From Blepharisma japonicum (lineage: Eukaryota > Ciliophora > Heterotrichea > Heterotrichida > Blepharismidae): 64,000 nucleotides of DNA. The notes beneath the pieces are model-generated. The model worked only from the letters and a program-made list of their open reading frames with translations, was not told the DNA's origin and did not search any database. Where the stretch lies: positions 1 through 64,000 of the forward strand of contig CATKHK010000095.1 in the NCBI GenBank assembly GCA_949751835.1, in the 5' to 3' direction. The position numbers and the translations under genes were made by a program. Every line of letters begins with the position of its first letter. The first letter of the stretch is position 1. Below are positions 1 to 64,000 of the stretch, in pieces.

Positions 1-500
1 GTTGGATGGAAAAGCGGTTAAATTAGAAATTCTTGATACTGCAGGTCAAGAAGAGTTTTCAAATCAGATTAATGTGTATTTAGAACAAAGAGATGCATTT
101 TTATTAGTTTACTCAATAACAGATATACTTTTATGTGATAATGCTTATTATTGATATATATTCATTAGAATATGTTAAAAAGCTATGTCAAATGATTTTG
201 GAGAAGAAAAAGGACATTCTGATCATGATTATAGGAAATAAAGTAGATTTGGACAAAAATCGAAGAGTCAAAATAGAAGAAATTCAAGAAGTTGCTAAAT
301 TGTTTAAATATAGCTCTTATATTGAAGCTTCAGCTAAATTGAATTTTAATGTCACTGAATCATTTATTGAAATAGTTAGGCTTATTTGAAAGAAAAGCAT
401 CGATAATTCATTAGAAATAGAAGACAAAGAAATAAAGATTGAAGTACCTTTTCTAAATCAAGACAAAGGTATGACAAGCAGCTGCTGCTCAATAATTTAA
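1..500 (+). CDS. Ras-family small GTPase, 5' end outside window
   Basis: The frame opens at the window edge with the switch-II motif D-T-A-G-Q-E-E and continues F-L-L-V-Y-S. After base 158 it resumes in another frame with the guanine-binding N-K-V-D motif (about bases 240-260) and E-A-S-A-K. One in-frame TGA (387-389) is read as Trp. The protein ends in S-S-C-C-S-I-I at TAA 498-500, so the last four residues are a CAAX-type prenylation box (C-S-I-I) with an extra Cys before it, as in plasma-membrane Ras proteins. The P-loop and switch I lie outside the window. The two halves differ in frame by 31 bases; see the entry at 128-158. The family call is firm; the subfamily (Ras, Rap or Ral-like) is not resolved. 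Confidence 0.85.
128..158 (+). other. 31-nt frame-breaking insertion flanked by GATATA repeats
   Basis: Inside the Ras-like gene, GATATA occurs at 122-127 and again at 153-158. Dropping bases 128-158 joins S-I-T-D-I directly to Y-S-L-E-Y and restores the reading frame. The segment does not start with GT or end with AG and is twice the intron length seen elsewhere here. It could be a retained internal eliminated sequence (these are flanked by short direct repeats containing TA), an unusual intron, or an assembly or allele artefact. Confidence 0.5.
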
Positions 501-938
501 TTTAATTCTAATTTGTATATAGATTTAATCAGACTTCTAAATTTTTAAATAATTTGAAAATGCTTTCTTAAGTAACTCAAAGTCCCAGAAAAATGCAATA
601 TCAAAGAATAATTTGAATTCAATTAGAAATTTATAAATCGAAATTATTCAAATTAGCACCCATTTGTATATAATTAATTCTACCTTGCCAAAATAACATT
701 TTCGTAGCGAAAAATAGCATTTAATATCTATTTCCGTCCATTTATCGATTCAACAAACTTTACCTCCATTTCACAGCCTTAAAAGGGCAAAACGAATATT
801 ACCATAATTTTTTCTGAGCATTTAAATTGCAGCCTACTTTTCCCCATTCACTAGCGTGCCATTAAATACTCTGATATTCTTAATATTTATAAATCCCAGA
901 AGGATTTGAATTTCGAAACTTTTTTATGCGGTTGATCA
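501..938. other. AT-rich spacer, no gene seen
   Basis: All six frames are closed by frequent TAA and TAG when TGA is read as Trp. I see no tRNA-like or repeat structure. It probably holds the 3' flank of the Ras gene and the promoter of the next gene. Confidence 0.5.
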
Positions 939-1664
939 ATGGTGCCTATTATAATTTTAATAGTGATGCAAAGAAAGAACTCATCTGCCAGAATTTCTTT
1001 ATCAACAAGGAAAGCAGAAGATAGTTCTCGAGCTAATAACAGTGACCGTCACCTCCCTTCATTGCATTCCCCTAGAACTGATCCTTTCCTCAATATGAAA
1101 ATTTCTGATAAAAAAACTCCTTCCCTAAGACCTATATGCTTAGTCAAGCATAAATTGATAAACTCTGCAAGCATGTCCAAGCTAAAGCTACCCAGCAAGT
1201 ATAGAAGGATTGTTTTGGAGCCCTCGTCCTTACAAGTGATTCCAGAGCGTACTCCAAAATTAAGCGAAAGCTCAGCTAGCCAAGCTTATCTTCCATTTTC
1301 ATCTCATATTCTAAATAGAAGGTTTTCTAATCCAGCTATCCATGCTGAGTCTAAGGAAGCTTTAAAGTTCGAAGACTTAATTACCAAAGATTCCGTACAA
1401 TCAAAATACCCAAAATTCCCTCTTCCCAGAATTCTCAGCCAATCCAATTTCCTATTATCTCCAAAAACCAATAATAAAGCATTGAAGCTGAATATCAAGC
1501 AATTAAATATCCCAGAGAATTTTATGTTTTCTCACCGCTCGGCGCCAAATACACACAAGAGGCCTTCAAATGTATCAAAACCTTTCAACTTCAATATAAA
1601 TAAACAAAACCCAGCAGAGATGTCTTTCGGTGACATTGACCAAGACTCTGCAGATTTATTTTAA
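939..1664 (+). CDS. Uncharacterised Ser/Lys-rich protein
   Basis: Open frame of 241 codons ending at TAA 1662-1664. The ATG at 939 gives a short hydrophobic lead (residues 1-9). An ATG at 966 (M-Q-R-K-N-S-S) would start a wholly polar protein and may be the true start. The product is basic, rich in Ser, Pro, Lys and Asn, and looks disordered, with many S-P and S-L-R steps. I recognise no domain. Codon use (A/T-ending but with CTC and CCC present) fits the coding regions nearby. Function unknown. Confidence 0.6.
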   Translation: MVPIIILIVMQRKNSSARISLSTRKAEDSSRANNSDRHLPSLHSPRTDPFLNMKISDKKTPSLRPICLVKHKLINSASMSKLKLPSKYRRIVLEPSSLQVIPERTPKLSESSASQAYLPFSSHILNRRFSNPAIHAESKEALKFEDLITKDSVQSKYPKFPLPRILSQSNFLLSPKTNNKALKLNIKQLNIPENFMFSHRSAPNTHKRPSNVSKPFNFNINKQNPAEMSFGDIDQDSADLF

Positions 1665-1721
1665 GATAAAAAATGCAACTTTGCAACGATAATTAAAAAA
1701 TTTAAATAATTAAGGATTATA

Positions 1722-2099
1722 ATGGAGCAATTCTCTGAGCATTTTTAAAAGCATGAATTTATAGCAAATATTGATTTTTTGCAGGATAATCCTTTTCAAG
1801 AAATTCATAAGGAATTGATATTCGTAATAAATTATTTTTTGGATCGCTATGAAGGAGATATAGAGGATCTGTTAAAGTTTATTTAAATTGAGGAGAAAAA
1901 TTAATTTAATATCAAGACATGAATTTTCGTGATAAATTAGACCAAAAAAATATCTAACAATAAGAAAGTTATTTAACTGCTTTTTATTTCGCAGATATGT
2001 CAAGGAGCCATTATTTTTCATTTGAATTCTATTTTAATAATCTAGGACTCTAGCAAGAAATCCTTTAAAATATTCAAAATAATAAACATTTTTATTTAA
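1722..2099 (+). pseudogene. Interrupted small frame, possible relic gene
   Basis: An ATG at 1722 opens a coding-looking frame (M-E-Q-F-S-E-H-F) broken by TAA at the ninth codon. It then reads 45 more codons, including F-L-D-R-Y-E-G-D-I-E-D-L-L-K-F-I, to TAA 1884-1886. The same frame goes on to 2099 with four further TAA or TAG codons and one TGA. No GT...AG segment of 15-16 nt removes any of these stops. It is either a decayed gene or chance; I favour decay for the first 165 bases. Confidence 0.3.
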
Positions 2100-2182
2100 A
2101 TATCATATCCAAAAATCTTTAAAGCATCTTAGTATTATTAATTCAACCAAAAAATAATGCATTTATTAATCCATTTTCATAA

Positions 2183-3388
2183 ATGTTTTATGCACTTTTT
2201 CTTGTATCAGGTCTTTTAGTTGAAGAAAACACCAAAGCTGAGCCTTTAACTCTTGGCGAATATGCTCTCTACAGTCTTATCTCCTTAGGGTTGGTGCTCT
2301 TTGCAGGACTTATGTCAGGTTTAACAGTAGGCTTAATGGGCATTGATGAAAATGATCTCCATTTGAAAATAGCATGTGGATCTGAAGAAGAAAGAGAGCA
2401 AGCCAAAAGACTATTGCCAGTGATAACCCAGCATCATTGGCTATTAGTCACCCTACTCCTTGCAAATGCTATAGCTATGGAAGCTTTACCTATTTTCTTA
2501 GGCCATATGGTTGGAGGAATTATTGCTGTAATTTTAAGCACTTTATTGATTTTTGTATTTGGTGAAGTCCTGCCTATGTCAATTTTGACAGGACCAAAAC
2601 AATGGTATTTGTCAAGCAAGGCTATCCCAATAGTAAAGCTACTTATGTATATTTTTTACCCTATCAGCAAGCCTTCTGCTTGGCTATTAGATAGGTGATT
2701 AGGACTGAACCATAGTAAAGGGTGGGATAATGACCATTTAAAAACTATTATAAGCTTACACGCAAGCAATGGGACGACTGATAAAGATGCTTTTATCCCT
2801 GGCCAAATTAAATTAATCCACGGTGCTATTGATATGAAGCAAAAAATCGTAAAATCTCATATGATTGATATCGGCAAAGTTTATTGTTTATCATCAGATT
2901 TAATTTTAACAAAAGGCATGCTAAAGTCAATTACACAAAAAGGACATTCAAGGGTGCCTATTTATTATAAAAATAACCCTCAAGAAATTATTGGGATTTT
3001 ATTAATGAAAAATTTAGTAGGAATTGATGAAAATTGCACTATTGAAAGCTCAGGAATAAAGCTAAAAGAAGCTATGTTTGTTAAGCAAGAAACCACAATT
3101 TTAGATATGCTAAATATGCTGCAGCAGCAAAATAAACATATGGCATTTGTGACAGAAGGTGGTAATAAAAAAATTATTGGCATAATTACTATGGAAGATG
3201 TGCTAGAAGCTATATTAAATGCGGAAATTTTAGATGAGGATGATTATGATAGAATTTCGAAAATAATGAAAAGTACTCCACCGAGGTCAAGATCTGGGAG
3301 TAAAGATGGGCTGCAATATACAAAGAAGAATTTATTCAAACCATTCAGCATTTCGCAGGGAGATGACTATCATCTTATGGAGCCATAA
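2183..3388 (+). CDS. CNNM/ACDP-type membrane protein with DUF21 and CBS pair
   Basis: 401 residues with one TGA (2696-2698) read as Trp in D-R-W-L-G-L. The N-terminus is hydrophobic, then a DUF21 transmembrane module spans about residues 30-180, with G-L-M-S-G-L-T-V-G-L-M and the conserved G-E-V-L-P motif. A cytosolic Bateman module of two CBS domains follows (about 215-360), seen in G-H-S-R-V-P-I-Y-Y, I-I-G-I-L-L-M-K-N-L and I-I-G-I-I-T-M-E-D-V-L-E. The tail is Ser/Arg-rich. CNNM proteins and the bacterial CorC relatives mediate or regulate Mg2+ efflux, with the CBS pair binding ATP-Mg. No extended extracellular domain or C-terminal cyclic-nucleotide-like domain is present, so this is a short form. 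The start is the first ATG after an AT-rich leader. Confidence 0.88.
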
Positions 3389-3500
3389 ATAATTTAAAAA
3401 TTTAAGAATATTTACCTTGGTAACTGATTAAAATTAGATTTATTTTATAAAATTTTGCTTTGAATTTTTTGAATGAAAAATATTTAAAAATCAAATAAAA

Positions 3501-4154
3501 ATGTTTAATGCAGCATACTCCAGACTATCAGAAGAAGAAAGGAGAATTCTAGAAGCTTATCATGATAAAGGTAAACAATATATAGTAACACAATGCCAGT
3601 CTAAGCTATTATCTGGTGAAAATTCAATGGAGACAAAATTAAGCCCACGATTGGGAGACCCTCCAGCCAAAGTGCTTCCTACTTATATTTTTAATGACAG
3701 TGAAACTCCTCGACCTATTGATATTCCAAACCAAAGGCTTCGTAAAGAAGATTTGATTAAAAGCTCTGAAACGTTAACTCAAGACTCCACTAGTAAATCG
3801 ACCTCCAGGTCATTTAGAACACAGCAAAGAAAAGTAACCCCTAAAAGGCAAGCACAAGTTAAAACGACACCAAAATCTGCAAGACCATCGAGCAGAAAAG
3901 GAGTATCAAATCCAAGCCAAGTGAAGCCGAAAAAGCCAACAAGACCGCAATCTGCAGCAAGCTCTTCTGCAAAACCGAAGCCGATGTTCAATATATCAAC
4001 TATCCCTAATTTCAAATATGAAGTTGAAAAGCTACTGAGAGCGGTTTTTAGACACTCTGTAAACTGCCCTGATATGAAAGAAGAATTAAGAAAAATAGGT
4101 GGAGTGAAGCTGCTTGATGAATATATTAAATGCAGACATGCAGCGAATACTTAG
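3501..4154 (+). CDS. Uncharacterised protein, basic linker and helical C-terminus
   Basis: 217 codons ending in TAG. Residues 1-35 look helical (R-L-S-E-E-E-R-R-I-L-E-A-Y-H-D). The middle (about 95-160) is a Ser/Thr/Lys/Pro/Arg-rich linker with repeated P-K-x-A-R-P type steps. The last 45 residues form a compact region, Y-E-V-E-K-L-L-R-A-V-F-R-H-S-V-N-C-P-D-M-K-E-E-L, ending near L-D-E-Y-I-K-C-R. I do not recognise the family. Neighbours CNNM and COX15 are unrelated in function and lie on the same strand with short spacers. Confidence 0.7.
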   Translation: MFNAAYSRLSEEERRILEAYHDKGKQYIVTQCQSKLLSGENSMETKLSPRLGDPPAKVLPTYIFNDSETPRPIDIPNQRLRKEDLIKSSETLTQDSTSKSTSRSFRTQQRKVTPKRQAQVKTTPKSARPSSRKGVSNPSQVKPKKPTRPQSAASSSAKPKPMFNISTIPNFKYEVEKLLRAVFRHSVNCPDMKEELRKIGGVKLLDEYIKCRHAANT

Positions 4155-4289
4155 AGATTCGCATTATTAAGTAATAAATAATTATTAATTTTTATTTAAT
4201 ATAGATTATGCTAATAATTTAAGAATACCAGAAAAATTAATAGTAAATTTCTTACTGTATCAAAAATGATGAAAATGTCATAATAAATT

Positions 4290-5372
4290 ATGCAATCCAA
4301 ACTTATAGGGACCTGGCTTCTCTCAACTTCAGTTGGAGTGTTTGGCTTAATCACACTTGGAGGCTACACTCGTTTAAAAAGAGCAGGTCTCTCTATGGTC
4401 GACTGAAAGCCTTTAAATGTAAAATACCCTCAAACTCAAGAAGAATGGGCTATTGAGTTCAAGCGCTATCAAGAATTTCCTGAGTATAAATCCTCTAATT
4501 GCGATATAGAAGAATTTAAAGAGATTTATTTTATTGAATATGCTCATAGAGTTCTGGCAAGATCGATGGGATTATATTTAGCTATACCAATGGGAATTTT
4601 CTGGTGGGCTGGACGCTTTACACCTGCATTTAAGCCAAAAATGCTTGCATTGTTAGGATTTTTTGGATTCCAAGGAGTATTAGGATGGTGGATGGTAAAA
4701 AGCGGCCTTGAAGATAAAGATTATGACCATCGTGTAAAAGTTGAGCCTGTAAGACTTACTACTCATTTAGGCTTTGGGGCAGGTCTTTTTGCATATATTT
4801 CATATTTAGGATTTTCATGTTTCAGAAAATCTCCTGAAGAAGTATTTAACACAGCAGAAAAGCTAAATTCTGCACTAAAAATTAGGAAATGGCTTATAGG
4901 CTCCCTTTGTATGACTGGGATTACAATACTAGCAGGAGCCTTAGTAGCTGGCAGCGATGCTGGCAGAGTTTTAAATAATTATCCCTGGTATGGCGACGAC
5001 TGGGCTTACCCAAAAGATTTTTTAGAAAAACAGCCATGGTATACAAACTTTTATGAAAATAGGTCTATGATACAGTTTGTGCATAGAAATCTTGCATATG
5101 TAACCTATGCGAAGCTATTTTTAACATGGAGAACAGCTAGACTTCTTCCTTTGTTACCTCCTTCTGTGAGATTTGGAATTAATGGGGTTTTCTTGCTATC
5201 AAATCTTCAAGCACTTTTAGGAATCACAACATTAATGAGAGGATGTCCACTGCCAGAATCTTTATCCCACCAAGGAAACGCATTACTTTTGATGGCAATG
5301 ATTCTTTTCAGTCTAAGTGGAGTAAGGAAGCCACCTCAAGAATTTATAGCTAAATTATTAAAGACAGCTTAA
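4290..5372 (+). CDS. COX15: Heme A synthase COX15
   Basis: 360 residues; TGA at 4404-4406 is Trp in the conserved V-D-W-K-P. COX15 oxidises the C8 methyl of heme O to make heme A for cytochrome c oxidase in the inner mitochondrial membrane. Family marks in order are G-G-Y-T-R-L...G-L-S-M (helix 1), E-E-W-x-x-E-F...P-E-Y, F-K-E-I-Y-F-I-E-Y-A-H-R (first heme His), Q-G-V-L-G-W-W-M-V-K-S-G-L, H-L-G-F-G-A-G, a matrix-facing P-W-Y block, F-V-H-R-N-L-A-Y (second half) and S-H-Q-G-N-A-L-L-L (last His). Length is near normal, but the first conserved helix starts about residue 5, so there is no classical presequence. No in-frame ATG lies upstream: the nearby ATGs at 4266-4275 hit TAA at once. Confidence 0.95.
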
Positions 5373-5553
5373 ATAACAAGAAAATATAAAAATTATAATT
5401 TTTATTTTTTATTGAAATTCAAATTTTAGGGTGTAACGCTTAATTTGCCTACTTATATTCAAAAAAAATAAGTAAATTTCTCAGTAATTAAACTAATTTT
5501 TTTAATAAATATAATGGATTCTTTACAATATATCAAAATTTATTAAACTATAA

Positions 5554-6809
5554 ATGAAGAGTTTTGGTCTGATATGTATTTTAGTTATTTTAAAATTAGC
5601 AAACGGATGCAGCCAACTATGTACAGCATGCTCAACGATAACTGGAATATGAATTGTAAACAATTGTACCACTCAATATTGTCGAGCTAAAGACGCAGAT
5701 TGTAATAATAATTGTGTAGCATGCTTAGTTGATAGCCTTCCTCTTTCCTGTGGCCTTATTTCAAGTTCTAGTGAATATTGCGAAAACTCTGCGGTATATA
5801 ACTAAATAGAACACATGTGGAAGTAGTACTCAAACTTACGATTCTGCAGCAGGCTCTATTACACTTCCTTCGCAAATAGGCCAGTTACAAGTCTGTGAAT
5901 GATTTCTTGACCTCAGACGAGTATTTTCTTCCCAAGACAACCATTATGTGGATGTTAAAATTTTATTTGAGAACCCAAACCAAAATGATATGGTATTTTT
6001 CAATTCAGAATATTGGTAATTTAACAATCTGAGCATATGATATATATACTTATGAAAATCCTCCGAAACTGTCTGCTTTATCTCCTATTAAATTTGTATT
6101 GCAGCCTGATAGCTTATCGTCTATGCTTGCTGAAAGGCTCATTAAAGCTGATTATTTAATAATTGATTATACCACTACAAAATCATATTCCTCATATGCA
6201 GGAATCCATATTACCTGAGTATCTCAGGTCAGCAATTCTAGTAGTAATAATGTTGACCAAGTATTAACAATTGTCGCGCTAAGCCTTTCAGTGTTTTTTA
6301 CACTAGTATGCAGCATTACAGTCGCATGGAGAATTATCCGTACAATAAGAAGAAGGGACAGAATCATTGACGGTGCAAGAGTTGTGTATCCTCAAAGTAT
6401 GGGAAGAGCAAGGGAATATGAAGTAATTCCTGACGACTCAGCTATAATTTTATCTGAAGATAATATTGAAAGATATATGCCTAAGTCGAAATACACTCGA
6501 GATCTTGTAGAAGTTGGAGAATGCACATGTTGTGTCTGTTTTGAAGAGTATAAAATATTTAGATTTAAAGAAGATATAGAAGTAAGAAAACTCCTTTGTA
6601 AGCATGTTTTCCATGCAAGCTGTATAGAAGACTGACTAGTTTCACAAGGGGGAATCCCCAAATGTCCATTATGCAAGTTAAATCCCTTTCAACCTCTATT
6701 TCCCCCAGAAAACGCCCATGAAGAAGCACATGAAGAAGTTCATGAAGAAGCTCATGAAGAAATTCCAGAAGAAGTCCAAGTCGAAGTAAGATTAGAGGCC
6801 CCTGAGTAA
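5554..6809 (+). CDS. Single-pass membrane RING-H2 protein, two introns
   Basis: Exons 5554-5793, 5810-5992 and 6009-6809 (introns of 16 nt each) give 407 residues, with several TGA Trp codons. The order is a signal peptide (M-K-S-F-G-L-I-C-I-L-V-I-L-K-L-A-N-G), a Cys-rich luminal segment (residues 18-80), a folded luminal region, a transmembrane helix near residue 235 (V-A-L-S-L-S-V-F-F-T-L-V), and a cytosolic RING-H2 domain (C-C-V-C-F-E-E-Y...C-K-H-V-F-H-A-S-C-I...C-P-L-C). The tail is a His-Glu repeat. This is the layout of Goliath/RNF13/RMR-type ubiquitin ligases, though a typical protease-associated domain is not evident. The role, ubiquitin transfer at endosomal or Golgi membranes, is inferred from architecture. 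Confidence 0.82.
6717..6764 (+). repeat. Four 12-bp units coding His-Glu-Glu-X
   Basis: Four near-identical 12-base units (CATGAAGAAGCA type) encode H-E-E-A, H-E-E-V, H-E-E-A, H-E-E-I in the tail of the RING-H2 gene. The unit length keeps frame, so copy number could vary without breaking the gene. Confidence 0.8.
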
Positions 6810-6918
6810 CTCATTATGTATTCATAAATTTTTCATAGCAATTCAGGCACAAAATCCATTATTTTCCCAATTATGATTTAATATAAATTATTAATACTAG
6901 AAAATATTAATTGAAATA

Positions 6919-8982
6919 TTATTTAGTTAGCTGGCTTCTGTAATCCTTGAATTCTCCTTTAAATCTTCTTAGCCTCTTCTTTTTAATCACCCAAATTTCA
7001 TCACAGACGGAGCTTACGAAATGCTGGTCGTGGCTAATGATTAAAACGCCTCCTGAAAATGTGTCTAACGCCACAATGAGCGCATTGACTGCGTCAATAT
7101 CTAAATGGTTAGTTGGCTCATCTAAAAACAAAATGTGTGGCTGCTTGAAGGCGACTGCAGCAAAGGCAACTCTTGATTTTTGTCCTCCAGACAAAAAGCA
7201 AATGGGTCTTAATGCGAGGTTTCCGGTGATCCCAAATGACCCTAAGTGGGCTCTAATTACTTCTGAAGGAGTGTTAGGATACTGCTTAGCGAGCTGCTCT
7301 AATGGGGATGATGATAAATCGAGTTGGTCAATGTGATGCTGGGTAAAGGTTCCAACCCTAAGCCTTCTATGCTTATAGTAATTTCCGTTGGTAAGGTGCA
7401 GTTCTTCGTTTAATATTTTTAGAAGTGTTGTTTTTCCACAGCCATTTCTACCCAAAATTGCCATTCTGCTATTCATGTCAATATTTATATTGATTTCTGA
7501 TATTAGAATGTCTTCTGGTCCATACCCAAAGGATCCATCGTCAATTCTAAGCAAAGGTGCAGCCAAAGGTTCAACATCCGGGAACTCAAATACACAAGTA
7601 GGGTCATCAATGACATCTTCAATAATTTCCATCTTATTCAAAGCTTTAATTCTTGACTGCACCAATGACGCTCTTTTTGCATTATATCTAAATTTATCAA
7701 TGAATTTTTGTATATGGTCAAGTTTCGCTGCTTGGCTGTCATGCTGCTTTTTTTGATTCAGAAGCTTTTCACTTCTTGTGCGCTCAAAAGTATCGTAATT
7801 TCCTTTGTAATAAAATAAACTTTCGCTATAAAAATGGATTGTATCAGTTGTAACGTTATTTAAGAAATTTCTGTCATGAGACACCACAATTACTGTATTT
7901 TGGTAAGTATTTAAAAATCCTTCAAGCCAAACGACAGTTTCTAAGTCTAAATGATTGGTAGGCTCATCAAGAAGAAGTATATCAGGTCTGCAAAATAGCC
8001 CACGAGCAAGGGCAAGACGCATTCTCCAGCCTCCTGATAGCTGTTGTGTAGGGGTATGCATAGTATCTTGTGTAAAGCCTAGACCGGATAAAATTGATGC
8101 AGCTCTGCTCTCAGCTGAAAATGCATCAATTAATGATAGTTGCTCACTAATTTTTAAGTATTGTTCTGGATCATCTTGTGAGTTATTTAAAGCTTTTAAT
8201 AGTTCTTCTCTTTCTGCATCAGTTTCTAACAGAGTTTCTAATGCACCTTTTTCGTCTCCAGTTATTTCTTGTTCTACATATAAAATATATATATGTTTTG
8301 GGATTTTATCTATTTCCCCCAATGCCATGGCACTAAGCAATGATGTTTTCCCTACTCCATTTCTTCCAATCAGTCCATATCTTCTGCCAAATGCGATTTT
8401 TATTGCTGCATTTTCTAATAAAGTTTTCCCTCCAACCATAATAGAAAATCTATCGACCATGATATCTAAGCTTCTGCTTTCACCTCTCTTATGCATAACT
8501 TTAGGTGGAGGTAATGGCTTATGGATTTGCTTCATAGGGAGATTTTTTATAACTTCTTCTTCTTTCATCCTTTTATTTTTAGGTACTTTCCATAATTTTT
8601 CGCCTGAGTTTGTGTTGACGGATGCTTTTTGGATACCGAGGAACGGATCAATATAGTCTGCAGTGATGCTTTCTGTGGATATGCCAATATCAGAGATCAT
8701 GATACCAGACGGCATTTGCTGTGCCACGATTCTTTCAACTCTCTCCTCGCCTTCGATTCCTTGTGCTTTCAGTTTGCTTCATAAGTCATCTGCGATCCTT
8801 TTGTTTTCACTTTCTGATTTCGTGAAGCCATCAGTAAGAAAATCTTGAAGAAGATCATAAAGTTCTTGTGCACTGCTAGGAGGGTCTTCAATGATCATTC
8901 CTGACATGTAGGAATAGCATCGCTCTGGAATGTCAAGATGTGAGCAGACTCTTCGAATGATGCTCTCAACCTCTTCTTCCAT
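6919..8982 (-). CDS. ABCF3: ABCF ATPase, ABCF3/GCN20-like
   Basis: 687 residues in one frame, with one TGA (8779-8781) as Trp in D-D-L-W-S-K-L. The first 170 residues are a helical N-terminal domain of the GCN20/ABCF3 kind. Two ABC ATPase cassettes follow without membrane segments. Cassette 1 has Walker A G-R-N-G-V-G-K-T-S, signature L-S-G-G-W-R-M-R and Walker B L-L-L-D-E-P-T-N-H-L-D. Cassette 2 has G-R-N-G-C-G-K-T-T, L-S-G-G-Q-K-S-R and I-L-F-L-D-E-P-T-N-H-L-D. GCN20/ABCF3 proteins bind ribosomes; yeast GCN20 works with GCN1 to activate the eIF2-alpha kinase GCN2. Both ATP sites look intact. Confidence 0.93.
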
Positions 8983-9163
8983 TTATTAATAAGTAATTGA
9001 GATTTGCATTTCAGCTGAATTATGCTTACTTCTGCGAGAATTATTATCTGGATAATAAATATTTTACAAGATAGTAAAATCAGGATGTTTATTAGCGGAT
9101 TATGATAAATTTTGTTTTTAGATGTTTTTATGGTTTGCTTGCTTATTTAAAGTTGTTATAAAT

Positions 9164-11227
9164 ATGAGTGGAAATTCAGATAGATTTAAATCAAACAGTG
9201 ACCGCTATTTAAATGCAAAGCCTAACCCATATACTGAAGAGTCAAAGAAAAACCCATGGCAATCTCCAACTTCTCCATCTACTTTTGCTCCTAAATATAA
9301 ATCTTTAGCAGTAAATTCAATTCCAGCTCGTCATACAATGCCAGATTTTGATTTCGATTTAAATGAAGTTTCAACCCCATGAGAGAAGCGAAACCAATTT
9401 TCCCTAACTTCTCCTCAAAATAAATCAAGATCGCAGGAAATTAAAAACCAGCTGGAGCATGAGCTAAAACGGCTTGACCAAGCTTTTACGTTTAACTATG
9501 ATGAAGACGTCTCTTTAATACAGTCTGCAAAATATATCAAGCAGGCTGTTGATAGAATTGTGATTGAAAAAGAAAGAATTAACCAAGAAACAAAAAGGTT
9601 ATCACAAGGAAGGCAGGCAGGATTAGGAAATGATCAATATCGAAGCAGCAATTTTGTATTAGAAGAGCTTCGATCTAGCTTAGAGAACCAAAATTATCAA
9701 GCCGCACAAGAATTAGAAAAAATTAAAAAAACCCAGCATCAGTTGAAGAGATATGAATCAATACTGAAACAAAAAGAAAAAAACTTAAAAGACCAAGAAA
9801 TCCATCTAAATTATGAAAAAGCAATGAATGATAAAGAAAAAATTGAAATCAGCCAAGAGAGGGAAAAATTAATGCTTGAAAAAGAAGAAAATCAGAAAAC
9901 TTTGGCAACGATAAATGAGGAAAAACAAAAACTCAATATTCAAATGACGAAATTAGATAATAAATTCTCAGATATTAAGCAAGCTCTTGGAGAGGTTGAG
10001 AAAGGGCCAAAAATCGCTAAAGAAAATCAAAATGCCCTTATCGAACTCGAAAAACAAAAACTCGAATTTCAACAAGAGTGCCAAGAAAAATCTGAATGGT
10101 TTTCAAAAGCAGAAGAAAGCCTAAACGCAAAAGAACAAATTTTAAATGCCCAACAAGAAGAATTAAATACCCTCTCTAAGTCTTTACAAGTTTTGAAATC
10201 TGAATTAGAAAAGCAACATGAATCTATAACATCACATTTGGAGTCTCAAAGCAAAGCTATCCAAAACCAAACAAAAGATTTGGAAACTAAACAAAAAGAA
10301 ATAGAAATGACATTCAAAACACTCAATGACGAGCTCAGAAAAGTAGAAATAATGAAAAAAAGCTTGGAAGAGCAGAAAAAATTAATGGAACAAGAAGAAA
10401 AGAAAATAAAAGAACACTATATAGAAAAATTAAATCAAGCTATCAAAATGAATGAAGAAACCCAAGAAAATATGAAGCTTTTGGCAGAAAAAGAAACGTT
10501 TATAGATGAAGTGATCAAAAAAATAAAGGATGAAGAAGAAGAGTGCGAAAATAGATGAAAATATTTGGAGAGCGTAGAAATGATGAAAGAAGAGCTGGAA
10601 AAAGTTAGGATGATGTATGAAGATGCAGATAATGAGCTAAGAAAAAGAGAAGAAGAGCAGAAAGAAGCAATCAAAGACATTGAAGAAAGAGAGGAAAAGC
10701 TTGAACTTAGGCAAGAAGAGCTGCAAACAAATAATCAAAATGCAAGACTAAATGATAAAACTAAAGAACTTTATGATAGTTTAGAAGAAAAACTTCAGTT
10801 TATATTCCAAAAAGAATCTGAGCTTCAAAGGATGCAAGAATTTATTGAAAAAGATAGAGAAGATATCGATAAAACAGCAGACCTACTACAAAAAATCCAT
10901 AGCGAGCTTGGTCAGCAGCGGGAGCAACAAAGCTTAGAAGAAGATAAAATCAAGCATGACAAGCTAAAAATCCTAGAAATGATTCAAAAATTAAACGATG
11001 AATCAGCTTCGTTGAGGTTAAAAGAAGAAGAAATTTTAGAAAGAGAAGAATTTTTGCATGCAAAAGAAGTTGAATTACTGGAAAGGGAAAACAACTCTGG
11101 TAGAGGAAATATAGATACTAATGAAAGCGGAGAGTATAGTTATCAAAATGAAGAGTCTGAACATGAAGAAAGGACATCAATTCTTGATGAGGATTCTCAA
11201 GATTTCCAAAGGTCTGAAGAAATTTAA
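9164..11227 (+). CDS. Long coiled-coil protein
   Basis: 687 residues with two TGA Trp codons (9380-9382, 10556-10558), so a standard-code reading splits it in three. An ATG at 9122 is in frame, but the lead it adds is hydrophobic and AT-rich; M-S-G-N-S-D at 9164 is the likelier start. Residues 1-110 are polar and disordered (S-N-P-Y-T type). From about residue 130 to 640 it is an almost unbroken Glu/Lys/Gln/Leu heptad coiled coil, and the tail is acidic and Ser-rich. There is no motor, head or targeting motif. It is probably structural (cortex, basal body or cytoskeleton), an inference from shape alone. Confidence 0.85.
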
Positions 11228-11367
11228 AATAATTAGCATTTATTTAATAGTTAATATAGATAAGCCTTAAAGAGGTTTAAGAATTTCAAATTTATTATTT
11301 TAAGCCATCTTCTACAAGTTTCATAGTTTTAAACAAATAATTGGTGCATATTTTGAATACAAAAAGT

Positions 11368-12147
11368 CTAAGTCTCTATAAATTCATCTTTCTCTTTAAC
11401 TCCATTATCTTCTAAATCAATCCTTTCAATTACTCCTGTCTCAATTTTCCCTTGCTCATCTTGCTTTTTGACCATTTTTTTGGCTCCCAAATAAGTAACG
11501 GTATAAAAAATCGTTGCTACTCCATGAAACAACAAAGTCGACAATGCAATAGTAGCTCCTTCTTCAGCACAGGTATGAGCTCTATATCTTTTATCATACC
11601 CTCAATCAAGGTGCTTGCAAGTATCATCATAAACACACCAGGTAAGTCCATGCCAAAGAATAACAGCAAAAAAATAAAATAGCAGTGATATCCAATATGT
11701 CAGCACAGAAAATCATAAGATTTTAATTTTTGTAAACATGTCTAAATATACTATCAAAGTAGTGACTATAAGCATGAACATTGAGATTGAGGAAAATAGT
11801 ATCATGATCACTCCTGCTGCATAAAGCTTGTGAAATGTATGGCATTGTCCTATTGATACACTCGAATCAACTCTGCCATTTTCACAATCTTCTCAGTATT
11901 CATGGTAGCTTTTATCATCAGAAAAATGATGGGAATTTGGGGTTGGTCTTAGAATTCCACCTTCTCAGGATGTTGAGCCTTCTCCTTGTCTAAACCAACG
12001 TGTTTGTCCTAATGCAGCAATTTCTAGCCCAACAATTAGATGGAGCATCAACATATGTGTAAGCCATACACACATTCTGAGATAAGCCATTGCCTTGAGT
12101 ACCATTTTATAATCAGATTTATGATAAGAATGGATAGGATGCAACAT
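11368..12147 (-). CDS. Four-pass membrane protein with Cys-rich loops
   Basis: With TGA as Trp a single frame of 259 codons runs from ATG (12145-12147) to TAG (11368-11370). With the standard code only a 60-residue stub is visible. Hydrophobic segments lie at about residues 15-45 (M-A-Y-L-R-M-C-V-W-L-T-H-M-L-M), 110-135 (V-I-M-I-L-F-S-S-I-S-M-F-M), 145-170 (L-W-F-S-V-L-T-Y-W-I-S-L-L-F) and 205-230 (A-L-S-T-L-L-F-H-G-V-A-T). Loops 1 and 3 hold paired cysteines. The C-terminal tail is charged (K-K-Q-D-E-Q-G-K-I-E). The layout recalls tetraspanin-like or claudin-like proteins, but I see no C-C-G signature. Function unknown. Confidence 0.75.
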
Positions 12148-12690
12148 AATTGATTTTTATCAGCAAAAGTAAATAACTTAATTAGCTGGCTATTATCAGT
12201 AAGAATAATTAATATAAAAATAATTTAATCGTATATTTGTATAGTAAATTTTTTTTCTAAAATTTTAGATAAGATCCATACATAATAGAATAAATATTAA
12301 TTATAAGAATTTAAAAATATCTAAATTGTTAATTCTGAGCAAGCTACTGCTAAATCTTCTATAATTGGTAATAATCATTTACTATATCATGAATATTAGA
12401 ACCTTTTCTAATATCAATAAAAGTAAATTCATAGAGTTAAGAATTTAATTGTTCAGCAATCTAAGAAAGATATAGTTTGGAGTAAGCGTGATAATTTTTC
12501 ATTTACTAAGTAATTTTTATTGAGCTTAGATGCCATCTCTTGAGGTCTGAATATTTATTCCCTCTTTAGAATCAATGGAGGGGATTTGAGGATTATACTC
12601 CCCTTAGCTCTTTGATTGAGAATACTCCAAGATCGGGAAAATAGATAAAACCTTAACTTCTGTTGATATTTATTGAATTGTTTTGATTAA
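12148..12690. other. AT-rich spacer with a weak reverse ORF and a hairpin
   Basis: On the reverse strand an ATG at 12534-12536 opens 42 codons to TAG at 12408-12410, using TGA three times as Trp (M-A-S-K-L-N-K-N-Y-L...). This is too weak to call a gene. Around 12560-12605 a CCCTC block, a GAGGGGA block and a TCCCCT block could form alternative stems. Nothing else is seen. Confidence 0.3.
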
Positions 12691-13124
12691 TTATTCATCT
12701 ATTAACTTATTTGCCCTTCGGCACATTTCAGCAGCAAAGCGTTTTACTCTCATCTTCTTCGCCTTTGGAATTGTAGCACTAGAGTCGTCTATAGCTAACT
12801 CCTCCCATTTTAGTGAGCGATAAAATCTATTGACAAAATTATCATTTTTGGGAAAAATAAGTAAATGTCAACATCAAACTGATAAGGGTTATTGCTGAAA
12901 TTTGAGAGCCCTGCTTTTTGAATAAACCTTCACTTTTCAACATGCTTTAGCTTGATATGCCTGTTCACTCCTTTTTTGTACTTGTAAGTTTTGCCACAAA
13001 ATTCGCATCCATAAGGTCTTAAATTGCTATGAGAGCCCATATGCCGCTTTAAAACCTGGCGTCTTTTGAATCCTCGTGAACAAAGTTCGCAGACATGAGG
13101 GCGACTTTCAGATACCTTGTCCAT
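12691..13124 (-). pseudogene. Two-finger C2H2 zinc-finger gene, copy 1, frame broken
   Basis: From ATG 13122-13124 it encodes two C2H2 fingers: C-E-L-C-x12-H-x3-H and C-E-F-C-x12-H-x4-H, with a K-Y-K-K-G helix. It is close to copy 2 at 14379-14750. After the fingers, TGA at 12930 is Trp and the frame continues to F-F-P-K. Then a run of five A (plus-strand T run 12845-12849) is followed by the matching C-terminus in another frame (L-A-I-D-D-S-S-A-T-I-P-K...), ending at TAA 12691-12693. One more A would restore a continuous protein, so this is either a young pseudogene or a homopolymer sequencing error. The fingers would bind DNA or RNA; target unknown. Confidence 0.55.
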
Positions 13125-14378
13125 TTTATTTCTATCAGAGCGGCAAAGTATGCTTTAAGAATTTTGATTATCTACTAAGTTCAAAGTGCTAATTAAAAAT
13201 CACGATCATTACTTTTAAGTTTGTAATTTTCTTTTAAATTTATGAGGCTACTTTTTCTGTCAATTTTTCGATGTTGCTTTTCTTTACTATTAGAAAAGTA
13301 TGCATTCCAAGCAATTAATCTTTATATTACTTAGTGTAAAACAAATTAATTATGAGACATAGCCATCGCGTCAGAGGCTCAGATGCATAATTTTGTTGTA
13401 ATAATAGTTAATGGAGCATAGCAGATTTAAAATTGTACCATAATTTATAGCATATTTCCTATAAGCACCACAAGAATTATTAAACGCTAAAGGTCTTTAA
13501 TTTAAATAATCCGACTGCTTTATATTTAAGTTTAATTCATTCTTATCTTATAAACAATGGGGATATTGCTAAGCCAAGCCCCTCGCCTTTTTGGATATTG
13601 AAAAATTTCAGCTTTCAGCAAAATGGATCTATCTTCATAAATTCCGCTAAGCCATCCACATTATTCTAAATCTACTGCAATTCTAATGAGAGAAAGGCCT
13701 TTTCAAACCAGCAATTTATTGTCCACGAAATCTCTGATCATGATCTTTTAATGGATTTGGAATGATGGCCCCAATAGCAGGTTAAAAGCACTGAGACTGT
13801 AAAAAAATAATTACAATCAGATTTCGAGATTAAATCTCAGATTTACAGAAGTTTTAGCAAAAGATACAGCACTTCTATCGGTAAAACTATGAAGTTGCCT
13901 AATAGTATCTATGAAAACAGTTTTGTATTGTACCATATAAATTGTGGTTAAATATACCAAAATTGAGAAATTGCTAAGTAGGTCTATTTTGCTAAACAAA
14001 ACTTTGGAGAGTAATAAATATATTTAGCTTTATAATTCTTAGAGAAGATCAAGCTGTTAGCAAAAAATTATAGATTTCAAATTAAAGAAATATTTTAATG
14101 ATTTAGCAAAATAACTAGTGTTTTAATAAAATAAATATTACTTCATGATATAAAAAATGCTTAATTTTCATAATAGTTTACAGAATATCTTTTGGTAGGA
14201 AACAGTTAGTAAATTTCAAGAAGTCAAAAGATTTGATATTATTATTGAATTAAAATATTTTCTATAATATATAAATATTTAATGCCCAATATTAAAAAAT
14301 TTATTTATCTATAAATAGTTATAAAAATTATAAGAATAATCCAAAAATTTGTTAGAATTTATTAAAATTTCTATTTAA
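13125..14378. other. Gene-poor AT-rich stretch between zinc-finger copies
   Basis: Bases 13140-13340 resemble the upstream flank of copy 2 (14760-14970): both contain a run like TTTCTTTACTATTA, then a CAATTAATC/CAATTCAATC block, so the duplication included the promoter. At 13557-13640 a 27-codon ORF starts M-G-I-L-L-S-Q...R-L-F-G, which looks like the start of an Arf GTPase, but the rest is not recognisable. A 60-codon reverse ORF at about 13817-13999 is probably chance. Confidence 0.4.
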
Positions 14379-14750
14379 CTACTCGTCTAATTTATCATTG
14401 TCATTAAGACAAACTCTAGCAACAAAGTGCTTTACTCTGAAAATTTTGGTATTAGGAATTAGTGCTATAGAGTCATCTAAAGCTAGGTAGCGGCCAATAT
14501 CATGCTGCTGTGGGTGAATTACGAAATTTGAGCGCTTTGTCTTAGGCAAAGAGCTTAATTTCTCACTATGGTTTTGCTTCAAATGCCTGTTCAATCCTTT
14601 TTTGTATTTGTAAGTATTACTGCAAAACTCGCATCTGTAAGGTCTTAAATCGCTGTGAGAGCTCATATGTCGCTTTAAAAACTGATGAGTCTTGAATCCA
14701 ACTGAGCAGAGTTCGCAGATATAAGGTCGAAGATCAGATACGGTATCCAT
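14379..14750 (-). CDS. Two-finger C2H2 zinc-finger protein, copy 2
   Basis: 123 codons, intact. Finger 1 is C-E-L-C...H-M-S-S-H and finger 2 is C-E-F-C...H-L-K-Q-N-H, joined by a near-canonical linker (S-D-L-R-P-Y). The C-terminal 50 residues are basic (L-P-K-T-K-R-S-N-F) and end D-N-D-K-L-D-E, followed by TAG. It is a paralogue of 12691-13124, with fingers and C-terminus both alignable by eye. Such a short two-finger protein could be a regulator or a DNA-binding accessory factor. No linked target is apparent. Confidence 0.82.
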   Translation of the reverse strand: MDTVSDLRPYICELCSVGFKTHQFLKRHMSSHSDLRPYRCEFCSNTYKYKKGLNRHLKQNHSEKLSSLPKTKRSNFVIHPQQHDIGRYLALDDSIALIPNTKIFRVKHFVARVCLNDNDKLDE

Positions 14751-14994
14751 TTTATTTTATTATATCTACCTCATTATAGCTTGAAGAAAGCTATAACATA
14801 TATCATTAATCTTTCGAGTCTTAAATTAGAGATTAACTATATTATCGTTACTTTTAATTTTTTTGATTTTATTTTTTTAACTTTATTTAAATTTCACAAA
14901 AAATATTTCAATTAACTTTTCTTTACTATTATAAGATCTGTATTTCAAACAATTCAATCTTAATTCCAATTAATTTGAATTTAACGTATTAATT

Positions 14995-15567
14995 ATGAAA
15001 TCACACATAACTAAAAGTGCATCAATCCACAAGCTAAATAAACAAAAATCAGCTTCAAAAAGCACTCAAACTATTATTGGGGCAAACAACCACATTTTTT
15101 CAAAAATTCAAACCCGGTTTCCTTCAGTATCTTCGCATAGATCATTATCCATCCTAAAGCCTCGTGAAAATTTTTTGAGAAAAGACTCAAAATCTGTGGA
15201 GCCTCCAGATGTTTCCTATTCAAAAACTAGGTCTCCTGAGCCTTTTTCTCCTGACCAAAACTCAATCTGTACCTCAGCTATTGATCTTGACTATCAACGG
15301 CTCGAATATTTAGTAAACAAAAATAATTCAGCAAGAAAAAATTTACTCACTGTACAGCAACAAATAATAAATTTAAATGCAAAGCACAAAATGCGTGATA
15401 AATTTCATTTAATTCAAGAAACGGATGAAAATATCAATTATAATGATGCAAAAAAGCCAAATTTAACGATGAAGATAGATTTGGGTTTTCAGTATAAAAG
15501 CAGCATTCTTTCGACTCGTCAGCCTTTAAAATTGCCTCCAATCGACAAAGATATAGCTAATATGTAA
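14995..15567 (+). CDS. Uncharacterised basic protein
   Basis: 190 codons ending in TAA, 27 bp before ELP1 on the same strand. The first 60 residues are Ser/Lys/Thr-rich and polar (M-K-S-H-I-T-K-S-A-S-I-H-K-L-N). The middle has S-P-E-P-F-S-P-D-Q phospho-site-like steps. About residues 95-135 are helical (L-V-N-K-N-N-S-A-R-K-N-L-L-T-V-Q-Q-Q-I). No family recognised. Confidence 0.7.
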   Translation: MKSHITKSASIHKLNKQKSASKSTQTIIGANNHIFSKIQTRFPSVSSHRSLSILKPRENFLRKDSKSVEPPDVSYSKTRSPEPFSPDQNSICTSAIDLDYQRLEYLVNKNNSARKNLLTVQQQIINLNAKHKMRDKFHLIQETDENINYNDAKKPNLTMKIDLGFQYKSSILSTRQPLKLPPIDKDIANM

Positions 15568-15594
15568 ATAATTGATTAATTTTAATACATATTT

Positions 15595-18500
15595 ATGAGG
15601 AATCTCTGGCCTTTTTATCATCAGAACTTCCCAGTTCCGAATGCTGTTGGAGTTTCGACTGACCAGCACAAAATTTTCTTGTTATCTGGGAATAACGAAT
15701 TATGAATAATAGACACAAAAACTGGCACAAAAGAGCTAATTCCTTTAGATGAAGAAATCGATGATTTGATAAACATGACTTATTTACAATTAGAAGAGAA
15801 TCTTATATTTATTTCTGCAAATGGCTCGCTTTATTCATATAGCTTCGAGGCAAAAGAAACTTCTGTTGAAGGCGAAATAACAACTGGAATTTCTGCAGCT
15901 CAATGGGCACCCTCTCAAGAACATTTAGTGATTTTCGCGAAAAATGGAAGCTTACTGATCCATAACTCAGAATTAGATTTTATTAGAGAAATTAAGCTTG
16001 ACTTAGGGCCTGAAGCAACAGTTAGCTGGAGAGGAGACAGCAAATTTTTTGTAGTGTGTGGCCAAGCTGAAGGAGGATATAAAGCCTTGACATTTGCAGC
16101 AAATGGAGATTTAGTTGAGTCTCATTTCAAGTCAGACCCTGATGGAGGCAAAGTACAAAATGTCAGCGAGAAAACCAGCTTGTTAGGGTCTCATATCGCC
16201 AGCTGGCAAACTACAGGAAGCTTAATTGCTGGGATTAAAAATGATAAAATTTTACTATGGGAAAAGAATGGACTTTTACATGCTGATTTTCAAAATAGGT
16301 ATAATGAGCAGATTAAGCAGTTGGAATGGAGTCTTGATGGAGAAATCCTTGCTATTGTTATGGAAAATAGAATAGCTTTATACTACCGAAGCAATTATCA
16401 TTGGTTTCTAAAGCAATCCTATGAACGAATTTCTCCAAAAGTCCAATGGGCAGGAAATTCATTGATTATTTTGTCAGCTACTGTTGAAAAAATTGACTAT
16501 ATTTGGAAGCATGATGCTGTAGGTGAAAAAGCAGTTGTCGTTGATGGAGAATCCCTTAATATCACACATTTTAGCCAAGGCTTAATTCCACCCCCAATGT
16601 TCCATAATTCCCTAAATCTTGGCTTCGTCCCTGAGCTATTATCTATGAATTCTTCAGGAACAATCAGTTTAGCCTACAAAAACAAAATTTTCCTTCTTAA
16701 TTCCACCTTACGCGAATTATGCGAATTTTCTAATACAAAAAATCTTGAATTTGCAGGCCAAAGACTTTTCATTTCAAATGGTTTTCAAGTCTTTGAAATC
16801 ATTGATAATAAACTTGAAAAACTTTTTGATTTTAATAAAGAAATTTTAGTCTTAAAAGGAGAAGATAACGGAACTCTTTGGGTTGAATTTATAGATGGAG
16901 AAATATATAAAAATAATGAATTCTATATCAGTTTTAAAGAAATTTGTGAAAAAATTTACCCAGTTTATATAGAAGGAAAACCAAATATTTTAGGATTGGC
17001 TGGAAATAAGCTGTATTTAAATAAAATTTTATTATGCACAAGCTGCACAAGTGCAGGGGTATTTGGGGATTTTTTGCTATTTACTAAACAAAATGTTCCG
17101 CTAAGCGAGCTTTATTTATTGAATACAAATTTTCCTATCCCATTTCCAATAGGGCAAGACCAATCAGTCGTACTTCCTGAGCCATCAGCTGACCATTATT
17201 ATAGCCGCAGCATAGAAAAAGGAAGCGTAATAGTCACTTTACAAGGAGTCAATGTGGTTCTTCAGCATAGCCGAGGCAATTTAGAAGGAATTTATCCAAG
17301 ACTTGTAGTAATTTACAAGTCAAAAGAGCTAATTGAGGCCACAAAATATGGAGAAGCCTTCAAGCTTTTAAGAATCCACAAGCTCGATTTAAATTTTATT
17401 TATGATTTAGACCCAGAGAAATTTATGACAAATATTGAGAAATTTATTTCCGAAGTTGCCAAAGGGGATTTCATTAATCTTTTTTTGACTTCTTTAAAAG
17501 ATCAAGATATGGCTGCAGTCTATTTAAAACAAGACCCTAAAGATGTCAAAGGAAAAACTAATAAAATCTGTGACGCAATCAGAGAAAAACTGAATTTAGC
17601 TACACACACTTTGTCGATAATTACATCTTATGCGGCAAAATCGCCACCAGAACTTGAACAAGCATTAGTCTGGATTCAGCATATTAGGGAAAAATACCCA
17701 AAAAAGCCTCCAAGACCTCCACATATGCATGAAGGTAAAAGAGATGATAAAATTTACCCTGAAGACGCCTTAAAATATCTAAGCTGACTTGTGGACCCTG
17801 ATAGGCTTTTTGATGTCGCGTTAGGAATGTATGATTTAGAATTAACGACTCAAACTGCCCAATTTACCCAAAAAGACCCAAAAGAATACTTGCCTTACCT
17901 TAAATCATTAAACCAAATGGACGACGTAAGAAAAAAGGTCAAAATTTGTATAGACTTAAAAAGATACAAAAAAGCTTTAGATGAATTAATTGCAGGTGGA
18001 GAAGAATTTTATAGTGAAGCACTAGAACTAGTAGCCAGCCAAGGACTTTATATAGAAGGACTAAAGTTATTTAAAGGAACAAGCTTTGAAAGCCAAGCAA
18101 AAGAAGCCATAGCAAAGTGTCTGGAAAAGAAAGAACTTTATATACAGTCTGCAGCTTTGTATGAGAGCTGCAATAATTATCAGAAGGCAAAAGAAAATTA
18201 TATTAAAGGACAAGAATGGCAGCTTGCAGGGAATATGGCACAAATGCTGGGAGAAGACATTTCGGCTTTTTATGAAAATTTAGCCCACAACTGTGGAGAA
18301 ATGGGGAATTATGAAGAAGCTGCAAATTTGTTACAAAAATCCAATGATGAAGAAGGCTCAGCGGTCAGGTATCTAATACAAGGAGGAAGATTTAAACAGG
18401 CAATTTTAGCTTCAAAAAATAATGAAAGCAAAAGCCTTGTCTTAGGGAGCTTAAGGACTTTTGGGAATGAATTAATGGAAGATATGAAGAAAAATACTGA

Positions 18501-19071
18501 ACTTTGGAAAGAAAAATACACAAGGCTGCAATATGTTCAGCAAAACAAGAAAAATATGCCTAAGGCTGGAGGAGATTACGGAGATGAAGAAATTGCTTCA
18601 CAATATAGCTTGGACAGTGCTATGACTAAAGCCAGCCAATTTACAAAACGACAGAGAAAAAAAGCAAAAAAGGTAAGAAAAACAGCTGCAAAAGAAGGCT
18701 CACAGTTCGAAGAAGACTATTTGGTTGATCTTTTATTAACTCTTCGGCCAGATCTTACTTACCAAACTAGAATAGAAAATATTTGTGAAGCTTATATTTT
18801 GCTTGGAGAATTTCAAGACGCCCTTAATCTCTGGAATTTATTCCAGGCCCTCAAAGAGACTACTTTTTCTCCAGTAAAAACTTTAAGACACCAAGAATTC
18901 CTGACAAAGTTTTCAGAAATTTTCCCGGACATAAACCGAGACACCCACACAGAAAACGTCCTTTGTGATATTTTCTCCAAAAATTATTTCTTAGCAGATG
19001 GCTTGGCTTCTCATGAGCCTCCAGTGCTTCCGATATCCAAGCTTCAGTATTTCTTTAAGCTAATTTCTTAG
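15595..19071 (+). CDS. ELP1: Elongator complex subunit 1 (ELP1/IKAP)
   Basis: 1158 residues without introns; TGA codons (for example 17785-17787 in Y-L-S-W-L-V-D) are Trp. ELP1 scaffolds the Elongator complex, which modifies wobble uridine of certain tRNAs. The N-terminal half (about 1-560) shows WD40 beta-propeller repeats (A-A-Q-W-A-P-S-Q-E-H-L, Q-L-E-W-S-L-D-G-E-I-L-A). The second half is a TPR-like helical solenoid with the diagnostic D-V-A-L-G-M-Y-D and Q-K-D-P-K-E-Y-L-P-Y-L. A basic patch K-R-Q-R-K-K-A-K-K-V-R-K near residue 1020 precedes E-G-S-Q-F-E-E-D-Y-L, matching the tRNA-binding basic region of ELP1. It is slightly shorter than the human protein of about 1330 residues. It opens a tight same-strand run, with HEN1 starting 12 bp downstream. 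Confidence 0.94.
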
Positions 19072-19082
19072 ATATAATTAAT

Positions 19083-20171
19083 ATGGAAGATTATTACTCT
19101 GATTTCAGTGACGATCCTGACCCAAAAACAGCAATTGATGACAATCTTCAAGGAATTTCTTTTTCGCCTCCCCTATGGGAGCAAAGATTAGACAAATTCA
19201 GAGAAATTTTATTTTCGCTAAAAGTTGTAGAAGTCTGTGATCTTGGATGTGGGAGCGGGAAATTAATTTCTCAATTATGTAGATGCAAAGGTCCAAGAAG
19301 AATATATGGGATTGATATCGACAAATTCAGCCTTGAAGAAGCAGCTGAAGAGTGTAGACCGAATATGGCCGATTTTCATTTTCCAAGAAAATATGAGCTG
19401 AAAGTGTCACTATTCCATGGATCAATTCTTGATCCATGTGAACTTATTCCTTACCAAATCCAATGTGTAACTTTAGGAGAAGTGTAAAAAATATATAGAA
19501 TTGAGCATATTTACCCTGAATCAGTCCCAGTTTTGACCGAAAATATATTTAAATATATTCATCCAAAATATGCTATAGTGAGTACACCTAATAGAGAATT
19601 CAATATATATTTTCCAGATCCAAGACATATGAGAAATTATGATCACAAATTTGAATGGACAAGAGAGGAATTTGAAGGATGAAGCCATAATGTATGTAAA
19701 GAATATGGCTATGAGGTAGAGTTCACTGGGGTTGGGTTTCCTATTGGATACCAAGACCATGGATTTTGCACACAGTTCGCGGTATTTAAAAAACAAAAAT
19801 TCTCTTATGAGAAAAGGCCTTGCATTGTTAAGAAAGGTGAGTTTACAAATTATGAAGAATTTTTGTATGAAATACAAAAATATGATGATTTTAAATCAAA
19901 ATTTATAAACAGCCTGTACTATAGCTGTAATCTAGCAAGATCATGAAACTATCTTGGTAATGAGGACCCAATATCTCTCTCCGAAGTTTTTCGAGTTCCC
20001 ACTATTTGTGTGCTATGTGATGGTTCCCTAAATCGTCTGCGTGAGCTTATCCTACTATACAAAAATTGTGGCTCATATGATTTTATATACTCCCAAGCAT
20101 ATGATACGTTAACCTTAGTTTTATCTTCAGACGAGTCTTCAGAATACTCAAGCGAAAACGAAGACATATAA
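19083..20171 (+). CDS. HEN1: Small-RNA 2'-O-methyltransferase HEN1
   Basis: Exons 19083-19483 and 19499-20171, with a 15-nt intron inside the catalytic motif; 357 residues. HEN1 methylates the 2'-OH at the 3' end of small RNAs. The SAM pocket is V-C-D-L-G-C-G-S-G-K. Splicing produces the metal-binding signature E-V-I-E-H-I-Y-P-E, and the remaining His lies in Y-D-H-K-F-E-W-T-R-E-E-F, so the E-E-H-H metal set is complete. No double-stranded-RNA domain is present, so it is the animal/ciliate short type. In Tetrahymena, Hen1p protects scnRNAs used in DNA elimination, which is the expected role here. The tail is acidic and Ser-rich (S-S-D-E-S-S-E-Y-S-S). The stop lies 8 bp before the next ATG. 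Confidence 0.95.
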
Positions 20172-20179
20172 CAAAATTT

Positions 20180-21892
20180 ATGATAAAATATTTTTTTAAT
20201 AAACATATGTATAAAGCTGTACAAGGTGCAGTCAAGCTTACCCCTACTCCTGCACTAGAAGCTTATTTCCAATGGGCCAGAGCACGTGGAATTCGATGGG
20301 ACAAAATTGAGTACCCTGTCCTTTTCCCACCTGGATACATAGGATCACGAGCTATTGCACCAATACAGCCTGGGGAACCCATTATTATAGTTCCAAACCC
20401 CTCATTGTTGACTACTAAAGTGGCGCTTGACAGCGAAATGGAAGAAATTTATAACCAAAATAAAGATTTGTTCAGTGAGCGCAATCCACGCTATGAAGAT
20501 CTGGTTTTAATTACCTTTTTAATATGGGAAAAATACAAAGGTGAAGACTCAGAGTGGCATGAGTTTATTGTGTCGCAGCCTGAGTGTCCAGAAGTGATTC
20601 AAGACTGGTCAATTGAAGAAATAAAGGAGCTGCAAGATGAAGATTTGGAATATGAGGTAAAAATTAAGTAGTCAAAATCTCAGCTGGCAACCGAAATGAA
20701 AATTTACTCAAGCTGAAAAAAAGTAATTAAAAAATACCCACAGTTTTACAAGCCTTCTATGATGGCTTATAAAGAATTCAACTGGGCCTACAAAATAATT
20801 GAAACTCGAACTTTCGGCAAATTTGTCCCATACGCGACTTTTACACCTTTAGGAGAATTTCTTAACCATAACAACACCGAAACTTTTTACTGCTACGTCC
20901 AACCTGATGAAGTCCCTGATTCATCCCAAAGATATGATGGATTTAAAGATTTTGAAGACCACGACGACGACATTGCAGAAAAAAATCCTACCATTTCGCT
21001 TACTTGCCAAACCTTAGTTTCTGTGAATAAAGAAGGAAATACAAATTTTGATGAATCGCTTAAAAATAAATTCAATAGAATTAAAAAAGAAGCTGAAGCA
21101 ATTGATGGGGTTGAATTTATGGAAAGTAATAGAAAATTAGAAATGAGCAAAGAAGAATACCAGCCGCCTGGACTTTTATTGTCAGAAAGCGATGAAAAAC
21201 AACTGAGAATTGTGGCTGGGCCTAATGACAGATATGAAGAAGGGTCTGAAGTGTATATGAGCTATGGGAGATACTCAAATAGACACCTATTATGTGTTTA
21301 TGGGTTTTCACTGAAAGACAATATGTATAACTATGCAAGAATTAAGTCAAACCTAACCCATTTCTCAAATAATTCAGAACAAATCCGACACATTAGGAGC
21401 TTCAAGCTTGACAGACCCTGTGAATTTAAAATAAAAGCTCAGCATTTGTGCTTAGATCTTATAAGAGCTATAAGAGCCTTAAGATGGAAAAGTTCTATGT
21501 CAGAAAAAGCTTTTTTCAACCCAGCAGACATTGAGTTAGAGTTTGAAACCTTTCAGCATGCCAAATTTATATTAGAAAAATGGTTATCTTGCTACCCGAC
21601 CTCATATGAGCAGGATTTGCAGCTTCTTCAAGAAAATCCTCCAATGAGGCTTTATTTTGCAGTAAAAACCATATAGTTAATTTATAGAAGCGAAGTCAAA
21701 AGAATTTTGAAAAAACAAATTCAGTTGATTAATGTCACTATTGGGATACTGCTGAAGCTTAGAACGCAGATGGATCTAGATTTAGCATTGATTCCAATAG
21801 AAGAATATGAGCAGCAAGAAGAAGTACAAGAAAATAGAAGAGCTATAGATTCGTATTTGAGATCTTTACGATCTTCACAATTAAATAGATAA
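20180..21892 (+). CDS. SET-domain methyltransferase, SETD3/Rubisco-LSMT type
   Basis: Exons 20180-20656, 20672-21661 and 21677-21892 (two 15-nt introns) give 560 residues. An in-frame ATG at 20207 (M-Y-K-A-V-Q-G) could be used instead; the extra nine residues are AT-rich. The SET fold is split by an insertion as in LSMT proteins: I-G-S-R-A-I-A-P-I-Q-P-G-E at the start, L-G-E-F-L-N-H-N in the centre (the N-H of the SAM site), and E-V-Y-M-S-Y-G-R-Y-S-N-R-H-L-L-C-V-Y-G-F at the end (the Y-G and catalytic Tyr region). A Rubis-subs-bind-like helical C-terminus follows (A-L-I-Y-R-S-E-V-K-R-I-L). This group methylates Lys or His of non-histone proteins. The substrate cannot be read from sequence. 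Confidence 0.88.
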
Positions 21893-21902
21893 ATATAATT
21901 AG

Positions 21903-22580
21903 TTAATTTTCTTGACATGCCATTTTCATCCTTGTTAAATACCTTAAATTATCCCTTCGTTTCTCATTAGGAGCTATATAAGATAAATCAATATAACTAG
22001 GAATTTCTTTTACTTTTACAAATTCAATGCTTTTTTTGTTGTTTTGGCTACAAAGATTTAGTTTTCTGCCTTCTTTTGAGCCTATATGGTTTGACTGCAA
22101 AAATGAAGTAGATTTTCATTCATTTTGATGCTTATGAAACATTGATACAGGGTCATTTTTTCTTTTATTTAAATTAGGAGTATGTGCTCGAGATGATAAA
22201 CTTTTAGCACTTTGTGGTCTCAGCTGGGCTAGTGGCTTCCTTTTTTGTTCTTTTTTGATTTTCAAACCAAGCTTGAATTTTGATTTTTTTATTTCTTCAA
22301 GTGTTTTCCTTATTATTACTTTGGGGTTGTGTAGGTCTTCTTCAATTGAGGGATTTTCACTCATTTCTGGGATATTTTCTTTATTTGATTCTTGAATACT
22401 CTTAAGTGTTCCAAAATGATACCTTGATGGCAAGTGCCCATAATCTTCACTTTCCTCAAAAGAATTATCAAAGGTACGGCAGTGGTAAGAGTTTGGTTTT
22501 GATTTTTGGGAATATTCAGAATACCCTGAATATATTTCTCGTGGGTTGGTCATAGAATTCGTTGATTTCTTATATTCCAT
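21903..22580 (-). CDS. Uncharacterised polar protein
   Basis: 225 codons from ATG 22578-22580 to TAA 21903-21905, with TGA at 22116-22118 as Trp (H-Q-N-E-W-K-S-T). The N-terminal half is Ser/Tyr/Pro-rich (Y-S-G-Y-S-E-Y-S-Q-K-S). A charged helix I-I-R-K-T-L-E-E-I-K-K-S lies near residue 90. The C-terminus is basic. It converges with the SET gene, 10 bp stop to stop. Family not recognised. Confidence 0.7.
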
Positions 22581-22737
22581 TTTTGAAATTTTAAATAAGA
22601 ATGAAAATATTGTTAAGTACAGGGAGAGTCCTTATTAATTTTCTTTAATTCATCCAAAAATACTCTATATCTTATCTTTATAGAAACGAGATAAATTTAC
22701 TATAAATGCTGTTATTAAGAATAATAGAAAAGAGATT

Positions 22738-24060
22738 TTATTCCACATCTTTGCTTTGCCCATCTTTTACTAGTCTTTGGTACTCTTCTTTAAGACATGC
22801 AATTGTTTGCTCGTTTTTATAAGTATTAAAAGCAATATCAACGATTTGCTTCTTTATCATATCCAAATCTTTTTTCAATTGCATTTTAAGAAGAACAACT
22901 GGGTCCACAACTTCTTCATTAGTTTGAACAGAAATTGAAACCATTTGGCATAAAGGTTTTATTTCACACTCTTCATCTTTGTCAATTCCTTTACATTCAA
23001 CTTTTCCACCTGCTGAGCATGGCTCTTTTCTTTTTTTATATTTTTTCTTAGGGATTGTCGGGTCCTGGAATGACCCTACAACCAAGCCTGATATGAACTC
23101 ATTTTCATCTGGGGTTAAGTCAACTGATTTAATTTGAAGCCACAGCCAAGAATGAAGCTTAATCTCATCTAAACTCGTAAAGCCTGTACAAATATCTACA
23201 GGACTTTCAATGTAATCCCCATCTGTTGTATTTCCTTTAAAAGCCCACTTGCAAGACAGAAAACCGACGTTGAAGGCTGAAACAGGAGCTCTGCACTCTC
23301 TGCAGAAGCAAGTTTGAGCTTCGCTTAAATATTCAAAGGTGAAATCATTGCCTATGTATATGAATTCTTTGGCTTTGAAAATAGGGCATGAAGGATTACT
23401 GCATTTTACCTCAAAATAGCAACCACTATTATCTAGCTGTTTTTGGGATAATTTAGGACGAGCGGAAATTTTTGGTTCTTCAAGGTGAATTTCGATGCCA
23501 TTTTCTGCAATAAAATTATTTTTTTTTAACAGCACAGCATCTTTAATGCTGATGCAATTCCGGATAAAACTTATAAAATGTCGAGTTTTTTCGTCCTCTT
23601 CATTTAAGGCTAAAGTCGCTTCGTAAATAATAAGTCAATGGTCTATTGTATCTCTAAAGCTTTGTTTTGATAGCAGCCTATCAAGAAACTCGTAAGACAT
23701 TGATTTAAAACGTTCATCAGAATACACATTATCAGGGTTCAAGGACTTGATTCAGTTTCAGAATTTGATTTCTGTAGGTTCAGTTCTGATCTGCTTAGCG
23801 TTCCATGCGAAGAAATTCCTCAGGATCTTTTTCCTTTGATGTTCCTTCTCCTTTGGACCAACTTTTGAAAGCAAGGTTTTCTCCATAAGTCTTTTCTCCT
23901 GCCTATATAAAAATTACGCTTGGAGTTTATTTCTTGGACATGAGCGATAATAATGACCTAAATTGGAGGCATCAGGCTCATTTTTGGGTAGCACCTGTGA
24001 AGAGACCAGATTCTCGGTGTTTGCTGGAAAAGTTTTAAATTGGGAGTTTGCTCCAATCAT
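22738..24060 (-). CDS. Protein with Cys-rich zinc-binding module, one intron
   Basis: Exons 24060-23918 and 23902-22738 (15-nt intron 23903-23917); 435 residues from M-I-G-A-N. The same frame is open further upstream with coding-like sequence to an in-frame TAA at 24157-24159, so a longer start behind an unseen splice is possible. Residues about 100-170 are helical with several TGA Trp codons (I-K-F-W-N-W-I-K-S-L). A Cys cluster follows: C-Y-F-E-V-K-C-S-N-P-S-C...C-F-C-R-E-C...F-L-S-C-K-W, a zinc-ribbon-like pattern. The C-terminus has a K-K-K-Y-K-K-R-K basic patch and a coiled coil. Similar C-x-N-x-x-C modules occur in protist proteins near ubiquitin-like domains, but I cannot name the family. 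Confidence 0.72.
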
Positions 24061-24273
24061 ATTTATATTATATTTTTTATCAACTTGGCATTTAAAAGCA
24101 TCAAATTTAAATTCGTGAGGATACTTAGAGATAATGGGAAAACCTATGAAATTTACTTAAAATATGAAGAAAATCGATGATCTTTTAGACATTATGCAAT
24201 ATTTATTTAATAATTATAATAGGCACAAAAGTTATTAAATTGGTGGTGAATTCAAGTAAAGACATAACACCAT

Positions 24274-24600
24274 TTAATATCAGAAAACCAGTAGATAGGC
24301 CAGTGCAAACTTCATTAAACCTTGCAACTCAAAAGCAAGTAAAGAGTCACAAGTTGTGGCTCCAATTTTATAAAATATAAATGCTAAAATAAATTCATCA
24401 TAACAGTTTATGGCTTTAAATAGTAAACCTGTTAAATAGCGCTGATTATATTTAGAAATATAATATGAAAGCAAAGACAAGAGAAGTTCAGAATTTAAAT
24501 TTTTAAAAAATAACACAAATGAGTCATAAAAATGCCATTGAAAGTAAAAATTATTATGTTTTTTTAATAATAAATTGTATAAAATATCACATTTATAGTG
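24274..24600 (-). CDS. Possible small Leu/Phe-rich protein, doubtful
   Basis: About 108 codons free of TAA and TAG on the reverse strand, ending at TAA 24274-24276 after one TGA. The segment reads as Leu/Phe/Tyr-rich and helix-prone (N-S-E-L-L-L-S-L-L-S-Y-Y-I-S-K-Y). The frame continues upstream into the antisense of the next gene, so no convincing start is seen. An exon of an unseen gene or chance are both possible. Confidence 0.25.
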
Positions 24601-24618
24601 CACAGAAATAATATTTAG

Positions 24619-25827
24619 ATGATAAAGCAAGAAATTTCTAAGAGCAATAATCAGCCTGAACATATAAGAGAAGGGGTTTTTGATGAAATTTCTGAAACCA
24701 ATACCACAGCAAATCAAACACACAAAACAAAAGCGAAAACTAAAGGAAGAGGAAAAAATCAATTATCAGGCAGTCAAGAATACTCAAGAGACTCTGAAGA
24801 AGAGAAAAATGAGGATATTCCTGCCAAGCTTGCACTTGGAGAAAATATTGAAGAAGTCATCATTTCTGCAAACGGAGAAGAAATAAAACCAAAAATGCAT
24901 CTTGAAAAATTCAAAGAATTGAGCCTAGACAGCGAAGAATATTCTAGCAGCTCTAAAAAAGAAGAAATCTTTGCTAAAGAGCTTCCATCCTGTGGAACTC
25001 TCAAAAAAGGAGCAACTGAAGAAGAAATAAATCTTACAGTAGAAACGAAAAAGGGTCAAATTCTGAGCCTAGGCAGCAATAACTCTAAGGAAGATGCAAA
25101 AGAAACTCCTGCTAAAAAATCTGGAGAAGAACCACAAATAGATACCAGCTCAGATAGTGAAGAAGAAATTAAACCCAAAAAGCGAAAAGAATCAAGCTCA
25201 GAAAGTGAGGAAGAAACAAATCAACAATACAAAAAAATTATTAAAGCTCCTCCCTATAAAACTGGTGCAGACACAGAAATCTTCATAGGTAACTTGCCTT
25301 ATCAAACTACATCTGACGATCTCCACAATCTTTTTTCTAAACGTGGAGAAATTAGAAGTATTAAACTCGTCTATGACTGTGAGGGAAATCCCAAAGGAAT
25401 AGCATATGTGAATTTCTCTGATATAGAATCTACAAATAAGGCCCTTGATCTTAACGGTGAGCAATTTATGGGAAGAAACATCAGAGTTTTACCATCAAGT
25501 GACAAACCCCCAGGTCCAAAAACTACTGCGACAAGTCAAAGCCAAGATAAGCCTGAAGAAGCAGCAATTATTGGGCCAAGTATTGAAAAATCGACTACAA
25601 TTTTTGTTAGAAATCTTTCCTTTACCTCAACTATTGATTCTATAAGAAATTTTTTCGAGGTATGTGGGGAAATCAAAGATATAGGAGTTGCGCTTGATTC
25701 TAAAGGAAACCACAGAGGGTTTGCGTTCATTGAGTTCTTTGCCATAGATGCTGCTGAAAAAGCGATTCAACTGAATGAGAGAGTGCTTAATGGAAGAAAG
25801 ATTAAGCTAGATTATTCAAAGAGCTAA
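24619..25827 (+). CDS. Nucleolin/Nsr1-like protein with two RRMs
   Basis: 402 residues, no intron. Residues 1-205 are acidic and Ser/Lys-rich with repeated S-S-D-S-E-E-E and S-L-D-S-E-E-Y blocks, typical casein-kinase-2 sites of nucleolar proteins. RRM1 (about 215-290) has RNP2 I-F-I-G-N-L and RNP1 K-G-I-A-Y-V-N-F. RRM2 (about 320-395) has I-F-V-R-N-L and R-G-F-A-F-I-E-F. Nucleolin-type proteins act in rRNA transcription and processing. There is no C-terminal GAR domain, unlike yeast Nsr1 or vertebrate nucleolin. A second gene of the same layout lies at 47553-48515. Confidence 0.9.
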   Translation: MIKQEISKSNNQPEHIREGVFDEISETNTTANQTHKTKAKTKGRGKNQLSGSQEYSRDSEEEKNEDIPAKLALGENIEEVIISANGEEIKPKMHLEKFKELSLDSEEYSSSSKKEEIFAKELPSCGTLKKGATEEEINLTVETKKGQILSLGSNNSKEDAKETPAKKSGEEPQIDTSSDSEEEIKPKKRKESSSESEEETNQQYKKIIKAPPYKTGADTEIFIGNLPYQTTSDDLHNLFSKRGEIRSIKLVYDCEGNPKGIAYVNFSDIESTNKALDLNGEQFMGRNIRVLPSSDKPPGPKTTATSQSQDKPEEAAIIGPSIEKSTTIFVRNLSFTSTIDSIRNFFEVCGEIKDIGVALDSKGNHRGFAFIEFFAIDAAEKAIQLNERVLNGRKIKLDYSKS

Positions 25828-26181
25828 GTAAGCTTAATTTCTAAAGGATAACTCTATCACAGTCTATCATTTAAATGAAGAAAAAAAGCCTTTTAAATTT
25901 CTTTTTATCTTCAAATGGCTATATTTTAATCTAAAAATAAATTATTTTAAAGATGCAAGCTTAATTATATAAGAATTATCTATTATTTATTATAGCTCAA
26001 ATATGCCTAATTTTCCTTTTATTAAAAATGATGATAATTGTTAACAAAACATTAATTTCTTCTATAATTACAATTCAACTCTAAAAAGGATATTTCTCAG
26101 CAGGTTTATAGGATAGCTTTACAGATAATCCTAAAATTTTTTTAGCTTATTTTTTCGAACCCGATTAACTATATTACTTAT
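25828..26181. other. AT-rich spacer, no gene seen
   Basis: Frequent stops in all frames. A possible weak stem near 25870-25920 (AAAAAAAGCCTTTTAAATTTC region) is not persuasive. It presumably contains the promoter of the C48-like gene at 26182. Confidence 0.45.
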
Positions 26182-27270
26182 ATGGCGTCTTTTTTTAAAC
26201 ACCAAACAACGTTCTCTCCAAGCGCTCGTGGTAGCATCAGATCAGCTGGATCTGGCAGACATTCAAAAACGCTGCAGTCTGCTCCTTCTTATACAGGCTC
26301 TGCTTTTTCTCGTATTTTTAGCGAAAAAAACATAACAACGAATATCTTGCCGACCTTTTTGGTTTCAGAACAAACAAAGAAAGGAATCACTGAAGAAGAT
26401 CTTCAAAGGTTAAACCTTATGAATTCTTTATATTCCAATCCTCAAGAATCCTTGTCAAGAACTCAAGTAATTTTCAGCTCTCGGGACTCCTTAGGAAAAT
26501 GTCAATCAGAAACAAATTTCAAGCATTCTCTTATGGTTCCAGAGCCTGCGCCAAGACCAAGCTTGCCTAGCGAAAGTCGACTAAAAATCAGCACAGAAAA
26601 AATTGAAGAGGTCAAAAAGATTGAAAAAATCACACGAGATATTTTTAATCCTACCCTAAAGCCTAGCGAAGTATTGCTGTCTATAAGAAAACGAGACTTA
26701 AGAAGAGAAGATTTGGTGAAACTAAGAGAAGGGGTTGACTTGCCAGAGTGCATTATTGATTGCTACCTATCCATTCTTAAACATACCAACAGCTTAAGAA
26801 TAAGGTATACTCCTGGAGCACTAAAAGTCCTTATTGCAAGTGCGAGCTTTAGCTCCATGATTTTTTTAAAAGGCAAAGAAATAGCTCAACCAAAGTCAAA
26901 TATTTTCAAATACGATTTTTTACTATTTCCTCTAAATGTAGGATACTGAACTTTATTAGTAGTAGATATGAAAAGGATGATCGTAAAATATTACGATCCT
27001 ATTAAAGAGCACAGAACCATTTCTATTGTTATGAATAGGCTCTCAAAATTCGTTCAAAAAGCAACTCCAAGAGAAGAACAAAGAGTAGTCACGAATTTTC
27101 AATTCATCTCAATTCCTCTGCAAGGGGTAAGTATGATGGATAGCGGAGCGTTTATTTGTAATGAAGCAGAAAATCTAGCTTGTGGGAAACAAAACAGAAT
27201 AACTAAAGAGTCAGTCGATAACTATAAAAAGGATATGCTGGCAGCACTGGTAAAAGCATCAAGTATATAA
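26182..27270 (+). CDS. Ulp1/SENP (C48)-like protein with catalytic His and Cys replaced
   Basis: 362 residues; TGA 26947-26949 is Trp. Residues 1-65 are basic and Ser-rich. A K-K-G-I-T-E-E-D-L-Q-R block (about residue 70) is shared with the gene at 27517. The C-terminal 190 residues have a Ulp1-like order: a strand F-L-L-F-P-L-N-V-G-Y-W-T-L-L-V-V-D, then Y-Y-D-P-I, then M-D-S-G-A-F-I-C-N. In active C48 proteases these read H-W-x-L, Y-D-S and D-C-G-x-x-x-C. Here the catalytic positions are Tyr255, Asp272 and Ser321. Spacings of 17 and 49 equal those of yeast Ulp1 (His514, Asp531, Cys580). The fold is likely kept but proteolysis is not expected. It might bind SUMO or another ubiquitin-like protein (inference). 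Confidence 0.8.
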
Positions 27271-27516
27271 CGGTGTAAATAGGCCATGAGCCTATAAAAA
27301 TGCAAATATAAAACATAATAAATACTTTATTTATACAGCTTAAGATAAGACACATTATCATTACTAGAATTTTTTCTTGTAAAAAATATGTATAGATAAT
27401 TATTTCATTAAATTGAGAGATAAAATTAATATAACCATAAATAATAATAATAATCTTATTTGATTGTCCAGTAAAAATTATATTAGATTTCCATTAAAGA
27501 TATCAATAAATAATTC

Positions 27517-29404
27517 ATGGAAGGAAAATTTCATGAAGGGCAATTAGTGTGGGCAAAAGTCGAAAATTATCCATGGTGGCCAGCAATTGTATGAATTATT
27601 TAAGGTTGATAGTGTTGAAGAAAATAATATTTCTGAGTTTGATGAAGAGCCAGAATTTCAAGGCGTCATCACAGTCAATTTAATCGGTGAGAATACATAG
27701 TAAGTTTTACATAGTGCTCATTTAAATTCAAAAAAAATAGTAGACTATCAAGAAGCGTATCAAACACATTCTAACGTAGAAGACGAGGTAAAATATACTT
27801 AGAAACTTAAAAACTGTATCACAATCGCAAACAAGCTTTTAGCTAAAGAGCTTGATATCACAAATCTTGAAGAAATCAACACAAATTTAATAGCATTTCT
27901 TCAGAAAAACCACCCAAAAGAAGAGCACATAGAATCCGGAAGTCTTGACACTTCAGATGAAGAAATCAAACGAATAGTCAAAGAAATCAACAAGCACCTA
28001 GACTCAAAAATCGCGCTTAATGAGCGTTCAACTGACCTCAGCGGCTTGTGCAGCAGTTCTGACACCACAAGATACAAGCTTGAAGAGCTCTTACGGATTC
28101 TTACCATCTTTATTGATCAAGAAGACTCCAGCAAACACTATCTCCCTGTCCGCGAGCTCTGTGGCAATCTTTCTTTTATAGTCCAAATAATCCCTGAATC
28201 CTCTCTGCTTGAAGGTTCAAAAGTCTTAAAAGCCCTCAAAACATTTAAAAATAAAGAAAAAGAAAGTTCAAGCAGTCTTCTGAAATTTCTCTCACACATT
28301 TGTCACAAGCTTTATTTGTTTTGGAAAAAAAGCTTGATTAATGCAAGTATAAAAAACTTGGTTACTTCAAATAAGCAGCAAATAAAAAAGAAAGACGAAG
28401 AAAATTGGGGATCAAGAAGCTTTGTGGCGCAGTCAAGTACAACTCCTGAGCCAATGAAAAAAGGAATTACTGAAGAAGATTTAAGGAAGTTTAACATGAT
28501 GAACTCTTTAAATTCAAGTAATCAGGAAACTATGTGGAGGTATAAATCAGGGCTAGCTACTACTCCAATACAAAGTAATATTAGCCCTAAAGCAGATAAG
28601 AAACAAAAAACTACATCATATGCTGATGCACAGAGGTCTAGTCTTACTAGTGATAATCTTATTACAAGAAATTTCAGCCCACCAGGAGAAACAAGAGCAA
28701 GTCTTGAACAAAGCCCAGTAAATAGACTTGTTGATTTGTCTCCAGAAGAAAATAAAAGGCTTGATACTGAAACTGATACTGCTTCACAGATAGGAGACGT
28801 TTTATTAGCAATTAGAAAAAGAGAACTAAAGCGAGAAGATTTAGCTAGACTTAGAGAAGGAGTAGAATTGCCTGAAAGTCTTGTAGACTGCTATTTATCA
28901 ATCCTTAAACACACAAATAGCTTAAGAATTAGATACACCCCAGGTACACCAAGAGTTATGATAGCAAGCTCAAGTGTAAGCAAAATGATTTTTATTAAAG
29001 GAAAAGAAATTTCTCAGCCAGAACCAAAAATATTTAAACACGATTTTTTAATTTTCCCTATTAATGTGGGATATTGGACTTTATTGATAGTGGATTTGAA
29101 GCACATTGTAGTTAGGTATTGTGACCCTATGAAGGAGCATAAATCTATATCAATGCTTATAGGGAAATTGGCGAGATTTATACAAAAAGCGGCCCCGAGA
29201 GATATTCCTAAGCTAAATACTAATTATCAGTTTGTCACTACTCCAGTACCAGATATAAATAGGGGCGATACTGGAATTTACATATGCAACGAGGTAGAAA
29301 ATTTAGCTTGTGGAAAACAAAATATAATTAACAGAGAAACTGGAGATGTCTATAGAAAAAGCATGCTGCTGTCACTTGTAAAAGCTTCAGGTGCAGGCGT
29401 CTAA
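27517..29404 (+). CDS. PWWP domain + helical TFIIS-N/LEDGF-like domain + inactive C48-like domain
   Basis: Exons 27517-27588, 27605-27699, 27715-27787 and 27803-29404 (introns of 16, 15 and 15 nt); 613 residues. The PWWP domain (1 to about 85) starts G-Q-L-V-W-A-K-V-E-N-Y-P-W-W-P-A-I; such domains read methylated H3K36 nucleosomes. Residues about 165-260 form a helical domain (R-E-L-C-G-N-L-S-F-I-V...H-K-L-Y-L-F-W-K-K) that recalls the TFIIS N-terminal/LEDGF integrase-binding fold. After the G-I-T-E-E-D-L block comes the Ulp1-like domain with N-V-G-Y-W-T-L-L-I-V-D, Y-C-D-P-M and G-D-T-G-I-Y-I-C-N. Triad positions are Tyr504, Asp521 and Thr570, again 17 and 49 apart, so both the acid-base His and the nucleophile Cys are gone. 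It is likely a chromatin-bound pseudo-protease. Confidence 0.85.
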
Positions 29405-29500
29405 GTGAAAAAGCTATTTAATTAAGGTATTTTATTGATGGATTTGAGAATTAATTTTTCATTTTTTATAGAGTTTATATACATTAATAAATATTAATAA

Positions 29501-30809
29501 ATGGAGGGAAAATTTGAGAAAGGACAGTTAGTTTGGGCAAAGATTAAAACTTATCCATGGTGGCCAGCAATTGTATTATTAACCTTAGATCGATAAAATT
29601 GAAAAAATAAATGCTGCAGAGCCTGATGAAGAGCCAGAATACCAAGAAGAAATCACTGTAAATTTCATAGGAGAAATGTCACAGTAAGCTTAATTTAGCG
29701 CTACTCTTAGTCCTATAGATATTAATGGCTATCAAGAGACTTATAATGAGCATTGTATTGTTAAGCAAAAAGTATTAGCTATTTAGAAACTAAAAAATTG
29801 CATTTTAATAGCAGACAAAATTGCTTCGAAAGAAATTGATCTTTCCGAGCTTCCTGAAATTAATAAGAATTTGGGGGCTTTTATTGAAAAAATCATGAAC
29901 AAGAAAGAAAAGAGTAGGTCATCATCGTCTGAGACAGGGTCTGATGAAGAGCCAAAGCCAAAAAAGAATCAAAAAATAGAGAATTCAGAAGATAATGGAA
30001 GCAAAAGACTAAAAGAAATAAACAAGCAGATAGACATAAAAATGACACAAAGCGATAAAAATACAGAGCATGGCAGAAAAAGAGAGATTGAAAATATCAA
30101 TGCAAAACTTAGCGAATTATCTAGTGGATTATCCACATATCTAAATAGGGAAGAAAATAAAGAGGAAGCAAAAGAGCCGCTTTGCCCTGTGGATGATTTG
30201 TGTGAACGTTTAGCTTATTTAACTCAGAACAGCCCTGAAAATGCTGTTTTAGAATCCTCTAAAATACTAAAAACTTTAAAGCTGTTCAGAGCAAAGTATA
30301 CAGAAAATTCAAACCAAAATCTAAGAATTTTGTCTGAAATTTGTTACAAATTGTATCTTTTTTGGAAAAAGTGTATAATTAATGAAAAAATTAAAAATTC
30401 AGTCAACCCTCCAGCTCCTCCTACTCCAAAGCCAGCTCGAAAGCCAAAATCAGAAGCCAAACCAAAAGAAACCCCTAAAAAGCCTGCAGCAAAACCACCA
30501 TCAAAACTCAACAAAAATCCTCCAAAGCCTATTGAAAAAGAAGAAGCCAAAGAACCTCCAAAACCATCCACAGATGAAACAGCCGATTGGCCACTAAGAA
30601 AAAAAGTCTGCAGAAAACTCGCCAAAATAATCATAGAAAGAGGACACCCGAAAGCTCAATCCCAAGACTATGCTTTACACTTCGAAAGAATATTACGGGA
30701 AAAAGACCCTCAAATGAAAACCAAGTATAAAGAAGCTTTTATCAATTTACGAGGAATATTATCAAACCCAGACAAAGCTCTCGAAAAAATAATTTCAGAG
30801 TTTCAATAA
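29501..30809 (+). CDS. PWWP domain + helical domain + TFIIS central-like domain
   Basis: Exons 29501-29572, 29589-29683, 29699-29771 and 29787-30809 (introns of 16, 15 and 15 nt); 420 residues. The PWWP cassette (G-Q-L-V-W-A-K-I-K-T-Y-P-W-W-P-A-I) and all three intron positions match the gene just upstream. The helical domain (D-D-L-C-E-R-L-A-Y-L-T...Y-K-L-Y-L-F-W-K-K) is also shared. Instead of the C48-like part it has a Lys/Pro linker and a C-terminal region R-K-K-V-C-R-K-L-A...Y-A-L-H-F-E-R-I-L...Y-K-E-A-F-I-N-L-R-G-I-L-S-N that fits the TFIIS central (TFS2M) fold. No zinc ribbon follows, so transcript-cleavage stimulation is not expected. PWWP-TFIIS combinations are known in other protists. 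A role in transcription elongation on marked chromatin is inferred. Confidence 0.82.
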
Positions 30810-30845
30810 GAAAATTAATATTTTTTAGATTGCATAAATGATTAT

Positions 30846-32246
30846 TTATTTTTTAGCGTGATCTGCTAAAATATTAGCGACACAGCACGCAAAAGACTTT
30901 AAGAAGTCAATTCTGAGATTTTCGTTACAGCTGTGAGCATTACTATCAGTTCCTAAGATCCCAGTAACTAAAAGCTCGGTGCGTGGGAATATTTCGGCCA
31001 GCATGCCCATTAAATGAATACTTCCTCCGACTCCGAAGTAAAGAGCATCTTTTCCGAAATATTCTTGAGAGGCTCTTTGAATGGATTCTGAGAGCCAAGG
31101 GGATAAAGGCTGAAGCCGCCATCCTTCATTAGGTTTGGCAGTTTTTATTTCAATATGAGCACCATATGGAGGGTCTCTGGTAAGCTCTTGAATAACTCTC
31201 TCTTGAGCTGCTGGGCCATTGATTCCTGGAGGAAGTCTAATTGAAAGTCTAACAGAAGTATAAGGCCTTATTAAATTTCCAGCATTTTGAAGTGTTGGAA
31301 ACCCTTCAGCCCCAACAACACATAATGTAGGCTTCCAAGTCTGATTAATTGTCTGTAAAACTCTATCTTCAGTCACTGGTTTCCCGCCTGATACCCATGA
31401 CACAGATTTTGCTTCATCAATAATAGAGGATGTAGCTGCTGCTTGTGCATAAATTTCTGGGGGAATCTGCGCATGAAGTTCTGGTAGCAAAATTTCGCCT
31501 GATTTTGAGTCTTCAATTCTGTCAAGAAGTTGACGTAAAATTCTAAAAGAATCTGGGACAACTCCTGAGCTTCCTGAGTGAACACCTTCATTGAGCAGTC
31601 TAACAGTCACATCAATTTTTAAGACACCTCTAAGGCTGTTTGTGATCCAAAAATGCTCATAATCTCCTATACCAGAATCCAAGCAAAAAGTTACTTCAGG
31701 CTCACCAATTCTGTCTTTAAGTGTAGTTAAATAGTGCTTTAAGTTGATGCTGCCACTTTCTTCTTCATTTTCTCCAATAATTACAATTCTTCCATGTGGG
31801 ATTTCTAAGGTCTGCAAGGTTTTCACTAGTAATGCAGCTGTAGGCAAGGAGTAGCCGTCATCACCTCCACCTCTTCCATATAATTTTCCATCAATAATTG
31901 CTGGCTCAGTGTTATTGGCTCCTTCAATCCAGCCTGTGAAATGTGGCTGCTTGTCCATGTGTCCATAAATCAATATTGTCCCAAGGCCAGGTTGGCTTGC
32001 TTGGACTTCTCCAAAGAGAATTGGAGCCTTTCCAGGTTCTCTAATGATTTCTTTAGTGAAATTTCTGATATTTAAGGAGTCCATATACCCAGTAATTACT
32101 GAAATGGCTTGATCCATTCTTCCATTGGTTTCCCATTCGTTATCATATAAAGGTGAAAGATTAGGAACTCTGATAAAATCCATAAGTGTCGGAATGACGC
32201 CTTCATCAATTCCTTTAAAAATCAGATTCTTCAGATTGTGAGCCAT
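30846..32246 (-). CDS. CNDP2: M20 family dipeptidase, CNDP-like
   Basis: 466 residues, no intron. M20 metallopeptidases of the carnosine dipeptidase group cleave dipeptides with two metal ions in the cytosol. Metal ligands are seen in order: I-Y-G-H-M-D-K-Q-P (H-x-D), G-R-G-G-G-D-D-G-Y-S (bridging Asp), I-G-E-N-E-E-E-S-G-S (catalytic Glu-Glu), C-L-D-S-G (Asp) and the last His near G-T-D-S-N-A-H-S. The lid/dimer domain lies between about 215 and 370, with E-G-V-H-S-G-S-S-G. Length is typical of the family (about 475). It is tail-to-tail with the PWWP-TFIIS gene, 36 bp apart. Confidence 0.93.
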   Translation of the reverse strand: MAHNLKNLIFKGIDEGVIPTLMDFIRVPNLSPLYDNEWETNGRMDQAISVITGYMDSLNIRNFTKEIIREPGKAPILFGEVQASQPGLGTILIYGHMDKQPHFTGWIEGANNTEPAIIDGKLYGRGGGDDGYSLPTAALLVKTLQTLEIPHGRIVIIGENEEESGSINLKHYLTTLKDRIGEPEVTFCLDSGIGDYEHFWITNSLRGVLKIDVTVRLLNEGVHSGSSGVVPDSFRILRQLLDRIEDSKSGEILLPELHAQIPPEIYAQAAATSSIIDEAKSVSWVSGGKPVTEDRVLQTINQTWKPTLCVVGAEGFPTLQNAGNLIRPYTSVRLSIRLPPGINGPAAQERVIQELTRDPPYGAHIEIKTAKPNEGWRLQPLSPWLSESIQRASQEYFGKDALYFGVGGSIHLMGMLAEIFPRTELLVTGILGTDSNAHSCNENLRIDFLKSFACCVANILADHAKK

Positions 32247-32532
32247 TTTATAAAAGCTTGGTTGGCAAATTCGCTTTTTAAGAACTAATTTGAATAAATT
32301 ATAAGCGAATACGGAAAGATGCCGATAAGGTTGAAAAGTATTAATATATTTTAATAATATTTTATAATAATCTGATAATTCAAATATGCAATTTTCAGTT
32401 TATAATTTATAAATTAAATGCAATACAATTGTATTTAAAGGAAATTTTTATAATTTACAAAATAAAAATTATTTTGATAGTAAAATCATGCTTAATATTG
32501 TAGAAATAAAATCAATTGGATTTAATTAAAAT

Positions 32533-33486
32533 ATGAGCGAAGAAGGAAGCTGATTTAATACAAAACTTAGTTCTTTTACTGAATTTCTAGCAGAAGGAGC
32601 TAAGAAAACCAGAAGAGCTTTTAATTATGTGACTGATGGCATCGTGAACTATGGGAAGTGCTTTATGTGCAAGGAAGAAGCTGACTGCAATATCCCTTGC
32701 GGCCATATTCTCTGCCATAGGTGTTTAAATTTCTACATAGAGAGCCAAGGGATCCCAAACCCAGAATTCGTGCTTTGCTATATTTGTCAAAAACCGATCC
32801 CACTCGAAAATATTCCAATTGACTACGAAGTCAGCCCTTATGAAGAAGAAAAATTTCCTGTTTACGAGTCTGGAAGTCCGGCAAATCTTAAAAAGTGGAG
32901 CATGAATCAAGAAGCGGAAAAATTCACTATATATGAAGAGCCAGAAGAGGCAAAATTACCTATATTCGAAGAACGAGAAGAGTCAAAATACATGATAGCA
33001 GAAGAGCCAGAAGTAAAAAAGTCTAAAGGTGTATTCACTCTTATTGTACTTGGTTCAAGCTCAAGCTCCAGTGAAGAAGAGGAAGAGTCTGAGGAAATAA
33101 AGCCTTTCCCAATAGATGAAATTAGAATTAAGGAATGCCCATTTTGTGATTGGAGTTTGGAGATACCCACCTCTTCTAGATATGAAGTTTGTAAAAATAT
33201 AGAGTGCAATAGAACTTTTTGCCCTCAATGCAATCAAATACCTCATAGTGGCAAACCTTGCAGTAAAAAAGATTCAGAACGGAAAGTAGTGGCATCTTAT
33301 GATCCAAGATGTCCAGGCTGCTTAGCTGAATTTATAAAAGAAGAAGGCTGCAACTTTTTATGGTGCCCAAATGAGTGCTCAAAAACCTGTTTCTGCTTAA
33401 TTTGTGAAACTTATATAGCAAGATGTGAATATTTTACTCATTATACAAAAACAGGTCCATTTGGAGATTCTTGCAATGGTAATTAA
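32533..33486 (+). CDS. RBR-type E3 ubiquitin ligase with split RING1
   Basis: 317 residues; TGA in the seventh codon is Trp (E-G-S-W-F-N). RING1 lies at about residues 38-85 (C-F-M-C-K-E-E...C-G-H-I-L-C-H-R-C...C-Y-I-C). An acidic linker of about 110 residues with repeated E-E-x-x-K and a run of Ser follows (S-S-S-S-S-E-E-E-E-E). An IBR-like segment (C-P-F-C-D-W...C-K-N-I-E-C-N-R-T-F-C-P-Q-C) and a RING2-like segment (C-P-G-C-L-A-E-F-I-K-E-E-G-C-N-F-L-W-C) come last. The Cys of E-G-C-N matches the catalytic Cys of parkin/HOIP RING2, so a thioester mechanism is plausible. The normal RBR spacing between RING1 and IBR is short; here it is stretched. Moderate certainty on RBR, high on zinc-binding ligase-like protein. 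Confidence 0.8.
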
Positions 33487-33497
33487 CTATATCAAAA

Positions 33498-35888
33498 TTA
33501 TATTAAAAAATTTTTTGGAGGGTCAATAATCATAAGTTTTCTTCTTTCTTTAAACGGAGAAATAGTCACTAATTTAAGCGATCTATTAGATTTAGAAATC
33601 CCTTGAGGATTATCTCTGATAGATCTTTGGAGACTTCTAGAGCTGTTAATCCTATTAGAATAATGAGAAAAGGAAGTTTGTGTATGATTTCCGTCATCAG
33701 TTTTTGGCTTGGTAGGGATTCTGTATTCTAAATAATCTTTTATTAAATAGCTTTTAGCGACTACTGCTACTTTTCTAATCTCTGGGGTTGAAGGCTTTTT
33801 TTGAATCGTCGTTTTTGAATACGAAGTTCTGCGCATTGGGCTTTCTCTATTATATTTCATTCCAAGCTCTGGCGATTTGCAATACCTAGTATCCCTTGTA
33901 ATTTTTTGAGTTTTTGCTAAAAGTGGATGCGGCTTTTTGAATTTATTCATTTTTGATATCAAAAATTTTTGTTTTTTGTCGTCAATATCTGAGTCTCCAG
34001 AGTCTTCACTTAAACTTCCTTCATCTAAATCTACAAACAATTCTCTAAAATCTTCTTCATTTATATTTTGTAGAGAATTTAGGATCGTAAATTCATCTTC
34101 TTCAGCTTCAACTTCCTGTACAATTTCTTGAACAATTACTTCTTGATGGTGCTTTTGCTGTTTTTGTAAATTATTTACAATGATATCCATTTTTTTCTTA
34201 AAAAGTCCTTGAGTTCTAAACATAAGCAGCTGCCTACACAAATCCCTCCCTAAGCTCTGCAAATGGTCAATGTTCATATGTGTATCATCACTTTCTTCTT
34301 CCTCGCTAGCTTTCAACATATCTTTATTATCAGGCCCAAAAAAAGAAGCTTCTAATGTGTAGCTGTTCACGATCCCGAATTCTTTATAAACGACTACTCG
34401 AGCTGCACCTTGTTTAAACCTCTCTGTCCTAAACTTGGTTCCTTGAAAAGAAAACAGCTTATTGGTTTTTGATAAAAAATAAGGAATCATACTCATAAGG
34501 ACTTTTTTCTTTTTGCTTTGGTTAGGGGAACAAGCATACATAAAGACGTTCTTTTTAAGGGAATGGCCATGCATGTCACAATACATGACAATTTCGTGGG
34601 ATTTATTGAATTTTTCTATCATTTTTTTAGTGTAAAATATAGTAGGATGCATTATTTCATCAGGATTTTTTCATCGGCGATTCAAATCAATCCCTAACAA
34701 AGAGCATCGACAATTTCCATATATAACCCCATCAGGATTCAGCATTGGGACTATCCTAAAAATAAAATTTTTTCTCAAAATTCTAGCATCTTTGGTATCA
34801 CTTAACAGAAAATCAATAGCTCCCTGCATCATATAGCTTGAATTAGTTTCCCCTGGGTGAGCCCTGCCTGTCAATATGACTCCTTTCTTGCGGGAATGTT
34901 CATTCACTAACTATAGATATACCTTACATTTTAATTTCTCCTTACCATTATATTTCATGGTATTGTACATGTATTTTTGCTTTGCAGGCAAAAAATCAAG
35001 GGAAGGATATGTACAAACGTTGCTGGTTATAGTCAAAATTGGGCAAGAATTATCACCTAAGGTTTTACAAAGGGATTCAATCCTTAGAATTTTTTCGTGA
35101 GTTTTAAAGCTTCCTAGGTATGCCAATAGGTGGTTATATGTGTATGGGTAACAGTAAGCAAAAAAAACTTGGTCATTAGGATGTTCAAATTTATAAGAAA
35201 ATGTTAAGGTATAGTAAAATACAGGTTTATTTGGGGTAGATATAGGTCTTTGAAAGGAATTTTGATAATATGATACATTATAGCCAGCCCTTTTTCATCC
35301 ACCTCCATCTCTGCGAGACTTTACAAGTGGTAGCATCCCACCGTTATATAGTGAGTCGAATTTCATTAAATTGACAATATTAAATCTGATATTTTCATCA
35401 GCTTTATTATTTTCAACCGCAAAATAGTATCATTGAGTATACCCTTCAGTTTCTGTATCAAATTCTAACAATAAATTATATTCATTTTCACTAACTCTTA
35501 TAGCCTTCCTTAAGTTTCCACCTTCGAATTTTGACTCAAATTTCAGTGAGTCTTGAGGAATAACTAATGTATATTCGCATGGAATTGTTTTATTTGACGT
35601 ATAATTCCGCATATTCAAATATTGGATTCTATCTGATTAGGGTTTACCGTATTCATAATTTTTTTCTACTTTTTTATTCTTATATTCCGGTAACGACTCT
35701 CTAGCTACAAATTTATTAGTTTCTTCATATAATATTTCGTCTGATCTTCGTGAATGAGAATCAAAGACCAGAATCCCATTTGCCTCATATCGAAACAGAT
35801 GGTATCTAGAACTTCCTGGCCTTATTTCGTTGAATTCGTCATTGTCAAACTTCCATTCTTGGCTAGAATGCTGGGTAGTTGTACTCAT
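33498..35888 (-). CDS. Cytosolic carboxypeptidase (M14 CCP/AGBL)
   Basis: About 787 residues from ATG 35886-35888. A 15-nt intron lies at 35633-35647. A second interruption near 34911 contains an in-frame TAG and needs an intron of 12 nt (34911-34922) or 21 nt (34907-34927). The N-terminal CCP beta-domain has [16 protein letters not shown] and Y-T-Y-N-H-L-L. The catalytic domain has zinc ligands in A-H-P-G-E-T-N-S-S and D-M-H-G-H-S, substrate-binding L-N-P-D-G-V and D-L-N-R-R-W, and the catalytic Glu in N-S-Y-T-L-E-A-S. CCPs trim glutamate from tubulin tails. G-N-C-R-C-S-L-L-G is closest to the AGBL4 kind. The last 250 residues are a polar extension. Tubulin deglutamylation fits a heavily ciliated cell. 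Confidence 0.88.
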
Positions 35889-35918
35889 TTTATTATTTGG
35901 ACGATAAAAATACCAAAA
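35889..35918. promoter_or_regulatory. 30-bp divergent intergenic region
   Basis: Only 30 bases, mostly A and T, separate the ATG of the carboxypeptidase (reverse) from that of the Nudix-ankyrin gene (forward). Both 5' leaders and start signals must fit here or overlap the opposite coding region. The two genes may share control; no motif is recognised. Confidence 0.5.
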
Positions 35919-36896
35919 ATGTCAGACCGAATCCCTTTTCAAACTCATGGGTTTTCTTTAGTTGTTTGTAGAAATTTTGATGGACGATGACTTGCAGTAA
36001 AAGAAACAAGGAATCGTGGATGGTGACTGCCAGCTGGACTAGTAGATCAAGGCGAAACATTTATAAATGCAGCATATAGAGAAGTGCATGAAGAAGCTGG
36101 GGTAGATGTAGAAATCAAAGGAATCCTCAGGGTTGAGCATTCAGTTTATGGCCCTGCACATGCAAGAATGAGGGTCATTTTTTTTGCTGTCCCAACTGAC
36201 CCAAGCCAGTTTCCTAAACAAATTCCTGACAAAGAAAGCGAAGAAGCCAAATGGGTTACAATTGATGAATTAAGAAAAATTGCAAGGATCCCACCTGGGC
36301 TGAGAGGGCCTGAATTATATGAATGAGGAAATTATATAGAAAAAGGAGGAATTATAGCACCATTAAGCTTTTTGTGCAGAGAAGATGAACAAACTCCATC
36401 CCCGCAGATTGCGTATTTTAGGCTTTATGAGCCGATATCTCCAAAGCCAGATCCTGGAATTTTAATAGAAGCTGTTGAGAAGCGAGATATAGAAGAAGTG
36501 AGAAAATGTCTGCTTTTAGGTACAGAAATTAATATTCCTATAAACGAAAAACTGTGATCTCCTTTACATTTAGCTTGCCATTTAAACCATGAAGAAATCG
36601 TATATTTGCTGCTGATGAGTGGAGCTGATATTACTATGGTAACCCATAAATCAAGAAATATTATACATTTCGCTGCACAAAGCACTCATCAAATTCTTTC
36701 AATGGTGCTGGTAAAGGCTTCTAAATGTGTAAGCAAAATGGAGATTATTAATCACCAAGATCTTGTAGGGGATACTCCTTTGCATTTTGCAGCTGCTATG
36801 TCTGGGAGATCTAAAATGTGGAAAGAGCTAGTTACACATGGAGCGGATCCAGAACTGAGGAATAATTCAGGGTTGAGTCCGACGGATATGTTGTAA
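35919..36896 (+). CDS. Nudix hydrolase with C-terminal ankyrin repeats
   Basis: 325 residues with several TGA Trp codons, including the second Trp of G-W-W-L-P-A-G. The Nudix box is complete: G-L-V-D-Q-G-E-T-F-I-N-A-A-Y-R-E-V-H-E-E-A-G-V fits G-x5-E-x7-R-E-U-x-E-E-x-G-U (residues about 40-62). The domain resembles NUDT18-type nucleotide hydrolases. From residue about 180, three ankyrin-like units follow (W-S-P-L-H-L-A-C-H...I-V-Y-L-L-L-M-S-G-A-D, G-D-T-P-L-H-F-A-A-A...L-V-T-H-G-A-D-P). NUDT12 combines the same domains in the opposite order. It probably hydrolyses a nucleoside-diphosphate compound; substrate unknown. Confidence 0.88.
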
Positions 36897-37402
36897 ATAA
36901 ATTAATTTAATTTAAGCCAAAAAATGCTGCAGAATTATTTTTGAGTCAAAATTTTTTAAGTAAAAGGATTATTAAAAATTAATGATAAAGGCAAGGTATT
37001 TTATAAATATAAATTTTGGATGAGGATTCTGTATAAAATATTATCTACTATGCAATTTAAGGTTAATTAAAGATGTTGGTAAAATGCAAGATATTCTAAT
37101 CATGTCAGAAAATAAATAAATTTTCTGAAATTTAGGAATTTTTGTTTATAATTAAGATTAATTTCAGCATTGTTTAGCTACCTATCAATAAGCATATCTA
37201 AAACCTTAAAGAATTAAGACCATCTAAATTTTTATTTTCTTTCAAAAAAATTTCTATCATTTTTCTTAATCTGAATTCCCTATCAATCCTCGTCCTCTCT
37301 TCATCCAATTTATAAATCATTACCTTCTAAATCCCCTCACAAATTTAAGATATCCATTATCAGTCCAAAATTTTCAGCGACTTTTTTAATGGATATAATA
37401 AA
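36897..37402. other. Spacer upstream of MDH with a 9-bp perfect hairpin
   Basis: At 37105-37128 TCAGAAAAT and ATTTTCTGA form a perfect inverted repeat around a 6-base AT loop. Bases 37230-37330 are pyrimidine-rich on the plus strand and lie just before the highly biased MDH gene. No open frame of note. Confidence 0.45.
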
Positions 37403-38380
37403 ATGGAAGGTGGTGCAGTCAAAGTTGTTGTGACAGGAGCAGCAGGACAAATAGGGTACTCAATTCTCCCAATGATCTGTTCAGGTCATATGCTTGGTGC
37501 TAATACCCACATTGATCTTGGTCTTCTCGATATTCCTCAATGTGAAGAAGCCCTCAGAGGAGTTGTCATGGAGCTTCAAGACTGCTCATACCCTCTCATT
37601 ACTCAAATCAGACACGGCTCAGATCCACGTGAAATCTTACGTGATGCTGACATCATCATCTTCTTAGGAGGATTCCCAAGAAAAGCAGGGATGGAAAGAA
37701 AAGAACTTCTCCAAAGAAACTGCAACATTTTCAAAGAGCAAGGCGCAGCTCTCAATGAAGTCGGAAAGCAGACCACTCTCTGTTTGGTTGTTGCAAACCC
37801 AGCAAACACCAACTGCTTAATCTTGTCTCACTTTGCTCCAAATATTCCTCGCAAGAATTTCTCAGCCATGACAAGACTCGATCATAACAGATCAATGCAT
37901 CAAATTGCCGCTAGAGCTGGAGTCCATAGCAGCGCTGTCAAAAATGTGATTATTTGGGGAAACCACAGCTCTACTCAATACCCAGATGTTAACCACGGAA
38001 CTGTCAATGGACATCCAATCAAGCAAACTCTTAATGATGACGCATGGCTTCATGGAGACTTTATCACTACAGTCCAAAGAAGAGGAGCAGCTATTATTGA
38101 AGCTAGAAAATTATCTAGCGCAATGAGCGCTGCAAAGGCTGCAGTTGACCATGTCAGGACCTGGGTACAAGGAACCCCAGAAGGCGAACACGTGTCAATG
38201 GCTGTTCTCAGTGACGGCTCCTATGGAATTGATGAAGGACTTTGTTACTCATACCCAGTTACCTGTGCTAATAAAGAGTGGCACGTTGTCCAAGGCCTAC
38301 ATATTGACGAATTCTCTAGAGAGAAGATGGATCTCACCAAGAGAGAACTTATTGAAGAAAGAGACGAAGCTCTTAGTTAA
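37403..38380 (+). CDS. MDH1: Malate dehydrogenase, cytosolic type
   Basis: 325 residues, no intron. It converts malate and NAD to oxaloacetate and NADH. The Rossmann start is V-V-V-T-G-A-A-G-Q-I-G-Y-S, then G-G-F-P-R-K-A-G-M-E-R-K-E-L-L (mobile loop with substrate Arg), V-A-N-P-A-N-T-N, T-R-L-D-H-N-R, and the active His in I-I-W-G-N-H-S-S-T-Q-Y-P-D. This set is diagnostic of the cytosolic/chloroplast group of MDH. Codon use is distinct: many C-ending and CTC codons, and only TGG for Trp, whereas neighbours use A/T-ending codons and some TGA. That points to high expression. The end is E-E-R-D-E-A-L-S. Confidence 0.96.
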   Translation: MEGGAVKVVVTGAAGQIGYSILPMICSGHMLGANTHIDLGLLDIPQCEEALRGVVMELQDCSYPLITQIRHGSDPREILRDADIIIFLGGFPRKAGMERKELLQRNCNIFKEQGAALNEVGKQTTLCLVVANPANTNCLILSHFAPNIPRKNFSAMTRLDHNRSMHQIAARAGVHSSAVKNVIIWGNHSSTQYPDVNHGTVNGHPIKQTLNDDAWLHGDFITTVQRRGAAIIEARKLSSAMSAAKAAVDHVRTWVQGTPEGEHVSMAVLSDGSYGIDEGLCYSYPVTCANKEWHVVQGLHIDEFSREKMDLTKRELIEERDEALS

Positions 38381-38422
38381 ATCTAATTAAGGACAGATTT
38401 ATATAAGAATTACCATAATGAC

Positions 38423-39988
38423 CTAAATTAAAAGATTAAACTGACTATCACTCGCTCTCAGCTGCTTTTCCATATAAAGCGCTTGCAGGGCTAACATCTG
38501 CTTCATCACCACGTCTAGCTTGCAGACTGCAAGCTCGCTAAGATTGATTATATTCCTATTCACCACGTCTGCTGTGATTTCTCTTTGTGAAGGCATTAAT
38601 AAGTACCCTAAAACACTTTCTTCTGGCTTGTTATAGCATAAAAGTCCTATGATTTCCCATACAAAAACAGTTAAATCTACATCTTTTCGGCAAAAAACTG
38701 TTTTTTCTCTGAAACTTGCGAGGTATTTTTTGGCGTAATCTAAAGCAGTGTATGGCTCGCCTTTTTTAATTATTTCGATAAATTCTTGGACGTGAAGGCT
38801 TATAATGCATTCTTCATTTGACTCAAGAGCAGGATAGCTCATTACTATGAGGTCTCGAGCTTCTCTGATTAAGCCTTGCATAATTAATTGACGGATTTCT
38901 GAGCGGATTTTAGTTTCTTCTAAATTCTCAAGGGGGGGTTCAGGAATTTCAGGCTCTTCTATGACTGTTTCATTGTTTTTCATGTAGAGGCTTGATAAGT
39001 CTATGCTATTGCAACGGTCAAGGCTAAAGGTATCAGACATAGAATTTTGTCGAGAACCAAATGGGCTTGTGAGAGGAACTTTTATAGGGCTGACTGGCTC
39101 GACGTTTTGCATTATTTGTCTTAAGCACTCTTCACAGATTTTTTGGGCTTTTTCACACTTTTCACATTCAGGGTTTATATCAATTGACCCAACTTTTTCT
39201 GAAACCCTTCCTGAGTAACTTCGCTGTTTGCTTAAAGAAACTGGCTCAGCTGCTAGTGGTTTTGGGTTTAAATTTGGGAAATTTAGCAAGGTTTGGTAGT
39301 AGCCATTGTATTTCAAATAATCGTATACGAGTTCATGCAATTCAGAACTTGATATATTTTCAGATAAAACTTCATTGTCTATTCTTGTCGCTTCTTTTAC
39401 AGACAAAGAGTCTACATCATAAGTAAAAGGTCCAGAAAAATTAAATGTGACAGATTCTTGTGGAGTTAATAGCGCCACAGCAGGATAATACTCAATAGGC
39501 TCAATCCCTCTAAATGCACTACCTAAAAATAGCCCATTTTTGGTAAAAAAAATTTCTTGTGTGTCGAAAATAATTCCACATCCGATAACGTCGCCGCTGG
39601 CAAATTTTGGGCAGAAATCTCGACCTTGGGTTGAATTATGGTACACTTTTCCATCAGCTTTTATTCCGTAGGATCGCTTTGAGGCTCCTGGGTATTTGCT
39701 GAGTTGAAAAGATTCGTCTATAAGACCGACATAAAGAGTAGGTCTTTGCAATGTAATATTTATTTTCACTTCAAAATAGTAAACTGGAGAGGTGGGGGAA
39801 AGAGGTCGAATAGAATGGCTGCCCCTCACACACTATATAAGGCTTACAGCTATGTCTGCTAAATTTTGGCCTTTTCCTGTGTAAGTCACTGTCAGCCTGT
39901 CTTGATGGATTTTTACATTTGTGCTGTTTTGAAGGTGAAGGCATGGAAGCTCTTCAGATTTGTTGGGTTGATGCACTTGGAAAAACAT
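38423..39988 (-). CDS. RANBP9: RANBP9/Gid1-like SPRY-LisH-CTLH protein
   Basis: Exons 39988-39848 and 39832-38423 (15-nt intron 39833-39847); 516 residues. The N-terminal SPRY domain covers about 35-180 (Y-Y-F-E-V-K-I, V-G-L-I-D, S-Y-G-I-K-A-D-G-K-V-Y, G-D-V-I-G-C-G-I). LisH is at about 205-230 (L-H-E-L-V-Y-D-Y-L-K-Y-N-G-Y). A C-x2-C-x6-C-x2-C cluster (C-E-K-C...C-E-E-C) sits in the linker. CTLH begins I-R-S-E-I-R-Q-L-I-M-Q-G, and a CRA region ends the protein. This is the layout of RANBP9/10 and yeast Gid1/Vid30, the substrate-side scaffold of the CTLH/GID ubiquitin ligase. Without the short first exon the start is lost. Confidence 0.92.
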
Positions 39989-40371
39989 TTTAGATTTGTA
40001 ATTATTATATTAATGTGATATTTAATAAGTTTTTATATAAGAAATAGGGATCTCTACATTTAAAGATATTTTAAATTATGAAGTTATATGTAGAAAACTA
40101 AAATTATTAAAAATTTTATTTTTATTATTTTTTGCTGAAATAATTCAATTTTCTTTGAAATTCTAGTCTGTTAGCCTTAGATTTTAAATGTAGTCTTAGG
40201 TATTTTAAATCAATAAAATATTTTATATTTAAGCAATTAAGATCAGATTATTATCAAAGATTATGGAAAAATGAAAACATCAGTAATAAATAGTAACTTA
40301 TCCCTATTATAATCTAAAAAATAAGTATAAATTAATTTTTATAGTAAAGCACAAACAAAAATAGTGTAGAT
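39989..40371. other. AT-rich spacer, no gene seen
   Basis: Very AT-rich, stops in every frame, no repeat noticed. It separates the start of the RANBP9-like gene from the end of the next reverse-strand gene. Confidence 0.5.
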
Positions 40372-41559
40372 CTAATTATTTTGACGTTTACTGCTAGCTA
40401 GTCCTTTCCAAGCTGAGAAAATCATTCTCATCACCATGTTTCCTGTAAACCCATGGCTCCTAACTTTTGTTATATAATTTCTATGTTTTCTCAAAGAAGT
40501 CAAGCACGGTTCTTTGGTAGTTTTAGGCTTTAAATTTTCATTTTTCTTAAAATCATCTCTGAACTTAAAGAACAGTTTCTCAATATTTTTTTCTTTTATA
40601 TCTGGCTTTAAATCTACTGATCTTCTGAGATCTCTATTTGAGTATCTGTCAGACTCTACTGGGATTAAGGTAGATCCTCCTCCAAATCTGGGGCTTTGCA
40701 GCACATAAGTTCCTCCTGAAAGCGTTCTATAATGTTTTTTATCATTAGATAGCACTGAACCTAAGTTTTTTGCTTTTTCGCAAAATTCCTGTGAGAATTT
40801 TTTTATTTCACTTATAGCTTGGTAGCCTTCTTTTTTCTTATTATTCAAGTTTTTATTTTGTAATGGGCTGGGCTCTTGTGATATAGCTCTATGAGAATAG
40901 CTTGGCGCTATTTTTTTGGGGGACACTCTAATTCTACTTGTAGATTTGGAATCCCTTGGAGAGCAGCTTTGATGTGAAGCTAGCGCAGAATTAATATCAA
41001 GGGCTATATTAATATTGGTGCGCGCAGCCCCTTTTTTAAAAAATTGTTTTTGTGAATAAGAATGTACATGCCCTCTATTATTGTTTCTATTATCTTCAAA
41101 CTCAGATCCTGAAGTATCGCATGATAACGGAGTATTTCCTCTTGAGTGCTTAGGCAATGTTATAATCACATTATATATTTCTTTACAAGAGTCGGTAATT
41201 TGAAGGAACAGGTTTCTAAGCTTGTCTGTTAAAGACAATCCATGATATGCAGCAATCGCTATATATTTCAAGCTTTGCTCGAAATTTTGATAGGTAAGCG
41301 AGCTACGGGAATTCTGATATTGTGTTACACGGGTGACCACGCGCTTTATGTCAAGCATAGATATAAGGTCCTAGGTTAAAATTACAGGAAAAATCTGAGT
41401 GTGCTTGCAAAATTTGCAAAACTCAGAAAACGATATTTTGTTGTCCTGAGGGCTGTGCTGAGAAAAGATTGACTTTAAATTAGAACGGTTTGCGACAAAT
41501 AAAGCTTCGGGGTCTGCAGAGTGGGAGGGTTCATGGATATTTGACTTGGAAAGATGCAT
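40372..41559 (-). CDS. Uncharacterised protein with EF-hand-like N-terminal domain
   Basis: Exons 41559-41386 and 41370-40372 (15-nt intron 41371-41385); 390 residues. The first 110 residues form a helical pair with a remnant EF-hand look: L-K-S-I-F-S-Q-H-S-P-Q-D-N-K-I-S-F-S-E-F, then F-C-K-H-T-Q-I-F-P-D-L-I-S, and L-T-Y-Q-N-F-E-Q-S-L-K-Y-I-A. This resembles the single-domain start of many ciliate cytoskeletal proteins. The remainder is Ser/Arg/Lys-rich and disordered. The end has N-M-V-M-R-M-I-F-S-A-W-K-G-L. Function unknown. Confidence 0.78.
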
Positions 41560-41894
41560 TTTTATATTTTAGAAACTGGGAGTTTTTTTAGATTTTACAA
41601 TTGAAGGAAAATAAGCTAAGGAATAAAGATTAGAAATTTTTATAGCCTTATGACTTCATTTTAATTCAACCTAATTTTACGTAATAATAGTTATTTATAG
41701 GTTAATCATTAATACCATTAATATTCAGTAGTTTCAATGTTTTGACTAGCTATAATTAATCATTTTTCTAAATTTTATTATATTTTCCAAATAAAATGAA
41801 AAAAATTATTTTAAATTCCGAATTCCTGCATCCTTAACGATATACTTTCCAGACTGAGGCTATTTAAATTTAAATATACTTACTTAATAATTTA
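41560..41894. other. Divergent AT-rich spacer
   Basis: Divergent promoters of the flanking genes are expected here. There is no open frame and no clear motif apart from A/T runs. Confidence 0.5.
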
Positions 41895-43457
41895 ATGGCC
41901 TTAAGGGTTGATACTGAAAGAAGACTAGCTGAATTTTTCTCAACAGCCGCTAGTGGTGAGCTTGAAGTTGAAAACGCCCGTATCGCTCTCTCAGAGAACC
42001 GTGACTTTGATCCTTATTCAGCCTTTAAAGTCCTTGACCGGTTTTCCAATGGTTATCTCAACTACATTGACATCAAAACCTTCCTAGAGAACAATCGCAT
42101 TTTTGTGTCTTCCCAGGAAATCGATATGCTTATCAGTCAATATGACTCAGACTCTGATGGACGTTTAGTTTTGAGTGATTTTCATCAGCTAACCCTCCCT
42201 TCAACCAATCTAGTTATACGTGACATTGCCTTAAATCGCTCAGGTATTTTACGGTTATCGGTAGATGTTGAGTTTCTACTAGTCAGGCTTCTTGATAAAG
42301 AAATTAGTTTACAAAGGAGATTAGAAGCAATCCGCAAGGACCTTGAGCTATTTCCAGAATTTTCTATTATCAAGGCATTTGACACAATTGACTACCCTTC
42401 ATCAGGATTTGTAACAAGGGACAAAATTGCAGATTTTTTGAGGAAAAATCTGATAAGTGCTTTTAGCGATGATGTTGATGCGATTTTGAGAAGATTTGAT
42501 GTAGATAGTGATGAGAGACTGAGCTACAGTGAGTTTTCCGATGCGGTAAAAGCGACTACACCTTCAAGTTATACGAGGTCACCAATTAGAGATTCGCCTT
42601 CTAGATCTGGGAGACATTCATCACCTCTAAGAAGGTCTCAAAGCCCAACTAGAAGCCCAAATAGGTCAATTGATTCAAGATTTGACGCTTCTATTACCAG
42701 AAGCCCTGGAAGATCTCAGCTATTAACAAGTTCTAATGGCTTTGATAGATCTTCAAGATCTCCTTCAGGAATTCCAGAAGAATCAGAAATCGTAGGTGTG
42801 TTCAGACAGCAAATTGATTTAGATAGAGATTTGGAGTCCGCAAGAAGAGATTTAGCTCTATGTCCTGATTTCACGCTGATTGATGCATTTAACTTGTTTG
42901 ATTTAAATAATGTTGGCTATGTCACCCAACTTGAGTTTGAAGATACATTGAGATCACTTAGAGTTTATCCTATAAAAGATGAAGTCTCATTGCTCTTTAA
43001 GCACTATTCCTATGTTGAGAGGAGACTAACTTTCACCGATTTCTGTAAAATTGTTACCACCAAAGATCTGGAATATGCAAGACTTATTAATAACAGAATC
43101 CCTCAAAACTTACCGAGATATGACCGACAAAGGACTTTCAGCCTAAGCACAGAAAATCTGCTATCAAGGGTCATGAAATTAAACCTGGAAAATGAAACTG
43201 TGGCAGAAAGCTTAAGGCAAAAGCTAGAAAGAAGGCCTTTATTCAGTAAAACTGATGCATTCCAATCTGTAGACAGAGATAGAAATGGCTATATCACGTT
43301 CAATGAATTTGAAAACTTGCTGCAGGATTATGGAATTTATGTGTCAAGAAAAGATGTTGAAAACTTAATGGAGAGATATGATAAAGATAAAGACGGAAGA
43401 GTATCATATTCAGAGTTCTTGAATGAGGTTACCCCAAAGTCTCCTAGAAAATACTAA
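41895..43457 (+). CDS. Multi-EF-hand calcium-binding protein with RS/SP-rich linker
   Basis: 520 residues, no intron. Four repeats of about 90 residues each hold a pair of EF-hands. Canonical acidic loops are D-S-D-S-D-G-R-L (repeat 1), D-V-D-S-D-E-R-L (repeat 2), and D-R-D-R-N-G-Y-I plus D-K-D-K-D-G-R-V (repeat 4). Repeat 3 has D-L-N-N-V-G-Y-V and lacks a good second loop. Between repeats 2 and 3 (about 220-295) lies a Ser/Arg/Pro linker with many S-P steps, a likely kinase target. Each repeat opens with an L-E-x-x-R-x-x-L helix. It is probably a calcium-responsive cytoskeletal or cortical protein; heterotrichs are contractile and rich in such proteins (inference). Confidence 0.88.
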   Translation: MALRVDTERRLAEFFSTAASGELEVENARIALSENRDFDPYSAFKVLDRFSNGYLNYIDIKTFLENNRIFVSSQEIDMLISQYDSDSDGRLVLSDFHQLTLPSTNLVIRDIALNRSGILRLSVDVEFLLVRLLDKEISLQRRLEAIRKDLELFPEFSIIKAFDTIDYPSSGFVTRDKIADFLRKNLISAFSDDVDAILRRFDVDSDERLSYSEFSDAVKATTPSSYTRSPIRDSPSRSGRHSSPLRRSQSPTRSPNRSIDSRFDASITRSPGRSQLLTSSNGFDRSSRSPSGIPEESEIVGVFRQQIDLDRDLESARRDLALCPDFTLIDAFNLFDLNNVGYVTQLEFEDTLRSLRVYPIKDEVSLLFKHYSYVERRLTFTDFCKIVTTKDLEYARLINNRIPQNLPRYDRQRTFSLSTENLLSRVMKLNLENETVAESLRQKLERRPLFSKTDAFQSVDRDRNGYITFNEFENLLQDYGIYVSRKDVENLMERYDKDKDGRVSYSEFLNEVTPKSPRKY

Positions 43458-43640
43458 GTTAATTACCCTAAATTTCTCAAATAAATCTTGTCATATTATA
43501 ATCTTATAAATCAAAGACTCAAAACTGTCTTCATATACCATTATTTCTTATATCTGCTATATTCTCCATCTAAATGTTTCTAAGCCAAACTCACAGCAGT
43601 TTCATCTCTTTCTGTTTAAATTTTCATATTTATCTAAAAT

Positions 43641-43907
43641 ATGATTCACATAGCCCAAGAAAGGCAACAAGAAGCCAAGTTAAAATTTATTACTGAAAAA
43701 GAAGAAGAGTTAAAGTCTATGCTGGAAAACACAAGAAACATATATAATCAGCATATTGACAAATTAAGAATTCCATCAGAAATAAAAGAAAAATACTTCA
43801 AGAAAAAGTCTGACATGCATCCTCCTGATCTTGAACTTATTTTTGACCCTGAAATTGGGGGTGGAATAATAAGAGAGTCTCAAAATGTGCGAAATTCTTT
43901 TAATTAA
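43641..43907 (+). CDS. Small charged coiled-coil protein
   Basis: 88 codons. Residues 5-45 are a Glu/Lys-rich helix (Q-E-R-Q-Q-E-A-K-L-K-F-I-T-E-K-E-E-E). The C-terminal half has P-P-D-L-E-L-I-F-D-P-E-I-G-G-G. No family recognised. The leader is AT-rich as for other genes here, and the codon use looks coding. Confidence 0.65.
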   Translation: MIHIAQERQQEAKLKFITEKEEELKSMLENTRNIYNQHIDKLRIPSEIKEKYFKKKSDMHPPDLELIFDPEIGGGIIRESQNVRNSFN

Positions 43908-44002
43908 TAGTGCACATATAATCAAGCTGTCTTTCCTTTAAACAAAAAATTATTTTATCGAAAACTTAAAGCTTGGTAAATTAATAACCTATAATTATCA
44001 AC

Positions 44003-46300
44003 TTAATCCAGCCTATCTTCGCTCAAATGCACCCTCTTTGGCTTACAATTTGGACAGTAAAACTCTTCAGGAACTTGTAAATAATTAAATTTCATGCATC
44101 CATAGTGAAACCAGTCATTGCATTGCTCGCATTCGACCATTCCTGTATATCATTGTCTTTTTTCAAATTCTTCCTCAGTCTCAGTAGGTCTTTTATAGGT
44201 TTTATCTACAAAAGGTTTCCTACAAATACAATAAACTTCCTCAGTAACTAGATCTTCTAGGATAGGTGGTTCAATTATGGACTGGACAAATTTTAATTCC
44301 TTTTTGGCTTTTTCTTTTTCTCTTTCTAACCTTAAGATAATTTTCTTTTGTTTTTTGATTTTTCCTTTGGGCATGTAGGTGGTTGGCTGGAGATTTAAAA
44401 CTGCAAGTTCTTTTTTAATTAGGGGCTGGATAAAAGCTTTATAGTATGTGTAACATTCTAATGGTTTTCGGCCTGAAACTGTGATATTATATTTTAAAAT
44501 AGCTTGAGGATCTAGTGTATTATATATAAATGGCCTTTTTATATCAACAAAGCTTCTCAATGCATTTGATGAATTTTTTGGTTTGACTATGAATGCAAAA
44601 CTATTATTTTCATGTTTCAAAAGATAATCAAGCTTATCATCCATTGCTTTCATCAGCTGGAATTTTTCTAAGCTTGAAAATGCCCTATCTTCGCTTCTCA
44701 GTTTTTTTGGCTTCGGCGGGGTATTTTTTGTAATTTTTTTCTTTTTTGACACTTTTTCCAATATTTTTGCAAAACTTATGATATCGAGGACACTTTTTTT
44801 TTCTCTGTTTTCTAAGACCCTCCTAAGCTTTAAAGGCTTATGCAATGTACAATATAAGCTAACTTCATCGTATCCAGACTTATCCCGAGTATTTGTAAAT
44901 AAATCTTTAGCACATTCTGGGTGAAATGCAGCTTGGCATCTGCCATGTTGGCATTGTAAACAGGCCCCTTCTTTGCTTCCACATTTTTGACATCTTAAGC
45001 TGAACCTTTTCATGTCAATTTTTGTTAAATCAATTCCTGATACGTTGATTTTGTCAGTAATTGTGGCAGATTCTATATGTAAAGCACAGAAAACATGGAC
45101 TCATACTTTTTCTGGATTTCCTTTGTATTCGTAATTAGGGAAGGTTAAGTCTTTTGAAGTTTCATGGATCGTTAATTTTAAGGCTCCACCAACTACTGAG
45201 CATAAGGCGCATTTTAAATTGTGCCTTTCGTCAAGGCTGCTAGTTTTTTCACATGCTTGGCAGTATCAATCATGGTCAGGGACTGTAGGAATTCCATAGC
45301 ATTTCATATGAGCACCCATCTCACATTTGGAACAAATTACAATTAAATCATCATCTTCATAGTCGCCATCTCCACAAACACCACACACCCAATCTTCTTC
45401 ACATTTTGGAGGGCCACGGAGCCCACTTTGTCGCTTCTCAGATAAAGAAAAATCAGTTTCTCCTCTTCCTTTGCTTTCAAAATATTTTAAATATTCTTCA
45501 TAGTGTCCTCTTCAGCTTAGTTTTTTGATTTCGCCTAAAATTAGATCATCTTCTTTATTGTGTGTGATTTTTTTCATATTTATTTCAGGTATTTCTAACG
45601 TATTTTTATTTATTTCAGGCTTAATAAACTCAGTGAATATATTTTCATTGTAGCCAGCTTTTTCGGCGAGTTTCTTTTCGTATTTTTCTATTAAAAAATC
45701 AATATCCCCATTTGAAAATCCAAGATCTTCCTTTTTTTCTTTAACACAAAAATTAGGTAAACTTGTAATTGTATAAGTACTTGGAAAATATTGGACGTTA
45801 ATTATGTATCACAGAATTTGTCCTGTATATACACTTTGGGATTTAAAATCATCGATAGTTTCTTTAATAACTTTTACTGATTCAGGATCTTGGTTTGCTT
45901 TGTGACAAGCTTGTCTAGTTTGCCAGACACGTTGATATTCTCTCTTTTTTCGGCCATTTGGAAGATGAATGTCACATTTAGGGTCTTCTAAGTTAAATGA
46001 TTGATGAAGTGTTCACTTCATACATCACGGATGAACAACCCTTGAACACCCATAAGATCTACAATGCAAAGTCATTCCAGATAGCCCACAAATTATACAA
46101 GCTCTATTTTCTCTGCAAGAAGAATGGGCTAAAGATCCACTTGGAAGCTTAATTAATGGATTTGTCCCCTTTTCACAAAAGATGCAGACTTGGCGAGAAC
46201 TTTGGTTTTCATAATGGAGCTTAATTGGCTCATCAGCTGGAGTGTCGCTGGATTCCTCATAAAGAGTTGCCGCGCTATGCAACATTATAAAATCCCCCAT
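44003..46300 (-). CDS. Multi-PHD chromatin protein, JADE/BRPF-like
   Basis: 765 residues in one frame with several TGA Trp codons; a standard-code reading shows only fragments. In order: an N-terminal Cys/His module (C-I-F-C-E-K-G...C-I-I-C-G-L...C-S-R-V-V-H-P-W-C), a helical middle, a PHD finger (W-V-C-G-V-C...C-S-K-C-E-M-G-A-H...W-Y-C-Q-A-C), a zinc knuckle (C-A-L-C-S-V-V-G-G), an extended PHD (W-V-H-V-F-C-A-L-H and C-Q-K-C-G-S...C-L-Q-C-Q-H...H-P-E-C-A), a basic linker, and a last PHD (Y-C-I-C-R-K...C-E-Q-C-N-D-W-F-H-Y-G-C...Y-C-P-N-C). The PHD-knuckle-ePHD block is the JADE/BRPF/AF10 signature that reads the histone H3 tail. Probably a HAT-complex subunit or similar. Confidence 0.9.
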
Positions 46301-46426
46301 ATGAACTGATCAAAAATAAGATTGGCTCAGGCAAACATGGAAAAGGATCTATTTAGAGATAAAGACTTATCAGAATTAAAGAAATCAGAAAATTATTTTG
46401 AAAAATCGAGAAATTTTGGAAAATAA
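46301..46426 (+). CDS. 41-residue micro-ORF, head-to-head with the PHD gene
   Basis: The ATG is the base-for-base neighbour of the reverse-strand ATG of the PHD gene (sequence CATATG). It reads 41 codons to TAA with TGA as Trp at codon 3: M-N-W-S-K-I-R-L-A-Q-A-N-M, then a highly charged helix D-L-F-R-D-K-D-L-S-E-L-K-K-S-E-N. The composition looks coding rather than random. It could also be a 5'-leader ORF or chance. No spliced continuation was found. Confidence 0.35.
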
Positions 46427-46631
46427 AGATACACTGAAGCTCCCATATTACATTGGATAAAGAAATAAAAGATTAGCTTATAAAGTAGGAAACGGAGAGC
46501 ATTTTGGATAAATTAGGTATAAAGTAATTTTATGGCATAAAGTTTTAAAGGTAGAGTTATGGTTCATCAGATTTTTAAAGCTTGAAAAGTATATTCACTA
46601 TTAACTGAGTCTTTATTATATTAATATTCGT

Positions 46632-47459
46632 CTATTTTATTTTATAAAACTCTTTGAAATGCTCAAGCCATTCTTCAGAAATTTCAGGGGTGGTATCGTC
46701 TAGTTTTGCAAGTTTTGCTGCTTTTTCTTTAATTGCTTTGGTTTTATTTTGGATACTATCTTTATGCAAATTATATCAGTCATTTAAGGACTCATCAATA
46801 TCTCTAAAGAATTTATTGCTTTGTCCTTTTTTGTTTGCCATATATAGGTGCTCCACATGTGATGCTTGGAATAATTCTTTTTTAATTTTGTCCCTTCATC
46901 TCATCAAATTTACCGCAGGAATAGAAAGTCCTCTAGCTGCCTCTGATTGGTTTTGGTGCCTTACGAACTCTCTTACAGCTTGAATTTTTTGAGCTGTGGT
47001 GTATTTGCTGACAATTCTTTTCTCTTCCGTTTTCTTCTGAATTTTCCTTGGTTTTGGGGTATATTCTTGGCCCTCTAAATGCTTATCTTTAGTTTGGGTT
47101 CGGATTTCTTTGTATTCTTTGAAGGAGTTTGGGTTAATCTGTGCATTAAAATCGACCATCTGTAAAGAATCTTTGTCAACAATTGAGATATAATCCCTTA
47201 TAAGGGATTTAATGGTATCTTCACTAATACCCCAATACCGACTGGCTCCTTTTGAGCCTTTTCTTATAGAGGTTTCAATAATCATTTCTCTTGCTTTTTC
47301 AAATAGTGGGAGATCTTCAAATTGCAAGGTGCTGATCCATAGCTCAACTTCATCAGGCGAAACTAAAAACTTGTCGCAAGCTTTAGGTATACCATTGATG
47401 ACTGCATATCTTGCAATTTGGCTTTGTTTTTTTGAAGTTGAATGGGGCTCGTCACTCAT
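46632..47459 (-). CDS. Protein with three helix-turn-helix-like repeats
   Basis: 275 residues from M-S-D-E-P to TAG 46632-46634, with TGA 46896-46898 as Trp. Three homeodomain-like HTH segments can be set side by side: Q-I-A-R-Y-A-V-I-N-G-I-P-K-A-C (about residue 12), I-E-T-S-I-R-K-G-S-K-G-A-S-R-Y-W-G-I-S (about 65), and K-I-Q-A-V-R-E-F-V-R...S-E-A-A-R-G-L-S-I (about 170). Repeat 3 resembles the psq/CENP-B or transposase-type HTH. There is no DDE nuclease or other catalytic domain, and the C-terminus is a charged helix. A DNA-binding protein derived from a transposase N-terminus is one explanation; a Myb-like host factor is another. Confidence 0.7.
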
Positions 47460-47552
47460 TTTTAGTGATTTATTATAAGGCAATGCCTATAAATATCAGC
47501 ATATTTCTTTATCATAAATTTTAATTGAGCTAAAAATTCTATTATGCTGAAA

Positions 47553-48515
47553 TTAATGCTTTGCTTTTTTAAATAACTTTCTTACCTTCGTAATTTTTTC
47601 GCCTTTGTGTGGTTTATTTTTGCTAATTTTTGTTCTTTGTGCTAAATAGTTAACTTTTACTTCATTTCCATCAAGTTTTCTTCCATCTAGTTCAACAGCC
47701 TCATCTGTTGCTTTTACTTGGTAAAATTCTACAAAGGCAAATCCTTTTCTATTTTCTTCTGTGTCTAAAGGAATTTGTATGTCTTTTATATCTCCGCAGT
47801 CTTTGAAGAAATTTTTTATTGATTCTTCAGTGGTGGCATTAGAAATATTTCCAAGGTAAACTGAAGCTTTTTTGTTGATAGGTTTTTTAGGAATATTTGA
47901 TAATCCTTGTGACATACTGATTCTTATAGGTCTTCCTAAAAGGTTTTGACCACTTTTTTTAATAGCTTCTTTGCATTCTTCAAGGTTCTCGAATTTTACG
48001 ATTGCAACACCTTTGGTTGGGATGCTGATTTTTTGGATTTTTCCACAGGTGGATAAAAAGTCACTGATATCTTTTGGCTTTGCTTCAAAAGAGAGACCTC
48101 CAATGACAATGTCTGGATCTTGAATTTTTTTTGCTGGGGCTGGCTTTTTGGTGGCATCAAGCTTATTTTTCTTTTTAGGAGGCTCAGCTTCGTTTTTGGA
48201 TTTTCTCTTCTTTGGGAGCTCAACTTCTGGCTCTATTTTTGCTTTGGTTTTTGACGGGGTTTTTCCTTTTTTCTTAGTTTCAGCTTCTTGTTTTTGTTCT
48301 TTTTTCTCTTCTTCTATAGGCTCTTTCAATTTTTTCTGATTTCCTTGTGATTTGGCTTTAGGCTTTTCTATTTTTTCTTCTTCCTCTCCGCTCTCAGATT
48401 CCTCTACTTTGCTCTTTTCTTCTTTTTTGAATTGCTCTTTATCTTTTTTGTGTAATTTCCTTTCTTTAGCTGCCGATTTCTCAGCACCTTTTTTGCTTCT
48501 TTCTTTGTCTTTCAT
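47553..48515 (-). CDS. Nucleolin/Nop-type protein with two RRMs
   Basis: 320 residues, no intron. Residues 1-130 are Lys/Glu-rich (K-K-D-K-E-Q-F-K-K-E-E, S-E-S-G-E-E-E-E). RRM1 (about 138-205) is degenerate, with I-V-I-G-G-L and K-G-V-A-I-V-K-F. RRM2 (about 220-295) has V-Y-L-G-N-I and K-G-F-A-F-V-E-F. The tail is basic (K-P-H-K-G-E-K-I-T-K-V-R-K-L). It has the same plan as 24619-25827 and probably acts in ribosome assembly in the nucleolus. Confidence 0.87.
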   Translation of the reverse strand: MKDKERSKKGAEKSAAKERKLHKKDKEQFKKEEKSKVEESESGEEEEKIEKPKAKSQGNQKKLKEPIEEEKKEQKQEAETKKKGKTPSKTKAKIEPEVELPKKRKSKNEAEPPKKKNKLDATKKPAPAKKIQDPDIVIGGLSFEAKPKDISDFLSTCGKIQKISIPTKGVAIVKFENLEECKEAIKKSGQNLLGRPIRISMSQGLSNIPKKPINKKASVYLGNISNATTEESIKNFFKDCGDIKDIQIPLDTEENRKGFAFVEFYQVKATDEAVELDGRKLDGNEVKVNYLAQRTKISKNKPHKGEKITKVRKLFKKAKH

Positions 48516-48585
48516 TTTTATTATTAAATTCCTTACATAAATTTTCCCTTAAGAAAAATGTTAATTAATTAAGCCAATATTGAAT

Positions 48586-48957
48586 ATGGTTGTAACTATT
48601 TTATCTTTTCTATCTTTAGCCTTATCTTTAGTATGTCAAGAAAAGCATTGGCTTCCAGCACCCGCAATGGTGGATACTTCAGATGGAAACAAAACTCTTG
48701 AAGCAAATCAAAATATTGTGAATTTTATATCACCAACTGCGTTAGAAGATGCAGATAAGACGATTGCTGGATATTTATCAAATCATAATCACAATGAAAA
48801 GCAAGGGGACGAGGCTAGTTCCGAAAAAACAGATTCTACATCAATGAAAAGTACCGAAAATGATAAAGGATTAAAGAAAAAAGATAATGAACGAAATGAA
48901 GACAGTAGAGAGGAAAGTAAGTTATCAGAGGTGTCTGATACATCAGCGTTAATATAA
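48586..48957 (+). CDS. Small secreted or luminal acidic protein
   Basis: 123 residues. The ATG at 48586 starts a clear signal peptide (M-V-V-T-I-L-S-F-L-S-L-A-L-S-L-V-C). The mature part has N-I-V-N-F-I-S-P-T-A-L and then a highly charged Lys/Glu/Asp/Ser tail. There are no cysteines after the signal and no membrane anchor. Function unknown. Confidence 0.65.
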   Translation: MVVTILSFLSLALSLVCQEKHWLPAPAMVDTSDGNKTLEANQNIVNFISPTALEDADKTIAGYLSNHNHNEKQGDEASSEKTDSTSMKSTENDKGLKKKDNERNEDSREESKLSEVSDTSALI

Positions 48958-49237
48958 AAATAATTAGTAGTAATTGTCGTTTTAAAATTAGTTTTACAGT
49001 ACGAATATAATATTTTTTGTGGTGATTCAAATTAGCAAAATGGCAGATGTATATAATAAAAGTAATTATATATTTTAATTTCAATATTTTTTTATAAATT
49101 CATCAGGTATATTCTCCTCCTGAAACATTAATTAAAAAACATTATTTTATTAATATTGCTTTCTAGAAACTTTTCAATAAAAAAATGGTCTCAGTATTAA
49201 AACAAGCAAAGAAAATTAGGCAAATTGACATTTAAAT

Positions 49238-50497
49238 TTAATTTAGTTTTATACGAGGCACTTTAATTTTTTGCTTTTTTATTGGACTCTTTTTAACATT
49301 ATCCGCACTAAAACTTTTGAATAATCTTTCGTTATTTTGAGTGTTTTTTGATCATACTCTTTTTTCTGTATCATTAAGATTTGATCTTTTTCCTGCAGTT
49401 TTTATTGGCGATTCTAGCTTTATAATCTCATCTTTTACATTATCATTTTCTGTACTACTATTATTTGAATTTTTTTGGGAGTTTTTAATGATAGGACTTT
49501 TAATTTTTTCTTGCCAATTATCGATTTTTACGAGCCCTCCTTTAATGATATTGAATCTTTCCTGGATTTTTTGGAAATTATTTTCTAATTCGTTGTAGTC
49601 TTCGTCATATTCAGCATCCATTTGGAAACTATTTGAAGGCTTTATATCAAAAATAGGCTGGTGATGCTGCCATCCATGCCACATAGGGCCTTGAGAGCTG
49701 TTATCTTTCCTCAAAATTTTTCTAAATTGAGCAGGCCCATAACGGATTTGTGTGACATCGACACTGCAATAATTTTTAGAGCTAAAGTTAACTGCTTCTT
49801 GTTTAGAGCATCCTTTTTTCCGTAATGTTAAATATGTTAAAGCGGAGTCTACACTTATCTGATTCATCCATGGTCTATCTTTTTGGCATAATTCAATAAA
49901 AATCTCGTCTTGAGAAGTATTAAGACGCGGTACTGGGGTTGGGTTTATTCATGCATTTTGCTTAGGACCTATATATCCACCAAAAGTGTCTCAATCCCTT
50001 AACTTTATACTAGTGTCCAAAATGCTTGAAGACAAATTCGGAAAATTTGCTTTCATACGGGCACCTGATGAACTCTTAAGCCATCTCATAGTCCCAGGCC
50101 TGTTTAAAATTTGATTTAATCTTCCTTCTCTTACTTTTTCCTTTTTCTCAAAATTATTTTTTTGAAGGATTTCTTTATCTTTTTCTAATTTTAGCCGTTT
50201 GACCTGGACTTTTTCAATTCTTTCTTTCGAATTAGACTTCACTAAAAATTGTTTTTCTGTCTTGTTACTAATGCAATCATTCTCAGATTTATTGCTATTA
50301 AAGCTAGAAAACTCTTTTAGCTTAAAATCTGTTTTCCGACGACCTTGAATAGCTGTATTAAATTTTGTAATGAATGGCGTGACTGATCTATATAGAGAGC
50401 TGTTTTCAGCTTTTAAAGATGCATTCAGAAGAGATTCATTAAACATAGTTAAGTTAGGGAAGCTTGGATTCGCTGACAAAATGCGACAATCGCCCAT
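49238..50497 (-). CDS. Uncharacterised basic protein
   Basis: 419 residues to TAA 49238-49240, with TGA codons at 49352 and 49991 read as Trp. The N-terminal 130 residues are basic with a Lys/Glu helix (K-R-L-K-L-E-K-D-K-E-I-L-Q-K-N). The middle has Trp-rich stretches (W-I-N-P-T-P-V-P-R, M-W-H-G-W-Q-H-H-Q-P-I-F), a compact L-T-Y-L-T-L-R-K-K-G segment, then an N-N-F-Q-K-I-Q-E-R-F helix. The end is basic (K-K-S-P-I-K-K-Q-K-I-K-V-P). The Trp-rich centre suggests a folded domain that I cannot name. Confidence 0.7.
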
Positions 50498-50920
50498 TTA
50501 TGATTTTTTTATTGATGACGGAAAGTAAAAATGAGTAGAGGTTACAAATTATCCAGTAATCTGATCTATAGGAGGAATGAATAACTATTTTTAGTCGAGT
50601 AAAGCTATTTTAGCTTTGTAATAACGCTTAAATAATTATTATAAAGACTATAAAATCAGAGCTGACCAGAAATGCTTAATACGACTTCTATGAATATATA
50701 AAAAATATTCTAAATTAGCATTTTGAGTAAAAGAGACACCTTTGCTATTTGATATTATATAGAATTTGCTTTATATGATACATCTATGCTTTTCAAATAG
50801 TTAAAAATTTTTAATTTCACTAATAAAAAATCCTAAAATTTCTATGAAAATTTTAAATACCATTTATAAACAAATGATTCTAATTATTTATCGAAAATAT
50901 TAATTTCAACTAATATTTTC
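50498..50920. other. AT-rich spacer, no gene seen
   Basis: Stops occur in all frames with TGA as Trp. No repeat or RNA gene recognised. Confidence 0.5.
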
Positions 50921-52309
50921 TTAATCTTCTTCTTCTTTTTTCTCTTCTTCTGGTGGACTTGGTGCCACATTTACTACACTGACAACACTTTCATTATTTT
51001 CGCTTTCTTTTATTTCTAGCACCTGTTCTATCAAATTTCTACATATCATGCACTTGCTTTCATTTTTCACTAACTCGCTCCCGCATGTAAAACAAATCCC
51101 AGCATGTCCACATTGCATAATAACTGCATTTGCCTTATTTACACAACAAATAATACAAAGTTTTTCTGTATTATTTATGCTTGCTTCAGCATCTGAATTA
51201 TCAACAATCATTGAGTTGAATTTTAGGTCAAACCCTTCTTCTTTATCAGCATTTATTATTTGGCTTGTTCTTCTTTTAAAGCTTTTTGATTCGCTTTCTG
51301 AAGTAGGCTTATAAAAAGTGCTGGAAATTCTTTTAAGAAATTTTGGAGGGTCTTTAAATAATATCGCAATTCTGTTGGTAAAGCCAAGCTGCCTCTGAAG
51401 CTGCTCAAAACTTGTATGGTTAACTGGGACTTCTATATATCGAGAGTTAAAAAACATGTCAAACCATTTAACGAGATACTCAAAAAAGAGAAATGTATAG
51501 ATCACAAAAGACAGAATGTAAAAAATCCCAAGACCTAGCCCTGGGGCTAGAGAACTTATGTCGTCATATTCAAGGACATCTGCTAATAGATAAAAATTCA
51601 AAAATAAAGACGCCCCAGCTCCTAAAGCTGTAAATAGCAGTCAGAATGGACAAATTAAATCTAGGCATGAAGCTTTCCCAGTGATAGTTTTGTAAAAAAT
51701 AGTTACATTTAAAAAAATCATCCCAAGAGTTATTACAACCAATATCATATCAGCTGCATAAATAGGCCAAAACACGAAATGCCAGTTCCAATTAATAATT
51801 TCATTGAGTTTTAAGCTGAAAAGTAAAAATGCAATTGCGAAAATCCATCGACTGCAAAATTTCAAAGAATATGATAAATTCAGGCTTTCTATTTTAGAAT
51901 CTGTCCTGAAAACAAGAGATATGATGTTGGAAAGATATAGAGGAATCCCAGCAATAGCGACATTAAAGCTGGAGAATTCAATGCAAAAAATCAAAAGGGT
52001 TTTGAAAAGTATATTGCCTGTAGCTGCAATTATTTCTCTTATATAGAATTTTTGAGGGATATTTGAGTTTGCTTTCTTAAGGGATCTTGAGATAAGGCAT
52101 ATTTCATAAAAATTATAGAGAAATAAGGGAATCAGTGGAATTTCGAGAGGCTCAGAGGATCCGGTTTTTATGACCAAAAGTATCAGTGAACATCCTATTA
52201 TCATTGCTTGGTGAAGCCAATTTTTTAATTCACTTCTAATTATGTCTCGATAGGGGCCATGAACTGCATTGTCATCAATGCTTTCTATATGGGGAAGTTG
52301 TCCGTTCAT
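50921..52309 (-). CDS. Multi-pass membrane protein with C-terminal RING
   Basis: 462 residues in one frame; TGA near 51641 is Trp. After a short cytosolic N-terminus there are about seven or eight hydrophobic segments (from I-I-G-C-S-L-I-L-L-V to I-F-Y-I-L-S-F-V-I-Y-T-F-L-F), then a linker and a C3HC4 RING (C-I-I-C-C...C-G-H-A-G-I-C-F-T-C...C-M-I-C). The tail is acidic (E-E-E-K-K-E-E-E-D). The RING resembles those of MUL1/cIAP-type ligases, with C-G-H-A-x-x-C. Membrane RING proteins of this shape are common in ciliates. Substrate and compartment unknown. Confidence 0.85.
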
Positions 52310-53336
52310 ATTAATTTTGTTAACTCTATCGGGCTATTTTAAAATAATTAATAACATTTAACATCAATTACTAAGCTCCTTGTTAGCATAGCTACCTTCA
52401 TGATCACTTTGAGAATACTTTAAATTTCAATTATTCCTTTACCCCACCAAAGAGCTGATTATTGAGGCATCAGCATAAAATCCAAATTCAGATGACTTAC
52501 TTGGGACTGTTCCACACCCTAAGAATGTCAGCTTCAGCCACTTGTTAACAATGATCTACGCTAATTTATAAAACTCCCTAAGGTCAGGAGTCCAATGTTC
52601 TAAATTTTAGGCCCTTATTTTATTACTCGGCTAAGATAGAATCATTTCATTACCATATCTTATAATCAAAATAAGCCTATGAATAGATTGCTGGTCGGAA
52701 AACAGAAATTCTTGACAGCATTAACTCAATCAGTTTTGCAATCAGTAAAAAGGGAAATTAAATTTTGGAAGAATAGGATAGATTATCCATGTAAAAAATT
52801 AATAAGGCTTATTCTTATAGTATTTATGCATAAAAAAGTAAAATTATTTAATTATTCCTTAAGTTTATAATAAAATAAACTAAAATTATTTTTTAAATTA
52901 TTAATTTTCAGTCATCATCTTTAATGCTTCAATATAGGAATTTTTAATTTTTGCATTAGAAATGAATTAAACTCTTTCAAATTATTTGCTAGAAGGAAAT
53001 TTATATGATTGATAAGAAATAGTAAAATTATTCTATAACATATTTATAGTATAAAATATAATAAATATATCAGTGAAACTTACGCTACCAGTAAATGAAA
53101 TAGAGAAATCAATATAAAATGCGATAATGTGCAAATTTTCTATTAATTTAAATTATAACTTTTTTAAAAAAGTATCTTAAAAATAGCAATTTTCGGGTAG
53201 CAGCCATTATTTTATTATTTTTAGCACAAATTTATGACATTCTCAAATCCCTAAAATTCTAAATATTTTTTTGCTTGAAATATTTGTTTTATGCTTTATA
53301 TTCATGGAATTTGTTTTTGTTTAAATTAATAATTTT
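52310..53336. other. Long AT-rich spacer with a possible relic frame
   Basis: On the reverse strand 52555-52358 one frame reads N-K-W-L-K-L-T-F-L-G-C-G-T-V-P, then A-S-I-I-S-S-L-V-G, a TAA, and 26 more codons to another TAA. The composition is less AT-rich than the surroundings, so it may be a decayed gene. A forward 63-codon ORF at 52679-52870 (M-N-R-L-L-V-G-K-Q-K) has no recognisable feature. From 52870 to 53336 I see nothing. Confidence 0.35.
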
Positions 53337-55557
53337 ATGCAAAAATCGCAAAGACTCATATCTGTCCTAATAAAAAGACACAACACTCGAGTTACCCCTC
53401 AACTTCTCCCAGTTTCCCCTATATCTGACGACTGTGATGAAACAAACATAAATTCTGAACTGTCCAACACAAAACGATTTTTATTTGACTCAAAACCTCA
53501 AAAAGAAGAAGAAAAACCTATGAGGGTCCGTGATATTCCTGTAGTAAACCGCAAATATTTAGAGGTATGGAAAAGAGCAAGAATAAAAATAAAATCAAAA
53601 CTGCTATTGAAAGACTTAAAAAATGATTTAAATTTATATGGAACCTCAAACCCTATAGCTGAAGAAATGAAAGGGTTCAGAAGAGCTGGGACAAAAGGGT
53701 TTAAGCAGCAAGATACGTCTTTTAGTATAAGTATTGATGAATCTTCCTCACAACAAGAATTTGTCCCAGTTTTTATTTTGCATCCGAATGGGAGGTTTAA
53801 AGGCTATTGAAATGTTATTTTGATGTTTTTGCTTTTATATACAGCAATTGTGATGCCATTTGAAATGTCATTTTTGAACGAAAGCAAAGGTGATGAATGA
53901 TGGTGAATAGATATTTGTTTAAATATCTTGTTTTTTGCTGATTTCATCATTAATTGTTTTACTGCGTTTTATGATGAAGATAGCTTACTTGTGACAGATC
54001 GAACCAAAATTTTGAAAAATTATCTGAAAGGATGGATGATCATTGATATTGCCTCGTTTTTTCCTTTTGATTTTATTATTAGTGATAATTCAGAAAATAA
54101 TAGTAATGGTGCAGCGAGCGGAGGGGGAATGAAAAACCTTGTGAGACTTCTTCAAGTGCCCAAGCTTTATAGATTACTTAGAATTATAAGGATTTTTAAA
54201 ATGCTAACACACTGCAAAAGAAGCGAAATGGTAGATAAAATCCAAGAATTTTTAGGGCTAAAGCAAGGAATTACTAAATTATCAACATTTTTGTTTTCGA
54301 TTTTTATATGTATTCATGTGATTTCATGTTTATTCTACTATTCTGCAAAGCTGGAAGGATTTTATTATGGTACTTGGGTTGTCAAGTGGAGATATTTAGA
54401 TGATGATGTACTCACTATGTATATAACCTGCATATATTGGGCAGTAACAACCTTATCAACTGTTGGATATGGTGATATTACCCCTACTACAAATTTTGAA
54501 ATAATTTTTGCGTTATGCTGAATGATGTTTGGTCTCTGTTTTTATTCCTTCACTATAGGTAATATTTCTGCTTTACTAACAGGAATAGATTCTAAGTAAT
54601 TTTTTATATAGAGAAATGCAATTAACCAAAAAATTATCGGCTATAGATGAATTTTCTAAAGAAGCAAATTTACCTAAAGCGCTTAAAACAAAACTAAGAG
54701 AAGCTTTAAAATATTCAACTGAAAAAAATGGGTTTTCATGAGTAGATAAAAAAACAATTTTTAGCGAACTTCCTAAACAGCTAAGATATGAAATTGCATT
54801 AGCAATGCATCAAGGCGCTGCTAATTCGCTTTCTTTCTTTTCAGATAAAGACCCTGTTTTTGTATCTGCGATAGTGCCCTTTCTTCAGCACGTTTTCGTC
54901 AAAGCTGATGATTTCATTTACAAAGAAGGCGAATACTCTGACGAAATCTATTTTATTACTAAAGGAAAAGTCTGTTTTGTCCATGGCCCTGGGCATATGG
55001 TTTACAACAGTATAAACTCCGGTGAATATTTCGGTGACATTGGCGTTATTAATGACACCCCAAGGAAATATTCAGCCAAAGCCATAATCGACTGCGATAT
55101 TCTCACAATGAACAGCCAATTAATCACCTATATTAGAGAAGTTTTCCCCGAAATTTGAAGTGAAATTGAGTTTGAGGCCAAAGAAAAAGAAGAATATATA
55201 GACGCTGCCAAAAATCAGGTCATAGAATTCATGAAACTAGAAGAAAACGGAGAAATTGACCAGCCCAGAAAAAGACTGAAAACTGTAATTAACCACAAAA
55301 TTAAAGAAAAAAGAGGAATTGACGAAAAAGTTGATGAAAAAGATGTCGCGAAAATGGTGGAGGAGACCAAAAATGATATAGAAGAACTGAAAAGGGACAT
55401 GGAAAGGACAAATAATATCATTATTGAGCTGCTGAAATTGATGAATAATGAGAACGGAAGCTTGAATATTCTGAATATGTATTTAAATAGCCCAAAAAGG
55501 ATGGAGGACATGCAAAATGAAGCTATGGAGTCAAAGATAACGAAGCGGCCTAGTTAG
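53337..55557 (+). CDS. Voltage-gated K+ channel with cyclic-nucleotide-binding domain
   Basis: Exons 53337-54595 and 54612-55557 (16-nt intron); 734 residues with several TGA Trp codons. Residues 1-160 are a cytosolic N-terminus. S1 is near W-N-V-I-L-M-F-L-L-L-Y; S2-S3 include F-F-A-D-F-I-I-N-C-F and W-M-I-I-D-I-A-S-F-F-P. S4 is modestly charged (K-L-Y-R-L-L-R-I-I-R-I-F-K). The pore has T-T-L-S-T-V-G-Y-G-D-I-T-P, a K+-selective filter. A C-linker and CNBD (E-G-E-Y-S-D-E-I-Y-F-I-T-K-G-K-V, S-G-E-Y-F-G-D-I) follow, and a C-terminal coiled coil ends it. The CNBD has D-T-P-R-K-Y-S-A where cAMP binders usually have R-(S/T)-A, so ligand binding is uncertain. This is the EAG/HCN superfamily, abundant in ciliates. 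Confidence 0.93.
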
Positions 55558-55605
55558 TGTTGACATAAATCATACATGAAATAAAATTAATTTGAGTTGT
55601 AATAA

Positions 55606-56562
55606 CTAGCCTCCAATTGAAATCATAGGACGATTTCCGTTGCCAATCATGTTTTTTATTCCGCCATGCTCTTTAGGCTTCATTAAAAGCTCTTCTTTTA
55701 TCACTTTTATTAGTTCTTCGTCTGTCATTTCTTCATGTAAATCTATTTCTCTTGCTGAGTTTAGGCACACTTTGAATTTTCCATCAGCTGTAATTCTCAG
55801 TCTGTTACATTTATCACAAAATGGCTCAGTTATTGACGCAATCACTCCTAAGCTCCCTTTAAACCCTTCAATTTGGTAATACCTCGCAATAGGGTCTTGT
55901 GGGTTGATTCTCTCAATTTTGTACTTTTTTTCGATAGTTTCTATGATATTTTTATATGGGAAAAACCTCTTGTCATTCCACTGATTTCCTGTATACGGCA
56001 CAAACTCAATGAACCTCATACTGAAATCATTGTGTCTGGTTAGTTCTACAAAGTCTAAAATTTCGTCGTCATTTACTCCATTCATGACCACACAATTTAA
56101 TTTAATGCTTTTTAATTTTCCTAAGCACTCCTCAAAAGATCGCCATACTTTTTGAAATCCATCAACTTTAGAAATAAAGGCAAATTTGGCAGGGACCAAT
56201 GTGTCTAAGCTTAAATTAATAGAATCCAGACCTGCATCTAATAGCCCATCTAAGTGCCGATGCAATAAAAGTCCATTAGTAGTTATTGCTAGATGGCTTA
56301 TCCCTGGTGTCGATTTTACAGCTCTTGCAATTTCCACTACATTCGGGTGAATTAAAGGTTCCCCACCTGTCAATCTTACCTTATTCACTCCCTGGCTTGC
56401 AAAAAGTCCAACAAGCCTCAGCATGAACTGATAAGGTACTGCTTTAGGAGGCTTTACATCAGGCGTATAGCAATAAGTGCATTTGAAATTGCATTTAGCA
56501 GTCAAAGACAATCTCAAATAATTGTGAATTCTTGCGTAAGCATCAACCAGAGTTGTTGCCAT
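55606..56562 (-). CDS. MOCS1: GTP 3',8-cyclase, MoaA/MOCS1A
   Basis: 318 residues. This radical-SAM enzyme makes the cyclic pyranopterin precursor of molybdenum cofactor. The N-terminal cluster motif is C-N-F-K-C-T-Y-C, SAM binding is in L-T-G-G-E-P, and the second 4Fe-4S site is C-D-K-C-N-R-L-R...V-C-L. The C-terminal Gly-Gly that activates the enzyme is present (S-I-G-G-stop). It is a separate MOCS1A without the fused MOCS1B part. No long targeting sequence is visible. Confidence 0.95.
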   Translation of the reverse strand: MATTLVDAYARIHNYLRLSLTAKCNFKCTYCYTPDVKPPKAVPYQFMLRLVGLFASQGVNKVRLTGGEPLIHPNVVEIARAVKSTPGISHLAITTNGLLLHRHLDGLLDAGLDSINLSLDTLVPAKFAFISKVDGFQKVWRSFEECLGKLKSIKLNCVVMNGVNDDEILDFVELTRHNDFSMRFIEFVPYTGNQWNDKRFFPYKNIIETIEKKYKIERINPQDPIARYYQIEGFKGSLGVIASITEPFCDKCNRLRITADGKFKVCLNSAREIDLHEEMTDEELIKVIKEELLMKPKEHGGIKNMIGNGNRPMISIGG

Positions 56563-56619
56563 TTTCTCAATTGTCTAAAACTTTTTCAAATAAAATTTAA
56601 TCTTCATATATAATTAAAT

Positions 56620-58860
56620 ATGTACAACCCAGCCAATAGCAATGCTCAATATAACTTTGACAATGTGCAGCAGAGGCCACCACCAAGCAGCTATATGAGG
56701 CAGCAACCTCAGCCTGTACCAGGGTCAAAGGCAGGAAGAGTTCCAACAGCACTCAGAGGAGCACAGCCTGGACAAGAAAGGCCAGTTACATCAAATCGTG
56801 CAGCGGGCTTTCCATCTACTTCTGCTGGGAAAAAAGGGTTTGAAGCGAACTTACCAGCTGGGCCGTCAGGCCCAGCCCCTGCACTTAAAGCAGCAGAAGA
56901 AACCCCAGATGTAGTTTTTAAGAAACTAGAAAAAGAAATCAACACCCTGCTAGACAAAAGTGCTGAAGCAAAACTAGCCCAGAATAATCAATCAGCTTTA
57001 AATTTCGCAAAAGAAGCTGTGGGAAAGGAAAAAAAGCTGAGAACATTAAAAGAAGATGCAGGTCTTGCAGACCAAATTAATATTGATTTGACTTATGCAG
57101 TCTGCGTAAACCTTGGAATTCAGTATCAGGCAAATACCATGTATCAAGAAGCTTTAAATACTTATTCCTTGGTTGTCAGAAATAAAGATTACCCTCATTC
57201 AGGACGTCTCAGAGTTAACATGGGCAATATTTATTATGCCCAGCAAAAATACACCTCAGCTATAAAAATGTACAGAATGGCTTTAGATCAAATGCAAAAT
57301 ATAGGCAAACATATGAAATTTCAAATTATGCGAAATATTGCCAATGGTTTTGTAAAAATGGGACAATATCCAGATGCTGTTGAAAGCTATGAAAGCATTA
57401 TGCAGGGCGAGCCAGATCACAAGGTCGCTTTTAACTTGATTTTATGCTACTACGCTTTAGGTGAAAACGAAAAAATGAAGAAAACATATACACAACTTCT
57501 TATGATTGAAATTCCTGGAAACACTCAAGAAGACGAAGATATGCAAGGGCAGGAAGAAAAAGGGCCTTTTGCAAATGACTCTCTCAGTGAATACATCAAA
57601 GAAAAACGAAGAGAAGCTTATAAGTTTATAATTGATGCAGGAAAACTTATAGCTCCTGTAATAGAAAACAATTGGATTGCTGGCTATGAATGGGTAGCTG
57701 AAACTTTAAGAGCTTCTGACTATAAAGTTTTGGAAAGCGAAATTGGGATTTTTAAAGCAGAGCAATACATAAAGCTTAAAGACTATGAAAAAGCCATAGA
57801 AGTTTTTAAAAGTTTCGAGAAAAAAGACCAGTCGCTGATGGCAAGAGCTGCTACTAATATCAGCTTTTTATATTTCATAGAAAAAGATATGAAAAACGCT
57901 GAAAAATACGCTGATATCGCGATAAAAAATGACAGATATAATGCAAAAGCTCTAGTAAATAAAGGGAATTGCTTATTTTTGAAGGAAGACTTCGAAAACG
58001 CCAAAGAATTTTACCTCGAAGCTATTGGTGTAGAAGCTGACTGCGTAGAAGCTATCTATAACTTAGGCCTTGTCAACAAGAAAATGGAAGTCGATTTAGA
58101 AGCTCTCCAAGCTTTTGAAAAGCTTCAAACCATCATGGCGAATTCTCCTGAAGTTATGTATCAGATGGCTTCTATCTATGAAGCTTCACGCAACTTTAAA
58201 CAAGCAATCAAATGGTATAACTTGCTATTGACTACTTTATCCTCAGATCCAGGCATTTTACTAAGAATCGGCCAGCTTTATGCAGAAATGGGTGACGAAA
58301 ACCAAGCCTTCCATTACTACGAACAAAGCTATATGCATTACCCAGTTTCAATTGATGCTATCTCTTGACTTGGTGTCTACTTCGTTAAGGCTGAAGCTTA
58401 TGAAAAAGCTTGTACATTTTTCGAGCGCGCTTCTCAAATCCAGCCGCAAGACCCAAAGTGGCGAATTATGGTAGCAAGCTGTTATAGAAGGATGGGAAAT
58501 GAACAAAAAGCTATAGAACTCTATGAAAGAATCCATGAAGATCATCCTGATAATATTGACTGTTTGCAGTATTTAGTGTCATTATTAAAAGGAACTGGGC
58601 AGAATTATGAGCATTATTCGACACTATTAAAGAAATTATTGAGAGAAAAAGAAATGAATGACTCGGTACCAAAACAGAATGAGGAGGTGTATTCTCCACC
58701 ACCTATGCCACAGCAACCTGTATATGAAGAGCAGCCACAAGTGCCACAACAGCCTGTACAGATACAGCAGAGGCCAGGAACAAGCAGAAAAGGAAGAGCT
58801 GCGATGTCGACCAAGCAGGATGAAGATGAATGGGCGAACCAGGAGTTAAATTTACCTTAA
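56620..58860 (+). CDS. IFT88: Intraflagellar transport protein IFT88
   Basis: 746 residues, with TGA 58366-58368 as Trp in S-W-L-G-V-Y. IFT88 is a core IFT-B subunit needed for anterograde transport and cilium assembly. The N-terminus is Pro/Gln-rich (R-P-P-P-S-S-Y-M-R-Q-Q-P) with R-P-V-T-S-N-R-A-A-G. About 12 TPRs follow from residue 145 to 680. The block F-E-R-A-S-Q-I-Q-P-Q-D-P-K-W and M-V-A-S-C-Y-R-R-M-G-N is diagnostic of IFT88. The C-terminal tail is Pro/Gln-rich and disordered. It is tail-to-tail with IFT140. Confidence 0.94.
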
Positions 58861-58961
58861 TAAATGAAAATTTACGAACAAATATGTATCAATCTTTTAT
58901 GTTTTCTTTAACAACACAATTACTGTAATAATCATATAAAATAATTTCTAAATTTTTAAGA

Positions 58962-61900
58962 TTATTCAATATACTCCGAGTCTTCATTTTCCACTCGAAT
59001 TCCCATCTGATGATATATCCTTTCTACCATTTCTTGGTCCAAATAAGGATTTAAAATTATCCTTCTCTGCTTCATCTTATTAATAAGCTGCAAAGCTTGT
59101 GCAAAGTTTTGCTGAGCGTAGTAATATTCCACTAATAAAGAATACACGTCACCTATTCTTATAGCCTGGTCAACACCTTGGACTTCTAACAGTTGCAAAC
59201 ACATTTTTACCATTTCTTCAGGACTAGACTGGACTAGTCTTTTAGCGTTCACAAATTGTTCCATTATAGCTTTTCTCCTTTGGAACTGCTGGAATAAAAT
59301 ATCTTTTTGAGGATTTGCAGACTTGGCTTGGAATTTTAAGGCCTCATTTTCAGCTATTAAAGCTTTTTCATAGTCTCTGTACTCATCAATTTCAACTGAC
59401 GCACAAGCATCAAAGAAGTTTGCAAGAGAATCCCAAGCTTTTGCTTTTGTGTAAAAGAAAATAATGCTTTTCATCACATCTGCGTTATGCCAATCAGTGT
59501 TCTGCAGAAAGTTTGCGGCAAGTACATAAATTTGGGCCATTTTCGCTGTATTTGCATAGCTTTTGATTTTTTCAATATCCCCAAGCCTTAATAAGCATTT
59601 AAATCCTTTGAGCTTTTCTCCTAATTTTGTAAATAGCTTGCAAGCCATTTGGAAAGATCCTTGGCGTTTGCATAGTTTTGCAATGCTCCTGATGAGATCT
59701 TTCTTTTGCTGGTCCATTATTCCTTCATCTGGTATGAGTTTTTCTACCACATTATCGTCCAATTTTACATTATGGGCTAAGCAAATTTCTAATGCTTTAG
59801 AATACTGTTTAGCAGACACCAGCAGATGGACTGCTTTTTCATGCATATTTTCTTGCATAAAATAGTCAGCAACCCTCATCAGTGTTGTAGGGTCTTCTTC
59901 TTCGCCTAAATCATCAACTAGGGTCCTTAAATAATCATAATTATGTTCGCGGATGCACAAATCTAAGGCTTTTTTTATGTTTTTTCCTTTATGATAAAGC
60001 GCTATTGCTCGGTCAAATAAATGTTTGTCTTCAAAATATTTGCCTGTTTGGAGCATTATTTTGAAGTTTCCGCTTCGCAATGATAAGCTCATAAGGTCTC
60101 CGTCAAGTTTATTGTCACGGGCTATCCTAACTGCATGGTGGAATCGGTCAGCTTTATTGTAGAGCTGAATAGCTTCACGAACATCTCCTTGTTCTTCCAT
60201 ATATTTAGCTAAAAATAAGCAGCCAAGTTTAGTGTCATTTTCTTTGCAAATTTTTACAGCTTCTTCTATACTTCCTTTAGTCAGGTGAACTCGGACACAA
60301 GAGCCAAGATCTCCAGCTAGCTTGTAAAAATTCAAAGCACCGTTAGCGTCTTGCTTGCTTTCTAGCAGCTGAGCCCACCACTTATAAAGCTTGGGGTCTT
60401 TTTTGTCATTGACGTACCTTTCAAGATCCTGGACTCTTAAGTTGCTATAAAGCATCCTTGGGACTTCTTCTCTATGGACGTCAGCTCTTTCATAATACTC
60501 ACGCGCAGTCGAAAAATCTTGTATGGACTCATAATGCCTTGCCAGCTTATAATATGTCGTCCTTAGGTTAATCCTATCATGGGTTTCAGCAGTTTCCAAA
60601 GCCCCTTCCCAGTTTCCACAAGCTTGCTGCATTTGGTTGAGTAAATCATACCTCCCACACTCTATATAAAGCTGCTTTGCTTCTTCTAGCATATTAAGCT
60701 CTATAGCTACCATTGCAAGCCTTGCTTCGATTTCTGGCTCAGTTTTAGCTTCCCTAACTTCTTTTGCCCCTCTGGCAAATCTCATATTGCTTAAACACAC
60801 TTCGGCGACATCAAGTCTTTTTGTTTTTACGCTCATGGTGCACATGTTTTCCCAGACGTTTACGTTTTGGATTGTTTTGACTGCTTTATAAGCTTCATCC
60901 ATATTTCCTGAGGTCATATAAAAGCTGAAGTTCAATATAGCTTTTTTGACATTTTCATCACAATTTTCTAGGCCTGTAAAGTCTCTTAATGACTTTTTAA
61001 TAATTTTTCCAATTCCAGAAAGATTGTCTTTTCCTACGTCTTTCCCTATGAAAAACCAATAAGGGACAGATATTCCAATAGTACCACAAATGTCGCCTTG
61101 GATTTTTATAGAATCCTGCCTTGTGATCCCATACTCTGAGGTCACGAAAAGTGTGACAGCTTGGTTAAATTGCTCTTCGGGCTTATTTTCTTGGGTTTCT
61201 TCTTCGGTAACGCCTGATATGCCTTCTGTTTCAACAAAAAGAAGCCTAGGATCTAAAATATCCCAACAAGAGTCTACAGGAATTTGTGTATACCCGAAAT
61301 CATGGTGCATAAAATTGTCAATATCAGAGTCATACACATAAATCGTGGAGTCTGGGAAAATTATTGACGACTTAGGGGCCTGGTCTACCAACAAAGCCAC
61401 CTTTGTTCCATTAGCATTAATACTCCCTCCCTTAATAATCCCCAAACTTTGTCCTTGCTTATCTTCAAATTTCCTAGGCATTCCTCTCTGTTTATATTCC
61501 CTTCTCGACAAATCAAATAGCTTTATATGTGACTCTGTCGTTATCAGCATATTATCTCCCATCACATTAATACAATTAACTTCTCCTTCACTTTCTGGCA
61601 TCAAAATAGTCTGCTTAACCGTTCCTTGCATATTACAAATCTCAATCTGCCCTTCTGTGTATATAATAATCGAATCTCTATGGACAGCAGCTATAAAGCA
61701 TTTTTTATTAAAAGTCCCAATCATTTCTCCATTCCCTGTGTCAGGCATAGAATAGCTTTCAAAAGTTTTCCCATTTCAGACCACACAATGGCTGGTTGAG
61801 GCGTCCATACCTTTGATTTTTATATTTGTATAGATTTGCATTGAGGCGTCAAGCCTGTTGAGTCTTCTGATTTCTACTTGGTGATTTGAAACTTGGAGTG

Positions 61901-63059
61901 CTATAATGTCATCTTTTATTACTTTGCGGAGGTCAGCTTCTGATAAGATACTTAAGGTTTTTTCAGTAGACGCGGAAAGCAGACCTTCTCCATCTGCCCA
62001 AGAAATTTGTTTTATAGGGTCAGCTGATAAAGTGACTGGCAGCTGAGCTTCCCAGCCTTCTCGATTAGCAGGAGATGTACTGGTCATTAGAGATTTGCAT
62101 TTCCACATGATGACTCTTCCTTCTTTTGTGCCACCAGCTAGGATTCTTTTTTTCTCATGAAAAGCAATACAATTAATTTTATCACTAAGCATTTTCCCTG
62201 TGATATCAGTATCCGCAAGTGTCAAAAAATAATTTGCATCTTTCTCTAAATTCCACAGCCTCACCATGTTATCTCCAGATACAGTTACCAGCAGCCCTGG
62301 CCCTCCCCAAATTGTATAAATATTTTCCGGGCTTCCAGCCACCGTCAGCTTCACTTTTCTTGTTGGTACCAACTTTTCATTAGGCGACACTCTAAACTGC
62401 ACCAATAGCAGTGACGAAGTAATAATCACAATGCTATTATCTTCTTTATAATAAAGCAAAGATTTCACTTGTCCTCCTACCTTGCAAACCTCGCTGCATC
62501 TTTTTAAATCATCAGCTAAATGTACTGACCCAGAGCTCCCAGCAAAAAAGAAAAACCTATTCATTTGGTCTTGTGTTGGGATTTCCCCAGCTTCTGTAGC
62601 TAATGCACAAAAAGCGATATTGGTGATTGAGCCTTCTTTATGGTATTGGCATATAGGATTTAAGCCTCTGCTAGTACTCCAAACTCCTACAATACCATGC
62701 TCATCTCCTGTTACCATCCTGGTCCCGTCTGGACTAATAATTAAAGCGCGGATTCGGCAGCCGTGGACTGATTTTTCTTCTTTGACAGAATTATCGTCAT
62801 TTTCGTTTCAGTAGGAGATTACACCGTCGTCCCAACAGATTATAAGTAAAGGTAAATAAGGGTGCCAAACAAGCTGAGTCGGAAGGGCTTGACGCTGTAT
62901 TGAGACATTTGAATAGGGCTCTCCGTCTTCGGTAAACATAAGGACTTTTCCAGAGGCTGTTCCTATTGTAAGGATAGGCTGGTACATAGAATGAGACCAA
63001 GCTGAAACTGCTGGGAGCTCATCTTGAAGATTGATGCGCGAATCGAAGAAAAGAGACAT
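58962..63059 (-). CDS. IFT140: Intraflagellar transport protein IFT140
   Basis: 1365 residues in a single exon, the largest gene here, with TGA Trp codons at 61776 and near 62808. IFT140 is a core IFT-A subunit for retrograde transport and membrane-protein entry into cilia. Two WD40 beta-propellers fill about residues 1-650 (M-S-L-F-F-D-S-R-I at the start, L-V-W-H-P, M-V-R-L-W-N-L-E). A TPR solenoid follows with the family block W-E-N-M-C-T-M-S-V-K-T-K-R-L-D-V-A, then W-W-A-Q-L-L-E-S-K and I-R-I-G-D-V-Y. Length agrees with the family (about 1400-1460). It shares convergent ends with IFT88 (101 bp apart). Confidence 0.95.
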
Positions 63060-63371
63060 TTATAATTTAAACGTAGAAGTTACTAATTAGTTCAAATAGG
63101 AATCAAAAGAGATTATCATGAAAGTTCAGTATTAAAGTTATTTCTTTTATAATTAGGAGGCGAAATGTGCATATTTGAATAAATAAAAATAATACTTATA
63201 CATGGATACGCTAATAAAGCTAAAAGGCTTGAAGTTACTTATCACTGTATTCTATTTGCTTCATAACACTATAGCTTATTTCTGAATATTCCTACATCTT
63301 GAAAAATTAAACCTTTCACGAATATTCCTAGGAAATTCTCAAAAATTCATATTTATAACAGAAAATTATGC
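63060..63371. other. AT-rich spacer, no gene seen
   Basis: Likely the 5' flank of IFT140 and the 3' flank of the edge gene. There is no open frame. Confidence 0.5.
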
Positions 63372-64000
63372 TTAAAATATGCTGGATTTCTGTAAGTGAA
63401 TTCCCATTCCTTTATAAATTTTTTGTGAGTTAAATAAAGGAGAATATTCAGGCAATGGCTTGAGTTTGAGGTTGGTATAAGAAGCAGAAGATATTGATTT
63501 AGGTGTAGAAAAATGATGATTATGGTAAGAAATAGAACGAGGATGGAAACTTTCTTTGGTTTCTCCTGTGATAGGATTAATCGCTTTTTGGTGACATTTA
63601 TCGTTTCGAGTACTTAAATATACAGATCTTGGAGGAGAAAACTCATTGATTTTTCCAGTTATAGATATTGGTTTTTTATTTCCTAAAGAAAACAGCCTAG
63701 ATCGATTAATTTTGTATTCCTTTATAATCCCTGTTATCGGATCGCGAACTTTATCTCTAATCAAAGTTTTAGAAATAATTAAGCTTCTTTCTGGTCTAAT
63801 TTGAAAAGAATCATAAAGTCTCCTTTTCTTTTCTTTTGCTTTGCTGACTATTTTATCGATTTTATTCCTCATAGCTTTGTTTTTATCTTTTAGTAAAATC
63901 CCGTCTCATGATGCAGCTAAGTTTATTTGGCTTTTGCATTCTTTATATCTGCTCCAATAAGAAGTTTGACTTTTTGACCGTTTTTTGTTAAATCTATGCT
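63372..64000 (-). CDS. Uncharacterised basic protein, 5' end outside window
   Basis: The frame ends at TAA 63372-63374 and is open to the right edge (about 209 codons), with TGA as Trp in A-A-S-W-D-G-I-L-L. The ATG at 63872 is internal: coding-like sequence (Y-W-S-R-Y-K-E-C-K-S-Q-I-N-L) lies upstream of it. Two copies of an (D/N)-P-I-T-G-x-x-K motif occur (D-P-I-T-G-I-I-K-E and N-P-I-T-G-E-T-K-E), with a related S-I-T-G-K-I between them. N-P-I-T-G-E motifs appear in several ciliate and flagellate cytoskeletal proteins. Function unknown. Confidence 0.65.

Follow-up and report, generated by a model that had tools for sequence, protein, structure and literature searches.

The window, i.e. the whole stretch of DNA that was analysed (64 kb), carries three consecutive genes on the + strand. 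They are, in order, gene 1 (a putative pseudo-Ulp), gene 2 (a PWWP domain followed by a putative pseudo-Ulp), and gene 3 (a PWWP domain followed by another C-terminus). The genes and the features discussed below are as follows:

26182..27270, + strand: gene 1, intronless, 362 residues; an N-terminal part with no domain match, then a C48-like domain
26668..27267, + strand: Ulp1/SENP-like (C48-like) domain of gene 1 with substituted catalytic residues; this piece matches PF02902 with E = 5.4e-13
26944..26946, + strand: Y255 of gene 1 (TAC), column of the catalytic His (Ulp1 H514)
26995..26997, + strand: D272 of gene 1 (GAT), column of the catalytic Asp
27142..27144, + strand: S321 of gene 1 (AGC), column of the catalytic Cys (Ulp1 C580)
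27517..29404, + strand: gene 2, 613 residues; PWWP domain, helical region, linker, C48-like domain
27517..28363, + strand: gene 3-like part of gene 2 (residues 1-267), PWWP domain and helical region
28448..29392, + strand: gene 1-like part of gene 2 (residues 296-610), KKGITEEDL linker motif and C48-like domain
28793..29401, + strand: gene 2, C48-like domain; this piece matches PF02902 with E = 3.3e-8
29072..29074, + strand: Y504 of gene 2 (TAT), column of the catalytic His
29123..29125, + strand: D521 of gene 2 (GAC), column of the catalytic Asp
29270..29272, + strand: T570 of gene 2 (ACT), column of the catalytic Cys
29501..30809, + strand: gene 3, 420 residues; PWWP domain, helical region, unrelated C-terminal part

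Gene 1 is a single open frame provided that its sole in-frame TGA (codon 256, 26947-26949) is read as Trp. In alignments, this codon falls on a TGG of gene 2 and on the SENP Trp that comes after the catalytic His. Gene 2 is assembled from four exons (27517-27588, 27605-27699, 27715-27787, and 27803-29404) separated by introns of 16, 15, and 15 nt (27589-27604, 27700-27714, and 27788-27802). The exons of gene 3 span 29501-29572, 29589-29683, 29699-29771, and 29787-30809, and the positions and lengths of its three introns are those of gene 2. In Blepharisma stoltei, UGA encodes Trp and introns are mostly 15 and 16 bp long (PMC9942806, excerpt). Owing to this match, the reading of TGA as Trp and the 16/15/15-nt introns of the window genes point to a Blepharisma-like heterotrich as the likely source of the DNA.

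Genes 1 and 2 both encode a domain of peptidase family C48, as the initial annotation had proposed. The Pfam profile Peptidase_C48 (PF02902, cut-off 20.7 bits) matches gene 1 with 47.4 bits (E = 2.7e-12) and gene 2, searched from its fourth exon, with 32.1 bits (E = 1.3e-7). Against PDB sequences, phmmer aligns SENP2 over the length of the domain with the whole gene 1 protein (E = 1.8e-6; domain at residues ~161-354) and with the 27803-29404 frame of gene 2 (E = 9.4e-5), and a profile built from the two domains retrieves SENP2, SENP1, and Ulp1. The phmmer alignments place a Tyr on the catalytic His, an Asp on the Asp, and a Ser or Thr on the nucleophile, and a separate MAFFT alignment of four domains (gene 1, gene 2, SENP1, and SENP2) yields the same column assignments.

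We take Ulp1 H514, D531, and Q574 to be the catalytic His, the catalytic Asp, and the oxyanion Gln, respectively. Ulp1 C580 is named as a residue in an excerpt of PMC3216068. The residues proposed earlier at the triad positions, Y255/D272/S321 in gene 1 and Y504/D521/T570 in spliced gene 2, are numbered exactly, as are the spacings of 17 and 49 in both proteins and the surrounding motifs (GYWTLL from residues 254 and 503, D-S-G from 320, D-T-G from 569). The spacing of 49 does not hold throughout the family, since Asp and nucleophile are 53 apart in SENP2 by hand count. The oxyanion Gln column is occupied by G315 in gene 1 and D564 in gene 2. Both copies therefore carry replacements in three of the four catalytic columns (His to Tyr, Cys to Ser/Thr, Gln to Gly/Asp), and Asp alone is left of the His-Asp-Cys triad and oxyanion Gln that characterize a C48 peptidase. 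An alternative alignment restoring a His and a Cys to the active site was looked for among all His and Cys residues of both domains, and none falls in any of the four catalytic columns: C326 (gene 1) and C575 (gene 2) occupy the usual fifth position past the nucleophile, while C520 of gene 2 adjoins the Asp. Loss of catalysis in both proteins, as first suggested from the triad residues, is thus well supported by these alignments with SENP1 and SENP2, and to judge from these residues neither protein almost certainly has any catalytic activity left.

The structural models are less informative. AlphaFold models are poor, with mean pLDDT values of 39.9 (two-sequence alignment) and 44.5 (three-sequence alignment), so the assignment to the C48 fold rests on sequence. 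Ulp1/SENP entries still come first in Foldseek, occupying ranks 1-24 of the best 50 rows with the first model, and SENPs occupy ranks 1 and 2 with the second, being mixed with helical proteins from rank 3 on among the best 50 rows. As the Foldseek score includes sequence and no match reaches E = 0.001, ranks from such poor models are supporting at most. The gene 1 model superimposes on its Foldseek matches with a TM-score of ~0.3 and an rmsd of mostly 11-13 Å. The structural check called for in the initial annotation has therefore left the fold unconfirmed, with SENP/Ulp1 as the best-ranked neighbours.

Orthologues were sought in collections of viruses, bacteria, archaea, and phages. The two-domain alignment gave 154 pattern matches in viral contigs and 140 in genome contigs, none of which was confirmed, and tblastn found no match to the gene 1 domain in phages. 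The shared Tyr is most simply explained by loss of catalysis in a common ancestor, as had been put forward; no outgroup that could bear on this was found in the collections searched. Viral contigs scanned for the active C48 motif gave 23 loci (2 + 21), none of which was used in the alignment. Two of these have open frames with nothing C48-like by eye, and the other 21 lack an H-W within 110 residues upstream of the motif in their open frame, one of them having H-Y. PF02902 found no match in one viral locus record, which is uninformative, as 14 control genomes were equally silent.

The first half of gene 2 resembles gene 3 instead. Pfam detects a PWWP domain, of a type that usually binds chromatin, in gene 2 (E = 5.7e-13) and in gene 3 (E = 2.8e-13), above cut-off in both. 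The MUM1-like PWWP profile scores lower than the plain one (27.4 and 29.5 bits, respectively, for a cut-off of 27.7). Residues 1-267 of gene 2 align with residues 1-286 of gene 3 over 289 columns, 123 of them identical (E = 9e-71), and residues 296-610 align with residues 63-361 of gene 1 with 48% identity over 319 columns (E = 2e-104). Genes 1 and 3 have no significant similarity to each other, and Pfam finds no C48 match in gene 3. By these alignments, gene 2 is a chimera placed between its two apparent sources, gene 3 being apparently the source of, or a sister to, its first half. The order 1-2-3 is as expected after one unequal crossover, or one tandem duplication, whose breakpoints lay within genes 1 and 3. 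The reverse scenario, with gene 2 ancestral and partial copies on either side, is possible; synonymous divergence is saturated or nearly so in both halves of gene 2, and their ages are not comparable. Intergenic DNA around the three genes contains short AT-rich matches only, which neither favour nor contradict a duplication. The 64-kb window holds no further copies, tblastn of the three proteins adding two chance-level matches (E = 0.062 and 0.56).

Several other resemblances were considered for these proteins. By eye, the stretch around KLYLFWKK in genes 2 and 3 looks like a TFIIS N-terminal domain (TND), with no match in Pfam or among PDB sequences; IWS1 structures appear in the Foldseek search with the second, poor model at E = 0.34 and 0.70. 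Likewise, the end of gene 3 resembles the TFIIS central domain by eye, a likeness that no profile or PDB sequence backs. RsmJ, RAP-1, TRIP12_N, Lon_lid, PRK08207, and PHA granule matches, as well as PDB chains of RlmJ, adenylyl cyclase, and GGGP synthase, are below cut-off or at chance level, and among designed repeat proteins no single stretch passes alone.

The claim that the C48-like domain has been retained holds. Both frames are intact and, over 203 codons, pN between genes 1 and 2 is 0.205 for a pS of 0.815, purifying selection being judged from pN against pS alone as synonymous sites are saturated (domain dS not computable). Whole-domain identity in the MAFFT alignment is ~60% for both pairs, 118/195 between genes 1 and 2 and 117/196 between SENP1 and SENP2, which allows their local conservation to be set side by side, with one sequence pair per side and ciliate conservation known from two paralogues only. 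Around the nucleophile (columns -12 to +1), 3 of 12 columns are identical between genes 1 and 2 versus 10 of 13 between SENP1 and SENP2, the native count of the latter being one higher because the PDB chains carry different engineered changes at the nucleophile. The Asp surroundings are closer (5/11 versus 7/11). In contrast, the helix past the tunnel motif is better conserved in the ciliate pair (18/21 versus 12/18), and so is the strand of the Tyr/His column (10/12 versus 7/13). This good conservation of the Tyr strand indicates that relaxation occurred at the nucleophile and not over the whole former active site. Sliding windows of 15 columns between genes 1 and 2 reach 15 identities in SILKHTNSLRIRYTP and drop to 4-5 in the nucleophile loop; one stretch away from the active site (column 116) is as variable (5/15). 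The segment DCYLSILKHTNSLRIRYTPG is identical in both. The drift of the nucleophile to Ser or Thr, as suggested initially, is in line with a nucleophile loop that belongs to the stretches where the two copies agree least. Selection appears to maintain the C48-like domain but not its nucleophile loop. Such a pattern is expected of a pseudoenzyme that acts by binding and speaks against a Ser/Thr protease.

We consider it likely that genes 1 and 2 encode pseudoproteases acting by binding, gene 2 being most likely a nuclear adaptor. Their C48 domains would have been kept by selection after losing the His, the Cys, the oxyanion Gln, and the SUMO-tunnel Trp. The junction of a dead domain with a PWWP is what suggests a chromatin adaptor: gene 2 probably anchors its dead Ulp fold on chromatin, its PWWP domain holding the protein on nucleosomes while the Ulp fold would present a protein-docking surface. 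The best candidate for this surface would be the helix and loop DCYLSILKHTNSLRIRYTPG together with the Tyr strand, and not the old nucleophile loop. Candidate partners may include an unrelated nuclear protein as well as SUMO or another ubiquitin-like modifier. As gene 1 lacks a PWWP domain, the chromatin link is not common to both genes. The earlier proposal of a role "on chromatin" therefore finds support in gene 2, through its PWWP, and none in gene 1.

The same proposal held that the dead domains bind SUMO or a ubiquitin-like modifier. They would then serve as readers or traps, with gene 2 recruiting or shielding sumoylated proteins on chromatin. We take Ulp1 W448 and W515 to be the Trp residues of the tunnel for the SUMO tail. 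In SENPs, Trp residues form the cover of the tunnel through which this tail is threaded (PMC10919355, excerpt). In SENP1, F496 touches Tyr91 of SUMO1, and R511 and K514 touch its Glu67 (PMC12687455, excerpt). Seven SUMO-contact columns were compared, the four of Ulp1 (W448, N450, D451, and W515) being placed by script and the three of SENP1 (F496, R511, and K514) by hand on the MAFFT alignment. Two are kept in both copies: the W515 column is identical (W256/W505 in genes 1/2), and the D451 column keeps an acid as Glu (E189/E438). The K514 column is Lys in gene 2 only, gene 1 having an Asn. The remaining four are changed in both, the W448 column to D186/E435, the N450 column to P188/P437, the F496 column to Ser, and the R511 column to Pro (in the phmmer alignment of gene 1, a gap). 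By its contact residues, neither copy matches a SENP-type SUMO binder.

Data on Ulp1 itself, from excerpts of PMC3216068, bear on both sides of the question. Inactivated Ulp1 (C580S) binds SUMO1 tightly (Kd 12.8 nM, preliminary BiaCore analysis), and docking of Ulp1 is lost altogether with D451N, which lends weight to the acid kept in this column. The evidence on N450 is mixed: N450S with two further changes lowers docking at the septin ring and strengthens the SUMO two-hybrid signal. Furthermore, conservation within the domain is near its lowest in the nucleophile loop, which would face the C-terminus of SUMO. With four of the seven contacts changed and the best-conserved stretch located elsewhere, an adaptor with another partner is favoured over a SUMO/Ubl reader. 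The latter is possible, though doubtful, and the idea of SUMO binding on chromatin is only partly supported.

A role as regulator, in which the dead domain pairs or competes with an active Ulp/SENP paralogue elsewhere in the genome, is less probable still. To our knowledge, Ulp/SENP enzymes do not form dimers, which counts against such pairing. Regulation is nonetheless a role that dead paralogues are known to take on, as in the prozyme of Trypanosoma described in an excerpt.

That the proteins are enzymes with a rebuilt site, using a Ser/Thr nucleophile with Tyr as a base or some other chemistry, appears very improbable. The kept Asp, the D-(S/T)-G and G-Y-W motifs in register, and the conserved Tyr strand (10/12) would fit such a site. 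However, the nucleophile differs between the copies, its loop is poorly conserved (3/12), the oxyanion Gln is gone, and relatives of the OTU family with Ser in place of Cys are inactive (PMC4654579, excerpt). Equally implausible are decaying genes or an artefact of assembly, splicing, or genetic code, which the degenerate catalytic residues might suggest but which the intact frames, a domain pN far under pS, the recurrence in gene 3 of the three intron positions of gene 2, and the alignment of TGA with TGG all contradict.

Dead members of modifier-protease families are already known elsewhere, in the OTU family (PMC4654579, excerpt), and what sets this locus apart more is the chimeric PWWP-pseudoUlp gene. 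In the open-access literature, no natural dead Ulp/SENP protein is named among the matches listed, which does not imply absence from print, and no paper was found that brings PWWP together with Peptidase C48. With its two apparent sources on either side, gene 2 also clearly exemplifies fusion of genes within a tandem array. Should a modifier or a nuclear partner dock on the fused protein, the latter would illustrate how a protease fold turns into a reader or an adaptor, and the comparison with SENP1/SENP2 would provide a simple sequence test for such conversions, namely the loss of constraint at the nucleophile loop. A more specific scenario, which we regard as speculative and rather unlikely, is that a heterotrich lineage built a chromatin-tethered reader from a dead SUMO protease by fusion, through a tandem duplication with breakpoints in a PWWP gene and a pseudo-Ulp gene, and that this reader, seated on nucleosomes, captures a modified protein rather than removing its modifier.

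Three known systems provide points of comparison. With Ulp1/SENP (MEROPS C48, clan CE), genes 1 and 2 share homology over the length of the domain, the triad Asp, the strand with a Trp after the His column, the D-x-G-x-[FY]-x-C strand, and the acid of the D451 column. They differ by the His to Tyr, Cys to Ser/Thr, and Gln to Gly/Asp replacements, by Asp/Glu for the tunnel Trp and Pro for N450, by five additional residues in the loop past the first helix, and by a divergent nucleophile loop. Like the PWWP readers LEDGF and HRP2, gene 2 has an N-terminal PWWP domain followed by a helical region (helices from the poor model); in contrast to them, it has no profile or PDB support for a TFIIS-N/IBD and ends with a pseudo-Ulp domain instead. 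Inactive deubiquitinases of the OTUD4 type, such as Drosophila CG3251 and Otu, likewise exchanged Cys for Ser and were retained, with gene duplication (PMC4654579, excerpt). Unlike these, genes 1 and 2 belong to C48 and not to OTU, have also lost the His and the oxyanion residue, and include one copy fused to a PWWP domain.

The N-terminal PWWP half is common to gene 2, which ends in a C48-like domain, and gene 3, its downstream neighbour (27517-30809), and its three tiny introns occupy identical positions in both. Beyond this half, gene 3 continues into an unrelated C-terminal part; by eye, this part resembles a TFIIS central domain, for which profile searches gave no support. A short stretch, KKGITEEDL...N.MNSL.S..QE, is conserved in the linker preceding each C48-like domain (26377-26448 in gene 1 and 28457-28528 in gene 2), and may be a separate binding motif in its own right.

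Other features of the window are:
24619-25827, forward strand: nucleolin-like protein, acidic/lysine-rich N-terminal part, two RRM-like stretches
33498-35636, reverse strand: two open frames that share one reading frame, with a single stop between them (34911-34913)
44003-46348, reverse strand: large protein, by eye carrying several PHD-type zinc fingers
47553-48548, reverse strand: nucleolin-like protein, acidic/lysine-rich N-terminal part, two RRM-like stretches

The PHD-type gene is a further chromatin-type gene in the neighbourhood. In 33498-35636, the second frame starts near what by eye is the HPGE motif of an M14-type carboxypeptidase; the intervening stop is probably part of a tiny intron. 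The C-terminal parts of the nucleolin-like proteins appear similar by eye, and the two possibly form a further paralogous pair.
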